Source of the DNA: Ustilaginoidea virens
Taxonomy: Eukaryota; Ascomycota; Sordariomycetes; Hypocreales; Clavicipitaceae
Direction of reading: 5' to 3'
Assembly: GCF_000687475.1 (NCBI RefSeq)
Contig: NC_057319.1
Coordinates: 1,302,001 to 1,366,000, forward strand
Length of the DNA stretch: 64,000 bases
Within the stretch, counting starts at the first letter, position 1. Each line of letters begins with the position of its first letter. Below the pieces are notes generated by a model. The model saw only the letters and a program-made list of their open reading frames with translations, was not told the origin of the DNA and searched no databases. Made by a program: the position numbers and the translations under genes. Positions 1 through 64,000 of this stretch are shown one piece after another.

Positions 1-167
1 ATCGCGAACCTCAAAACCACTCCGTCACGGTCGAGTCCTCCGCATCACGGCCGCTGCAGAAGGATCTCGCAGCCTGAAGGGCTCGGAAGGGTGACGAAGT
101 CCGAATATCGGCGCATTCAACGTTGAATATCTTCACAACTAATGCGTGCGCTTCTTGTATCACCACC

Positions 168-2340
168 ATGACTAACAAGCCCCCCGGCGTCCATCCTGGA
201 ACTCATCGAAGCCAGGCAGCCAACCCGCTGCGGCCGATGCGCAAAAAGCCGAGGCAGGTAAATCCTCTACTCGCGAACCAAAAAAAAAGACCTGAACAGT
301 CAGCCTCAAGGCCAATACCTAGTGGTGCTCAGAATCTAGGTCCCGGTGGCGCTATATCAAATAAGGAGGAGCTACGGAAGCAATATGGGGGTTGGTCGGA
401 AGCACCCCCCCCTCATCCTTTTACAGACATTCCGATAATGACGACTAAAAAATCCTTGCTCGACGGAATTCGATATCATATGATGAAGTTTTCTCAGCCT
501 CAAGTATCTGACAACTCCGTGGATCCTACTGATCAAACCGAATTCGCTCGACCAGTGACGTTGCACAGAAGAGACGCTCGACAGCCCCATCCAGGAAGAG
601 CCGTCAAAGAGGAAGAACCCGAGCTACCGCCAGTCGACGAGAAAGAGGTCGAAAGACTAGCCCAGATCAAGGCGGAACGAGAAGCTCAGCGTGCCATAGA
701 TCAAGCCAAAATCGCGCCGGTAGCCAAGGAAATTCAGCCCAAACGACCTAAAAAACAAAAGGAAGAAAAAACCATGTTCAATCGAGCTCCCAAGACTGAC
801 GCTGCCAAAAAGGAGTCAGATATTCGCTACGAGGAAGCCTTGCCATGGCATCTTGAAGATGCTGATGGGAAGAACGTGTGGGTGGGAAACTATGTCGCGG
901 CGCTTTCCGAGGCCAACGTTGCCTTTATGATTGATAAATCCGTCTTTCGTATGGTGCCTTTGGAAAAGTGGTACAAGTTCACCTCCAAACCGCCGTTCCA
1001 ACCCTTTACCATTGATCAGGCCGAAGCGTTTATGAACAGAAAGGTGGATGTTGGGAGGTGGGTGATGAAAGACGAGGAAAAGAAAATGGGACAAAACGAT
1101 CTAGAAGCGACCCGAAAGCTACTCTATGGACGTGGTCAAATGATCAAAGCCGAAAGCGATACTTTCAAGGCAGCGTCGCGTTCAGAGAAACTTGACCACG
1201 ACGAGCTAGATGTATCCGGGGACGAGTTTCAAGACGATGATGAGACGCCCTATCTTGAACGCATGGACGACGACGATGCCAAGGAGTCCAAGGAGCGCAT
1301 ACGCCGCGAGCAATTGGGGGCAAACTTGTTTGGAGACGGTGACGAGCGGGGAGTTGACAAGGAGCTTCAAGAGCAATTGCGAGAGGAACTGGAACGACAA
1401 AAATATGGCAAGAGTACGAAGAAGGCCCTGATTAAGCGGGATCGAGAAGACATTTACGCAAGCGATGATTCTGAAGACAAACCTTGGAGCAGTTCGGTTT
1501 GTGTCCTCTTGCGGCTTGTAGTTTTGTCACACTTCTTGTCTCCTAACCAATACCATCCTAGTCTGACGAAGAATCAAGTGACGACGAGGAAGACGACAAG
1601 AAAGATGGAGATGCCAAAGAGGCTCACGGCGATTCAAAAGACAAGACGAAAGCGGCAGTGAACCCCAAGGGATCGTCGACGCCACAGGGCAAGCAGAAAC
1701 AAAGTGACCTCGCGAAGCCCACGAAATCCTTGAAAAGAGCTGGGTCACCAACTCTGTCTGAATCGAGCGGAAATGAGTCGAGTCGCAAAAAGATGAAGAA
1801 AACTCCCGCAACAACCTCCATGAACCAGATGGGCACATCTTCCTCCCAATCCAACAGCGCGGCTCGCCGAAGCAAGGGCAGCCACGGGCCCGGCAGCGAC
1901 GGAGAAGCAACGGGTGCAGAGATGTCGGACAGTTCGTTTGTTCCGAGGAAGCCGGTCAAGTTAATGGGCGGCAGTGGCCGAGGGACGCCATCAGCATCAA
2001 GAGCTGGTAGCCCTAATCCCACCCCTTCAGGCAAGTGCACGCTAAACTCTGCCACTTGTCCCGAGTGATTTTTCATTATCCAGCTCGATGGACGCTGTGA
2101 ACTAACTTTGGCTTGTGCCGTGCAGCTGCTTCCCCCAACGCCCAAACCAACGCCGGAATTGAGTCGTGGGAAATCCTGGAAAAGATTCCGCCCGACGGCA
2201 TCTCCCTGCAAGATCTCGTGAAGCAGTTTCACGGCCGGGTGGGTGATCGTCCCGGCCAAATGAACAAGGGCGACTGGATCAAGTTGGTGAAGCAGTTGTG
2301 CGACTATGGGTCTGATAAACGGCTGCGTCGCCGCAGGTAG
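168..2340 (+). CDS. TFG1: Transcription initiation factor TFIIF large subunit (RAP74/Tfg1)
   Basis: The product is the large subunit of TFIIF, which escorts RNA polymerase II into the preinitiation complex in the nucleus. Three exons (168-1496, 1562-2030, 2126-2340) give 670 residues. The N-terminal dimerisation domain is recognised by the stretch GNYVAALSEANVAFMIDKS and the following WYKFTSKPPFQPF. The middle is highly charged and low in complexity. The C-terminal winged helix is seen from WEILEKIPPDG to KQLCDYGSDKRLRRR, the usual end of the family. An ATG lies in frame upstream at 123, but the one at 168 begins a protein that looks more like the family. Intron 1 (1497-1561) is GT-AG with CTAAC at about 1541. 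Intron 2 (2031-2125) only keeps frame if read as GC-AG. The gene converges on BUD13, 134 bp away. Confidence 0.93.
2031..2125 (+). other. GC-AG intron in TFG1
   Basis: The exon ends in CAG and the intron begins GCAAGT, then ends TGCAG, with an ACTAAC branch point at 2100-2105. Of the donors examined here, this one joins the upstream frame to the conserved winged-helix exon; the neighbouring GT at 2035 gives the wrong phase. GC-AG introns are a known minor class spliced by the major spliceosome and usually have a strong donor like this one. Confidence 0.85.
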
Positions 2341-2474
2341 ACATCAACGAGGCAAGAGACGTCAACTGGAAGTCGAGCGGTTTTTTGCATGTGCTATCCA
2401 GATCACAAATCCCTCTTTTTTGTCTAACAAGTCTGTTGATGAGGATATCTTGATGAAAGCGCAGAGAGTAGCTA

Positions 2475-3455
2475 CTATTCGTCCATTTGCCAGGAATAAT
2501 TCAATCCCCTGATTCTTTCGCGCCTGTTCAAGGCTTTGAACCGTTCTGCCTCGAAGCCTATGCCTCTGTCGACCCCATCCCAGCGATATCCCGGTTTGAT
2601 GCCGTATCGGTTTGGCGGAGCCGCGCCTGCGTACACAGGTCTCGTCGATGAAGCCTTGTTTGCCTTTGTGCTGGCTGCCGTGTCCGTCATAAACTTGGCC
2701 ATTGGGTCGTTCCATCTCTCCCTATCCATTTGTTCCCGGTTCAGGTCTTCATCCTCGGCAGTGTGAGAGAAGGGGAGAAGCTTTGCATTCTCCAGTCGCT
2801 CTCTCCGCTTGCGAGCCTCATCCAGCTGGACCCGTCCTTTCAGGGCTTCCCTGGCGGCTGATTCCTTCGCCTCCGCTTCGGCCGCCGCTTTCGCAGCCTC
2901 GGCCTTTCTCGTCGAAACATCTACCCGCCGCCCGGTCGCGTCGCGGTACACGGTTTCCTCCTCCGCCGCGGATCTGGCGTGGCGTCGGAACTCATCCCGC
3001 TCCTCCCGCTGCCGCTTCTTGATCTGCGCGGAAACCGCCGCCGCAGTCTGCAGGCCGGCGTGCGTTCCGTCGCTCATCTTCACCACGTCCTGCAGGTTCT
3101 CCACCACGGGGTTCTCGTCGTTGCCGGCGTTTGCCGAGTGCCTCTCCGCGGCTGTCGAGGCGAGAACGGCATCGGCGGCGGCCTGGTCATTGTCCGCCCT
3201 TGCCTGGAGGCTTCTCCAGTTGTTTTTGCGCGCCTTGCGAAACTCGGCGGTTGCGCCGGCGACCGTGGGGCGCAGCTCTTCGTCGGGCCCGTCTGCTGAG
3301 GCGGCTGGCTGGCTCCAGCCCGAGAGGTCGTCGTCTGTGATGACGAGCCCGGGGGAAGAAGACTGCGGCTTGCGCTTGCGGCGGTGCTTGGAGGCGGGCT
3401 TGGGGTCGGCGACGAGATACTGGGAGGCTAGGTACTTGGCAAGATCTGAGGGCAT
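2475..3455 (-). CDS. BUD13: Pre-mRNA-splicing factor Bud13/Cwc26
   Basis: A single-exon gene of 326 residues. Bud13 is the scaffold of the RES (retention and splicing) complex that binds the activated spliceosome in the nucleus. The N-terminus (MPSDLAKYLASQYL) and the short lysine/arginine-rich stretch after it are typical. The centre is alanine-, glutamate- and arginine-rich and probably a long helix. The family C-terminal domain is visible as VYRDATGRRVD at about 165-175 and as NRYGIKPGYRWDGVDRGIGF near 290-310, the most conserved part of Bud13, which contacts its RES partners. The high GC of the middle creates long spurious frames on the other strand. It is divergent from TRM11 (547 bp between starts) and convergent with TFG1. 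Confidence 0.93.
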   Translation of the reverse strand: MPSDLAKYLASQYLVADPKPASKHRRKRKPQSSSPGLVITDDDLSGWSQPAASADGPDEELRPTVAGATAEFRKARKNNWRSLQARADNDQAAADAVLASTAAERHSANAGNDENPVVENLQDVVKMSDGTHAGLQTAAAVSAQIKKRQREERDEFRRHARSAAEEETVYRDATGRRVDVSTRKAEAAKAAAEAEAKESAAREALKGRVQLDEARKRRERLENAKLLPFSHTAEDEDLNREQMDRERWNDPMAKFMTDTAASTKANKASSTRPVYAGAAPPNRYGIKPGYRWDGVDRGIGFEAERFKALNRRERIRGLNYSWQMDE

Positions 3456-4002
3456 GTTTGGGCTTGCAGCTGGCCATGTAGCATCTGAGCTGGGGATGGG
3501 GTCGTGGGAGGCGAGATATAAAGTAATGAACTAGTCCATCGATTCCAAGGGCAAGGAAGGAAGGCAATGTATGCAAGGACATTTACATTGCATTACATTC
3601 ATGGCAGCTGAGGTGGGGCTGTCGTATGTCGCGGCCAATTAGAGGCCGTGTTGAACGTAACGGCTGGGCTCGTTCCAAACATCCAACTACCTACCTAGAT
3701 ACGGAAGCATGGAGTACAGAGTAACCGACGACCAGAAGAACCAGGAACGAAGCAAGGAGGACCAAGCAGGACCAAGGAGGACCAAGGAGGACCAAGGCGA
3801 ATAAAAATCACTACATCCTGTTAAGACCCGACCCGCAAACTGAAGCAGCTAGTACGCTCGACCCAGCCCGAAGAGATTTTTCTTTGAAGGCTGCGCAATC
3901 GCTTCAAAGTCCCGCTTCAGCTGTAAATTTTCGCTCCGGAGCATCTCGAGAATCCCCGTTGCACGCTTTGGTCTTGATGCGTCGAGCCACCTGAATCCGG
4001 CT
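3456..4002. other. Divergent promoter region BUD13/TRM11 with short tandem repeat
   Basis: A 547-bp spacer between two divergent starts. It holds a short direct repeat of about ten bases built on ACCAAGGAGG, roughly four imperfect copies at 3755-3797. I see no gene here. Confidence 0.6.
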
Positions 4003-5625
4003 ATGGAATGCCTCATCAAGTTTGCACAGACGCACGAAACCTTTCGCCTGGCCGAGATTCAAGCCATTGCGGTACTTGAAGACGTGGCCCTGGAGATCGT
4101 CGAGTACACAAACGAGGTTCGTGTGTTCCGTGGTCCGGGGATAAGACACAAGCCAGGCCGCGGGCTCTAACACCGCTGCAGTCGCCGTACTGTCTTGTCC
4201 GAGTGGCCTCTGAGGACCAGGCCCGGAGACTGATCCGCCGATCGGTGCTCGCCCATTCCATTCATGAACTATGGGCCACGGGGCCGACCCTGGCTCGCCT
4301 GCACGAGTCGCTCAGGGGGCGCACACGGGACGTCTGGGGCAAATACACAGACGCCTCGTTCAAGTTCGCCCTGGACTCGTACCAGGGGACGCGCTCCAAC
4401 GACGAGCGGCTGGCCATCATCAACTCATTCGCCTACCTGCCGTTCCAAGGGCCCATTCGCATGTCTGGGCCGGACGAGACATTCACCGTGTTCGAGCTGT
4501 GGCCGCTCGACAGCGTTCCGCTCGGGATACCGGACCCGGACATGATGCACTTTGGCCGCCTCATCGACACCTCATCCCGGGACAGGATCCTACGGTTCGA
4601 TCTCAAGAAGCGCGGCTACATATCCACCACCAGCATGGACTCGGAACTCTCGCTTGTCACCGCAAACATTGCTCTGGCGGGGCCCGGGAAGCTGTTCTAC
4701 GATCCCTTTGTCGGGACAGGCTCGTTCCCGATCGCATGCGCTTGCTTCGGCGCAACCAGCTGGGGCAGTGACATTGACGGACGAGCCATACGGGGCGAGG
4801 GTGGCAGCAAGAGCCTGCTGGGGAACTTTGAGCAATATGGCCTCGGGATGGGCTTGGGCGATGTCTTCTGCGCTGACATGGTCAACACCCCCATCAAGAG
4901 GGACAGAAGAATATGGGATGGCATAGTGTGTGATCCCCCATACGGCGTCCGGGAAGGTCTCAAGGTTCTGGGCGTGAGGGATCCTGAAAAAACACCGTGG
5001 CTGGTTGAGCAGGGCAAAAAAAGAGCTTTGTGAGTATCCACGGCTGCCAGTGGAAACATGCCGGCCCCTCTTCAACGTAGCATCGTGTTGGGCACTCCCG
5101 TGCAGGATATCGGTGCCACCAAACGTTTTCAACGCCAGGACTGACGCCTTCAGGACGCCCGATTTTGTACCCCCCAAGAAACCCTATAGCTTCCTGGCGA
5201 TGCTGGACGACATCCTCTCGCTTGCGGCAGATACCCTCGTCGACGACGGCAGGCTATCATTCTGGATGCCCACTGCAAACGACGAGGATCAACAGATGCC
5301 TATACCGGCGCACCCTTCACTGGCATTGGTCTGCGTGTGTGTCCAGAATTTCAATAAATGTAAGTGCCTGTTGTCATAGTCGATCTATTCGTATCCGAGG
5401 GTGGAGATGCTAATTCAGCAAAAAAAAAAAAAAAAAAAACTTCATCTTTAACAAGGGTCACGACGGCTCATCACGTATCGCCGCGTTCCAGACGCCATGG
5501 TATCACCGGTCGCAACAGCAGCATACAAGGCTCGGAAGGATGTAAGTCCTGTTGGAACTACAGCTGATGAGCTAAACCCATTCCGACGCGGATACTTCAG
5601 AAAGTTCGGCACAGATGGGCAGTAA
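4003..5625 (+). CDS. TRM11: tRNA (guanine-N2-)-methyltransferase catalytic subunit Trm11
   Basis: Trm11 with Trm112 makes N2-methylguanosine at position 10 of many tRNAs. Four exons (4003-4116, 4182-5029, 5154-5359, 5456-5625) give 445 residues, close to yeast Trm11. The N-terminal THUMP-like part begins MECLIKFAQTHETFRLAEI. The methyltransferase SAM loop is DPFVGTGSFPIACA and the catalytic motif IV is DPPYGVREG. The C-terminus ends NPFRRGYFRKFGTDGQ. The last junction splits a TGG codon. The second intron's acceptor could be 5105 instead of 5153 (16 extra residues); 5153 leads straight into the conserved PDFVPPKKPYSFLAMLDD. The third intron contains a run of about 20 A. Convergent with GID4. 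Confidence 0.92.
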
Positions 5626-5943
5626 GTAGCAAAAGCAAACCAGACCTTTTTCTCTGGCTCAGGGTGGGAGGTAAAGCCCACCTTTCCCCCTTGTTGGTGG
5701 TCGCGTCCCTGCAACGGAGCATGTCCAAACCGCCCTAGTCCCGAAACTTTGCCTCGTACCCATGCCGCTATTGTTCTTGCCTACCGTATAAGCCATGCCG
5801 AGGTAGCCAGGGGTGACAATCTTTGAAGACGAGCGTTAACTCCAGAATGACCTCGCAGCTCCGAGGCTCTCCAAATAATGACAACGGCAGCAGCCAACCC
5901 TATAGCCAAGCCAAATGTACCAGAAAACTCATACCAGGGATTT
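5626..5943. other. Convergent intergenic spacer TRM11/GID4
   Basis: About 318 bp between two 3' ends. It has no gene I can support; a short frame with one hydrophobic stretch overlaps the final GID4 exon in the wrong frame and is taken as chance. Confidence 0.6.
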
Positions 5944-7208
5944 TCAACGAAACTCCATTGCGCTGAAACAGCCTCGGTTAGGAACATGCTTCAATTCTAG
6001 TTGCTGGAATCTAAGAAAATCATGAGTCGCTGGTGACAGACGAGGGTGTTACAGAGAGGTGGGCAAGATGAGCATACTTTTCACTTTTTGAGTGGAAATA
6101 TATCCCGCTGACATCTCCTTTCAGCTGGTTGAAACAAATATAGTAGAAGCCTTCGAAACTGGCTCCCGTTATGGTACGCACTCTGTGATCAGGCACCAGG
6201 AAATGCTCCTTCCATCGCATGAAGATGTGCTCGTTCTGTGTAACGTCGGGAATGGTGATGGGCCCTTTACGGGCATGTTTCTGGAAAGGTCGGAAAGCGC
6301 TAAACTTGCCCCAGTGACTGAGATCAATCTTCATATTTGCTCCCCAGTCCTCGTGTTGTGTGAAGAAGCTGTATTTCGACCCAATGATTTCACCTTCAAA
6401 GTATGTGGTCAGCGTGGGGTGGTCTTCAGTCAGTCCTACAGGAACGTCTGTTAGCATCAAGGCCACTACCGCCGTGGACCGAAATGTAATTGAAGCTTGC
6501 GAACCTTGGATGCGGAGGTATCCGCAGAGGAAAGACTCTCGCATGTCGACATGCTTTATTTCCACTTGAACCTCGTACACCTGGCGCTCCGATTGTTGCG
6601 TCCCTTGAAATCGGCTGCCTGATCTCAAGTAGGAAGACGGTGCCAGTGGAATTGCCTGCGGCTGTCAACTGGAGGTCGGGTCAAGGAGAGAGGAAGCGCC
6701 GATTACTCACGCGAATGCTTGAATAGCCAGAGCCCATGGATAATGGAGTGCATACCACCTCTTCGTCCTCCGATTCGCCCTCGCCTCTATCAAACATTCT
6801 TGACGGCTTGCCTGGCAACTCGACCGATTTTGTAGTGGCAGTCTGCGAGCTTGGGCCATCTGGACCCAGCTCCTGACTCTTCATTGTGCTGGGAGGATGC
6901 GAATCATGTTGTTCAGGTGATTGCACAACAGGGTCGTCGAACTGAGGTACAGGCGACACGGTAGCCGCCCTCAGTGATGGTGTCGTAGATGTCTGGTTGT
7001 CGGCAGCCCTCGCAGGATTCCTGAGCCTGGTCCGCGGGTGTTCCAAATCGACACTGCCCAGCGATGGCTCATCTGGACCTAAATCAGGAAGAGAGTTCAG
7101 GCTGCCATGACGCGGCGGATGCTGCAACTCGTCGGGGCAGGTCGAAAACTGCTGGGGATTGTTTTGCGGTGGTTCATCTGGTGGCTGGTTTGATGACGGC
7201 GTCGGCAT
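5944..7208 (-). CDS. GID4: GID E3 ubiquitin ligase substrate receptor Gid4/Vid24
   Basis: Gid4 is the receptor of the GID/CTLH ubiquitin ligase. In yeast it captures gluconeogenic enzymes with an N-terminal proline (fructose-1,6-bisphosphatase and others) for degradation when glucose returns. Four exons on the minus strand (7208-6711, 6655-6505, 6435-6078, 6010-5944) give 357 residues. Residues 1-165 are a Pro/Ser-rich disordered tail. The beta-barrel follows: GTQQSERQVYEVQVEIKHVD, SFLCGYLRIQGLTEDHPTL, HIFMRWKEHFLVPDHRV and GASFEGFYYICFNQL. The last, 67-nt exon restores the family C-terminus (FQQLELKHVPNRGCF then SAMEFR, stop); without that splice the frame runs into an unrelated tail of about 15 residues. 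All introns are GT-AG and 55-69 bp. Confidence 0.93.
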
Positions 7209-8923
7209 CGCTGCGCCAAACCCAGACGGCGGGATTGGGCGGTGCAGGTGAGGGCACCTCTGTCTTTGGCGGTTGTCCGACGACAGTCAACGACTGGTAA
7301 ACAAATTAAGTCGACCAGGCTCCGAACAAGGGGAAACAGCGCTGCATAAAAGCGATCCCTTGTGCTGATGATTTCGCGTCGACAAACCCAGCGAAGTGGT
7401 TGGGCGTTGACTCGAATTAGACTCCGGCAGGGTGTCGATTCTGCCAGGCAATAGCAAACAACGTCGCGAGGCGGTCGCTGATCATCGAGCGGGCTGAAGC
7501 TTGGCAAAGCAAGACTGTTTCCGTATTCCTTTTGAAAAGAAAACACTGGCCTCCGTGCCGAGGCAGTCCAAGGTTGCGAGTTGACAAAGAGATGTCAACT
7601 ATGTACAATATGGGCTGGTTAGGTTGCCGCTTAATCGGAGAAATGGGGTGGAGGCGGCCAGCCGCCAGACAGTTGTCTAAGCCAAGTCTTCCGTACCTCG
7701 ACATTACCGTAACTAAGGTACGTCGGTAACTTTGGTTGCGTCTTGAGAATCTGACTAATCCACCCGACTCCTTGGCGAAGGACGAGACGAGCTATGTACG
7801 GAGTAGCTGAAGGCTGTAAAGCGTACGATTCGATACGCACAATGTTGTAGTTATCCTTCTTCACCAATCCTAGTGCGCATTGCTACGATGGATTCCCTCC
7901 TCTTCTTTGCTTTTCTCTCCTTTTTTCCCCTCTTTCAATGACGAGTTATTGGAAATGCTGCATTATAACGCGGCCAGAATGCGAATGCATTTTCTGATTT
8001 TGGCTATACTATGTAGCCGGACCTATATCAACCACCACAATTGAATCCTGTCCTCTCCCTTGTTTGCTGGATAAGGTATCTATCTACATCCGTTGGTTGC
8101 TGAACTATGCGTTACAATGGTCTGGTACTGGCAAGGTTCGAGGATTACCATGTACGGTAGCACACACCATGCAAAGGTCGACTGGTAGGTAAGGAACCGG
8201 GGAAGGAAGGAAGGAAAAGGGGAAAGGTGGGAATCGAAATACTACACTACATGTAGGTACCTAAGGTACGGAGTACAGCACAGTACAGTCCCTGGTAGTT
8301 TTGGTAGTATGTGCTTTGTAGCGGGCACGATGTAACAAGTAAAGGTCGGTCCACCCAACATCGTCCAATCAGAGGGCGACTCCGCGTCGTCTCCCATTTA
8401 GTTGAACTAGACCGATTTGAAATGTCTGAATTGTGGGCGTCCACATGTCCAATTAGGAACCTGCCTTATGCAACTGCCTGTCCTCCAGAGTCCACCAGAC
8501 CGTACCTACCGAATTTTGGTCTTATCAAGGCTGGGTCCTCGGCACTGATCACCCCAGCCAAGTAGGGTCTCATCTCATCCTCCGTTCCAATGACCACGTC
8601 AGACTGTTGTAGTGGCAATCATCAACGGAATAGTTGCAATAGTTGCAACAGTTGTCCCAGCCGCCTGCCTGCTTGCCGGTTCAGTTCCCCCGTAACGTCG
8701 CCTGTCTACTTGTTCGCCAGAAACGCGCTTCTCCCCGGAAACCGAAAACAGCCACGCATTGAGCCCAATTGAGCCAATTGAGCTGCAAAAGCCTTCTTCC
8801 CTTGCAAAGCGTTAGCTATTTCGGCAAGCACCAACTGGTTCAACATTGCAGTTCAACGGGAAGAGCCTATCTCGAGGTGGCAAGCAGAGGTGCTGGCCTC
8901 TTGGACAGTTGAAGCCGGGGATA
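7209..8923. other. Divergent intergenic region GID4/YEA4
   Basis: A 1.7-kb bidirectional upstream region without a supportable gene. It carries TACGGAGTA motifs at 7797 and 8267 and a TAGGTACCTAAGGTAC stretch near 8253-8268, motifs that recur in other spacers of this window. GGAA-rich runs lie at about 8200-8226. Confidence 0.6.
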
Positions 8924-10336
8924 ATGTCGAGCCCAGCAAATGGGGATGCGCAAAAACGCAGAGAAGGGGATAATGAGCCTCTGACGCCGAGAATTCTTGC
9001 TGAAGCGGCACCTGCTGTCACGGCTGCTGTGGTCACGTTCAGCCTCATATTCGGTGGCTGTTGTTCCAATGTAGGTAGTTTGCCTTGTTCCCGCCACTAT
9101 GTGACAGCATGGACTAATGCGTCTGTCAAAGGTTTATGCATTGGAAGCCATCGTCAAGTAAGAAACCGAAAACCGCTTGGAGAGCTGAAGGATACAAACT
9201 AACGTATTCTTCTTCTTCTTCTTCTTCTTCTTCTTCTTCTTCTTCTTCTTCTTCTTCTTCCGCAAGACATGAACCCGGCAGTGGTAAATATATCAGAACG
9301 AGGTCACAGATGGGTTGATCAGCCCACGCTAACTCGACTTCAGGCACCCTGTTAACCTTCGTGCAATTTCTTTTCATCGCCGTAACAGGTTATGTGGCCC
9401 AATTAGACCGGACTAGGCCTCCTTTCTTCCTTTCGCCTAATAAAGTTCCTCTGCGGCGCTGGCTTATCAGTATCGTCCTCTTTTTCAGCATCAATGTGTT
9501 GAACAACCATGTATTCAGTTACGATATATCTGTTCCAGTACACATCATCCTCAGGTCAGGAGGTAGCATCACAACCATGATTGCTGGGCATCTGTATGGA
9601 AAGAAATACTCCCGTCTACAAGCCATTGCCGTCGTACTGCTCAGTATGGGAGTTGTTTTGGCTGCTTGGTCGAATGCTCAAGACAAGGTTAGCGTCATGA
9701 CGTCTGTTTTCGACCGCAAAGGCTGACTTGGCTTGTTACTGGAAGGCTCCTTTGCCCGGAGAATCTACCTTGTCTACATGGAACGCAGGACTGGTCATTC
9801 TTTTCACCGCGCAAGTTCTCTCGGCCATCATGGGACTCTATACAGAAGCAACCTATCAGCAATACGGCCCGCAGTGGAAGGAAAACCTTTTTTACTCCCA
9901 CATCCTCTCATTGCCACTTTTCCTCCCATTCGCGCCGTCCATGTGGAGAACCTTCAGTAACATGGCCAGGACTGAGAAATTGAAACTGCAAGTTCCCTGG
10001 TCAGCAAATATGGCTCAGATTGAGATTCCGAGTCAATTCGTATACCTCGTCATCAATGTGCTTACTCAATATGCATGTATCCGCGGCGTCAATCTTCTAG
10101 CGGCAACGTCCTCAGCACTTACGGTTACCATTGTGCTCAACATACGCAAGCTCGTCAGCCTGTTGCTGAGTATCTGGCTGTTCGGGAACTCTCTAGCTGG
10201 TGGTACAATGCTCGGCGCAATAATAGTTTTTGGAGCCGGAGCACTCTATTCCTTTGGAACGAATGCAAAAGAACAGACAGCAAAGTCTCAGGCTGCAAAG
10301 CCACAGGCTACCCCAAAAGTCGGGAAAAATCTATAG
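8924..10336 (+). CDS. YEA4: UAA-family nucleotide-sugar transporter (Yea4/SLC35B type)
   Basis: A multi-pass transporter of the UDP-N-acetylglucosamine/UDP-xylose (UAA) family, expected in the ER or Golgi membrane; yeast Yea4 supplies UDP-GlcNAc for chitin synthesis. Five exons (8924-9070, 9132-9157, 9267-9283, 9344-9687, 9746-10336) give 374 residues. Family signatures are FGGCCSNVYALEAIV in the first helix, GTLLTFVQFLFIAVTGYV, NNHVFSYDISVPVHIILRSG, and TSSALTVTIVLNIRKLVSLL near the end. The transport substrate is inferred from the family. Exons 2 and 3 are only 26 and 17 nt, and both are needed to keep frame between helix 1 and helix 2. The third intron region before the 17-nt exon is mostly a (TTC)18 repeat. 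The C-terminal tail is Ala/Lys/Gln-rich. Confidence 0.88.
9207..9260 (+). repeat. (TTC)18 microsatellite inside a YEA4 intron
   Basis: Eighteen uninterrupted TTC units lie between a CTAAC branch point (9198-9202) and the acceptor (9265-9266) of the 17-nt exon. The tract therefore makes up nearly the whole polypyrimidine stretch of that intron. Confidence 0.9.
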
Positions 10337-11085
10337 AGGCAGGCCATGCCGGTATAGCATTCACATGGCGGAAAGATGACGAGCCTGGTTCAATACAACA
10401 ATAACAACAACAACAACAACAACAACAACAACCACGTCTCAAAACTTCCCTTTACCGGCCCACGCATCCTCCGCGTTTCAGCTGCATCGACGCTTTTTCT
10501 GACGCAGAAAAGTAGAATCTCCTAGAATTCCCCTGAAATAGAAACATATACAGAGTAGGTCGATGATGATTACTTGCAAAAGGATACCAAGAAAAATAAA
10601 GTAAATAAAACACATTAGTCATGCGAGCCGCAGTTCCTCGTGAAGCCCTTATCTCTTGTCTTTTGCCTTGACTCATGGCAGCCCTTTGTCTCTTTGTCTA
10701 GTCCATGTCTTCAATTGCTGCATATCCTCCCTATAGGCACCCTCCGAACACCATCCTGCCCGGACCCCGCCATTCGCCAAACAGCACAGCCACCGTGCCT
10801 GCATCAAGCCTGTGCAAGTTGAACAAGTCCGGCACATTCCACCCACACGTCACCCGTTTTCCCCACACCCACAGACCACCTTCTTAAACTCCACCCCCAC
10901 TTAGCCTGGGCCAGTATTTGAATTTGGAGATCTCGGGGCTAAATAAATTCATTTTCGTTTTGAGATGAAAGATTCCCTCTCTTGTTCATATCACACTTGT
11001 CCTTTCGCAAATACGAGACAGACAAACAAGAAAAAACAGGACGTCAGCCCGGCAGATTCCCTTCATCTGCTCGAGGTAGTACAGC
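10337..11085. other. Intergenic region YEA4-AMD1 with (CAA)n tract
   Basis: A 749-bp spacer between two plus-strand genes. A trinucleotide run of about 13 CAA units lies at 10392-10432, just after the YEA4 stop and probably in its 3' UTR. The part before AMD1 is C/A-rich, as is common in fungal leaders. Confidence 0.6.
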
Positions 11086-14000
11086 ATGGCTGGTGAGTTT
11101 TCCCTCCTTCACTTTCCTGTTCAGTTTCTCTTTTGTACCATTGGAATAAATCGGAATGCTGACAGCGGACCACCCACGACCTCCATCCTTATTCCAGATC
11201 AAACAGCGGCTCATTATTCCGATACAAGCGGGAAGAAACAAACCTCTCCCGATAAAAAGGAGACCGATGCAGCATTGACCGACGATACTGGTGTTCTCTC
11301 TCTTCCCGCGGAAGAATCAGAGGGCTGTCACGATGGCATGTTGCTGAGGGATGTTCCCAAACGCACAACGTTCTATGACCCCGTTGCGGAACGGCAGATG
11401 TCTCAAACTGATGCGAAGCTGTTCTATCAGCGCAGCAAAATAGAGGCACGCAGCGGCAATGCAATGACTTGGGGCCAATCAAGCCCTAGCAACAGCCCAA
11501 TTATAGCGTCTAAATCTCGACCATCTGCAGAGCATGTGTTGGATTATTTGAACGCGGAACAAGAAACAGGCACGTTCTGGCCCACCGTTTCTGTGGTGGA
11601 TTAGCAACTTGACTGACAGAGCTTGTAGAAAACGTAGACGAAGCAGGGAAATTGCCAATGCCACGTACATCTCATTGCAACCAAAATGCTGCCGGAATTG
11701 GCCTTGTCTCAACCCCCAACAGCAGCTATGAGGATGGAATTGAGAGCAAGATTGCCTCTGAGGCGGGTTTGGGAGCATTTCAAAGCAATGCCCTCCTTAA
11801 TACTGAGCCCCACGTCAATGCTGAGCTAAGTGCAATTTCGAAGAACATCCAGAAAGTACTGGACGTAAGAAGAAAGTACATCGCCTTGTCATGTCAAGGC
11901 CTGGACGACAACCCTAGAGACGGCGACGATTGGGAAATCTATCCACCTCCACCAGAGCCAGCATGGTCCCAGACAAAAGGGGGCCGTACTGACTTCCCGG
12001 GATCTAATCCTTCTGAACAAGGGACGCAAACTAAAAGACCTTCGCTGTCCCGAAGGAGAAAACCCGGTCTTGATGTCGGGGAGGACTTCAATATGGAAGA
12101 TTTGCTGCCTCTACCTGGAGCAGACGATGCGACGTTCAAACTTGATGATAGTGGGGTCTATCAAGTTTTTGGCAATGGCGAGGAGCAATCACCCCTAATC
12201 AACGTCCCAAACATCCGGGAATTCTACATGGATCTCGACAGCATAGTAACTGTGTCTTCAGATGGACCTAGCAAGAGCTTTGCGTTCAGACGCCTTCAAT
12301 ACCTGGAAGCCAAGTTCAATTTGTACGTTTTACTCAACGAATATCAGGAGACGGCTGATAGCAAAAAGGTTCCTCATCGCGACTTCTACAACGTTCGCAA
12401 AGTGGACACTCACGTGCACCACTCGGCCTGTATGAATCAAAAGCATCTTTTGCGATTTATCAAGAGCAAGATGAAGAAGCATCCAAATGAGGTCGTCTTG
12501 TTCCGCGACGGCAAGCATCTCACCTTGGCAGAAGTCTTCTCAAGCATTAACCTCACAGCCTACGACTTGAGCATAGATACGCTAGACATGCACGTAAGTC
12601 CAATATCCGTACAGCCTGTCCTGGCGCATAGTCAACGTTCCTCATCCTGACAATAATGACGCCAATCAGGCCCATACCGATTCATTCCACCGATTCGACA
12701 AATTCAATCTCAAATACAACCCCATTGGAGAGTCCCGCCTGAGGACAATCTTCCTCAAGACAGACAATTTCATCCACGGGAGATATTTGGCGGAAATAAC
12801 AAAGGAAGTGATTTCAGACCTGGAGTCAAGCAAATATCAGATGGTTGAATGGCGTATCTCGGTCTACGGTAAATCCATCGACGAGTGGGATAAGCTGGCC
12901 TCTTGGGTCGTTGACAACAAGTTGTTCTCGCACAACGTGCGATGGCTTATTCAAATTCCCCGATTATACGATGTCTACAAGGCAAGCAACCTCATGGACA
13001 CTTTTGAACAAATTGTGAAAAATATTTTCCAGCCTCTTTTCGAGGTGACCAAGGATCCGTCCAGCCACCCTAAATTGCACATTTTCCTGCAGAGAGTCAT
13101 TGGTTTCGACAGTGTCGACGACGAGAGCAAGGTGGAGCGCCGGTTGTTCAAGAAATTCCCGGTACCAAAGGTCTGGGATTCGCAACAAAATCCGCCCTAC
13201 AGCTACTGGATATACTACTTATTCGCCAACATGGCGTCCCTAAACTACTGGCGGAGACTGCGAGGTTTCAGCACTTTTGTCTTGAGACCTCATTGCGGCG
13301 AGGCTGGCGATAGCGAGCACTTGGCAGTGGCTCTCCTGTGCTGCCACAGCATAAGCCATGGCCTCCTGCTCCGCAAGGTTCCGCTGCTGCAATACGCATT
13401 CTACTTGGAGCAAATTGGCATTGCAATGTCCCCTCTGAGCAATAATGCCCTTTTCCTAGCGTACGAGCGTAATCCTTTCTACCAGTATTTCAGGCGGGGA
13501 TTGAACGTGTCACTGTCGACAGATGATCCGTTGCAGTTTGCCTTTACCAAAGAGCCGCTCATAGAAGAATATGCAGTGGCGGCGCAAATCTACAAGCTCA
13601 GCCCTGTGGACATGTGCGAGCTTGCCAAGAACTCGGTCATACAGAGTGGTTATGAGGCGTCTATCAAAAAAATGTGGCTGGGGCCGAATTTCAACACCCC
13701 AGGAACAGGCGGAAACATGATGGTTAAAACCAATGTTCCAGACCGCAGAGAAGAATTTCGATACCACACCCTGCTGCAGGAGCAGGACATGTAAGCAAAG
13801 CGCACGGCAAAGTCCAGCATGCAGCAGAAGAACGAATGCTAACATTGATGGCACCCAGGTTGCGACGCTACGCTGCTCATGATGCGAGCAAGGAGGTCAA
13901 TATGGCAAACGGCCCTGCTCACATTCCAGCTGCCGGAGCAGCACTGGGGGTCCCCGACATGTCTTCCTCCCTCAACCACACAACAGAGAGTGGCGAAAAC

Positions 14001-14249
14001 GGGCCAGATGGCATCGCGGAATGTCCAATCTCGGAGAGGAAACCAGAGCTTCATGGCGATACAAGCTTGGATTCAGGGAGGGTCACGGAAGCCATGGCCG
14101 ACTTGCACTTATCTGGCAGTGATCCAAGACTGTTTCCAGGCATTTTTACACGGGATCATCGATCTGACAGCCTGCGGAACCTGCACAGAAACGACGAAGA
14201 GTGGGCTGTTGATTCCAGTGAGGCTCCTGGGGACGAGGACGACATCTGA
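11086..14249 (+). CDS. AMD1: AMP deaminase
   Basis: The enzyme converts AMP to IMP and ammonia in purine interconversion in the cytosol. Proposed exons are 11086-11092, 11198-11569, 11620-12593, 12670-13790 and 13859-14249 (about 954 residues). The zinc and catalytic motifs are clear: [20 protein letters not shown], and [20 protein letters not shown], with conserved flanks such as [20 protein letters not shown]. The region [20 protein letters not shown] is typical of fungal AMD1. Two junctions are uncertain. The 7-nt first exon could splice to 11198 or 11207. The join after codon ACA at 11566 has no GT donor in the right phase; a GC-AG intron 11570-11619 (or acceptor 11628 or 11637) restores frame. 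The other two introns are clean GT-AG. The last exon is a non-conserved acidic tail. Confidence 0.9.
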
Positions 14250-15959
14250 AACACAGAAAGAATGGCTGCAAATAAAGACTCGGGTCGCCGTTGGCCTTTC
14301 ACCCGGATCGATGCAGAGTTTAGTTTCTTGCCGAGGAGCTGGTGAGCAATCGGTTGACAAAGCTGGCTCGACCGACCTCTACGGAGGGCACTGAGGCTTT
14401 TCAAGAGATGTCTTTTACATGCTAAAGGCTGGCAGGGTGACAGGCAATAAATACTGCGCAGAAGAAGAACCAGGTCTGGCATGCTGTCCTTACGGGACCA
14501 AGTTCCAACGGGCTATGAAATCGGGAACCGCTCGTCCGTCAGTAGCAGGGTAGCAGGGTAGCAGGGTAGCAGGGAAGCAGGGGAGGCAGGGGCTCGCTGG
14601 CTAGGAGCTGATTTCTGGCAAATTCTGTATTTTTTTTTGCAATTCTGCCGTATTTGAAACGTTCTATTCAGAATAGCTCACTCTCGGACAACAAGCAATA
14701 GACGTCGGATGTATGTGGGCGCCTGCCTGAGCTCTAGACAAGGCGGTTTTTCTCCAGTTTATACTCGGTCGACGTGGACAGGTTCACTGCGACGAAGGCT
14801 CTACTGTACCGGCATCGGGTCGATGAAGAAAAACTTGCGCAAAGCAGGGCGGCTGCTCTGGCAAAGGTCCTGTGCTGTGGGCACGAGGATGGCTATGCTG
14901 TTGGAAGGTTGAAGGGTCTGAGTGGTTTTGCATAATGCCAGTCTTTCGTCGTAAATATGCCTGTCTCGTGGTCTCGTGACTGAAGAGTTACAATGGCGGG
15001 GGGGTTCCGCCCCGGCTGATGGCCAAGGGAGCTGGCGTTAAGAATGCGTGTTGGTTTGGCATGGCGTAGATTGTCGATATGCTGTGTCCAATGTCAGGCT
15101 GTCGGCGACATAATTTATTCACACTGTGTATTTATTTCCTTGGTGGTGTGCAGGCAACCCCTGGCAACCACTTTATGTGATGGTGAAACCACTAGCTCCA
15201 TGGCGTGTCAGTCCCTCATGGATTTTGACACATGGAATAACAAACAGGTCCGCGTATCTGCAGGTACCTTGAGGCAGGTAGGTATATGCCTAATGCCCCT
15301 AGGTGCCTACCTTTTAGGTACCTACATGTACCTAGCCAACCTACCTAGGCGTCTGTTGAGTAAAATGATGTCGGGATGCACGTGGTTTCCTCACCATCAT
15401 CATCTCTTCCCAAGTGGCAACTGCCTGCCGTCTTCGGCTGACCGTAACACAGTGGGGTGCTACAGTAGGGGCCAACTGGTGCAAGATATGTTGCAACCAG
15501 CATCAGCACATGCAACCCAAACCAACCCTGGTCTGGTCCTGGAAATTCCTGAGCCGCAAACGCCAAAATCCAGCGTCAGGTTGAGCCATCTCACCTGCTT
15601 CTTGTGTTGAGAAAGCGCCACATCCTCGCAACGGACAGGCCACAATTACTTCTTTTTCTTCCTTGTTCGGCCCGGCTTTACCACTTGCATCGTCCCCACC
15701 ATCGCAGGGTGTTTTCGAACCATACAACAAGCGGCCCAGCCTTAAACTTCCGACGCTTCGACCTCCATCGACAACGGTTACGGCCAAGCCAGATTGTATC
15801 TCCTGGGTGCGAGCTGGTCCGTCGTAGACTCGTTACCCAACAACGTTGCCTCAACATGTACATTGCCAGACGGTGAGCTGTTCCTCACGCTAGTCGCGAC
15901 CGTTCGCCGCAGGACTCCGTGTATCGCGGCCCTCCCTCGGCTGAACAGGCGCAGGCACC
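14250..15959. other. Intergenic region AMD1-MTO1 with tandem and TACCTA-type repeats
   Basis: A 1.7-kb spacer. A nine-base GTAGCAGG-type repeat occurs about four times at 14541-14580. A block rich in TAGGTACCTA-like words spans 15261-15350. The last 300 bp are C-rich and probably hold the promoter and leader of the next gene. Confidence 0.6.
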
Positions 15960-18900
15960 ATGACGGACTCGGAAGCAGCTGCCGAAGCTGCTTCGGGAGG
16001 GTCTGTCGATGGTGAGGCGCATGCGCAACCAGACGATTCTATCCTTAGATTACTTCCTCGAAACAGTGAAGCTGCTGCCCTTGGAAGCACCACCGGTCCG
16101 TGGGCAATGGAGAGCAGTTTCATCGAAGCGGCGACCCTGGATAATAGCACAGGCCCAGAGCAGACTCTCACCGAGGAAGCTGTTCGCGAACACCTCAAGG
16201 ACGTCGAGTCGAGCTTCTTGCCTGCGCTTTCCCCAATTGCGGCGCGAACAACCGGTCAGGACCTCGCCGGAGCTGACGATACGACGGATACCCTCACCCA
16301 AGGGCAGCCTCGCCGTCTGAGACATGATGAAGCTCAAGACGCCGCCCATTTCGGAAACCACACGTCAAGCCTTGAGAACATGGACTCGTCTCCCACTGCC
16401 GCCGCGGCTGCAAGAACCGTCTCCAAGGCTGTGAGCACGACGGCCAACCCAACCCGAGACGACGCTGTCCCGGCGACGGCAGAAGCAAGCGAATATAAAG
16501 ATGATAACGAGCATTCATTTCTTTCAATGACCGACGATCCCTTCTCGCAATCTCAGCTGCCGTCCGATCGCATCGACGCCGGCAGCACACCGGGCAACTC
16601 ATTGCGGATCGGGAAACGGTCAAGATATCTCCGTAGCCGTTATGGCAGCCAGCGCTCATCCATTTCATCCTTCATCACTAACCCCGAGTCGCATGAAGGG
16701 AGCGAGGCTACCGTTGGACTAGGAGCTGATTATGCCTTACAATCAGGAGGGGCCGTGCCAGTTTTGGGAATGCCTCGATCTACGAGCAGCCATTACCAGC
16801 GATCGATAAGCATTGGCAGCATGGCATCGGGCTTTGGAGGCGAAGAGTTCAGTGACCCCCCCAACCATCAACTAGAGACGCTGCCAGAAGTGTCCAGTCC
16901 CGCCCGACCTACCCGCCACAACCCGTTGCAGACACCGAAAGCTTCCAAAGAGAACTTGAAGGCCGCTGCACCGACAGATACCGTTCTCGCCCAGCATGTG
17001 AGAAAGGTGCAGGTGCCCGAGTCACTTGCGAAAGAGTACAAAGTCAAGAACGGCTTGCATACCCCTCGCCAACCGTCAAACTTCACATCCACCGGACTCG
17101 GGTCAGGCACAGTCACCAAACTCGGGAAGAATCTGACGTTGAAGGAACAAAGCAACACGATTGAAAGACTTTCCAAAGAAAACTTTGACCTCAAGCTAAA
17201 AGTCATGTTTCTCAGTGACCGGCTGGACAAGCTGTCCGAGGAGGGCATCAAGGAAATGATTTCCGAGAATGTGGAGCTCAAGACAAGCCTTGCCGTCTTG
17301 CAGAGAGACAATAAAATCCTCCGAAAACGGGTCAAGGAGCTTGAAAAACAGACGAGGCCAGATGAGCAAAGACCCAGCACCGCCTCCTCTGCGGATCACA
17401 CTGTCAGAACGTACGATGAAGAAACCTACGAACGAGAACAAGAACTCATCTATCTCCGTGAGAGGATTGAAGAGTATGCCACCGAGATAGAAAGATTGCG
17501 AACCGAGAGCTTAAACCGCGAATCAGAGAAGCGGCGGCTCACCGACGTCATCAAGACTCTGAGTGAGCGAAGTGGAGATAACCCAGGCTTGCAGGAGGAA
17601 TCCGAGGTGTGGAAAGACCTGCTGGAGCAGGAGACGGCCCGCAGAGAGCAAGCAGACGAGGACAACCAACGGCTGCGTGACGAAGTATTCAGACTCAAGA
17701 AGGAACTGTCCGGTCAAGGAAACCTGCATAACAACACCACCAACACCTACAGCATTTCCAAGAAGCCGCCCAGGGACGGCGCAGCGTTTGGCTCCAGCCG
17801 TCCCGCGTCCGGCGTGTCCGGCGCGGGAGGCGAAGCTGAGCACTCCAATACCAACCTGAGCGTGGCTAGCACCTTGGTTGACGAGCTGCGGCGGGAGAGT
17901 GAGCAGCTTCGGCACGAGAATGCGGAGCTGCGGCGCGAGGTCGGTGCTCAGACCTCGATGCTTACCTCTAGAAACCGCGAGAAGGAAAGGCTCTATCAGG
18001 AGATTGAAGACCTGAAGCTGGCCCAGCGTCGGGGCGGTCTTGCGCCTTCCACCGTGGACAGCATCTTTGAGCGCTCAGCGTCTCGCGCCGGCGTACACGA
18101 AAGGCCCCAGTCTCGCGGTAGCGGCCGGACCAGGCAAACGTTGGTCGAGGATGAGCTCGAGCGTGAACAGCTCGAAAACAAGCTCGCGGACCTTCGGGAC
18201 AAGGTTAGCCAAGTCAAGCTGCAAAATCAAGAATTGCAGAGAGAGCTTGAATCGTGCATGCAAGACTTTGAGACGGCAGTGGAAGGCAAGCGCCAGGCGG
18301 AAGAGAGCGCCTTCTCACTGCAGCAAGATATCGATACCGCCATGAACGACCTAGCTGTGCTGCAAGCCGAGCGAGATGAGGCGATCCGCGAGCAGGGCGA
18401 GATGGAAAACGAGTTTGAGGCATTGCGCCGGGAGGCTCAGCATGAGATTGACGCGCTAGAGGCCGAGGCAGACCAGCGCAACGAGGAAGTTCAACGCGCC
18501 CAGGCGGAACTGAGGGATCGCTCGGAAAACTTCGACGCCTTGCAAGAAGAGATGCGAAAAATGAGCGAGGCCCTGGTGCGGTTGGAGGACGAGCAGCACA
18601 GTAAGCTGCGCCGAATCCAGCAGCTGGAAGAGGAACTGGACTCGTCGAATAAAGAGCTCGAGGACCTGGAGCACAAGCTGATGGAGGCAAACGGAAAGAA
18701 CCAACGATTTGCCGTGCAGCAAGAATCATCGCAGGGAGAGATTGCCTTTCTGCGGGAGGAACAAGAAGCAGACAAGATTCGCATTGGGGATTTGGAAGCA
18801 GCCATTGCGAACGCAGAGCAGAACCTGCGCGAAGAAAGGGACAGGGTGAGGGAACTGGATAGCCGCTTGCAGCAAGAACGTATGCAGCGAGAAATCGTCG

Positions 18901-20442
18901 CGGACAAGGAGAAGGAGGAGGTGCAGCAGGTTGTTGACGAGCTCAACCGGGAAACCTCCAACGCCAAGGATGAGGTGAGGAGACTACGTAAGAGCCTGTC
19001 TTCGCGCGAGGTCGAGGCGACGGAATGGAAGGAGAGGTTGATTGAGCTCGAGAATAATCTTCGAGAGGCCTTGGGTGACCTGAATGGCACCCGTTCGTCA
19101 CTGCTCAAGGTAAGGCGGTTTCATTGTCACATGCGGGTTCTTTCAACCTTGCACTGCATGACAGGTTCTTCTTTTTCTCTACTTTTTTTCTTGTCTATTT
19201 TTGGCTGCGTCAAATCCTTTTCTGACAGAGAAAAACACCTTGTAGTCCATTGCGAAAATGCAACGCGAACTCGAGAACACTGTTCGTGAACTCGACACGT
19301 CAAAGGCATCTTTGATGGAAAAGGATCGCATCATCAAACAGCGAGACGCGCTGTTGGAGTCGCACGCGCTGGAGAGCCGCAAGGTCACCGAGTTGTTGGA
19401 TAAGGAACGCCTTGCGCACCGCAACACCAAGGCTCAGTTCGACACGTTCCAAAGAACCCATCAACATCTCACGCACACGGCCAACACTCAAGATGTCCGA
19501 ATCGCGGAGCTGGAGAGCACGAGGGGTCAGGACCGCAGAAGGCTTGCGCAACTGGAGCAGTCGGCGCGCGATCAGTTGACGGAGAGAAACGAGCTGCTGC
19601 TTAAGCTGTGGCAGAAGCTGAGCATTCTCTGTGGTCGGGAGTGGCTGAACAACAACGCGCTGGTCGACCGGCAGGTTGTACCTTCTGTAGAGGTCATAGG
19701 CAGCCGATTGCCTGGTTTCGCAAAGAATCTCTTGGCGGCGGTCAAGACGATTGAAACCATGTTTGGCTCGCTGTATACCAAGATCCACTCGGTCGAACGC
19801 GACCTGCACAAGGAGTACCAGACGCTGGAAAACAACCTGGAGGCGAGGACTAAGAAGCTGGACCGTCTGGAATCAATGCTGCGCAACTCGGTGGCGGCAA
19901 GGGCCGTGGGCCCCCAGGACATGCACAGCCGGATGCTCCGCTTGGAGGATGCCTATCGCCAACTCAAGGTGGAGAATGCGACGCTGCGAACGGCCAACGA
20001 CGTCCGCAGCCGCGCGGCGCAGTCGAGCTCGGAAGGACCAGCGCCGCTGAGTCGCGGCGCCTCGAGCGGAGGATCTCCCTCGCCTGGCATTCCTCGAGGA
20101 CCAGGAGACCGTGATAAGGACCGGGGTTCCCAGTCCGGCCACGCTAAGGCCAGCCGGTCGGCGGCAGCCCCTTCTCGCGCCCATGCTTCCTCGGGCATAC
20201 CAAGACCCTCTCCGGGGAGCGCGACGGGCATGGAAATAGCGGTTCCTGGCGAGAGCGGGACCAGCAACAACGACAACCGCTGGATGCTTCGACTGCGCGA
20301 CATGGAGTACAAGCTGAAGATGGAGCGCGAGGGGCGCAACCAAGACCGGCAGGCTGCTCGACAGAGGCTCGGTGGGCTCGAGATGGAGAACCGAGATCTC
20401 AGGGATCGAATGACGAGAAGGGCGAATACTGACACCGAGTAG
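15960..20442 (+). CDS. Coiled-coil microtubule-organising-centre protein (ApsB/Mto1 family)
   Basis: The product fits the ApsB/Mto1 group, which recruits gamma-tubulin complexes to spindle-pole and other microtubule-organising centres and affects nuclear positioning. Two exons (15960-19109, 19246-20442) give 1448 residues. Residues 1-390 are Ser/Thr-rich and probably disordered. The centrosomin CM1 motif, which binds gamma-tubulin complexes, lies at about 393-455 (TLKEQSNTIERLSKENFDLK, then LKVMFLSDRLDKLSEEGIKE). A long coiled coil runs from about 460 to 1080. A conserved block near 1180-1260 begins LWQKLSILCGREWLNNNALV. Near 1393-1425 RWMLRLRDMEYKLKMEREGR matches the Mto2-binding region and argues for Mto1/ApsB over the Pcp1/Spc110 paralogue. 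The single intron is 136 bp, phase 0, with GTAAGG and TTGTAG ends. Confidence 0.88.
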
Positions 20443-21419
20443 TTGTGTTGTCTGTTTTAGCCCAGCCCGACCGAGCAGGGGGGTTTCAAGCGACCAGACC
20501 AGCAAAGTAAAGGAGCTGTCTCTCTCTCTCTCTGTCCCTCCCGACTTTCACACCAATAACGTGACATGCAAGGAGGAGGGGGAGGTTTTGATTCGTCACC
20601 TGGAGGGCCGTTTTCAGTTCATGGATATATTTTAGATGTTTATTGTTTCGTTGGTCGTGCAAGCGATGATGCTGGGGGCCAGTTAATTGATTTTGTGGCA
20701 CAGAGGGGGTGCGAGTGGCATAGTACAATGGCACAGCACGGTGTTTATCTTTATTCTTGGGGTAATTCTACGATTTTCTTTTTTCTTTCCCCTTGTCGCC
20801 CGAATGCTGACGGATGCCTCGTCTTGCATTGCAGTCAAGTTGGCCGCGGCGTCAGATGGCGCCATTCTTATCGATAAAGGTCCTGGGCCGTGGCGTGGCG
20901 CCCCATAATTAATCCCCGCTAAACCCGTCGATGTACCTCCGTACTCCGTAGCAGCCCGGGTCCCGTACCTCGGGATGCCCCCGGTATCCCGTCCTCCGTC
21001 CGCATGGCCAGGTTCTATGTAGCCTTGCAGTGGCAAGGGCTCTCATCACATTGGCGTTTACCAATGAACACGCCATGCGTCCGACTCATGCGAGCAGAAG
21101 TTCGCCAAGGGAAATTCACCGGAGACTTGATCATCCTGAGCGGGCGCCTTGTAAGTCGGAGGGCAGGGTCGAAGGGCAGGGCGGAGGCGGACTTCCGCAA
21201 ACGGAAACCCCGCCGCTGGCTCGCTTTCTTTGCCGCAGCTATAAGGCCCCAAACGCCATCATCATCATCCAGCTCGTCGACGGGACCTGGAAAGCTCGTT
21301 GTTTTATCTACATTGCACCCATTCTACGCCAGCCCCTGCCAAAGTGTATGAAAAGGGAAGAAGAAGAAGAAAGAAAAAAGAGTAAAAAAAAAGAAGAGAA
21401 AAAAAAAAAAAAAAAAGGG
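20443..21419. other. Intergenic region upstream of the DUF1479 gene
   Basis: A 977-bp spacer. It contains a short (TC)n run at 20518-20534, a TACTCCGTA motif at 20942-20950, and a purine-only stretch at about 21353-21419 made of GAA units and a run of 18 A. That stretch stops directly at the ATG of the next gene. Confidence 0.65.
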
Positions 21420-22742
21420 ATGCTACGTCTCTCCGTGGCCGCGCCGTCGCTCTGTTGCCGCGGACTCGTCCGACGAGCATCCACGGCGGCACCAACGTCC
21501 CTCGGGACGGCCAAGAAAGAGGGCAGCATTGCTGACGCGTTCGTTTCCCTGTCCGGCGCCAAGAGGGCCCCCCTGCCGGATCGCTTCAGGAAGATAAAGT
21601 GCGACCTGGTGCGCGGCCGCGAGAAGCAGATTGTGCACGGCTGGGGGGGGCTCTTGCGCGAGCTGCGCAGGGAGAATGACATTATCGCGCGGGAAGGGTC
21701 GGACGTCATCCCGCAGGTGGAGTTTGCGCATCTGGAGGCCGGGTGCCGAGGGCTGAGGGACGAGATCCGGAAAAGAGGCGTCATTGTGGTCAGGGGGGTG
21801 GTTCCCGAGGGGGAGGCGCGGGCGTACAAGGACGAGGTGGAGGAGTACGTGAGGAGGAATCCCTGGACCAGAGGTATGAGATGAAGGGGCAGCAACATCA
21901 GCTTTGACGCCTGACGATCGACTCGTTGTCTTTCTGTCGATTGCTAACCCGTGGCTCTGGCGCGAAAGCGTTCCCGCCGGACGACCCCCAGGTGTACGAG
22001 CTCTACTGGTCGGCTCCGCAGCTCAAGGCCCGGTCGCACCCGTCGGTGCTGCGGGTGCAGCACCACCTGCTGGCCGACCTGTGGCACACGTCGTCGGCCG
22101 CGGCGCGCATCTCGCTGCAGCACCCGCTCTCGTACGCCGACCGGCTGCGCATCCGGCAGCCCGGGGACGCCAGCTTCGCGCTGGGCCCGCACATGGACGG
22201 CGGCAGCGTGGAGAGGTGGGAGCCCGACGGCTACGGCCGCGGCGGCGTGTACGACAAGGTGCTCGAGGGCAGCTGGGGCGACTTTGACCCGTGGGACGCC
22301 AGCGGGCGCGTCGACGCCGTGACCAACCTGTACGACGGGCTGGGCGCCTGCTCCGTCTTCCGGGCCTGGCAGGGCTGGCTGAGCATGAGCCGGTCGGGCC
22401 CGCGCGAGGGCACGCTGCTCGTCAACCCGCTGGTGCGCCTGGCCACGGCGTACGTGCTGCTGCGGCCCTTCTTCGCGCCCCTGAGCGACGGCGGGCCGGG
22501 CTTCCTGGACGAGAGCAACTGGGCCTTTGTCGGCGAGGCCGCCATGACGAGCGAGCTGCACGGCGCTTCGCCGGGCCACGCTCAGGAGCTCACCGACGCG
22601 CTGCATCCCCATCTCGAGCTGGCCAGGACCATGGTCCACGTGCCGCTCATCAAGCCCGGCGACTTTGTAGCCTGGCACGGCGACAGTGAGTAGGATAAGA
22701 TCCTTACCCCCCCCCCCCACCTTCCTCCCGCCTTGCACCCCC

Positions 22743-22774
<32 letters not shown>

Positions 22775-23146
22775 TTGTGTCTTCCGTATTTGCCAACCAA
22801 CCGATTTGCGCCTGCGTCGGCAGCTATTCACTCGGTCGACGCCGTCCACCGGGGCTCGGGCGACTCCAGCGTCATGTACATCCCCGTGTGCCCCGTGACC
22901 GACACCAACGCGGCGTACCTGGCTCGCCAGCGACAGGCGTTCCGGGACGGCACGCCGGCACCCGACTTCCCCGGCGGCGAGGGCGAGAGGCGGCATGCCG
23001 GCCGGCCCACGGAGGGGGCGCTGCGGCGCTGGGCGGACGGCCTGGCCAGGCAGGCGCTTGGCCTGGAGAGGATCCAGCCGCGCCGGGGGGGGCTGCCGGG
23101 CGAGACGGAGGCCATTGCCGGCGCGAATGCCGCGTTGGGCTTTTGA
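21420..23146 (+). CDS. DUF1479 (YbiU-like) putative Fe(II)/2-oxoglutarate oxygenase
   Basis: Three exons (21420-21873, 21969-22685, 22824-23146) give 497 residues of the DUF1479 family, found in bacteria and fungi and structurally related to 2-oxoglutarate/Fe(II) dioxygenases. The natural substrate is unknown to me. Candidate iron ligands are H226 and D228 in LGPHMDGGSVERW, with H388 or H393 in FVAWHGDTIHSVDAVH as the distal histidine. The first 28 residues (MLRLSVAAPSLCCRGLVRRA...) lack acidic residues and are rich in Arg, Ser and Ala, so a mitochondrial targeting peptide is plausible. The coding GC is very high, and long antisense frames exist only because of that. Intron 2 carries long C and T homopolymers (T26 at 22751-22776). 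The start is chosen as the ATG right after the poly-A stretch. Confidence 0.85.
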
Positions 23147-25190
23147 AACGCTCCGGAGGCAGGGCTTCCCTAGTCGAGAGGTTTTGACGTTGGGTGCGCA
23201 GGTGTGCACGCGGCGGGCATGATCAAACGTCGTTGTGTGGCCTAGGACCTAGGTCCGGGATGGCGGGTGGTGATGTCTTTGAAATTTGCAAATGCTAAGC
23301 ACGACGAAACGAACGACAGCTGCATCGTCATAGCCAGGTTCAACTGTCACATGCGGCCACAGCCGTCAAGCCCTTCTCCGAGGTTTAAATGCCTCCAGAT
23401 AGGGAGGAGAGTGCAACCATTTTTGGAGCATATAGTGTTCGTTTTTTTTTTTTTGGGGGGGGGGGGGGGGACAGAGAACCGTGAGTCGATCTGGCAGAAT
23501 CACGGTTTGCGGCCGTATCGAATGTTGGCACAGGCTAATCGGGAGAAGACGCCGGTCAAGGGACTTTGGAAATAAGAAATGGGTGCCTTGAGCGATACCA
23601 CCACTACCAACCGTGACGAGGGCTCCGATCAAGTTACTTTGTGCATGTCAGTCTTCACGTGGTCCAACTCTGTTGACGGCACATCTCGCATCAGAGAGTT
23701 TGGCAGCAACTGTGGCGCGGGTGACTGTCTCTGTGCTTCAACTTTGAATCTTTGACTTCCCACCTCACCGTATAAGTCGTCCATCAGCATCGTAATCGGC
23801 GAGCCCGAAACTTTCCCTGCGCCTAGGATGCTGATAGAATTCCCTCCACGAGGACTAGTACGTCGATGGCGCTTGTTTGTGTTTTCCCTCTCCTCCCACA
23901 TGATGTGAGATGTCTACCAATTCGGCTGTGCTGCTGGCAGCCTGAGCTATCAAAACTTTAACACGAAACTTTAACACAAAATTTTGACACGCATCGTGAC
24001 GCAAAGTGTTCTCAACTAAAACAAGACAAGGTTCGTGATTACAGCTTTAGGTCATCAGCACGAATTGATCATTATTAGCTCTCGGACCACGTCAGATGAA
24101 GACTTCTATATCACGTGCAGTTGCGCTCAAATAGGTAGTTGTTCCCCCACGATCCACGGTCCTTCTTTCCCTCTCCCTCCCTCCTTCCCTCTCTCTCCCC
24201 CTCTCTTTTTTCGCAGACGCAGACACAGACACAGACACAGAAACACACAATCAACCGCAATGAGATTAACTTCTAATGGCAAAGTCTCTGACAAGCTGAG
24301 ACGCGCCGGCGAGGCTGGTTTGAAACAGGGCTAGAACTTCTACCCAAGTGTCGCCTGGGTTGATGTGGCTGCAGAGAAACCCATTGACGATGCAAAGGCC
24401 TCAGCTTCACAAAGACGTAATCGAAACATTCACACTTGAAACATGATGAGGCGCCCTTGAGGATGGGGTGTTGTATGTAAGCTTATTGAACTTCGCTGAC
24501 AGACATCTATTATTGAACTTCGCTGACTGACATCTATAATAAATAGTTCACCAACCCAACAACTGCTGCGATTGAATCCCTTGGGCAATGTCCTGTTATC
24601 ACCTCCTGCCTCCTCCCGCTCTCGATCCGCAGCAGATCATAGACCAGCCCGGGCAATGCACTCGTGGACAGCTTATTATGGCTATAGACCCGGGGCGGTA
24701 TACAGCAGCTTCGTATGCCGAGAATCGCAATGTCGAACGTTGAGCATCGCCTTCGGAAACGAAGTTGCAACAAACGTCAGTGACTGCGACGAATACGCAA
24801 CCCAAGAAATAGACTGACCACAACGGTTTGGATCATATTGAGAATCCAGATGGAAGTCGCTGAGGTTCTCAGGGAGTATTGCGAATTGATCCGTCGGGGG
24901 ACGCTGAATAAATGCAGGTGAGTTACCATGCCATTTCGCTATCCGCTCCGATAATATTCAGAATTTGCGTGGACTCAGTGACTGCATCTTGATCACTCAC
25001 CTTCCCGTGTTCAACGTTGCGTGACATCTCGTCGTCCGGCATCACTCTGGATCGAGGACCCTTCAGCACAGCATCGAGCATTGTTTCATCGATTGGCGGA
25101 TGCTTCCAGTGATCATTAGTGACCGATGATGAACATGGGACTCAAGGAACTATCTCACCTGGAGGCTTGGGTGACCTTGAGAACCTTAAC
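23147..25190. other. Gene-poor region
   Basis: About 2 kb without a supportable gene. It has a T/G homopolymer junction at about 23443-23470, a CT-rich block at 24163-24210, and a small duplication near 24486-24537 in which TTGAACTTCGCTGA is repeated. A 68-nt exon-like open stretch at 24850-24917 ends in a perfect donor (CAG then GTGAGT) but leads to no sustained frame. Confidence 0.5.
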
Positions 25191-25995
25191 TGAGGTTGCC
25201 GGAATTCCTACGCAGAGTTGTTGGGGAGTCAGCCTCTCGGCTGAGTGGGTGCCGTCTGTAAACCATGAAAAATCATCATAGGGCTTATATCCCAGTCAGA
25301 AAATTGGTTTTTTCTTCATGCACCCACATCAATATCAAAGCCTGTGATGACAGATGCGTCATGTTCTTATGCTCCAAAGTTGGCTGGCATACTGCCGCCC
25401 AGTTGTTGACATGACCGCGTGGACTGAGGCAAACCTGAGAACCTGGACTGAGGTTGCCGGAATTCCTACGCAGAATTGTTAGGGAGTCAGCCTCTCGGCT
25501 GAGTGGGTGCAGTCCGTGAAACACGAAAAATCATCATAGGGCTTGTCCCAGTCAGAAAATTGGTTTTTTCTTCATGCACCCACATCAATATCAAAGCCTG
25601 TGATGACAGATGCGTCATGTTCTTGTGCTCCAAAGTTGGCTTGCATCTTGCGTGACCGCGTGGACTGAGGCAAACCTGAGAACCTGGACTGAGGTTGCCG
25701 GAATTCCTACGCAGAATTATTGGGGAGTCAGTCTCTCGGCTAAGTGGGTGCAATCAGTGAAACACGGAAAATCATCATAGGGCATGTGTCCCGACTGAGG
25801 CAAACCTGAGAACCTGGACTGAGGTTGCCTGAATTCCTACAGAATTGTTAGCTCACCAGCCTTGGCTGAGTGGGTGCAGCTCTGAGAGTTACCACTAGAC
25901 CAAAGCCTGTGATGACAGATGTGTCGTGTTCTTGTGCTCCAAAGTTGGCTGGCATACTGCCGCCCAGTTGTTGACATGACCGCGTGGACTGAGGC
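25191..25995. repeat. Tandem array of a ~240-258-bp unit (about 3.3 copies)
   Basis: The word TGAGGTTGCC starts units at 25191, 25449, 25690 and 25820. Units 1 and 2 are nearly full and share CTCGGCTGAGTGGGTGC, TCAGAAAATTGG and TGATGACAGATGCGTCATG. Unit 3 is cut to 130 bp, and unit 4 lacks part of its centre but regains the CCGCCCAGTTGTTGACATGA end. Copies differ by a few percent and by small indels. The minus strand stays open through units 1 and 2 with near-identical peptides, but no start, domain or splice pattern suggests a protein. Confidence 0.85.
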
Positions 25996-27775
25996 TAAAT
26001 CCATGGTATCAGCAAGATGAAAATAAAACATGACACCAAGGGAGGAAGTTGTGTATACCATGTTGAGGACTGTCATTGCTGACGCATTCCTTTCGGATAG
26101 GAAACGAAGGACGGAGGTAATAAGTTCTGGTGAAATCAGACTCACCGCAATCGAAGGCGCGGTCAAGTGGGAGCAGACGCTCATGGGAGCAAAGGAAGAT
26201 GGAAGCCAGGGGAGACGGGAGGAGTAGACGATGAAGGATAGGAAGATGGAAGGCAGAGGACAGTGAAAGTGAAGAGAGTAACGACAGTTGAGAGATGATG
26301 TGAGATGATGAGAGATGCGAGGAGGAGAATTGAGAAGGACGACGACGAGAGGAAGAGAACTTATATTTACCCAACAAGCGATGGAAAGGGGAGGAGAGGC
26401 AAGGTGGGAGAAGATGAGGAAGCAAGCAATTTCTATACTTGACAATAGCAAGTACGTCTTGGAGGAAGGGAAAGAGCACCGTGGTATTTGGGACTTTGAT
26501 TGGTGAGAAAATTAAGCGAAAGTGAAGGTTTTTCGGATTAACAAGGAAAGCACCTCTGTCTACAGCCATAAACGACAACACTCAATCACACATGATGTCA
26601 GACTGCTAGCTCTTGCCAATATGGAAGCGAAGGCTGTCGCTGGACTCCATGAACACGCGGTTTGAAGCCATCCAACCAGAGGTAGGCACCTAATAAGTAC
26701 CTACCTGATTCCTACCAGGTAGGTAGGTACCTAAGGTAGGTACCTTATGTATCTACCCGACCTAGGGGTAGGTTAGTAGGTACCTTAGGTACCTACCTTA
26801 GTTAAGAGGTAGGAACATGTGCCTTGTCGACCTAGAGGCAATACCTCCTCGAAGCGGAAGGCAATAGGAGCAAATCGACCTTTGCACTTGCATTCAACTT
26901 AACAACGGCAACGGACGCTCTGACGTTCGGGAAACGGCCCATGTGCTTGGCAGCTTGCGCACAGCACGACCAAACACAGCGGAGGTCCCGGAAAGAGCGA
27001 GGTGATGCTCGACTTGAATTCGCAACCTGCTTGTGGCCCCCGTTTAGAAGGCGGCAGCCAAGATGATCTGGCTTTGAGCACGGGTTTTGCAATTCGCGTC
27101 GAGTCGAGGAGACGGAACGTGGGCCTAGCAGATGGCTCTTGAATGCAATGCAGCGAGGGGAGTCTGGCAAATGTGGGAAGGCCGAATGCTCCCGATCGAT
27201 CCCATGCATTGTCTCCGAACCAGTGCTTGGTGAGCATCTGTCAGGACGTAGAGCATCACAAGTCCACCCATTGTCACCTGGCCAGACTTTCCGCAATCAA
27301 AACATATCCCGTTCTCCTTTCGTTTCATGGAGAATTAATTTTCAATAGCAGATACTTTCAATAGCAGATACTTTCTCATGCACATCATCATGTGTAGATG
27401 GTAGCTATCCAGACTACAGCACGTCGTCTGGTCACAAACGGTAAATCTGCTAAGAAATAGTAGGATGGTGCCAGTCATAAGACGTCCTCGACTAAACGTA
27501 CATGGCCTTGCATAAGTCAACATGCAGTCGAAATCATCGAACACGACCATGCCCATCTGTCAGAATCGCCGGTCAACCAGGGGGCATCCGACCGATGTGG
27601 CCCCACTTTTCCGTGCAACGCGATTCGGTGCATGCACTACCGCGGCAGAGCCGCACCACCACACGTGACCGCGGCACACGCATGAGTGCCACGTTGTCGG
27701 CATCAGCCCCTGACCGCCCCTTTCCTCGTTTTTGGAACCCGTCATAATCAATCAAAATTCAAAGGAAACTACAGA
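25996..27775. other. Gene-poor region with purine-rich block and TACCTA-type repeats
   Basis: A G/A-rich strand runs from about 26200 to 26480 and gives long but low-complexity antisense frames. At 26681-26812 a dense cluster of TAGGTACCTAAGGTA-like words forms many small palindromes. I see no gene. Confidence 0.55.
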
Positions 27776-29436
27776 TGAAATGTATTGATGAGACTAGCAG
27801 CGGTGATACTAAGGGGGGTTCTTGTTCTTCTTGTGTCGCGCAGTACAGCCTCCAAGTCCGCTTTGGACTTCGATTTCGGCAAGGGACCGGTAGCGACCGA
27901 CGAGCTGTTGACGGCGCAAGGGCTTCCACCCCTTCGCAGGCTGCATCTCTGGTGGTGGCTTCATCATCCTGCTCGAATCGGAGCCCCAGGGAAGGCGCCA
28001 ACTACCTCATTGTGCCGTTCCATAATTGCCGAATGCGGTGGAGTGCTTCCGCTTCTACTATGCAGGTTAGGTTCAGCTCCAGCGTCAAGAAGTAGTCGAG
28101 GGCACGTATCCATGTGAAGCGGCGATTGTCCAGACCTACCACAGGCGTCTACATCACTTTCACGGTTGAGAAGGGAGTCTAATGGTCTCGAGGTCGTCCC
28201 CGTGGCACCGAACAGCTATATGGAGTAGTGCTTCTCGTGTTTCCCTGTCCCGTCAACGGTACGGGCTGACCATCCGTTGTCAAGGAGCTGGCGAACCAGG
28301 TCGACCTTTGCATTTCCATTGTGAGCCCTGATGGCTTGCGCTAGTCTCCGAACAGGCCGACGTGCCCCTGGGTTGCTCCCGTTCTAGCAGCAGCTTGATC
28401 CCTTCGAGATTGCCAGACGCCGCGGCAATGCCGAGAGAGGGGTAAGCGACTTGGTCTTCTTTCGATGGACGGTGTCATGGCTGAACCTCCGAAGTATCTC
28501 ACCAAGGCAGGATACGCGGCCGAATTAAGCCGCGCGATGGATTGATCTCTCAGCATCGGCTCATGGAGGAATGACTCCTTCCGTTAGTAAGATGCCGAAC
28601 AATATGCCGAACAAAGTTCGCATGGTTTCTGCGCATAGCCAAGCCCAACAATTCATCGTATTCATCATAGGAAAATGTTAATGGACTTGTTACGGATGAG
28701 GGCCTTCAGGACCTCCCAGGCGGCCTTCCCCAACCGCCTGCTTGTGGCGATATTCGACGTCAGTTACTGTTCCGAGAAGCGCCACAACCTCTTCATGCCC
28801 GTTGGTTATGGCCGTATCCAGGGCGCGCTGCAGATATTGTGTATCTGTATTCTCCTCCTTTGTTCCTTCCAATGCGGTCGTGCTGTGCCTCTCGTGCAGT
28901 TCCTCTACCGCAAATGCGGCAACGACTCCAGCTTCACAGGTCATTTGTAGCGAATACATCCCTTCCAAGTTTTGCGGTGTACATGGCTGACTTGAAAGTC
29001 ATCAGGCTCAACGACTCGGAGGGCTTGCAGAGCACAGCCGTCCCCGAGTCCACACCCGGCAGATGCGTGGTTTTCTAAAATGTACTCCAGGATATCGACG
29101 TGCCCATGTTCTGCAGCTGCACAGGCAGCGAGCGCCAAACGGCCTGAGCGAGAACTCTGCTGAGGCTCACGGAAAAGGTTGAAATTTACCTTGGCTCGCT
29201 GCAACCTCAACCGCTCTCTCTATTTTGCCCGCGCTCTTGAGCTCGTCGACCCGAACAAGATTTCGCACGATGCTGGCAAGTCCCGCCAAGGAATGGGGGT
29301 CGCTCATGACGTCTTCTCTCCGTCCGGGTGATGGATTACGAGTCTTCTCGTAAGCGTGGGAGACCAAAGTCTCGTTTGGTCTGATGACCCGCGCGGGGGC
29401 AGATGTAATGCGACACCTTGTCATCGAGAGCACCAA
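27776..29436 (-). pseudogene. Ankyrin-repeat protein gene, interrupted and probably decaying
   Basis: Ankyrin-like peptides appear in order on the minus strand, but in changing frames. A possible start is at 29307 (MSDPHSLAGLASIV). A 46-nt GT-AG removal near 29187 joins AVEVAASQG to RLALAACAAAEHGHVDILEY. Further on are LQRALDTAITNGHEEVVALL (about 28835), ELLGLAMRRNHANFVRHIV (about 28640), SLGIAAASGNLEGIKLLLER (about 28420), KVDLVRQLLDNGWSARTV (about 28295) and LLDAGAEPNLHSRSG (about 28080). Several in-frame stops between these parts are not removed by any obvious intron. I therefore call it a pseudogene, but a many-intron gene cannot be excluded. The function would be protein binding, partner unknown. 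Confidence 0.5.
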
Positions 29437-31098
29437 TAGTCGGCATATAAAGACTGTAATGATCTATTCAATAAATTTATGCGTACTCACGCAACGCCAG
29501 AGTGGCACGGGGGGGTAAAGTCTAGTTATTTGCTTCAAGCGGAGTGATAGATACGACATGTATCGGTCCGCTACATATCCGTAGAAACCAGGGTATCAAA
29601 GTATCAACGCATGTCTCACCGGGTGCCGCCCAGGGGTGATGTCAACTCGATCATTGATGCGGTACGGAGTTCTGAATTCCCTTCCATCGAGTTTTCCTCA
29701 TCACAGCTCGGGTGCAAGCGGAGGTAGCACACGCCTGATTTTCTTTACTAGGTACATCCCGACATCCTTCCACATTCACACTTGCCCGAGAAATGCCCCT
29801 GCCTAGCCCCTTTGCCCAATCACCACCGTGGCCTCGAGCTGCCGTTTCCTTTTGGTCATTGTCTTCTTCTTTCCCGCAGGCAAGGTAAAGCTGGTTCCGA
29901 ATCTTGCTATGATCGAGACTCGACACGGTCGCATCTCCCGCGGCCAAGGCAAGAAAGATCCTCATCGATGCCAATTTGTGATGCCTCCTTCCGGGAAAAG
30001 CTCGCCGCTCGCTTGCCGTGGGCCCGCGACGATGACTCAGGCCGAAGCGCCAACGGATTTTATCCCCCCCTCCCCTCACAGACATGACCATTGGAGCGTT
30101 TAAAACGAAGTATTTCCCCCAGTCGATGCAGCGGAACCACGGTTGACGCTGTCTCTCTTTCTGTCTCTTCAAGCTCGAATCCACCATGACGACTATAAAT
30201 TCCCACTTCCGCAACTCTGGCAGCTCACCCATGGATGTCGACGTCATCATCATGGGCGCCATGGACCGCGCAGTCACCTCACTCTTCTCGCTGCCACTGG
30301 AAACGGGCGAAATGCGGGGGACTCGAGCTCGTTTCCGAAAAGGACGGATTCCCCGAGTCGGGTCATTGAAGACATGCAGATGTCGGAAAAGCACCCGTCT
30401 ACGCCTGCGAGGGTGAAGCGAACCGCGGCTTCACCGCAGAAGTAGACGATGGTTTCGACACGTGCCTCTCGTCTCCCCAGTTGCCCATTTCCCCAGTCAC
30501 CGACGCACATGCCCTGGGTCCGTTGCGCCGTCGCTAATCTGGAAATGCGAAGATTCGTCACGTCCCGTCTGCTAATACATAGGCATCAATTATTATGTCG
30601 GTCGCACCGAGCGGGGCAGGGCAAGCTAACGAATATTTCTTCCAAGTCCAGTCTATACATATAAGCTAGTAGCGGCTAGCGCCTCTATATACTCTGCTTT
30701 ATCTAGTAAACATAGCTTTGGCCCTATAAACAAGACGACTTTATGTGCATATAGTAAAAAGAGTACTGCAAGAAAAATTGACGCATAAGCCACATGCAGC
30801 TTATACATACTATTATTTGAGAACGAATGCGCTTTATTGTCAAGAAACCACTTATACAAATAAGAGTAGGCCGCGCTAGAGGGCGCCGTCTCGTATCGTG
30901 CGACACTACATAACTGAAGCTTAGCTTAGACTAGGCTAGCTGCAAGGCCGCTCCCTCGCTGTCATCAACTGCCAGGCCGCTGGTGGTAAATATAAAAGAA
31001 CCAGCCTAAGCCTGATGCTACCAAAGTCATCAGTACACCAGCAGCAGCAAACCAGGTGAAGACATTCAGACATACGCAGCTATAAAGAGTCAAAGTAC
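29437..31098. other. Gene-poor region with AT-rich, RIP-like segment
   Basis: No supportable gene. Two long overlapping frames on opposite strands at about 29650-30400 show no domain. From about 30650 to 30950 the DNA is richer in TA and CTA words (TATACATATAAGC, CTATATACTC and similar), as expected from repeat-induced point mutation of an old repeat. Confidence 0.5.
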
Positions 31099-31651
31099 TT
31101 ATTTGTTATCTACCTTGTCGTTGCACCAGTTCTGAATATATTCCCTGCACTGCTCCATGGGTTAGTGATTCCCGCGGCCGCGACCGTTAAAGAAAGGAGG
31201 GGAGTATTGGGACTATAGAAACAGGAGAAAGAGACGGCAAGGAAAGGAGGACGGAAAGGGTGTCCTCAGCTGTTTGTTCAGTACTCACTTCATCATCCTA
31301 GTACCGCATCGATGTTAGCCACGACACACCACAGCCCGACTTATGCTCGCAATCGCAGGTATAGGGACTCACCTCGCACTTGAGGATGTTTTTGTTGATG
31401 CACTTTTGAAGTTGATACTGCTTCAAGTTGCCTCTATTAAACTCTCTTTCGCCTTTGGGACCAAACAATCTGTTGGTGGTGCCGCCACTGCCACCGCTGA
31501 AGTTCAATCCCTTGCCCGAGGTGCGGGAGGGGCTGGAGGCACGGTGGCCGGCCCTCGCTTCGAGGAACGCGGCGCCATCATCCTCGATATCGACAGGCAT
31601 GGCCTGGACGACAGCCATAAAGGCGGCAGCAAGGATAGTCAGGAACTTCAT
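31099..31651 (-). CDS. Small secreted four-cysteine protein (candidate effector)
   Basis: A signal peptide MKFLTILAAAFMAVVQA begins a product of about 113 residues. Proposed exons are 31651-31373, 31297-31289 (a 9-nt exon coding Asp-Asp-Glu) and 31152-31099. Both introns have GTGAGT donors and CTAAC-type branch points. The mature protein has a Gly/Ser-rich middle and a C-terminal part with four cysteines spaced C-X7-C-X5-C-X7-C (QKCINKNILKC, then EQCREYIQNWC). I know no named family with this pattern. Its size and secretion signal fit small secreted proteins of plant- or insect-associated fungi, but no role can be assigned. The last acceptor could be three bases later, which would drop one Gln. 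The gene lies between two AT-rich RIP-like patches. Confidence 0.7.
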
Positions 31652-31670
31652 ATTGATTAAAAAAGATCAA

Positions 31671-31714
31671 CAAGAAGAAGAAGAAGAAGAAGAAGAAGAA
31701 GAAGAAGAAGAAGA
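31671..31714. repeat. (AAG)n microsatellite in the leader of the secreted-protein gene
   Basis: About 14 AAG/GAA units lie 20 bp upstream of the minus-strand start at 31651, so the transcript would carry a (CUU)n leader. Confidence 0.8.
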
Positions 31715-31804
31715 AAAAGTACTTGAAGAAGCAGATATCTGTACACAAGAGCTAGCGAGAGCAGTGCAGTTACTACCGAAGAGACATCCGAGCCAAAGCA
31801 ATGG

Positions 31805-31813
31805 ATTTATATA
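31805..31813 (-). promoter_or_regulatory. Probable TATA box of the secreted-protein gene
   Basis: On the minus strand TATATAAAT lies about 155 bp upstream of the start codon. It is placed well for a transcript that begins near 31780 and reads through the CTT repeat. Confidence 0.45.
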
Positions 31814-31829
31814 CTAACCTCGCGCAGGC

Positions 31830-34738
31830 TGCGTACGTATACCATCTTCTATTCCTAGCGCAAGCAGCTATAACGAACGCCCAAGTCGCGGCGTCTAGAC
31901 TAACTAAATATGCTGAGTAAGGCGGCGACGCTTGTATAATACTACCACACTACACCGGAAGCAGTCTGCTTAAGCGGAATAGGCTTTAAAAAAACAAAAA
32001 AAAACAAAAAAAAAAAAGGACACGCTTTTACTTCAATATAGGAAGCGAATTGAATAAGTCGATTATATATAACCTAGATTTATTTAGTTAGACCAGTGGG
32101 TATTTTGCCGCTGCTAGTTAGCATCCTCTTTGGAATGGCGGGGAAAAGGACAGCATATTTAGTCAACTTCAGACTAGACGACTAGCTTCAGAGGAATTCA
32201 ACCCACCTTCCATGCTGTACCCCTATTCTGACCCCATGGTCGAGTGCATCAGAAAGCATCAATGATGCTTTCAGGTCCTGGCTGCCTGTGGGGGCGGTGG
32301 ATGTGTGAGAAAACCATCAAGTGGAGGACTAATATCCTCGAGAATGAGGACCTGAACAGGCACGTGGACGAGGCCAAGGGCCGCTGGAGGCTTCGTCTAC
32401 ATTCACTTTCTCTAGTGTCGGACGGTGCGAGCCGGCGCGAGGGCCAGGGGAGGGGGAGGGGGAGGGGGCAGGCGCAGCACTTGTAGAGTAGGTATGTGAA
32501 GTCGGCAGATGAGGGCCATCTTGGTCGATTGCTGGGTTGGCGGGACTCTTGGGACTGGTCAAGTATGGCATTCAAGGACCAGCGACAACGCATCATTCGT
32601 TGTTGTTTTTCCTGCTCGTTGTTCCTCTTCGCCACTAACGCGGATAGGATAGGTACTACGAGAACCTGGGCTTCAAGTCGGCAGCCGAATTTTCCCATGC
32701 CGAGGAGGAAGTCGGGTCGAGTTTGCAATGGGAAGCTCTTCAAGTATGATTTGCAAGCTTGGCACGATTGCCAAACTAGTCCCGGCATAAATAAGGGATG
32801 ATTTGCCACCCCCTCCCCCCTCGAGTGAGACATGGCAACTTCTGGCACCGTTTCTACGATTCGGCGGCATCTCTCCCTCCGAGGTTCACTGCATATCAAA
32901 AAGACCTGCTTCTCTACAAATTGGGCACGATTTATTGGCCTTTGCCTCTCCTTTAATCGCAAATACGGGGCTCCACGATGTCAGGCTCATGGTATATGTG
33001 TTTGATGGTTTCTGGCACTTGGCCGTTACACTCTCGTCATTGTCCCCAGGTCAGCACGACGCTGCCTCATTTGGTGGCTCGCTGCAGAGCTTGATCAGCA
33101 CGCGTCTGGAAGTACATATGTACATACATACCACTTCGCGCCATGGGGCACCTGCGGCTTGTAGCGTCAGCGGAAGGCTTGTATTGACTTTTGAAACCGG
33201 CCTGTTGACCATGCGTCGTACGCTGGGAGGGTCGGCAGGCTCCAGCAAGCCGTTTGCTTGAAAGCTACAGCCTGCTGTTCCGATGTATTGCAAACATGCA
33301 CAAAAAACCGCGAATCCAACACAGGCCGGGGGGGGGGGGGGGGGGGGGGGGGTTTGGGAGGGGGGGATTCATTAACGCGCAGCAATGATCGATTTCCTAG
33401 AGCTTCTCTTTGCAACTGTTTGGCTGCCTTATGGCACAAGACACACATTATCGTGTGGTTGGCCTTGTTAGGCTTTCCCTGCAAAGGTTTCGGACCGTGG
33501 GGCCTGGTAAGTATCTTTGCTACAAGGATGTCGTTGTCGCCTTCCTGATGTTTCGGTCAACATGTGTTGTCGGACCTGGTAGGAGACCCTGGTGGAAAAG
33601 ACTTTCCTTTTGCCATCTCTTCAGACCAACAAGACGAAGCTGCCCGAGCAACAACAGCCACTGGGCTCGCTGGCCAAGCCGTGCAATGGTTCCCAAGCTT
33701 CAACTTCCTGTAAAGAAGCTTCCAAGTTCGAGGTAAGCGACGGAACCCAACCTCGTGTCAATGGCAGCCTTGCGCGAGTGGGCTTTATCATGATGCTTGA
33801 TACGAGCTAACCATCCCCACTTTATAGAGAAACTAAAAGGACCCTCTTGACCCCTGGTTCCTGTCATAAACGCGCCCCCGAATGGGAAGGCAACAAGGTA
33901 ATCAAAGCTTGGCGTGGCAAAAGACGTGACGGTTTACAAAAGCAAGCCGCTGCGCAGCCAGGTCCTAACGCATGGAACTTTGGCAAGTCGACACGACATG
34001 GCCATTGGGGCCGTGCATCACAGCCTAAAATGAGGCGAGTCCAGCGCATGAAGCCCATAGTAAATGCGATCTTGGCCGTGTCGCTCGCAGCATCAGGGCG
34101 GCTCAGGCCCGAGCCTCCCCCCCCAGCTTTTTACTCCGACAACAGGGGCAAGACCTGCCGAATCCTTAGCACAAGCTTGGCCGGGGTCTGATCTTGGCAC
34201 AGGCGCGACTCATTTGAACCTCTGTGGATCTTGTCGGAAGAAGAAGGTCATATAATCTCAAGTCCGGGGTTGCCTGCCAGGCACGCAGCCTTGTGAGGTC
34301 CCGTGCTGTCGACAGAATGGACCGGCCAACTTCACCGTTCCTGGAGAACCCCGGGCTGTCAGTCCCTGACCTGTACCAGTGGAATCCGACCTGTTACGGA
34401 ACCTTCCTAATCCATGGTGAAAGCCTTTGGATCGCCCGGGGTCTCTATCAGTCTTGATACTGGAAAGGGACGACGATGCAGGCAAACGGAGCCAGAATGC
34501 CTCCACACTAATACTGCCCAGCTCTGGGGGCAGATGATTCGAGTGGTATAAGAAGCATGCCATTTCCCGCAGGATCGTGACGCTGATGTTCCATTGGCAA
34601 TCACGGGGGGGAAATCGACAACAACTTCTTCACCAAGTTCGTCGACTACCTTCACTTTGATCCACAGTGCACACGCCCCGATCTCTTTCGGCGAGCACAG
34701 ATTGCCTGTCTGGAGGTAGCTGACAGGCCCCTCAAAAC
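31830..34738. other. Gene-poor region upstream of the subtilisin gene
   Basis: The first 270 bp are AT-rich and RIP-like (A-runs at 31987-32017). The rest shows no supportable gene. A 25-G homopolymer occupies 33328-33352. The final kilobase is probably promoter and leader of the protease gene. Confidence 0.5.
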
Positions 34739-37592
34739 ATGGTGCGCCTCGGATCAGCCCTGCCGCTCCTGGCAGGAGCGTATTCTTTTGTCTCTGCCAC
34801 TACCATCCCAGGTGCCTTTATTTTCGAGTTTGAGGACAATCAGGTATGTCTGGATTCGGTCGCCCTGCACGATCAGGGGCCTGTTCTCTCCGTGCTTCCT
34901 CACCAAAACAATTAAGGGTAGGACATTTCTCGTGTAGTAGACATCCTGACAAAGCAACCAGGACAAAGCCCCCGTACTGGAGACTGTCAAGAAGCATGGC
35001 GAGCTGAGAATGAACCTTGATTTTGAGCTGTTCAAGGGCGTCTCTGTCCAACTCAATGATGCTCAGAATTCCGACGTCATTGTCGATAAAATCAGCTCTC
35101 TGCCCGCTGTCAAGAACGTGTGGCCGGTTTCCTTGCAAAGCTTACCCAAGACCGTGGTCCACTGGGCTGCAAATCCCCATGGCGAAAAGAGTCTCGTGTC
35201 CCGCGACAACTCGACCGCCGACACCTTCTCGCCCCATGTCATGACCCAAATCGACAAGCTCAGAGCCAAGGGATTCACTGGCAAAGGTGTTCATGTTGCC
35301 GTCATTGACACTGGTGTAAGTCGCGTCAGCCTGCCGCGGGCACTTCTTACATGCCGGTCGCAAAAAAAAAAAAAAAAAACCCCCCCCCCAAGACGCGGTA
35401 TTTTGAAGGCTGCAAAAAAGAAAGTGCCGAAGCTGACTTGCTCCGGCTAGATTGACTACAAGCATTCTGCTTTAGGAGGCTGTTTCGGAAAGGGCTGCTT
35501 GGTCACCAACGGCCATGACTTTGTTGGCGATGACTACACTGGCCGGACCACCCCGGTTCCTGATAATGACCCGATGGATTGCCAAGGACATGGCTCGCAC
35601 GTAGCTGGCATCATTGCCGCCAACGACGCCAAGCTGGGCTTCACTGGCGGTGCGCCTGGGGTCACCCTCGGAGCTTACCGAGTCTTTGGCTGCACAGGCT
35701 CCGTGTCGAGCGACATCCTCATTGCAGCGCTGAATCGCGCGCACGCGGACGGCGCCAACATCATCACCCTGTCTATTGGCGGGCCCAACGGGTGGGCGGA
35801 AAACGCCTGGGCCGTTGCGGCGAGCCGCATCGTCGCCAAGGGAGTCATCATCACAATGTCGGCCGGCAACGAGGGAGAATCGGGCATCTTCTACGCGAGC
35901 TCGGGCTCATCCGGCCGCGGCGTGGCCGCCATTGCCTCTTTCCAGAACGTGGTCAGCCCAACCCTGGTGTACTATGGAAACGCCACCGTGGACGAAGCGG
36001 AGTCCCGGGAGTTTGGGTTCGTCTACGGAAATCGCCAGGTTTTCAAGACGACCCTGCCAGTCTGGGCGTCGAGCCTCAACACCAGCGTCGCGGATGACTT
36101 GTGCGATCCCCTCCCGGCCAACACTCCCAATTTGAGCGAGTACATTGTGCTCGCGCGGGTTGGCGGGTGTTCAGCCATGTTCAAGGTGCTGAACGCGCTT
36201 GGCAAGGGAGCCAGATACGTGATGCTGTACAACAATGTCGACACCTTCCCCAGGGGCGCCCAGGTGCCTACATGGATCCCCGCTACCTTGAAGGGCGTTG
36301 GCGTTACCGAAAAGAAGACTGGCGAAGCATGGATCGAGAAGCTGAAGGCGGGCAGCAAGGTGACACTGACGCTGGGCTCGGTCTTGGACGACAAGCTCGG
36401 CGTCCAGGACGTCCCGAACCCCACGACCGGCGGCGCCGTATCGTACTACAGCACCTGGGGCCCGACCTGGCGGATGGAAGTCAAGCCCCAGTTCGGGGCG
36501 CCTGGCGGCCAGATCCTCTCCACCTACCCCAGGGCAAAAGGCAGCTACGCGGTCCTGAGCGGCACGTCCATGTCGTGTCCCATCACGGCAGCAATCTACG
36601 CTCTCGTCGGCCAAGCCCGAGGGACCCTCGACCCGGCCCTGCTGCAGAACCTGCTGGCCGCCAACGCGAACCCCCAGGTTTTCAACGACGCCGCGCGGTT
36701 CTACGACGCCCTGGCGCCCGTCCCCCAGCAGGGCGCCGGCATGGTCCAGGCCTACGACGCCGCGTTTGCCACCACCCTGCTCGAGCCATCCAGCCTGTCG
36801 TTCAACGAGACGGCCTTTGCGCCGCGGAGCAAGAGCTTCACCCTCACCAACCAGGGCGGCGGGGCGGTCACGTACGACATATCCTATGTGCCCGCGTTGA
36901 CAGCCTTCACCATGAAGCAAGGCGGCGGCGTGGTCAACACGTTCCCCGGGGACTTGTCCAAGGATTCCGCCACCATCAGGTTCAGCAAGGACAAGGTGAC
37001 GCTCGGCAAGGGCGAGAAGGTGACGGTCGAGGTGGAGGCGACGGCGCCGGCGCTCGACGCTAGCCGCCTGCCCGTCTGGTCGGGCTACGTGCGCGTCAAC
37101 GGCACGGATGGCACCTCTCTCTCCCTCCCGTACCAGGGCCTGGTCGGGTCTCTGCATGATCACGCGGTGCTGACAAGGAACGCGACGTGGATCGCCCAGG
37201 CAGGCGACGGGATGCTGTTCCCCGTTGCCGCCAACACCGTCTTCCACCTGCCGCGGCCGGGGTCCAACTCGACCAGCACCAACGGCACACAGCTGCCGAC
37301 GGTGGTGTTCGACAACGTGCTGGGCAGTCCGTCGATGCGATTCTACGTGGTGCCCGTCTCGAGCAACGGAACATGCCTCGGGCCGCTCGGCCAGATGGAG
37401 TCGTCCCCGCATCCGTGGAACCCGCGCGGCCGAGACGACGCGCCATGGGACGGCAAGCTGGACAACAACAAGTACGCTCCCGAGGGCACGTACAAGATTG
37501 TCGTCAAGGCGTTGAGGCTGTACGGCGACGAGAAGAGGAGGAAGGACTGGGACAAGAGCGTGACGCAACCTTTTGCCATTAAATACGTATAG
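34739..37592 (+). CDS. Secreted subtilisin-like serine protease with PA and C-terminal beta domains (Pr1C-like class)
   Basis: Three exons (34739-34843, 34962-35315, 35451-37592) give an 866-residue S8A subtilase. A signal peptide (residues 1-20) and an I9-type prodomain precede the catalytic domain. Asp151 lies in AVIDTG, His200 in GHGSHVAG, Asn293 in SAGNEG and Ser526 in SGTSMSCP. An insertion at about 340-450 (VLARVGGCSAMFKVLNALGK) fits a protease-associated domain. After about 590, LEPSSLSFNETAFAP starts the Fn3-like C-terminal domain seen in bacterial C5a-peptidase/Vpr-type enzymes and in the fungal Pr1C group. The active-site set is complete, so activity is expected. It probably degrades extracellular protein; a host role is only inferred. 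Intron 2 contains A17 followed by about ten C. Coding GC is high. Confidence 0.92.
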
Positions 37593-40531
37593 CTGTGGGG
37601 GGGGACGAAGACGATGATGAGATTGGTACGACGAGACGGCCTAACGAGGTGATGTGTGTTTTTCATATTCTCATGTATATACTGCAAGATTCGACAATGA
37701 AGACCCATAGCTTGGTCCTTTTCTTTTTCTATGTGCTTTTACGACTTGGACCGGACCCTGGCGTGGCTGGTTGCCGGTTGCCGTTGTGCTGTGCGTGTCC
37801 AACGGCCAAGAGATGGGCGGCATCCGGCAGACCCACAGCCCGGCTGGGGCCGGGGCGCAACAAGAAACTTTTTCCACCAACCAGGCGCTGTTTCGGCCGG
37901 TCCGTGGCCCCCCGCCGTCCCCCAATTACCGCATGCGGAAGGGGCCTGGCGTTTCTTTGTCCAGCCGAGTCGGCGCCGAGTCGGGAGGAAGGAGGATTTC
38001 CAACCCAACAAGCAAGCAAGCAAGTCCGCCGGGCGGGGATGATGAGCACGGGTGGCGTGATTGGAGCCAGGGGTGGCGCAACGCATCCAGAAGCCGAGGC
38101 AACGAACGGCAATGCGTCGCACCGCGTAGTAGCGAGGGTTCGACCTCTATTTCACGGACAGGGTCGTGTCGTGAACGGGGAGAGAGCTGTTTTTTTTTTT
38201 TTTTTTTGGGCGGGGGGAGAGGGGGGGCTAGGGAACTTCTTTTAAGCCGATGGTATCCGGGGACTCCACCGGCGGCGGCGGCTGAGGAATCGGGCAACCG
38301 GTGAAACGCGCGAGGGTGGGCCGGGGCCACGCGGTGGTTGTTTTTTTTTTTTTTACATGTCTTGAAGCGGGGGGTGGCATTGCTGCACGGTTGGTTAGAA
38401 AGGGCCAGGCTGCTTCATGTTGCTTGCTGCCGCTTGCTGCTTGCTGCCGCTTGCTGCCGCTTGAGAGAGGATGTTTGCAGCGTGTCGGTTTCGGAGCACA
38501 GCTGCCGTGCACTACATAGGTAGGTACTTGGCGTTTGGCAAGTTGGCTCCCCCACGCAAGGATGGATGAACACCCGGGTTCGGGTTACCAGGGCAGAAAA
38601 GAAAAAAAACTCTTTTTTTTCCAAGACATGCAATGAAAAAAAAAACAAGCTCTTTGGCCGAGCTTCCCAGCAAGGAAGCAGGGCCGCGTTGCGCCGCCTC
38701 GGCATGAACCGAGCTGGTGTTGGAGGAGGAGACCCTGCTGGGTCCGCGGTCGGAGCGCAGACGGCGGGTGACCCGGGTCCTCTTTTTCGCCCCTCGCGCG
38801 GCGCAGGAGCAGACGGGTGGCGCTGCAGGATGAAGGGTATCGTGTACGTAAAAAGCAATATATTTGCTGAAAATAGAGCGCGTCGCGTGTGTCCAAGCGC
38901 GCGGTGCTCCGACGCCGATGGCCGATGGCCGATGGCTCGCAGCATGTGCTGCCGGCATGGAGATGCGATTGGAGTTGTGAACCCTATTTGACGCGCTGCC
39001 GGCGAATCGTTTCGCTCGGCGCTGGTCAAAGTAAAGTGACGCCGTGGGAACCGTCTGGTCAAATGGAACCGTGGGGCGAAGTCGTCTGGTGGGGGCCTGG
39101 CGTTGTGCTGGGCCGCTTACGGGGCTGTTTGGTTGGCTGGCAATGCGCTATAAAAAAAACCGAGCGAGAGAGAGAGAGCCGTCCGTATCCGCTGCGGCCG
39201 GCTTGAACAGAGACGGAGCAAGACTCGCCTCGCCGGCAGTGGTGCAGCAGCTGTCAAAGCAAGACAGCAAGACGTGGGATGTCCTCGAGAAGGGTAGGGT
39301 GGATTGAAGTGGCGGAACAAGACACAAAGGCGCCGGTTCAAACGTGCCAAAGTAGGGGCGGCCGGGTCCGACATCGGAACGTTGGTGCTGCCCATTGCTC
39401 ATTGCTCATTGCTCATTGCTCATGGCGTCGGCGGTCCAAGGCTTCTTTGCCATGAGCAGATGCAATCGAGAAGCGCCACGGACCTAGTCATCATAGGGCT
39501 AGCCGCTCCGTAGTCCGGCGCGCCGGACGCCCTGCGCCTTTCGTTGACATGCTTAGCAATGTTGGCCAGAAACAGAGACGACATGATCGACATGATCAGA
39601 TCAAGTCCGGAAAGGGATGGATGCCAGCATCGGCAATCTGGCCCCAGCCCACATCCTGCCTAGTGCCCCTCTCTACTGGCGAGTCTCGTCAGAGGCTCGA
39701 CCGACATGGCCCAGCGAGACAAGGCCATTATGAACAAGGTTGGACAACAAGGTTCAAGTCAAAGGGCGCTGCCATCACGAATCGACAGGGCTCCCGTCAC
39801 GCCACCGACAACAACGACGACGACGACGACGACGACGACGCATCCCAGCCATGCAAGTCGCATCGCACCGCATCGTTGGTGACACGACAACCAACCCGAC
39901 GCGGTTGCCAGTCACATGGTCGTGTGCAGTTGGATCCGGAGCAAAAATTGATTGATTTGGAAAGAGCGAGCCCGGCCCTCTTTGCAATACAACCAACAAC
40001 CCCTTTGCTCTCTCCCAGCCGATCCTAGCCAATGCCCATGGTTTCACGGCCGGAAGTACCCTGTGCTCCGGACTGGCTGCTGCGGCAAGTACCTTACGTA
40101 CCTTGAGTAGATGCTGCTGGCAACTGGGTGCAACCAGGCGTCATCAATATGAAAAAGAACAAAAATGATCAAACATCAAGACAGCGGCCGCCAGCGTACC
40201 GTTGCGTAGTACTCCGTATCCCGTACATGCTCCATTAGGGTATGTACCTCTGCGTATGTAGGTGTTGTGCACCTGCCGGCAAGGGAGAGCGGCAGCGCGG
40301 CAGCGCCTTGCCTCCAAAGTCAACCCGTGCGAGAAAAAAAAAATCCAGTCCCGTTGCGCGCCACTTGTGAAACGGCTGCTGAGAAAGAACGACGGTCCAG
40401 ATCGCACGCCCTCTGGTTGACGGCGGAACCGCTTCAAGTCGGCCCTTTGGGCAAGTTCTTCCGAGTCATTCGTCCGCTGCTGGATCCACAGCGGTTGGAT
40501 TTGTCATTTGGCGAAAAAGTTGTTTCGCTGG

Positions 40532-40572
<41 letters not shown>

Positions 40573-41854
40573 GAGTTTGACGTCTTAGGAGTGGTATTAC
40601 TATTGTGTGGGCTCCGCTCGGTAGCCGATGTACGGAGTACCGTGCGTGTACTCCGTGCTTGCCTTGACGAGTCCAGCTAGGCCTGATCCGTTGACCGGCA
40701 GCGTTGCAATGGACCTGCATGAGTTTCGACTGCTAGAAGACCCAGAAAATAATAAATAAAAATAAAAATGAAAATGAAGAGGAAGAAAAAAAGGAAAAAA
40801 AGAAAGAAACCCCCACCACATGCATGGCACAAAACTCGCTCAGGAACCTGAAGCTGCTGCTCCACACCCGACCAAGAGGTGTCTACCGAGTACCGGGTTT
40901 TGGGCACAGGCTAGACGACCTTGGGCCTTGCACAGCATCTCCAATCCTGGCCCGGTCTGCGGAGCATAACCCACGCCCTTTGAGTCCAGGATCATAAATG
41001 ACACATTGGATTTCACTAGGCGGTGGGTCCTGCCGGCAGTGATGTGATGCGCCGCGCCGCCGACCCAAGTCAAGGGGCCAAGGCTTGCACGTCAAGTCTT
41101 GCATGTCCACACTGCTACACCAGACACCAGACGCCAGACACTACCTACATACGGAGTACCCTCTACACACGGTAATGCTCGTACCCGGGACGTATATAAC
41201 GAGTCTGGTCGGCACCTGCCCAAACCTCTCTCTCTCGGATGCCTCCTTCCCGAGTTTGCCTCAATTGCTCTTGATTGCATTGATTTCTCTCTGCAGTTCC
41301 ATACCGCTGTATATCGTGCTTGGAGATATCAGTACAACGACGCTTGTTCTCTCGCAATTTACACCATCAGCAACCAGCGGCAATCACAGCAACTGCCTCC
41401 ATCGTCCAAGACGGATCAAACCTTTGCAGAATCGCCGCGTCCTGCCTCTGCAAGGTAGCATCGACCGCCACACGATTTTCTTCTTCTTCTTCTCCCCCCC
41501 CTTCCCCAATACTTTTAGGCTGGCCCGACAGCGTGGCCCACCGCAAGCTCGACACCATCAGGGTTCTTGCGTTGACCATTGCGACACCTTGAATCAACCC
41601 AGTTGCGTCGAGCATTCCTCAACCCCCCGAGTCCTGTTCGAGTACTCCCTGGCGGTGTCGCCGATTTACCCATTCGAGCGTCAATGTAATCTGTCTCCTG
41701 TTCGCCCGGACAACTTGGCAAGGGGCCACTGATGTGGACCAAGGCCCGACATCGGGGCGCAAACATTCAATCGCGGCAAGAACAAGAATAAGCTGCGCGG
41801 GGGAAACGAAACCAAGAGAAATAAAACAGCAAAGCAAACCAGAATCCAGTCATC
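37593..41854. other. Long intergenic region with simple repeats
   Basis: A 4.3-kb spacer with no supportable gene despite many overlapping frames. It contains GCTTGCTGCC repeats at 38419-38462, ATTGCTC repeats at 39396-39424, a (CGA)n run at 39812-39840, and A34 at 40537-40570. TACGGAGTAC-type motifs lie at 40210, 40631 and 41150. The segment after about 41190 (TATATAA at 41193) is probably promoter and long leader of the arrestin gene. Confidence 0.55.
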
Positions 41855-43387
41855 ATGCCCCATTTCGTCGCCAGCCTCCTCCGCTCTTCTTCGGGCAACA
41901 TCTCCTACATCAAAAAGACGGCCATTTCGCGATCCTCCCGCAGCCGCTCGCGCCATGACTCCCGCCACAACTCCGTCTCACCAAGCCCTTACGCCTCCGA
42001 CTCGGAAGATCACCACCACCACCACAAGCATGAAAGCCGCTCCGTCAAGATGCCCGACCTGGCCGACTCGTCCAAGAAGCACCGCGTCCTGTCCCTGCCC
42101 TTTGGTCGATCCAAGCACGACGGCCATGCCGGTGCTTCGCACGCACCTGCCAGTGCCCCTGCTTCCATGGACTGGAGCATAGAAAGCCCCCCGGTCGTCT
42201 TTTATGGAACCCCCGAGGAGAGCACCGGTGCTCTGCTTTCAGGCCTCTTGTACATCCACGTCCATGACGACGTCATCCAAGTCGACAGTTTCACCGCCAC
42301 CTTGAGCATGCACGTCACCCAGAAGCGCCCGTTCCAGAACCACTGCGCCGAGTGTCAGACCAAGGTCACGGAGCTCAAGAGCTGGCAGTTCCTGGGCCAG
42401 CACACTCGCCTGCGACGCGGGACGCACCAGTTTCCCTTTTCCGCCTTGCTCGCCGGCGACTTGCCCACTTCAGCCAGCACGCCCGTCGTCTCCATCTCGT
42501 ACCACTTCAAGGCCGAAGCCATCTCTGCGCCCTCTTCTTCACCCGAGACGTCCTCTTTCCCTCCCCTCAAGCTCCAACGCACTCTCGACGTCAAGCGCTC
42601 CTTGCCGGAGCCGTTGTATCCTCACCATTCGGTCCGCGTCTTTCCCCCAACCAACATCAAGGCCAGTGCCCACTACATTCCAGTCATCCGCCCTTCCGGG
42701 AACAACAAGGTCACCATGAAGCTGGACGGCCTGCTGACACCCAACGAAAAGGTCAAGACTGTTGACCTGTGGAAGCTCAAGAAGGTGGCCTGGAAGCTCG
42801 AAGAGACCATCAAGACCGTCGCCCCGGCTTGCCCCAGGCACGCCAGCGGCGGCTCTCAGGACCAGCAGCCTAGACGCGCCGCCGCTGAGCGCACCGAGAC
42901 GCGTATCCTGGCCGAGAAGCAGATGCACGAGGGTTGGAAATCGGACTACTCGGGCAACGACGGCACCGTCGAATTTGAGTTTGACTATTCCCTCGCCCAA
43001 CTCAGGACGGCGAGGAATGCCAGGGATGCCAAGTACGCGTGCGACTTGAGGACGGACGACGGCACCGAAGTCTCCCATGCCTTGCAGATTGAGCTCATTG
43101 TCTCCAAGGAGTTTGCGCCCGAGGGCAAACCGCATCTTGCTGCCCAGACGGGAACGGGTCGCATTCTCCGCATGCATTTTGCCGTCAACCTGACCGAGTA
43201 TCCTGGCATGGGCGTCAGCTGGGATAACGAGGCGCCTCCCGTCTATCAGGATGTTCCTCCCAGCCCGCCGGGGTACCCGTGCGAACCGCCCATTGAGTAC
43301 GAAGATTTGGAGGAGTTGGATGCGCTACGGCAGGGGTCGAGGTCGGAACCTGGCTCACGGCGGCCCTCTGCTTCCGGGCATTCTTGA
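41855..43387 (+). CDS. Arrestin-related trafficking adaptor (Ldb19/Art1-like)
   Basis: A single-exon gene of 510 residues with an LDB19-type arrestin N-terminal domain. Such adaptors recruit the Rsp5/NEDD4 ubiquitin ligase to plasma-membrane transporters and so trigger endocytosis, often in response to nutrients. The N-terminus is Ser/Arg/His-rich. The arrestin fold runs from about 105 (ESPPVVFYGTPEESTGALLS) through FQNHCAECQTKVTELKSW and LRRGTHQFPFSALLAGDLPT to about 450. A PPVY motif at 461-464 is the expected Rsp5-binding site, followed by further proline-tyrosine words in the tail (PPSPPGYP, PPIEYEDLEEL). Family identity rests on these segments; the cargo cannot be told. The gene is followed within 20 bp by a run of 33 T. 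Confidence 0.85.
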   Translation: MPHFVASLLRSSSGNISYIKKTAISRSSRSRSRHDSRHNSVSPSPYASDSEDHHHHHKHESRSVKMPDLADSSKKHRVLSLPFGRSKHDGHAGASHAPASAPASMDWSIESPPVVFYGTPEESTGALLSGLLYIHVHDDVIQVDSFTATLSMHVTQKRPFQNHCAECQTKVTELKSWQFLGQHTRLRRGTHQFPFSALLAGDLPTSASTPVVSISYHFKAEAISAPSSSPETSSFPPLKLQRTLDVKRSLPEPLYPHHSVRVFPPTNIKASAHYIPVIRPSGNNKVTMKLDGLLTPNEKVKTVDLWKLKKVAWKLEETIKTVAPACPRHASGGSQDQQPRRAAAERTETRILAEKQMHEGWKSDYSGNDGTVEFEFDYSLAQLRTARNARDAKYACDLRTDDGTEVSHALQIELIVSKEFAPEGKPHLAAQTGTGRILRMHFAVNLTEYPGMGVSWDNEAPPVYQDVPPSPPGYPCEPPIEYEDLEELDALRQGSRSEPGSRRPSASGHS

Positions 43388-43403
43388 TGTGGAGGATGGC
43401 GGT

Positions 43404-43438
<35 letters not shown>

Positions 43439-45488
43439 GTCCCTTCCTTGTTCACTTTCATCTCCCTGTTATTTTTTTTTTCCTTTTGTATTTCCTTTTT
43501 TTTTTCAGCATTAATCATGGCAGTGGGATGGATATACCAAGCGATCGCGGCATTCGACTCTACCATTTCTGTCTTTTTACTATTTGCTTTTTAGTTTTGG
43601 GGCGTTTGAGCGTGCTTTTACGCTATAGGAACCGGTAATGGGTAACGGCTGGATGGGTCACAGTACACCAGAGAGGAGGTTGATGCAGGCCATGCATGGC
43701 ATTACATACTCGGGTAGTTGGCAATATGGTCCAGAAATAACACAAGAATCATACAATAGTTAAAAATCGCGAGCCCAGCTTTGCCAGTAGACGACAGCCC
43801 GACAAGTTTCCCTGTCAATGCCGACGGCACGACGAAGCTGACATTGTCAGACTGACGGCGGCCTGCATTAATCAATATTGACGCTCCACGCAGAGGCTTG
43901 AATAGCTCGTCGGGGCCGTTGGCTGACGGTGTGCCTGTAAGCTGTATTCCGTGTGGCGTAAAGTGTGTAAAACGCGGTTTCTTATAAGAATTACATGTTG
44001 ATGCCAGGACCCTGGAGTCTGCCTCGTCCGCGACAAGGCCGAGTGCAAAGCACACAAGGGCACACACACAAAGGCACACAAGGGGAAAGCAAATGCGCCC
44101 GTCACCCAAGGGGAGTTGGGTCAGAGAAGTCTGCAGTACATAGCAGCTCGTGGGATCCACGTGTCAGCCGCCGCCAGCTGGGCCGTGGCGTGGCGGTGGG
44201 GCTGATGCAGCGCGCTTACCGCAGAGGCCTGCCTGGCTTGAAGAAATTGACATCTTGACCAGACCAGACCAGACCAGACCAGACCAGACCAGACACTACT
44301 CCGTACTCGGTAGCGGCAAAGCGCCGCGCAAAGCCACAGCCGTCCCATGCCCAGGCCCGTCGGGTCCAGCTGCAGCCAGGAGGAGCTCCTTCCGTTGCTG
44401 ATAAACCTCCGCCCCCGCCCACCTCTTGCTCCCAAGTCCCAAGTCCCAAGTCAAGAGGTGGGAAATTCTGCGTCGTTTCCGCTCGCCATCCCCTCCCCCC
44501 GTCTTTACTGCGTGACAACTCATTGTCGGTTTCCATCCTAAAAGATGGACCAAGAGGGATCCCATCCCAGTCTTGGCATCGCTCTCCATCGAGTTGACGA
44601 CTCGGTCGGGTGTTACAGTAGTAATTGCCGCCATGGATCCGAATGACTAATTCCTCTGCTCCGTGGATACTCTCCGAATCAGGAATCAGGCTGCCACCGC
44701 GGAGCCTGACGTGGGCCTTTTCCCAGCCTTCATCAGCGTGCCGCGTCCCGACGTGGGCCGTTTGGCGTTCAAAGGGTTTTCCCCAATCCAGATACTCAGC
44801 CGGACAGCCCGGTGGTGCCTGGCAGTCTGGGTCCTGGCAGTCTGGGTCCTGGGACCGGCCAAGTGGTGTGGGTGTGGAATGGGTTCCGGAATCGAAACGT
44901 CGCTCCTCTCCACTCCACCTGGATGCAGGAGGGCACGACTCCACCACAATGTTGCTTACCTTCTTCAATAGGAGAGGCAGATACATAGCGCCAAATCCCC
45001 GGGCACCAAGCCGTTGCTTGATTTGGCGACGGAGCTCAGAAGACTGACATGGCCCGAGGTGACCCGGTCTGATCAAGGCCCCAGCAGGCCCAGCTTGTTA
45101 TCAGTCTGCATGCCGCTGTTTTGCTGACTTGCGCCCGCTCGCCTCGGCCCAGATGTTCAAGCCCACACGCATTAGTATGTTGCCAAGTTAGTTCGGTCCG
45201 CCAGGAATTAGCCCGTGAGACGAGGGCGGGAGCAAAGTCGATGCCGTAAGGGACCCTGACCCGCCGTCTTGCAGGCTCTGCTTTTCTGGTTTCCGACTGA
45301 AAGGTTTCCGACTGGACGCTTCAACGGCAAAGTCATGACTATCATAGACGGAGGTACGCAGCGCGTCATATATCCTAGGTCCCCCGCCCCAGCGACGGCC
45401 TTTGCACGCGATCAGCCCTGTCGTATTTGCGCGAGCTACATGTCACACTTTCGCACGCAGCGCTGGGACCGTTGACGGCGTTCGCCTC
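43388..45488. other. Intergenic region with T33 and (AGACC)n repeats
   Basis: A 2.1-kb spacer. T33 occupies 43405-43437. A pentamer AGACC is repeated about seven times at 44257-44294, directly before a TACTCCGTAC motif (44298-44307). CAGTCTGGGTCCTGG is duplicated near 44823-44852. A 286-codon minus-strand frame here has no domain and is not called. Confidence 0.55.
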
Positions 45489-47208
45489 ATGCAATCGTTT
45501 TTGTGCTTGATGCTGGCCTGCGGCGCCAGCATCGCAGCCCAAGAAACAGCTTCGACAGCATCGCCCTCCTTCCTTGCAGACGTCGTGTCCAAACTTCCAG
45601 CATGTGCAGTATGTCCTGCACACTCCCCCACCCCTCCTCTCCTCTGGGCATCTCGTTGTCACTTCATGTGTTGACTGGCCTCCTGACAGGTAGATTGCTT
45701 TGGTAAATTATCCAAGCCGACAGCATGCCTCCCGACGGACAAAGCCTGTCTATGTGCCGACAAGGACATGTTGGCGAGTGTTGCTGCTTGTGTACTCGAG
45801 GATTGCACAGCCAAAGAATCTATTCGTACGTATTGCATGCAACCCATTGCGCCTCGGCAGAAATAGCCCTCCTCGGCGCGGGTGGCCGCCCTCCCTCTAG
45901 TCGGTACCCCCTTTCGAGCTAAGTCTTGTTGTCGATGTACAGTGGCCAAGAAGACTGTGGCAGAAGGCTGCAACGAGCCGGTCAGGGACAAGAACAAAAC
46001 CTACATGACCATTTCGGACACGTTTGGCATCATTTCCGGGCTCGTCGTTATCCAAAGATTTGCGTTCAAGCTCTGGGCCAAGCAAGACTTTGGCTTGGAT
46101 GACTGGTTCGCCTTGGCCACCATCGTCACCGGGGCCCCCTCAACCGTCATCAACACCTATGGGGTGGGAGCCAACGGCATCGGTCGCGACGTCTGGACCC
46201 TAGAGCTTGACCAAATCTCGAAATTCGGCAAGTACTTCTTCATCATGGAAATCCTGTACTTTGTGCAGATCGCTCTGGTCAAGCTGGCGCTGCTGTTCTT
46301 CTTCCTGCGCATCTTCCCGGCCCGAAACGTCCGACGACTTCTGTGGGGAACGGTAGTTTTCACAATCGCCTACGCGCTTGTCTTTGCCTTGGTCGGCATC
46401 TTCACCTGCTCGCCCGTCTCCTATCTTTGGACCAGATGGGATCAGGAGCACGACGGAACCTGCCTCGACATCAACGCCATTGTCTTGTCAAACGCGGTGA
46501 TTGGCATCGCAATAGACTGCTGGATCTTGGCCATTCCGATGTGGCAGCTCAACGGTCTCAATATGCAGTGGAGGCAGAAGCTGAGCGTGGCTGCCATGTT
46601 TTTGCTGGGCACCTTGTAAGCTTTCTCACCCTCCTTCCCCCCCCCCCCCCCCCCCCCCTCCTCTTTTCTTGCACAAACCCCCAGCTTTCGCTCAGCCTCT
46701 CCAAAAGGGGGAGCGGGTTGTTGGCGCGCGCACGACTGACAGGTTTGTTGGGGGTTTGGGGTATAGTGTCACGGTGGTGAGCATGTTGAGGCTTCAGTCG
46801 CTTGTGCGCTTTGGCTACGATTCCATCAACCCGACATGGGACTTTTTCGACGTATCGGTGTGGTCATGCATCGAAGTCAACGTGGGCATTTGGTGCGTTT
46901 GCATGCCGTCGCTGAGACTCCTTCTGGTGCGTCTATGCCCGTCCTGGAGGGGCTCGTCCGCGCGCAGCTACACGAGGTACGGGAGCAGCGTCAACCAAGG
47001 GGACAAGAGCCATCAAAACAAGTCGCTGGGCCCCAGTGCCACCGCAACGTCTCACTTTGATCGCGTCCATGGCCGGTTGAGCGGGGGCATCAAGGGCAAC
47101 CAGATATGCTACCAGAAATCGTACAAGGTGGAAGTTTCGGATGCGGATGAAATGGCTCTGGTGTCTGTCGGCGGCAACGAGTCGCGAACGGGTAGCAAGC
47201 GGCGGTAG
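45489..47208 (+). CDS. CFEM-domain seven-transmembrane receptor (Pth11-like GPCR)
   Basis: Four exons (45489-45608, 45690-45825, 45943-46615, 46767-47208) give 456 residues. A signal peptide (MQSFLCLMLACGASIAA) precedes a CFEM domain with the eight expected cysteines, split over three exons (LPACA, VDCFGKL, TACLPTDKACLCADKD, VAACVLEDC, AEGCNEPV). Seven hydrophobic helices follow: FGIISGLVVIQRFAF, DWFALATIVTGAPSTVI, ILYFVQIALVKLALLFFFLR, TVVFTIAYALVFALVGIF, VLSNAVIGIAIDCWILAIP, LSVAAMFLLGTLFVTVVSML and VNVGIWCVCMPSLRLLLV. This is the Pth11-related class, which senses surfaces or ligands in Pezizomycotina. The ligand is unknown. Intron 3 contains about 21 C. The cytoplasmic tail is Ser/Lys-rich and the end is clear at 47208. 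Confidence 0.9.
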
Positions 47209-48416
47209 GGCCAGTTTAACCATGGCCGGGAAGGAAACATGATGTTCGGCGTAGAGTTTCTGCACACACGGGCGATTGGTGTCGCAAAAAAAAAAACTGT
47301 CTGTGATCTTTGCAAACAGCCACGATGGCCAGGGACAAGACGGTAACGAGCTTCATGGTGAAGAGAGAGCTGGCGGCACAAAGGCTTTTTCTTCTTGTCG
47401 GCTTTCAGTTTCCACCCGCGGGAGAACAAGTTGCCAAGTGGGTGGAGGGAGCGGCAAAGGGAAACCTGACCAGAGCGGTTCGGCTCGTCGTGTATAAAGG
47501 TCAAGTTGGTACTCGGTAGAGTGGAATGCCTTATCGTCGAGGCAAGCACGTTCCGAATGGGCCGGCACGGGTTTGCACGGGTTTGCACGCGCTTTTGCCC
47601 GGCTTTGCCACGATCCAACTGGCCAGGGCTAGTCGGGAGTCGGGAGTGTGATGCGATTTCCGAGATGGCATCAATGGCATTTGATGGCACCTAGTTGATC
47701 TAGTCTTGCCTCCTAGCACGCACCTGCTACGCTACGCATACGCAGAGAACGTCCGTCTCGTTGCTTCGTATCGGCATCGCTGGTCACTACGGCCGCCCCC
47801 GCGTCGCCGGTGAAATAGGTCATGGCGGAAGGGGAAAAAAATAACTACTATGAATTGATACCAGAATTACCCAATCATCACGTATCATGCGCTACGTCCA
47901 CAATCCAATTTTTTTTTTTTTTTTTCCTTTTCTTTGTTTTTTCCACCGGAGAATGTAATGGAGCAAGAAAGAAGCTTGCAGCATCTCCCAAGTAAACCAA
48001 CACTGACTGGCAAGGCGGCAGGGGCACGCACCACCGCATCCATCGGCCAAACGTCGGGCGAAAAAGTGGATTACAATGGGCCCTGGGAGAGAAAAAGGAG
48101 GTGATATTCTATCCAAGCAAGAAATAATATAAAAAAAAAAAAAAAAAAAAAAAAACGCACACACACACGCACACACCGCACGCAGATTAGCGTAAACAAA
48201 TCCACGACGCGTGAAAATGGGTCCATATTTAGCCCTCGTCTTTTCCTCCCTGCCACCACCACCCACACCACCCGTCCTTCCTCCATCCTCGCTGCTGTTC
48301 TGCATTTGCCTTGCCACGCCGCTGCCGCCGCTGCCGCCGCTACGGCAACAGATTGGCCTCTTCTGCTCATCGGTTTGCACGATGCTGTGCCACAGTCTGT
48401 ACCGCGACTCGCAGCC
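47209..48416. other. Intergenic region upstream of NTE1
   Basis: A 1.2-kb spacer with T16-17 at about 47909-47925, A25 at about 48130-48154 followed by a short CA repeat, and a CCGCTG-rich leader just before the NTE1 start. I see no gene. Confidence 0.55.
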
Positions 48417-51400
48417 ATGGCATCCGACCTGTCAGATGGCGTGCAGCAAGTCGCGGGCAGCCTCTCCTCGACTCTCGTCAACCCCATGACTGCCGCGAGC
48501 GCCGAGGTAGCAACAGCTGCCCGTGAGCCTGTAAGCTGGCTTGGCTTCATCGGGTGGCTGCTCTATCTCGTCCTCAACCTCATCTCGACGCTTCTCTACT
48601 GGACTGTCCGGATAGTGTCCATTTCCCTTCCCAGGCTGCTCTACGCCTTGTTTTCCACAAGCTGGACGGTCACCATGAACGCCACCACACTGTATGCTCG
48701 CCCTCGTGCCCCTGCTTCAAAACTCCCGCCTGCTCTGGCTCACAGATTGCTAGCATGTTTGTCGTGGTGGCCGTCGTCTCGGCGGCCAGTTGGATCGTGA
48801 GATACCGCATCCTCAACATGTACTCGCGCCTGCCGCCCGAGCCGCAGCGAAAGGAACCAGAAATCGACCTTTTTCCCGATTCGCATGACGAGGGCCGGAA
48901 AGGGGGCTTTGCCAGCTATCTGGACGAGTTCCTCAGCGCCATCAAGATCTTTGGCTACCTCGAGCGCCCAGTCTTTCACGAGCTCACCCGGAGCATGCAA
49001 ACCAGGAAGCTGATCGCCGGCGAGACCATCAACCTGGAGGAAGAAAAGGGCTTCTGCATTGTCGTCGATGGTCTGGTGGAGATCTTTGTCAAGTCCGGCC
49101 GACAGGGCACTTCGCACCGCGATGTATCCCCAGCTCACGACCTCGACTCGTCTACTGATGACGACCCGCCGGACGGTCAGCAGAGATATCAGCTTCTGAC
49201 CGAAGTGCGCAACGGCTCTCCCATGTCTTCCCTGTTTTCCATCATGTCGCTGTTCACTGAGCATGTCAAACTCAGTCTCAACGACGACGCTCTACCCCTC
49301 GCACCGACGGGGGACGTTGATTACCGCAGACACGCGTCCGTAGGACATTCCGGCGGCCAAGCGTTCAACGCTGTGCCCTTGTCCATGCCAACCACACCGC
49401 GCCTGGGCACCAAGAGGGGGGGTCCACAGGCCACCAAAGACACGATTGCCGAAGACGCCACCGACCACCCCCTTGGCGACATGTGCGGCCCGAGCTCCAA
49501 CATTCCTCCCATCTCGCTTGACAAGCCTTCTCCCGCGAGGCCACGCAGACCCGAGCCTCCCAGTCCGACAACCTCGCATTCGGCTCACCCCGACATCATC
49601 GCTAGAGCCACGGTGGATACGACCATTGCCATTATTCCGGCAAGCGCATTTCGCCGTCTCATACGGATATACCCCAAGGCCACTGCCCACATCGTCCATG
49701 TTATCCTCTCGCGCTTCCAGCGCGTGACCTTGGCGCATGCCTTTGACTACCTGGGCTTGACTGGCGAGGTGTTGCAAACGGAGAAGAGCATGACCAAGTA
49801 CACCGTCTGCCAGCTTCCCAACCTACTGCGTGGCGACGCCCTGTCCAGGTTGAAGGAGAAGTTCAAACACGAACGTGCTCGGATCGCCGACGACGTCGAG
49901 ATGAACGGCATCGCCTTGCACAATGCCGCTGCAACCAGGCAGCGTCGCTCTAGCAGCATGACACTGCGCAGGGAAGCCATGCTGTCGTCGATGATGACGA
50001 AGCAGCGCCCTGCATCATCCACAAGGGAAAGCACAACGTCACATACCCCACACCCGCCTCAGACACCACGTCTTGATATAGATCATCCGGGGGACTTGGC
50101 AAATGTCCCTCTCACCCGAAACACTGGGCGAGACTTTGGAGACCTGGCCACCCCTCTTGCTCACGGGTCCTTCAATCCCTTTGACGCTCAACGCCACACA
50201 CGCATTTCCATGGATGCTCGGGAATCTGTTGATGAGGACAACCTGTTCCGGTCGTCCATCTTGGAGTGCATGTTCAAATCGCTCGGACTAGATGGCAATG
50301 ACTCCTCCCGAGAACCTGCATCTGTGGAGGCATCTCCCCGGCTTTTTGGGGCGGACCACCGACGCAAAACGCTTGGGACAAACAACGCCTTCGGCTTTAT
50401 CGGACCCTTTGATGGCGTTGCAGACGGCGAGACGGACTCTTTGACATCCAGCGGTCTGACAGTTCGCACCCCGCCAAGCGCACAGGCCTTGTCTCAAGAC
50501 ATGAAGAACGAGGTTGAGATTGTCTTCTTCCCCAAGGGCTCCGTGCTGGTCGAGCAGGGAGAGCGGAACCCTGGGCTGTATTATGTCATCGATGGCTTCC
50601 TGGATATGGGCACGTACACCACGGAATACAAACCGCAAAGTATATTGCAGACGTATGACGCAACGCCTTTGGATGCTGATCTCCAGGACGACCGCGCGGA
50701 GGCTCGAGCCGACCCCCACAAAAGAGCAGACCGCGCCCGCCGCAGTGTGTCGCTGGTCAAACCCGGCGGACTCGCGGGATACATTGGCAGCCTGTCGTCA
50801 TATCGGTCTTTCATCGATGTCGTAGCCAAGACGGACGTCTACGTCGGATTTCTCCCACGGACAGCATTGGAGAGAATTGTGGATAGATACCCCATTGTGC
50901 TATTGACAATGGCAAAGAGGTTGACGCACGTGCTGCCCCGTCTCATCCTGCACATCGACTTTGCTCTCGAATGGGTCCAAGTAAATTCCGGACAAGTCAT
51001 TTTTCACAAAGGCGACGAGTCGGAAGCCATTTACATCCTGCTCAACGGCCGACTTCGTCTTGTGGATGATAGAAAAGATGGCAGCGTGACGGCGCTGGCA
51101 GAATTCGGCCAAGGCGAAAGCGTGGGTGAGCTCGAGGTTCTCACGGAGACGGTTCGCCCCGGAACGTTGCATGCTATCCGAGACACCGAGCTAGTCAAAT
51201 TCCCACGGACCTTGTTCAACAGCCTGGCACTCGAGCATCCGAATATCACCATCAAGATTTCCAAGATTATCGCCTCGCGCATGAGAGCCGCAGTCGAAGA
51301 TCCACCAACGGCCGGCGGCAAAGAGTCCGGGTCTGGTAGCTCAAACAACCAGAGAAAGGCGACGATGAATCTGCGAACCGTTGCCGTTCTTCCAGTCACG

Positions 51401-53178
51401 GCTGGCGTTCCGATAGTGGAGTTTGCCCATCGATTAATGAATGCTCTGGCGCAAGTCAGCCCACCCAATGGAGCCACCTCGCTCAATCAGGCGGCAATCT
51501 TGAACCACCTCGGCAAGCACGCCTTCAATAAGATGGGCAAACTGCGCCTGACTCAGTATCTTGCTGACCTAGAGGAGAAGTACGGCTTAGTGGTATACGT
51601 CGCAGGTAAGGACACGCCATCCCTCCCCACTGTACCGTCCGATTTTGATGATGAGAACACTTTTCGAACCAAAGGCAATGCCGCTGATGGTTTTCTTAAA
51701 CTCTAATTTTTTCCTGATGACATGAAATTGTTTACCACGCTGGACACTTTCTGCACCCTTGTTTTATCTGCTTAGTCTCGCTGACATGACGCAACCCTCT
51801 CCCCTGCTTAGATACCAATGTCAATTCCCCCTGGACCCAGACTTGCATCACCCAGGCCGACAGCATTCTGCTGGTTGGTCTTGCTGATGGATCGCCGGCC
51901 ACTGGAGAGTATGAACGTTTCATGCTCGGGATGAAGTCGACAGCTAGGAAGATGCTCGTTTTGCTTCACAACGAGCGCTTTTCTCGCTCAGGCTTAACCA
52001 GGTCCTGGCTTCGGAATCGTATGTGGATCAATGGCGGCCACTTCCACATCCAGATGCCTATCAGCACGGATGCCATCCCCGTTCATAGCCCGCGTTCCAA
52101 GAGACTTGGCCAAGCTCTCAAGGAAAGAGTTCAGGTCCTCCAGGCCGAGATACAAAAATACACGTCGAGAAAAGTCCACCACGTCCCGTACTACTCGCCC
52201 GAGACTCCATACAAGGGTGATTTCCATCGTCTCGCTCGTCGCCTATGCGGCAAGTCGATTGGCCTCGTGCTCGGGGGCGGAGGAGCCAGGGGCATGAGCC
52301 AGATTGGCGTGATTCGCGCCATGGAAGAGGCCGGTATTCCCATCGACATTGTTGGCGGCACATCCATCGGTTCTTTTGTGGGAGCCTTGTACGCGCGACA
52401 CGCAGACATTGTTCCCATGTTTGGCTTTGCCAAGAAGTTTTGCGGCCGCATGTCGAGTTTGTGGCGATTTGCACTCGACCTGACGTATCCCTCGGCCTCG
52501 TACACCACAGGACACGAGTTCAACAGGGGCATTTTCAAGACGTTTGGCAAAACGCAGATTGAGGATTTCTGGCTGGAATTCTACTGCAACACGACCAACA
52601 TCAGCAAGAGCCGTGTCGAGTTCCACACGAGTGGGTACGCGTGGCGGTACATCCGAGCCTCCATGTCCCTTGCCGGACTGCTGCCCCCGCTGTGCGACGA
52701 AGGCTGCATGCTCCTGGACGGCGGTTACGTGGACAACCTGACCGTGTCGCACATGAAGGGGCTGGGCGTCGACACCATCTTCGCCGTGGATGTCGGCGCC
52801 CTCGACGACGACACGCCGCAGACGTACGGCGACTCGCTGTCGGGAATGTGGGCCTTCTTCAACCGGTGGAACCCGTTCTCGTCTCACCCCAACCCCCCGA
52901 CGTTGGCCGAGATTCAGGGCCGACTGGCCTACGTTTCCAGCGTCGACGCGCTGGAGCGGGCCAAGACGATGGCGGGCTGCATCTACATGCGGCCCCCGAT
53001 TGACGACTACGGCACGTTGGACTTTCACAAGTTTGACGAGGTCTACCAGCGCGGTTACAGGTTCGCCCAGGAGTTTCTGAGCAAGATGAAGGAGGAAGGC
53101 GGCTTTCCCTGGATGGAGGAGACGGGGGCAAAGGAAGCCATGCGGCGGACCAAGGCGCCCCGGAGAGCCAGCATTTGA
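48417..53178 (+). CDS. NTE1: Lysophospholipase NTE1 (neuropathy-target-esterase homologue)
   Basis: NTE1 hydrolyses phosphatidylcholine and lysophosphatidylcholine at the ER, giving glycerophosphocholine. Three exons (48417-48691, 48754-51605, 51812-53178) give 1497 residues, the usual fungal length. Two or three membrane helices fill residues 40-112. [20 protein letters not shown] follows, the family hallmark after the last helix. Cyclic-nucleotide-binding-like domains occupy about 140-460, 650-790 and 800-930. The patatin domain has the GGGGARG loop, the nucleophile Ser1227 in GGTSIGSF and Asp1345 in the DGGYVDN dyad motif, so the enzyme looks intact. The first acceptor is read at 48753; the CAG at 48745 gives the wrong frame. 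Intron 2 (206 bp) is followed by [20 protein letters not shown], which is well conserved. Confidence 0.95.
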
Positions 53179-53557
53179 GGGACGGGGGGATTGATGATTG
53201 TGATGATGACGACGACAACGACGACGACAACAGCAATGATGGCAACTGTAATACATGGTGCCACCTGCCCCTCCTCCAACTTGGCACCCTCCCAGTGCTG
53301 GATTGGATGGTGAAGCGACTTGTTGATTTGGTAAGTCCACGGGCGCATGCGTCTGAGACGGGCGCCTGGCGCCTGGCACCTGGCACCACTGGGCCATTGC
53401 GGGCCATTGCGGGCTCGAGAGGTGCAATCCGCGGGTCGGAATCAGAGCCTGGACCGGACTGATTGAGTCCATCGAGCACAAGTACTAGCTGGCCCTGTGT
53501 TGTACTGCACGACTGGATAGATTTTAGACGGGCCTCAAATCGCCCCGAAATACATTA

Positions 53558-53826
53558 TGTTGAGTTGGCTCAGGTACCCAGTTATACGTAGGGTGCGCGC
53601 GGGATGCTAAGGCATCGATGTGATCCAGTGACTGTATCACGTATCAAAGGTATGATTCTTCCTTGATAATGACTATTGTGACTATCTAGAAAAGGAGGAA
53701 AAGGGCAGATAGGGCTGCATCTGACGATGTGGCCGTTTTATGTGTGCGTGCCGCGGCCACGTATGCCATGTAGTCAGGTGCGCTGATTGACTGGCTGACT
53801 GACCGAGTGACCGACGATTCCGACAC
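53558..53826 (+). repeat. Repeat copy R1 (uninterrupted)
   Basis: A ~260-bp copy running from TTGAGTTGGCTCAGG through GCGCGCGGGATGCTAAGGC and TTCCTTGATAATGACTATTG to TGGCTGACTGACCGA. It matches R4 (55231-55418 plus 55846-55908) in the same direction and R2 and R3 in the opposite one. It has no coding potential and is probably part of a non-autonomous transposable element. Confidence 0.8.
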
Positions 53827-54055
53827 TGGCAGTCTTTATCTTTTGCTATTTAAAAAGCACCGGAATCGTCGCAAAAGAGAGAAATACACACCAGTAAGGA
53901 AATAGCGCAAGTAATGGCAAAAGCAATAGTAAAGGCAATATAGCAAAGGCATCCTGCAGCAGTAAAATCAATCCACTAGATGCACCAGGAAAAGAGGGCT
54001 ATTGTGCCCCCGCGAGATATTAGAAGGTCGAGCTTCTAGTCGGCATAACCAGGCA

Positions 54056-54585
54056 GCGGCAGCTAGCAAGGGCCTGCCGCAATAGCTACTGCAAAGGTTA
54101 ATTATCAGGAGGACTGCGGCAGCGGCAGCCGGTAGGGGCCTGCCGCAGCAGTCAATTGATAGAGCCGATATATCGTGTCGGCAAGGACGGGCGGACTGGG
54201 CTGGCGGCAGCCGGAAGGAGCCTGCCGCGATAGTTGATAGAGATGGTGGCAGCTATATAATAGCCTCTGGCAGTCTGCATCTCTATTAACAGGGCCGAGG
54301 GAAGGGTCCAGCAATTGACAGAGGCAGCGGCAGCCAGTAAGGGGCCTGCCGCAACAGTGGATATTGACAGGGCTGATATAGTAGGTCGGGTCGGGTCGGC
54401 CGGGCTGGATAGGATAGCGGCAGCGGAAGGAGCCTGCCGCTATATTCAACGTTGACTAGAAGGGCGATAGAATTGATCAGGTTTTATCGGCTGAATTGAA
54501 TAATTTAGCGGCAGCGGTAGAAGCCTGCCGCTATATTTGAATTGGCGAATTCAATAGGGTAGCGGCAGCGATTAGAGCCTGCCGC
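54056..54585. repeat. Array of seven GCGGCAG/CTGCCGC hairpin units
   Basis: Seven inverted repeats with arms GCGGCAG and CTGCCGC and a 10-12-nt loop lie at 54056-54080, 54122-54146, 54204-54228, 54327-54352, 54417-54440, 54508-54531 and 54562-54585. Loops are similar (often with GGAAGGAGC or GGTAGGGGC). In the last three the stem can grow to include flanking A/T pairs. Flanks are partly shared: units 2 and 4 continue with related ATTGATAGAGC and ATTGACAGGGC words. A worn copy may lie at 54246-54275. The surrounding DNA is AT-rich and noncoding. Confidence 0.85.
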
Positions 54586-54959
54586 TATATTCGAATTTGA
54601 TAGGATAGCCGGGGAATTCAGCGGCTGCTATCCGGCCCTAGTAAAAGGGGACAGCGGTTGTGTTGATTCATTTAAACCTAGAAGGTCTGCAGCGGCAACC
54701 TATTTAGGTATAAAAAATCGTTCGTAATAGACGAGAGGAACGATTAGCATTCGCAGTTTATTCCTCTGGTCAATGAATTTATTCGACCGTCGACTAAATA
54801 GATCGCTTCGTCTTCCTTATTAGCACGATTTCCATGAAATCGCCTCTTCCAGGTTGTATCTTGCTGATCTGTAGTGAACCTTCTAAGCAGGATGACAGTA
54901 CTCTATATCCTGTGAGTGGTGCTGTTACCATTACTGATCGGTGTCGGTATATACTGTCA

Positions 54960-55049
54960 TCATCAAGGAAGAACCATACCTTTAATACGTGATACAGTGA
55001 TCATATCGATGCCTTAGCATCCCGCGCGCGCCCTACGGACTGGGACCCG
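54960..55049 (-). repeat. Repeat copy R2 (inverted, partial)
   Basis: Contains ATCAAGGAAGAACCATACC, TACGTGATACAGTGATCA and GCATCCCGCGCGCGCCCTA, the reverse complement of the middle of R1 and R4. Confidence 0.8.
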
Positions 55050-55090
55050 AGTATATACCGACACTGATCAGTGTTGAGTTGGCTCAGGAC

Positions 55091-55201
55091 CCTAGTCACA
55101 ATAGTCATTATCAAGGAAGAACCATACCTCTGATACGTGATACAGTGATCACATCGATATATTAGCATCCCGCGCGCGCCCTACGTACAACCGGGACCTA
55201 G
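55091..55201 (-). repeat. Repeat copy R3 (left arm of a ~110-bp palindrome)
   Basis: The reverse complement of R3 matches 55228-55335 (start of R4) with few mismatches. R3 and R4 thus form an inverted repeat with arms of about 110 bp around a ~25-bp centre, including the GCGCGCGC cores. Confidence 0.82.
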
Positions 55202-55230
55202 GCCTGATCAGTATCGGTATATACTCGGGT

Positions 55231-55908
55231 CCTAGTTGTACGAAGGGCGCGCGCGGGATGCTAAGGCATTGATGTGATTACTGTATCACGTATCAGAGGT
55301 ATGGTTCTTCCTTGATAATGACTATTGTGACTATCTGGGAAAGGAGGAAAAGGGCAGATAGGGCTGCATCTGACGACATGGCCTTTTTATGTGTGCGTGC
55401 CGCGGCCCTGTATGCCATCCCTTTGGCTGTGTTAAGGTGCAGCTTCTGTATCGGACCCACTCTTTGCCAAGTACCTACTAGGTATCCTCTTGGCAACTGG
55501 CCTAGTCACCAAACCTTTATCACTAGAATCCTTATACTAGGAATTCCGTCATTTTTAATAGAGCCAACAAGTGACATCCTAAAACGTAGTAATAACGCCT
55601 TTTCTATCTGCCCTCATCACAGCTAAATTGACAGCCTAATATAGTGCGAATAGCCTCACAGCGCTATGTGCCGGGCCCTATAGGTGCGACAAGTGCGAGG
55701 TAGCTCTTTGCAAGTCTGGAAATTGCCGGTACTTACACCATCATACTATTACCTAGTCTGCTAATGTACCCTTTAATGTACGGTTTTCTATTGGCTTAAA
55801 CCCTGGTCCGTTACAAAAGCTGCACCTTAACACAGGCAAAGGGATATAGTCAGGTACAGGTACGCTGATTGACTGGCTGACTGACCGACTGACCGACATT
55901 CCGATACA
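55231..55908 (+). repeat. Repeat copy R4, split by a 0.43-kb insertion
   Basis: R4 matches R1 up to TGTATGCCAT at 55418, is interrupted by the inverted-repeat element, and resumes at 55846 with ATAGTCAGG and the CTGATTGACTGGCTGACTG segment to about 55908. Confidence 0.82.
55417..55845. mobile_element. Non-autonomous DNA transposon (MITE-like) with 41-bp terminal inverted repeats
   Basis: The left end begins ATCCCTTTGGCTGTGTTAAG and the right end, read in reverse complement, begins ATCCCTTTGCCTGTGTTAAG. The two ends match over 41 bp (55417-55457 and 55805-55845) with three mismatches. At about 425-429 bp it codes for no transposase. Comparison with the uninterrupted copy R1 (TATGCCATGTAGTCAGG) shows the empty site and fits a 2-bp AT duplication, taking the element proper as 55419-55843. 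The superfamily is not clear from the ends alone. Confidence 0.85.
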
Positions 55909-56477
55909 TACATAACATACTAAGCCATTGATGTCCATGGCCCCACCAGTGTCCACCGTGTCCACCGTGCCCACCTTGCACAGTCCAGTCCACTGTTCAC
56001 AGTCAAGTCCACACTGTACGCAGAGTGCTGGAGCACGAACCGACAATGCATGCAGGGTATTGTTAAACATGAAATGACATGAAATGACATGAAATGACAC
56101 GAAATGACACGAAATGACACGAAATGACATGGAAAACATGGGAAACATGGCACCAGAAACGTGACGCCACACCAGGTGCGGCTTAATAAGCCTCTTGCAG
56201 CTTCCTTTCCACGCAGGGAAACAGGAAACAACGTCACGTTATGGAAGCATCTTGGCCGCCGGAGCAGGTTCAACTTGGAAATACGTTACATAGTATACCA
56301 TGGCCGCACAGGCCGTGGCTTGATCTTGCTACACCGTTGCACCGCTGTCGCGAACTAACCCCGGTTTCATCGGGAGTCGGGAACCGGGAATCCGCAATCG
56401 GGGGTGCAACCAACAGAGTCGCCGGCACGTTTGGCCGGCACGTTTGGCCGGCACCTCTGGCCGGCACGAGCCGCCGT
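55909..56477. other. Intergenic segment with 10-bp tandem repeat
   Basis: Between the repeat island and the DJ-1 gene. GTCCACC-type words are repeated near 55947-55975. A GAAATGACAT/C decamer follows at 56071-56130. I see no gene. Confidence 0.6.
56071..56130. repeat. Six exact-length copies of a 10-bp repeat
   Basis: GAAATGACAY is repeated six times with no length change; only the last base alternates between T and C. Confidence 0.92.
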
Positions 56478-57509
56478 CTAGACGTCGAGCCCGTCGACGA
56501 CAACACCCTTGTTCCAGGTCCACTGCATGAGCCTGGCCACCTCGGCCGCACATTCATCCTCAACCAAGGCGCTGACGAGATACAGGGCCGCGTCAATGCC
56601 AGCGCTTGCTCCCCCAGACGTGATGACCCGTAGCCCCCCCAAGCGCATGGCTGCGCGTCGAGCAATCGACTCGCGGCGCGAGTTGGAGCCCTTCAAGGAC
56701 ATGCTTCCTTTTCTGTTTGATGTTTGTCGTCAGCAAAAAAAAAAAAACCTGCAGCAAAATCCACACAATCCACGCAATCGAGGTACTTACCGGGCATTGG
56801 ACGGACGACGACCGCCCTCCGACTTGCGGCGGACATAGGGATTTTCGTCCTCCTCGCCCAGGTCAAAGCGGAGATTGTTGACCACGTATCGGGTGTCCTC
56901 GACCACGTCGGTGCGTTCCGTCAGGTTGCGTGTGGCGGCATCGCTGCAGACATTCTCAAACTTGGTCAAGTAGTCGGGGTGGGTTGTGGCAGAAAGACCC
57001 GACAGGATGTTCTCCCTGGCCAGAAGCAGAGAGCCGGTGCACACGGAGAAGAGAGTGCGCTCACGGGCTGGGTCCTTCTTCTGGAGCTCGGCAAAGTCGT
57101 TGATGAGGCCGAGGGGCTCCTGTTCTTTGTCGAGGATCTCGTCGACATTGCCCCCGAGGATGGCAAGAACGTCAAAATCTTCGATGCGTTCATGAGCGTC
57201 TTTGAAGGAAATTTGGGAGCCAACCATGACATCTTGATCGGAAAGCACCTGCGGCTCTCCGCCAGCCAGTGTCACTTCGAAGGCCCGGGAAGCTGATCAG
57301 CCGCCTTGGGTTAGCTTTGATAAAAACCCAAGATGGATTTCGGGGGTGGGGGAGGGGGAAGCCGTCTCACTGGGGTCTTTGGCGTCGTGCAGAGCCGTGG
57401 TAAAGACCTTTAATGGCCCGGAGAGGTCGAGAAGGTCAAACTTGGGATGCAGGGCAAACAGGACGTGAATTGGTTCGTCCGCCACCGCGGACGTCTTGTG
57501 TGCAGCCAT
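56478..57509 (-). CDS. DJ-1/PfpI family protein (class I glutamine amidotransferase-like)
   Basis: Three exons on the minus strand (57509-57371, 57292-56791, 56712-56478) give 291 residues. The fold signatures are HVLFALHPKFDLLDLSGPLK near the start, FDVLAILGGN, the nucleophile elbow LFSVCTGSLLLA (reactive Cys), and LRVITSGGASAGIDAALYLV near the end. Members include isonitrile hydratases, glyoxalase III-like enzymes and ThiJ-type proteins; which one applies here cannot be read from sequence alone. Introns have good GCTAAC and GCTGAC branch points. The second acceptor is taken as the CAG at 56713; a later AAG at 56704 would drop three residues in frame. The spacing between the catalytic block and the last exon is slightly long for the family. 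Confidence 0.85.
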
Positions 57510-58966
57510 CTTGCCGACTCTGAGCGTGCAAAGATTGAACGAGGGAGAGGCTTGTGTAAACGTTGAGGATGCGTTGTCAACGCGAGGGCGAAGAATGATG
57601 GAAGTTTGCACTTTGGAAACGGCACCGGATACGCGGAAATGGCAGGTGGCGGTAGCTACGTCAGCTACAGTTCACAATTGACAAATTGACGCTTGTCGAG
57701 GGGTCGTAGAGGAAGAAGGCCTAGGATGGGCTGATGGGGGCAATGGCCCAGCGGATGAGTCGGACGAGCTGGAATAGTTTGGGATGAGTTGGATGAGGGG
57801 AGAGAGGGGGGGAAAGGGAGGAGAAGAAGAGGGGCGAGACGAAGGTATAGCAAGAGGTATATATGTGTGCGTGTGTCTTCATGGTGTCGATGGCCGTCTC
57901 GGGTGGTACATCCGTCGAGGTGAGTGGGAAAGGCAACGAGCAGGTATTGACTGTGTTTTTGGCATCGGGATGCAGCACTCCGCACTACACACAGGTACCT
58001 ACTACCTATCCTACATACCTAAGGTAGGTACCTAAGGTGCCTGCTGCATTAGGCAGCACGCTAGTGGCCATGGGCAGGGATGCAAACGCGGGGAAGCGAG
58101 ACACGATGTAATCATCAAGAGGCGGGGGTCCCTGGAGCTGAGTCAGCACCAGAGCAGAGGCCACGGCGACTTTGCCTGGGTTGCTCACGCGATACGGACT
58201 ACATATGTACTGTAACGAGGGGTGCCGCTACTGCCCTGGTGGGACCGCCACAGGAGGGGACTTGGGTTCGCCGTCAAGCACAACCGCAAGGCATGTACCG
58301 TACTCCGTACCCATCAAGACAGTGTCGGCAAATGCTTCTGAGAATTGCAATTCCATCTGCCAGCCAAGTGTCATGTCAACTCTAAACCGCGGATCATCAG
58401 AGTGCTGGGGCCCCAAAGCGGTAGGAACCCAAGACGGGTCAGCTGTGGTCTGGTCGACGCCGGCTCGATTGGCAGCTATGGTGGAGCCAAGTTATCCCCA
58501 GCCTGGAGCCAGCTGCCAAATGGCACGCACGGTCCACCGTCTACTCCGTACTCCGTAGACCCCAAGCCTCATATGAACCTGGAGCTTGGTCACGTGCCGG
58601 TACACCCACCCAGAGGGGCGCGGGCATCGCCGCATCGCCGCATCGCCGCATCGCCGCATCGCCGCTCACGGCACGTCGCATCGACCAGACCAAGCCCGCC
58701 CCCATTTGTCTCCGAGCCGTTCAAGAGCTTTGGGGGCTGCAAGTTCGGCTGCAAGTCCGGTTGACAGCTCCGGCTCCGGCCATCGTCTCGACCTTGCCAC
58801 AGATCACCAGCAACTCCATCTTGCTTCCCCTGGCGAAACACCCGCCGACCAGAGCTGCGTCGCACATGTGGCTGGAACGACGGGTTCATGATGGCCTCTC
58901 CTATGCACGTCTCGCGTCCTTCTTGCCCCCCCCCCCCCCCCCATCACCCTCGTCACCCCCTTCATC
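57510..58966. other. Divergent intergenic region DJ-1/TSC1
   Basis: A 1.46-kb bidirectional upstream region. A block of TACCTAAGGTAGGTACC words lies at 57993-58043. TACTCCGTAC motifs lie at 58301 and 58542-58557. An eight-base CATCGCCG repeat (about five copies) lies at 58624-58664, and a run of 16 C at about 58926-58942. I see no gene. Confidence 0.6.
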
Positions 58967-61900
58967 ATGTTTCGATTCTCGTTCGATCCATTCTCTTGAC
59001 TGACCCTTGTTGACGCTGTAGCTCGCTGAAAGATCTTCTCAAGGCCATCAATGGCTTCCTCGGCGACCCTTCTCTTCCCCTTCCCGACTCTCTCGTCGAA
59101 GCCATCGCCGCCTTCTCCCGACGACGCGAGGAACATGACGATGCCGCCGCAGATCAGCTTCAAGAGAGCCTGGTCGCCTTGTTCCAGAAGCGAATCAAGG
59201 ACGACTCTGTGACTGCCGGCCCGTGGATCGCCATTCTCCGACGACTGATACCCGTTTTGCAGACACCACAGCGAATAATGCCTTGGTTCGATGCCTTCAG
59301 AGGTCTTCTGGATGGGCTAGACTTGGACCAAAAAGTCGCCGACGAAACAGTTGCCGCACTCATGGACATGGTGACCCACATGGACGTGCTTCAGACGACA
59401 TGTGCTGGTGGTCCTTCTGCTGCCAGCCTCATCATCGACCGCTTATTCGAAGTCTGGGCCACCCGCTTCTACGTGGCCTTGGTCGGTGGCGACAGATGCT
59501 TCGAAAACAACGAGAGACTCATCCGACGTGGTCTGTGCAACTTTGGAAAGAAACACCCCACCGAGCTTGTCGGCGTCATAGATAGTTACTTGGTGAAAAA
59601 GGCCTACCGAAAGTCGGCTTTGAGGATTCTCTGCGACTTCATCCAGGGTCAACCTCCGCACTTGCATCAGGTCCTCAACACGTCATTCTTTGCCAATCTC
59701 CTGACCTGCCTACAGCAAGATACCTCAACCACGGTCATATCCGCCGCATTGACGGCCCTCATAATGCTTCTTCCGCACATGCCCAGCTCCTTGGTGCCTC
59801 ACCTCCCAGCCCTGTTCAACATCTATGGCCGCCTCCTGTTTTGGGACCGGGAGCGTTCGCGGCCGGCTCTACGCCCTGATAGCGACGCTGGGGGGACTGA
59901 ACCCGCCCCGGGATGGGAACTGGCAATATTCGACCCCGACGTGGACGATCTGATCGTTCCCCGCCTTGGCAACTACTACACGATCCTGTACGGCCTGTAT
60001 CCCATCAATTTCATGGACTACATTCGCAAACCACAGAGATACATGCGCCACGCCAACGCTGCCGACGCCGACCAACTCGAGGTTCAACCGACTGAGATGA
60101 GGCATCGATCCGAAACTTTTGGACGGAATCATCTCCTTCACCCCAACTTTTACTCGCTTACCATCGACTCGGAGAAGACTGACCTTGGTCGCTGGATCAA
60201 GAGCGAAGCAGCCGAAGTGGTTGCCGAGTGCATGGGCCTTTGCTTGGAGACGGACATGCGCCATTTCGCCGACCCAAGCGCTGCACCACTGCCGGGGACT
60301 GCCATGGCAGACCACGCAGCCGCAAACTTGGACAGCCACGTTTTTAACGAGCCGACCGGCAATGATGCACCGTCGAGCGGCCCCGATGGCCAGTACGACA
60401 GCTGGCGCAATTTACACCCGACAGCCTCGGGCCCGGAGCCGAGCAATCCAACTCCAACAACCATGGTACGCCGACGAAGCTCACAGTCCAGCATACCGTC
60501 ACGTCGCGGCTCTGCCGGAGATGGTCGGTCTCGGGTCATGACGGGCATAGATAGCCCGACGTTGACGACGTCGCTCTCCCACCCTCAACTGCAGGATCTC
60601 ATTCAATCCAACAAGGCTATCAAGTCAGGACTGCTGCATCAATCTCTGGCCAACGACAGCGTTCCTTCACTTGCCCTGAGCCACCAGGATTCTGCGGCCG
60701 AACAGGCTGCTCCTGTTTGCGCGTCTTGCACGATGCCCCCAGCTCAACTGTCGTCCGAGTCTCCCTCGGCCATGTCGGAGATGCCTAGCCAGGTGTCGAA
60801 TCTGCAAAAGCAAATCCTGATTTTGCAAAACGACCTGAGTTTTGAACGTTATCTCAAGCAACAGCACATGGCGCATATCGGTGACCTCCGTCGCAAGCAG
60901 ATGGCAGAGGCCGCCACCGAAGCGGAGACGCAAAACCTCATCATGATGAACCGTAACCTCAAGAGCCGATTCGAGGAGGCTAAGAAGTCCGAGATGCAGG
61001 CCAAGAAGGAGTCCGAGAAGAGTCGCGCCATGGCCAAAAAGTGGGAGGCCGACCTGGCCAACAAGTTCAAGGCGTTGCGGGAGGAATCCAAAAGGACACA
61101 CGCAGACTTGGAGGCGTTGCAGAAGGAGCTGCAGGAGAGGAAACAGGAGTGCGAAAAACTCCGAAAGCTCCTCTGCGACGCCGAAGTCAAAGAATTAACC
61201 CTGCAGCAAAATATGCAGTCGCTCGCGATGGACGGCACTCAGGTAGAGTCGCTCAAAGCCGAGGTGGAAAGGCTCAGGCGATCCGAAAGAGACCACCAGG
61301 CGAGGGAGCTCGAACGACAAAGCGCCATTCATTCAGCCGCCGAAGTCGAGAATCAGGTTGCGGGATTGGAGATGAAACTGGCGGCTTTGGACTACGATGC
61401 AGCCCGCACAAAGAAGCTGTTTCAGTCGCAAATCGAAGCCCTACAGGCGCAACTGTCCGAGGCGCGGGATGAGCGTGAGCGACCCGGCGCCAACGCAAAC
61501 ATTGCGGTGGAGGATGCTTTGGCAGCAAGTCGAGCCAAGCAGGCCGAGCTACAGAAACAATACTCGCTGCTGATGCGCAAGTACACGGTATTGCAATCCT
61601 CATTGCTGGACATGCAGTCGGAGCAGATGGCGGACTCGAAGCCATCCCGCCCTCCTGGTTCACCCCCGCAACAGCAACGACCTTCGTCATCCGATGGCGA
61701 GCATCCATCATCACTGCCGAGCAGTCCAGTGGTGGTCAAGTCGCAACCTCACAAAGCGCTGTCCAACGCCCAAGCCACAGGTCACCACCAACACCACCAT
61801 CACACGGCTTGTTCGGTCGGCTCACAGTCGGGAGGGTCTGTGACCAGTGGCGCTCTCGCGCAAGTCAGCAGCAAAAGCAGACAGGGTGGTGAGGGGCCCG

Positions 61901-62135
61901 GATCTACGCCGAATCCCACAGCTCCAGATCAGCGACACCTTGGTACGTTTGCTCGTTTTTTTTTTAAAGGCCAAGGCAAGGCCAGTGACGGCAACTAACA
62001 CGTGGAGCAGGGGGGTTCCAGCGACTGCGCAGAGAGCCACGAGACAAGAACAAAGACGACGGCAGCGGGGTGTCGGGGAAAGCCAAGAAGGAGAAGAAGT
62101 GTTCAGGACTGAAGGGCATTCGAGGATTCGTGTAA
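58967..62135 (+). CDS. TSC1: Hamartin / tuberous sclerosis 1 protein homologue
   Basis: Hamartin with tuberin (Tsc2) restrains Rheb and so TORC1 signalling. The main exon is 59022-61942 and the last is 62011-62135, ending GLKGIRGFV; the total is about 1019 residues. The N-terminal helical-repeat core includes SLKDLLKAINGFLGDP, FENNERLIRRGLCNFGKKHP and LVKKAYRKSALRILCDFIQG. A disordered Ser/Pro-rich middle (about 380-530) follows, then a coiled coil from about 545 to 830 that should bind Tsc2, and a low-complexity tail. The start is uncertain: ATG 58967 needs a 41-bp intron (58981-59021), which is short, and an upstream ATG at 58865 with another donor is possible. The last intron (61943-62010) is a clean GTACGT-CAG with CTAAC. 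Confidence 0.88.
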
Positions 62136-62799
62136 ATGATGTTTACTGATGCTGATGCATTGATCATTTGGATGGATGGATTTTATGAGCGACACCAACC
62201 ACCAACTGACCAGGGTCCTGCATCTTATGCCAGGCACGACAGGACACATGCATGCTTGTTTATATGGCCTGTACGGACTATATCTCGAGATGACTCAGCA
62301 ACCGGGGGGCTTGAGACGACAGCGAGCTGATCGAGGCAGATCAAGGTTCTAGGTCTTTCGCCTTTGAAGATGAGGAGCACTCTCATCTGCGACACAATCG
62401 GCGTATTTGCCGAGCACTCACTCGGCCATGCCCTGATACAGTTGACTGGTGTGCTGGTACTCCGTACCCCTCCGTTCGTGATGGACGAGACAAGCCAATG
62501 CCGCCCTTGTTCCGCTTGCCGACACGCGAAAACTCGGACTTCACGCCCGACGACAAGGACGACGGCATCGGAGCGATTCTCATGATCCGATTGCAAGGCT
62601 ACCTACATTCTGGCTAGTCAAGACCACCTACTATCAAAGGTGCGCAATGTTGAATTGCCCCCATGTCTCTTGTTCAGGAGAGGACTGCAGTCGAGCTGTC
62701 TTGCCTGCCCAACCGAAACCTGCCGCGGCCCACCTGCCCCTTGCCTCCTTTTCCCCTCCCCCCCCCTCCCTCTTTCGAATCTGAGATGTGGTTCGCGCT
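62136..62799. other. Convergent intergenic region TSC1/lectin
   Basis: A 664-bp spacer between two 3' ends. It carries a TACTCCGTAC motif at 62458-62467 and a C-rich stretch near 62745-62771. I see no gene. Confidence 0.6.
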
Positions 62800-63294
62800 T
62801 TATTTCTTGTTCTTGTCTTGGAACCTGGACCCTAGAGCAATGAGTTCCTTGTTGGTTTCATCCCATCTGCCATGGAACCCGAGAAGAACGCCGTTGCCCA
62901 CATTCTGGTCGTGGGGAGACCCATTCTCCGTGCCCTGGGACAACTCATTGTCTAGGTCTGTCTTGAAATAGACCTTGTCGACGCGGGCGCCGGTCCGAAA
63001 GACCATGCTCGCCACTTTCTCCTTTTCGCCAAATTCCAGGTCTGATGAGTTGCCCGTCTGATTGCCTGTGACGTGGGCCGTCATGCCGTCGTCAAAGGTG
63101 ACTTCAATGTCCTTGACGAGGTCCCTGTCTTTCCAATCACCGCTTCCCGTGTCGGTCCATACCTTGACTTTGGTCACCACGTGCTTGCCGTTGGTGAGGT
63201 AGAAGTCTTTGCCGCCGGAACCCCCGGCGTCCTTGGTGTTGACATCGGGTTTGAGGCCGGTGGCGTGGCCCAGTCCATGCTGGAGGGAATCCAT
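62800..63294 (-). CDS. Jacalin-like lectin domain protein
   Basis: A single-exon gene of 164 residues that fills one beta-prism (jacalin-type) domain. The family pattern is visible: GGSGGKDFYL at the start, VTKVKVWTD, VKDIEVTFDDGMTAHVTG, FGEKEKVASMVFRTG, VDKVYFKTD, and GNGVLLGFHGRWDE with LIALGSRF at the end. No signal peptide is seen, so a cytosolic or leaderless protein is expected, perhaps binding mannose- or galactose-type sugars; specificity is unknown. The start is the first ATG after a run of 21 A on the coding strand. An aerolysin-type or other beta-prism fold is an alternative, but no second domain is present. Confidence 0.75.
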   Translation of the reverse strand: MDSLQHGLGHATGLKPDVNTKDAGGSGGKDFYLTNGKHVVTKVKVWTDTGSGDWKDRDLVKDIEVTFDDGMTAHVTGNQTGNSSDLEFGEKEKVASMVFRTGARVDKVYFKTDLDNELSQGTENGSPHDQNVGNGVLLGFHGRWDETNKELIALGSRFQDKNKK

Positions 63295-64000
63295 GATGTT
63301 TTTTTTTTTTTTTTTTTTTCCTTCTGTGATGCGTCACTTTTCACTCTGCGTATCTATGGGTGTCAGAGAAGATGCGAGGATTGGCGGACAAGGGGCAAGT
63401 GCTGGGAATATGGGATTTGATCAGATATGCATTCAAGCTGCGGGCTCTGTATCCCCTTATATGCTTATATGGTGTCGGCGAGACGCGAGAGCCCTCCTAG
63501 TTGGTTTGATGCATTGTTGGAGGCATACGTCAGCTCGAAGGGGGCGAAGCCCCAGAGGTGGAATGTCGGCGCCGCCCCTCCTCATCCACGGGTTGGCCTC
63601 AAAGAGGGAACCGATGCTAACGAGTCGAGTGGAAAAACAGGTTTTGCGGGAGGATTGCCACAGCAGCACGGTCCATTCCCAGAAAGCTCTCAGTTTTCAC
63701 TTCTCTCGGCGTCGCGGTTTCGCTCGCCCTCGAGCCTTGCAACCGCAAGACTTGCAGATTGTGAGGCAGAGTCATGACGGGTGGTATTGGCGCCGCCGAC
63801 CGAGGCCGGGAATTGCGGCCAGCTGAGGAAGCACAGCATGTCGGAGGCTGTGCATTTGCTGCGAAAGCAATATTTCCCAGAAGAGCACATGGACTGTCTA
63901 GAGGAGGTGTCTTGTTTGTAATTCTCTGCCTTGTACGGAGGAGCCCCCTCTCCCACCTCTTCCCCGTCTCTCGGCAACGCGCGCAGTTTAATGTCTTGTG
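63295..64000. other. Upstream region of the lectin gene
   Basis: About 700 bp. It opens with T21 (63299-63319) next to the lectin start. A 95-codon minus-strand frame near the window end shows no domain. I see no supportable gene. Confidence 0.5.

Follow-up and report, generated by a model that had tools for sequence, protein, structure and literature searches.

What a tight cluster of near-identical, GC-rich hairpins represents in noncoding DNA beside NTE1 of Ustilaginoidea virens is the question raised by this locus, which we followed through the window (the whole 64,000-nucleotide stretch of DNA that was analysed) and through the genome of one assembly (37,158,136 bases in 8 contigs). A pattern scan of the window recovers seven perfect hairpins of the form GCGGCAG-(10–12 nt)-CTGCCGC at 54056–54585, whereas 100 dinucleotide shuffles of the window yield no match to the pattern, confirming the exact copies described by an earlier sequence-only reading. 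An eighth scan match, at 54116–54146, is an overlapping register of hairpin 2. The array lies downstream of NTE1 (the patatin-domain ORF ends at 53178) in a nuclear-type assembly, in agreement with the earlier description of the DNA as nuclear-type. Its components are as follows.

54056..54585, minus strand: array of seven hairpins GCGGCAG-N10-12-CTGCCGC (pattern scan, column comparison)
54056..54080, no strand: hairpin 1 (pattern scan)
54122..54146, no strand: hairpin 2 (pattern scan; an outer stem GACTGC/GCAGTC is also predicted)
54204..54228, no strand: hairpin 3 (pattern scan)
54234..54289, no strand: a different, longer imperfect hairpin in linker 3, also found in the C5 copy
54327..54352, no strand: hairpin 4 (pattern scan)
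54417..54440, no strand: hairpin 5, with A/T-extended stem (sequence, pattern scan)
54508..54531, no strand: hairpin 6, with A/T-extended stem (sequence, pattern scan)
54562..54585, no strand: hairpin 7, with A/T-extended stem (sequence, pattern scan)

Loops measure 11, 11, 11, 12, 10, 10 and 10 nt in hairpins 1 to 7, start-to-start distances are 66, 82, 123, 90, 91 and 54, and the linkers range from 30 to 98 bp, an inequality at odds with the near-equal spacers expected of a CRISPR array, which the sequence-only reading had rightly dismissed. The clustering is pronounced: perfect 7-bp GC-rich hairpins number 27 across the 64-kb window, a mean of 0.25 per 600-bp bin, and 7 of them fall in the single bin starting at 54001. 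In every unit the left arm is followed by a C and the right arm preceded by GC, and the predicted structures of six units (all except hairpin 3, where the inner loop is larger) gain a bulge of one base with one or two further pairs on at least one strand. The stems of hairpins 5–7 are prolonged by two or three flanking A/T pairs, as had been noted, and these units carry TA on both sides. A looser scan of 54001–54620 (up to 5 mismatches, loops of 8–14) adds a single site, at 54246, with 4 mismatches and within the linker-3 hairpin. The AT-rich setting first ascribed to the array does not hold for it as a whole: its GC content is 55%, like that of the window, with linkers 1–4 at 44–56% and only linkers 5 and 6 AT-rich (30–33% GC).

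The array very probably sits inside a larger unit that the earlier account had missed, namely a non-autonomous, minus-strand Copia-type LTR retrotransposon at about 53558–55906, hereafter C4. In this layout a 268-bp LTR is followed by the hairpin array, a leader, inverted LTR pieces and a second LTR into which a 429-bp MITE has inserted.

53558..53825, minus strand: 3' LTR, 268 bp, reading TGTCGG...CAACA in the sense direction (direct repeat of the 5' LTR; match to an LTR of the relative L064)
53826..54055, minus strand: internal sequence beside the 3' LTR, on the polypurine-tract side, beginning CTGGCAGTCT
54586..54955, minus strand: leader-side region, 89–91% identical to the C7 copy and with 41 bp at 83% identity to the L064 leader
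54956..55198, plus strand: stretch with two inverted LTR fragments, between leader and 5' LTR (window self-comparison)
55224..55906, minus strand: 5' LTR, interrupted by the MITE and with its inner 11 bases missing (LTR comparison)
55417..55845, no strand: 429-bp MITE with 41-bp terminal inverted repeats, in the 5' LTR (self-comparison, genome search)

Within this element the array begins 230 bp inward of the 3' LTR. The two LTRs are identical at 178 of 194 gap-free positions, with 16 substitutions and 6 gap columns; the 3' copy has TG..CA termini, the outer end of the 5' copy reads TA, and the flanks CATTA and CATAC form an imperfect target duplication, at best an eroded one. The inverted LTR fragments occupy 54956–55040 and 55093–55198. 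Discounting the MITE, which has at least 16 other near-full-length copies in the genome at 90–93% identity (40 of 81 candidates scored; 97 matched pieces), the element measures about 1.9 kb, with an internal region of about 1.4 kb. No gag-pol ORF was found in C4, and the longest ORF in 53826–55223 has 114 aa (ORFs of at least 40 aa with ATG, GTG or TTG starts), which makes it improbable that the array derives from coding sequence. The flanking inverted repeats had first raised the possibility of a TIR DNA transposon or MITE, rejected in view of the direct LTR repeats, the TG/CA ends, the target duplication of the C5 copy and the Copia-type ORF of a relative. Outside the element, in the neighbourhood of an ORF that carries a DJ-1/PfpI domain, short tandem repeats occur at 56067–56136 (10-bp ACATGAAATG-like units) and 56421–56468 (13-bp GCCGGCACGTTTG-like units).

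The Copia-type assignment comes from L064, a locus on contig 6 in which LTR-like repeats flank a 1153-aa ORF. The window LTR matches one of its LTRs at 72% over 150 columns (E 5e-14), the leaders share only 41 bp (83%, E 4.6e-5), and CTGGCAGTCT also adjoins the 3' LTR of L064 by eye. Pfam matches to the ORF, both below the curated cut-offs, are gag_pre-integrs at residues 405–459 (E 4e-4) and, downstream of it, RVT_2 at 905–1026 (E 1.2e-5), with no integrase-core match among those listed. Of 7523 candidate proteins, 698 match residues 380–1153 at E<=0.001, and the closest of the 120 listed is a Metarhizium guizhouense Ribonuclease H-like protein with RVT_2 (62% identity over 97%); many of the listed matches, this best one included, carry precomputed PF07727. 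Since the L064 ORF is shorter than most relatives among the matches listed, this copy is itself probably truncated. The sequence following its LTR is CTGATCAGTGTT, without a TGG start. The junction between the L064 LTR and the primer site is itself palindromic (AACACTGATCAGTGTT), a configuration in which snap-back during reverse transcription could occur. The L064 leader also carries tandem repeats of about 59 bp, in seven copies (2382–2775), and three copies are present in C5 (L013 6699–6847).

When the array is used as a DNA query against the genome, only C4 and two further copies of the element, C5 and C7, are returned (4 candidates, all scored). C5 occupies L013 5392–7625, has TG...CA ends and is bounded on both sides by ATTTT, an exact 5-bp target duplication. 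It resembles the window copy in LTR, leader and array, and has a 41-bp piece in common with it in 53826–54055. C5 also aligns with L064 at 76% over 662 columns spanning leader repeats and gag, and on these alignments it is a stronger link to L064 than the window copy. Its gag-like ORF, P0001 (L013 5990–6670, minus strand), gave 321 candidates in the genome, 150 of which are scored matches, and 146 of these carry internal stops; a protein search limited to 0.55–1.75 of the query length, which excludes long polyproteins, gave no homologue at E<=0.001 among 523 candidates from 5.8 billion proteins. In C7 no target duplication was seen, and the array is cut by an AT-rich insertion of about 6.5 kb (L011 5500–9000 and L012 1–2950), which by eye has direct repeats at its termini. 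Over a measured 3.5 kb of it, GC content is 27%, the TA/AT ratio 1.46 and the (CA+TG)/(AC+GT) ratio 0.3, ratios of the kind expected from repeat-induced point mutation. All three hairpin-bearing copies contain inverted duplications of LTR and/or leader (window 54933–55236; L013 6908–7393; the element ends in L011 and L012), and that of C5 forms a spacer-less palindrome, its arms 243 nt long and its centre near ACTGATCAGT.

C4 and C5 agree in the order of hairpins 1–4, at 88% identity and with start spacings of 66, 82 and 123 in C4 and 66, 77 and 123 in C5, which implies that the units had diverged before the copies separated and that the array travelled as one piece. Judged by these sequences, the array is cargo moved by the LTR element. 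This bears directly on the proposal that the hairpin is itself the mobile or amplifying unit, comparable to the GC clusters and double-hairpin elements of fungi, which are dispersed and mobile in mitochondrial DNA. The likeness stands as far as form goes, both being short GC-rich palindromes in variable flanks, and the TA on either side of units 5–7 could be read in the same sense; it fails on dispersal, as the array was found at three loci that all belong to one element family, and by eye none of C4, C5 and C7 has a hairpin that is singly present or absent with joined flanks. Nor are exact-arm hairpins in excess elsewhere on the genome-wide test that the earlier reading had suggested: with loops of 6–20 nt, the pattern has 27 forward matches in the genome, comprising 8 in C4 (an overlapping match besides the seven hairpins), 2 in C5, 1 in C7 and 16 outside these elements, the last to be compared with 27 for the reversed control, and the loops of the 16 look unrelated by eye. 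A 20-base pattern representing the 11-nt-loop form and omitting the outer bases of each arm matches exactly at 12 sites, of which 8 belong to the three elements and 4 do not; when one mismatch is allowed it does exceed its control (64 versus 34), and 8 of the 64, all exact, are within the three elements. Independent mobility of the hairpin units appears very improbable, the looser pattern being less clear on this point. The virus collection contained no exact match to the hairpin pattern with 11-nt loops.

The wider family allows a further origin to be weighed, in which the element captured a bystander host sequence that now has no role. Hairpins at up to one mismatch occur in 7 of 50 family loci, all seven derived from the C4, C5 and C7 elements, the 50 loci (3.1–3.7 kb each, taken from the best LTR/leader and gag-like matches) being part of the family and arrays farther out being missed. 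The other 43 without such a hairpin, together with L064 and L065, where none is found even at two mismatches, would fit an acquisition of this kind; on the other hand, the array query matched nowhere else in the genome, leaving no visible donor, and we consider capture quite unlikely.

Between the seven units of C4, arms and linkers behave very differently. Not one of the 14 arm columns varies (294 of 294 pairwise comparisons agree, in units ascertained through exact arms), whereas agreement falls to 150/294 in the adjacent 7+7 flanking columns, 124/294 in the next 7+7 and 153/546, near background, in columns 15–27, with 1 of 54 flank columns invariant; among units 5–7 alone the nearest 7+7 flank columns agree in 33 of 42 comparisons, and the contrast there is weaker. 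The divergence of linkers around conserved arms that the sequence-only reading had pointed out is therefore borne out, and a simple minisatellite of about 88 bp with arms no more conserved than linkers, which it had named as the alternative, is not what the comparison between units reveals. Tandem Repeats Finder reported no such ~88-bp array, copies under about 70% alike being usually missed by it. Measured over the alignment length, end-to-end linker alignments exceed the shuffled mean in 11 of 15 pairs, by at least 0.07 in three (1-2, 2-4 and 4-5), and some units reach 60–80% local similarity. An old, decayed tandem array may lie behind the units.

Neutral repeat turnover is the main rival to a kept signal, and we give it somewhat less than even odds. 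Here tandem duplication, slippage during replication or template switching by reverse transcriptase, at GC-rich hairpins within the retrotransposon, would have generated the units, and breakpoints within the arms would have homogenised them, or made them seem conserved, without any function. Such turnover fits the local similarity of some units, the variation in unit number among copies, the fused CCTGCCGC-GCCTGCCGC junction of the C7 array, which a deletion running from one hairpin into another would produce, and the presence of another tandem array, the 59-bp leader units, in the same family. It sits less easily with the silence of Tandem Repeats Finder and with linkers near shuffled similarity, which would make the duplication old, yet with 98 arm positions unchanged; slippage alone would not keep arms while losing linkers.

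Comparisons between copies weigh on the neutral side. The claim that pairing itself has been kept finds no backing in covariation, as none of the seven stem pairs has a two-sided change over 15 hairpins, 14 of them distinct. Arms differ at 4 of 56 positions between C4 and C5 and linkers at 27 of 231 (Fisher p 0.47), and because the two decay alike no constraint is visible between these copies, whose differences are as expected for copies that would now be decaying. Within C4, by contrast with LTRs that stand 8% apart, the arms have 0 changes in 98 sites, giving P of about 0.02 if half of that divergence is taken as the rate, a value that assumes identical LTRs at insertion (doubtful given the rearranged 5' end) and that comes from units ascertained by exact arms. 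The predicted fold of the array is more stable than 100 of 100 shuffles on both strands, with z of -3.63 for the sense and -5.39 for the antisense strand, and the antisense value, being the stronger, lends no special weight to a function of the sense RNA.

Perfect dyads could also act as DNA, each offering a pair of inverted, spaced sites to a dimeric protein that binds DNA in transcription or silencing. The arms contain CGG...CCG triplets, and half-sites of this type are recognised by fungal zinc-cluster proteins. Variation of the loop between 10 and 12 nt would shift the distance between half-sites, however, and the array is not part of the 3' LTR but starts 230 bp inward of it, and we regard this role as unlikely.

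Taken together, we favour, with a probability of roughly 0.6, the view that the array is a structured repeat region, noncoding and internal to a non-autonomous Copia-type LTR retrotransposon, and that it was kept while the element was active, perhaps as an RNA signal. It probably once lay between the coding region and the 3' LTR, as a 3' UTR of a fuller element, a placement argued from position: the C5 array directly follows the gag-like ORF on its 3' side, whereas those of C4 and C7 are joined to the leader and look like larger deletion forms. In the scenario we propose, one region downstream of the coding sequence would have given rise to all three arrays, the copies having lost differing lengths by deletion; while the lineage was mobile, selection on the RNA would have kept the hairpins nearly identical as the linkers between them drifted and entire units came and went, and the present copies would be decaying. 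That the hairpins were a selected RNA signal is a tentative functional reading, to which we give less than even odds. As a signal in many copies, they would most likely have recruited Gag or an export or packaging factor from fuller relatives. The more specific version, a multi-copy cis-acting element for packaging, dimerisation or export by which a Copia-type element lacking proteins of its own used the Gag of fuller relatives and had its hairpin identity selected, is possible but doubtful. Should a signal of this type be real, it would offer a concrete and testable candidate for the means by which proteins of other elements recognise non-autonomous LTR elements in fungi; should it not be, the locus would illustrate how the internal region of a decayed retrotransposon can mimic a separate hairpin family when the enclosing element is missed.

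Within the titles and abstract openings listed by searches of open-licence literature, on hairpins and palindromic repeats in retrotransposons, non-autonomous U. virens elements and packaging signals of non-autonomous LTR elements, there is no description of an identical-arm hairpin array in a fungal Copia-type derivative. Mitochondrial GC clusters and double-hairpin elements are alike in their GC-rich palindromes, but the present ones belong to one element family of the nuclear genome at three loci. TRIM elements stay below about 1 kb and have very short internal regions, LARD internal regions are larger than about 1.4 kb, and TR-GAG elements keep only a gag-like ORF. Like all three classes C4 combines two LTRs and a leader with no detected gag-pol ORF, and like TR-GAG elements C5 keeps only a gag-like ORF; C4 nevertheless exceeds the TRIM size class, and the window element is distinguished from these classes by its hairpin array, the three copies found, its inverted LTR pieces and an internal region intermediate in size between TRIM and LARD. 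Small non-autonomous LTR elements do occur in fungi, and fungal TRIMs with 5-bp target duplications have been reported (PMC10886601). Retrozymes (PMC4918200) are small non-autonomous LTR elements that combine a conserved RNA structure with otherwise variable sequence. Theirs is a hammerhead ribozyme within the LTRs, whereas an Rfam search over 53400–56100 gave 7 matches at E<=5 and none at the gathering score. Plant Tat/Ogre LTR retrotransposons carry variable tandem repeats in 3' UTRs, downstream of the coding sequence (PMC7004042). The array described here differs from these in being built of hairpins, with arms that are invariant and linkers that align only weakly, and in its host, a fungal Copia-type element.
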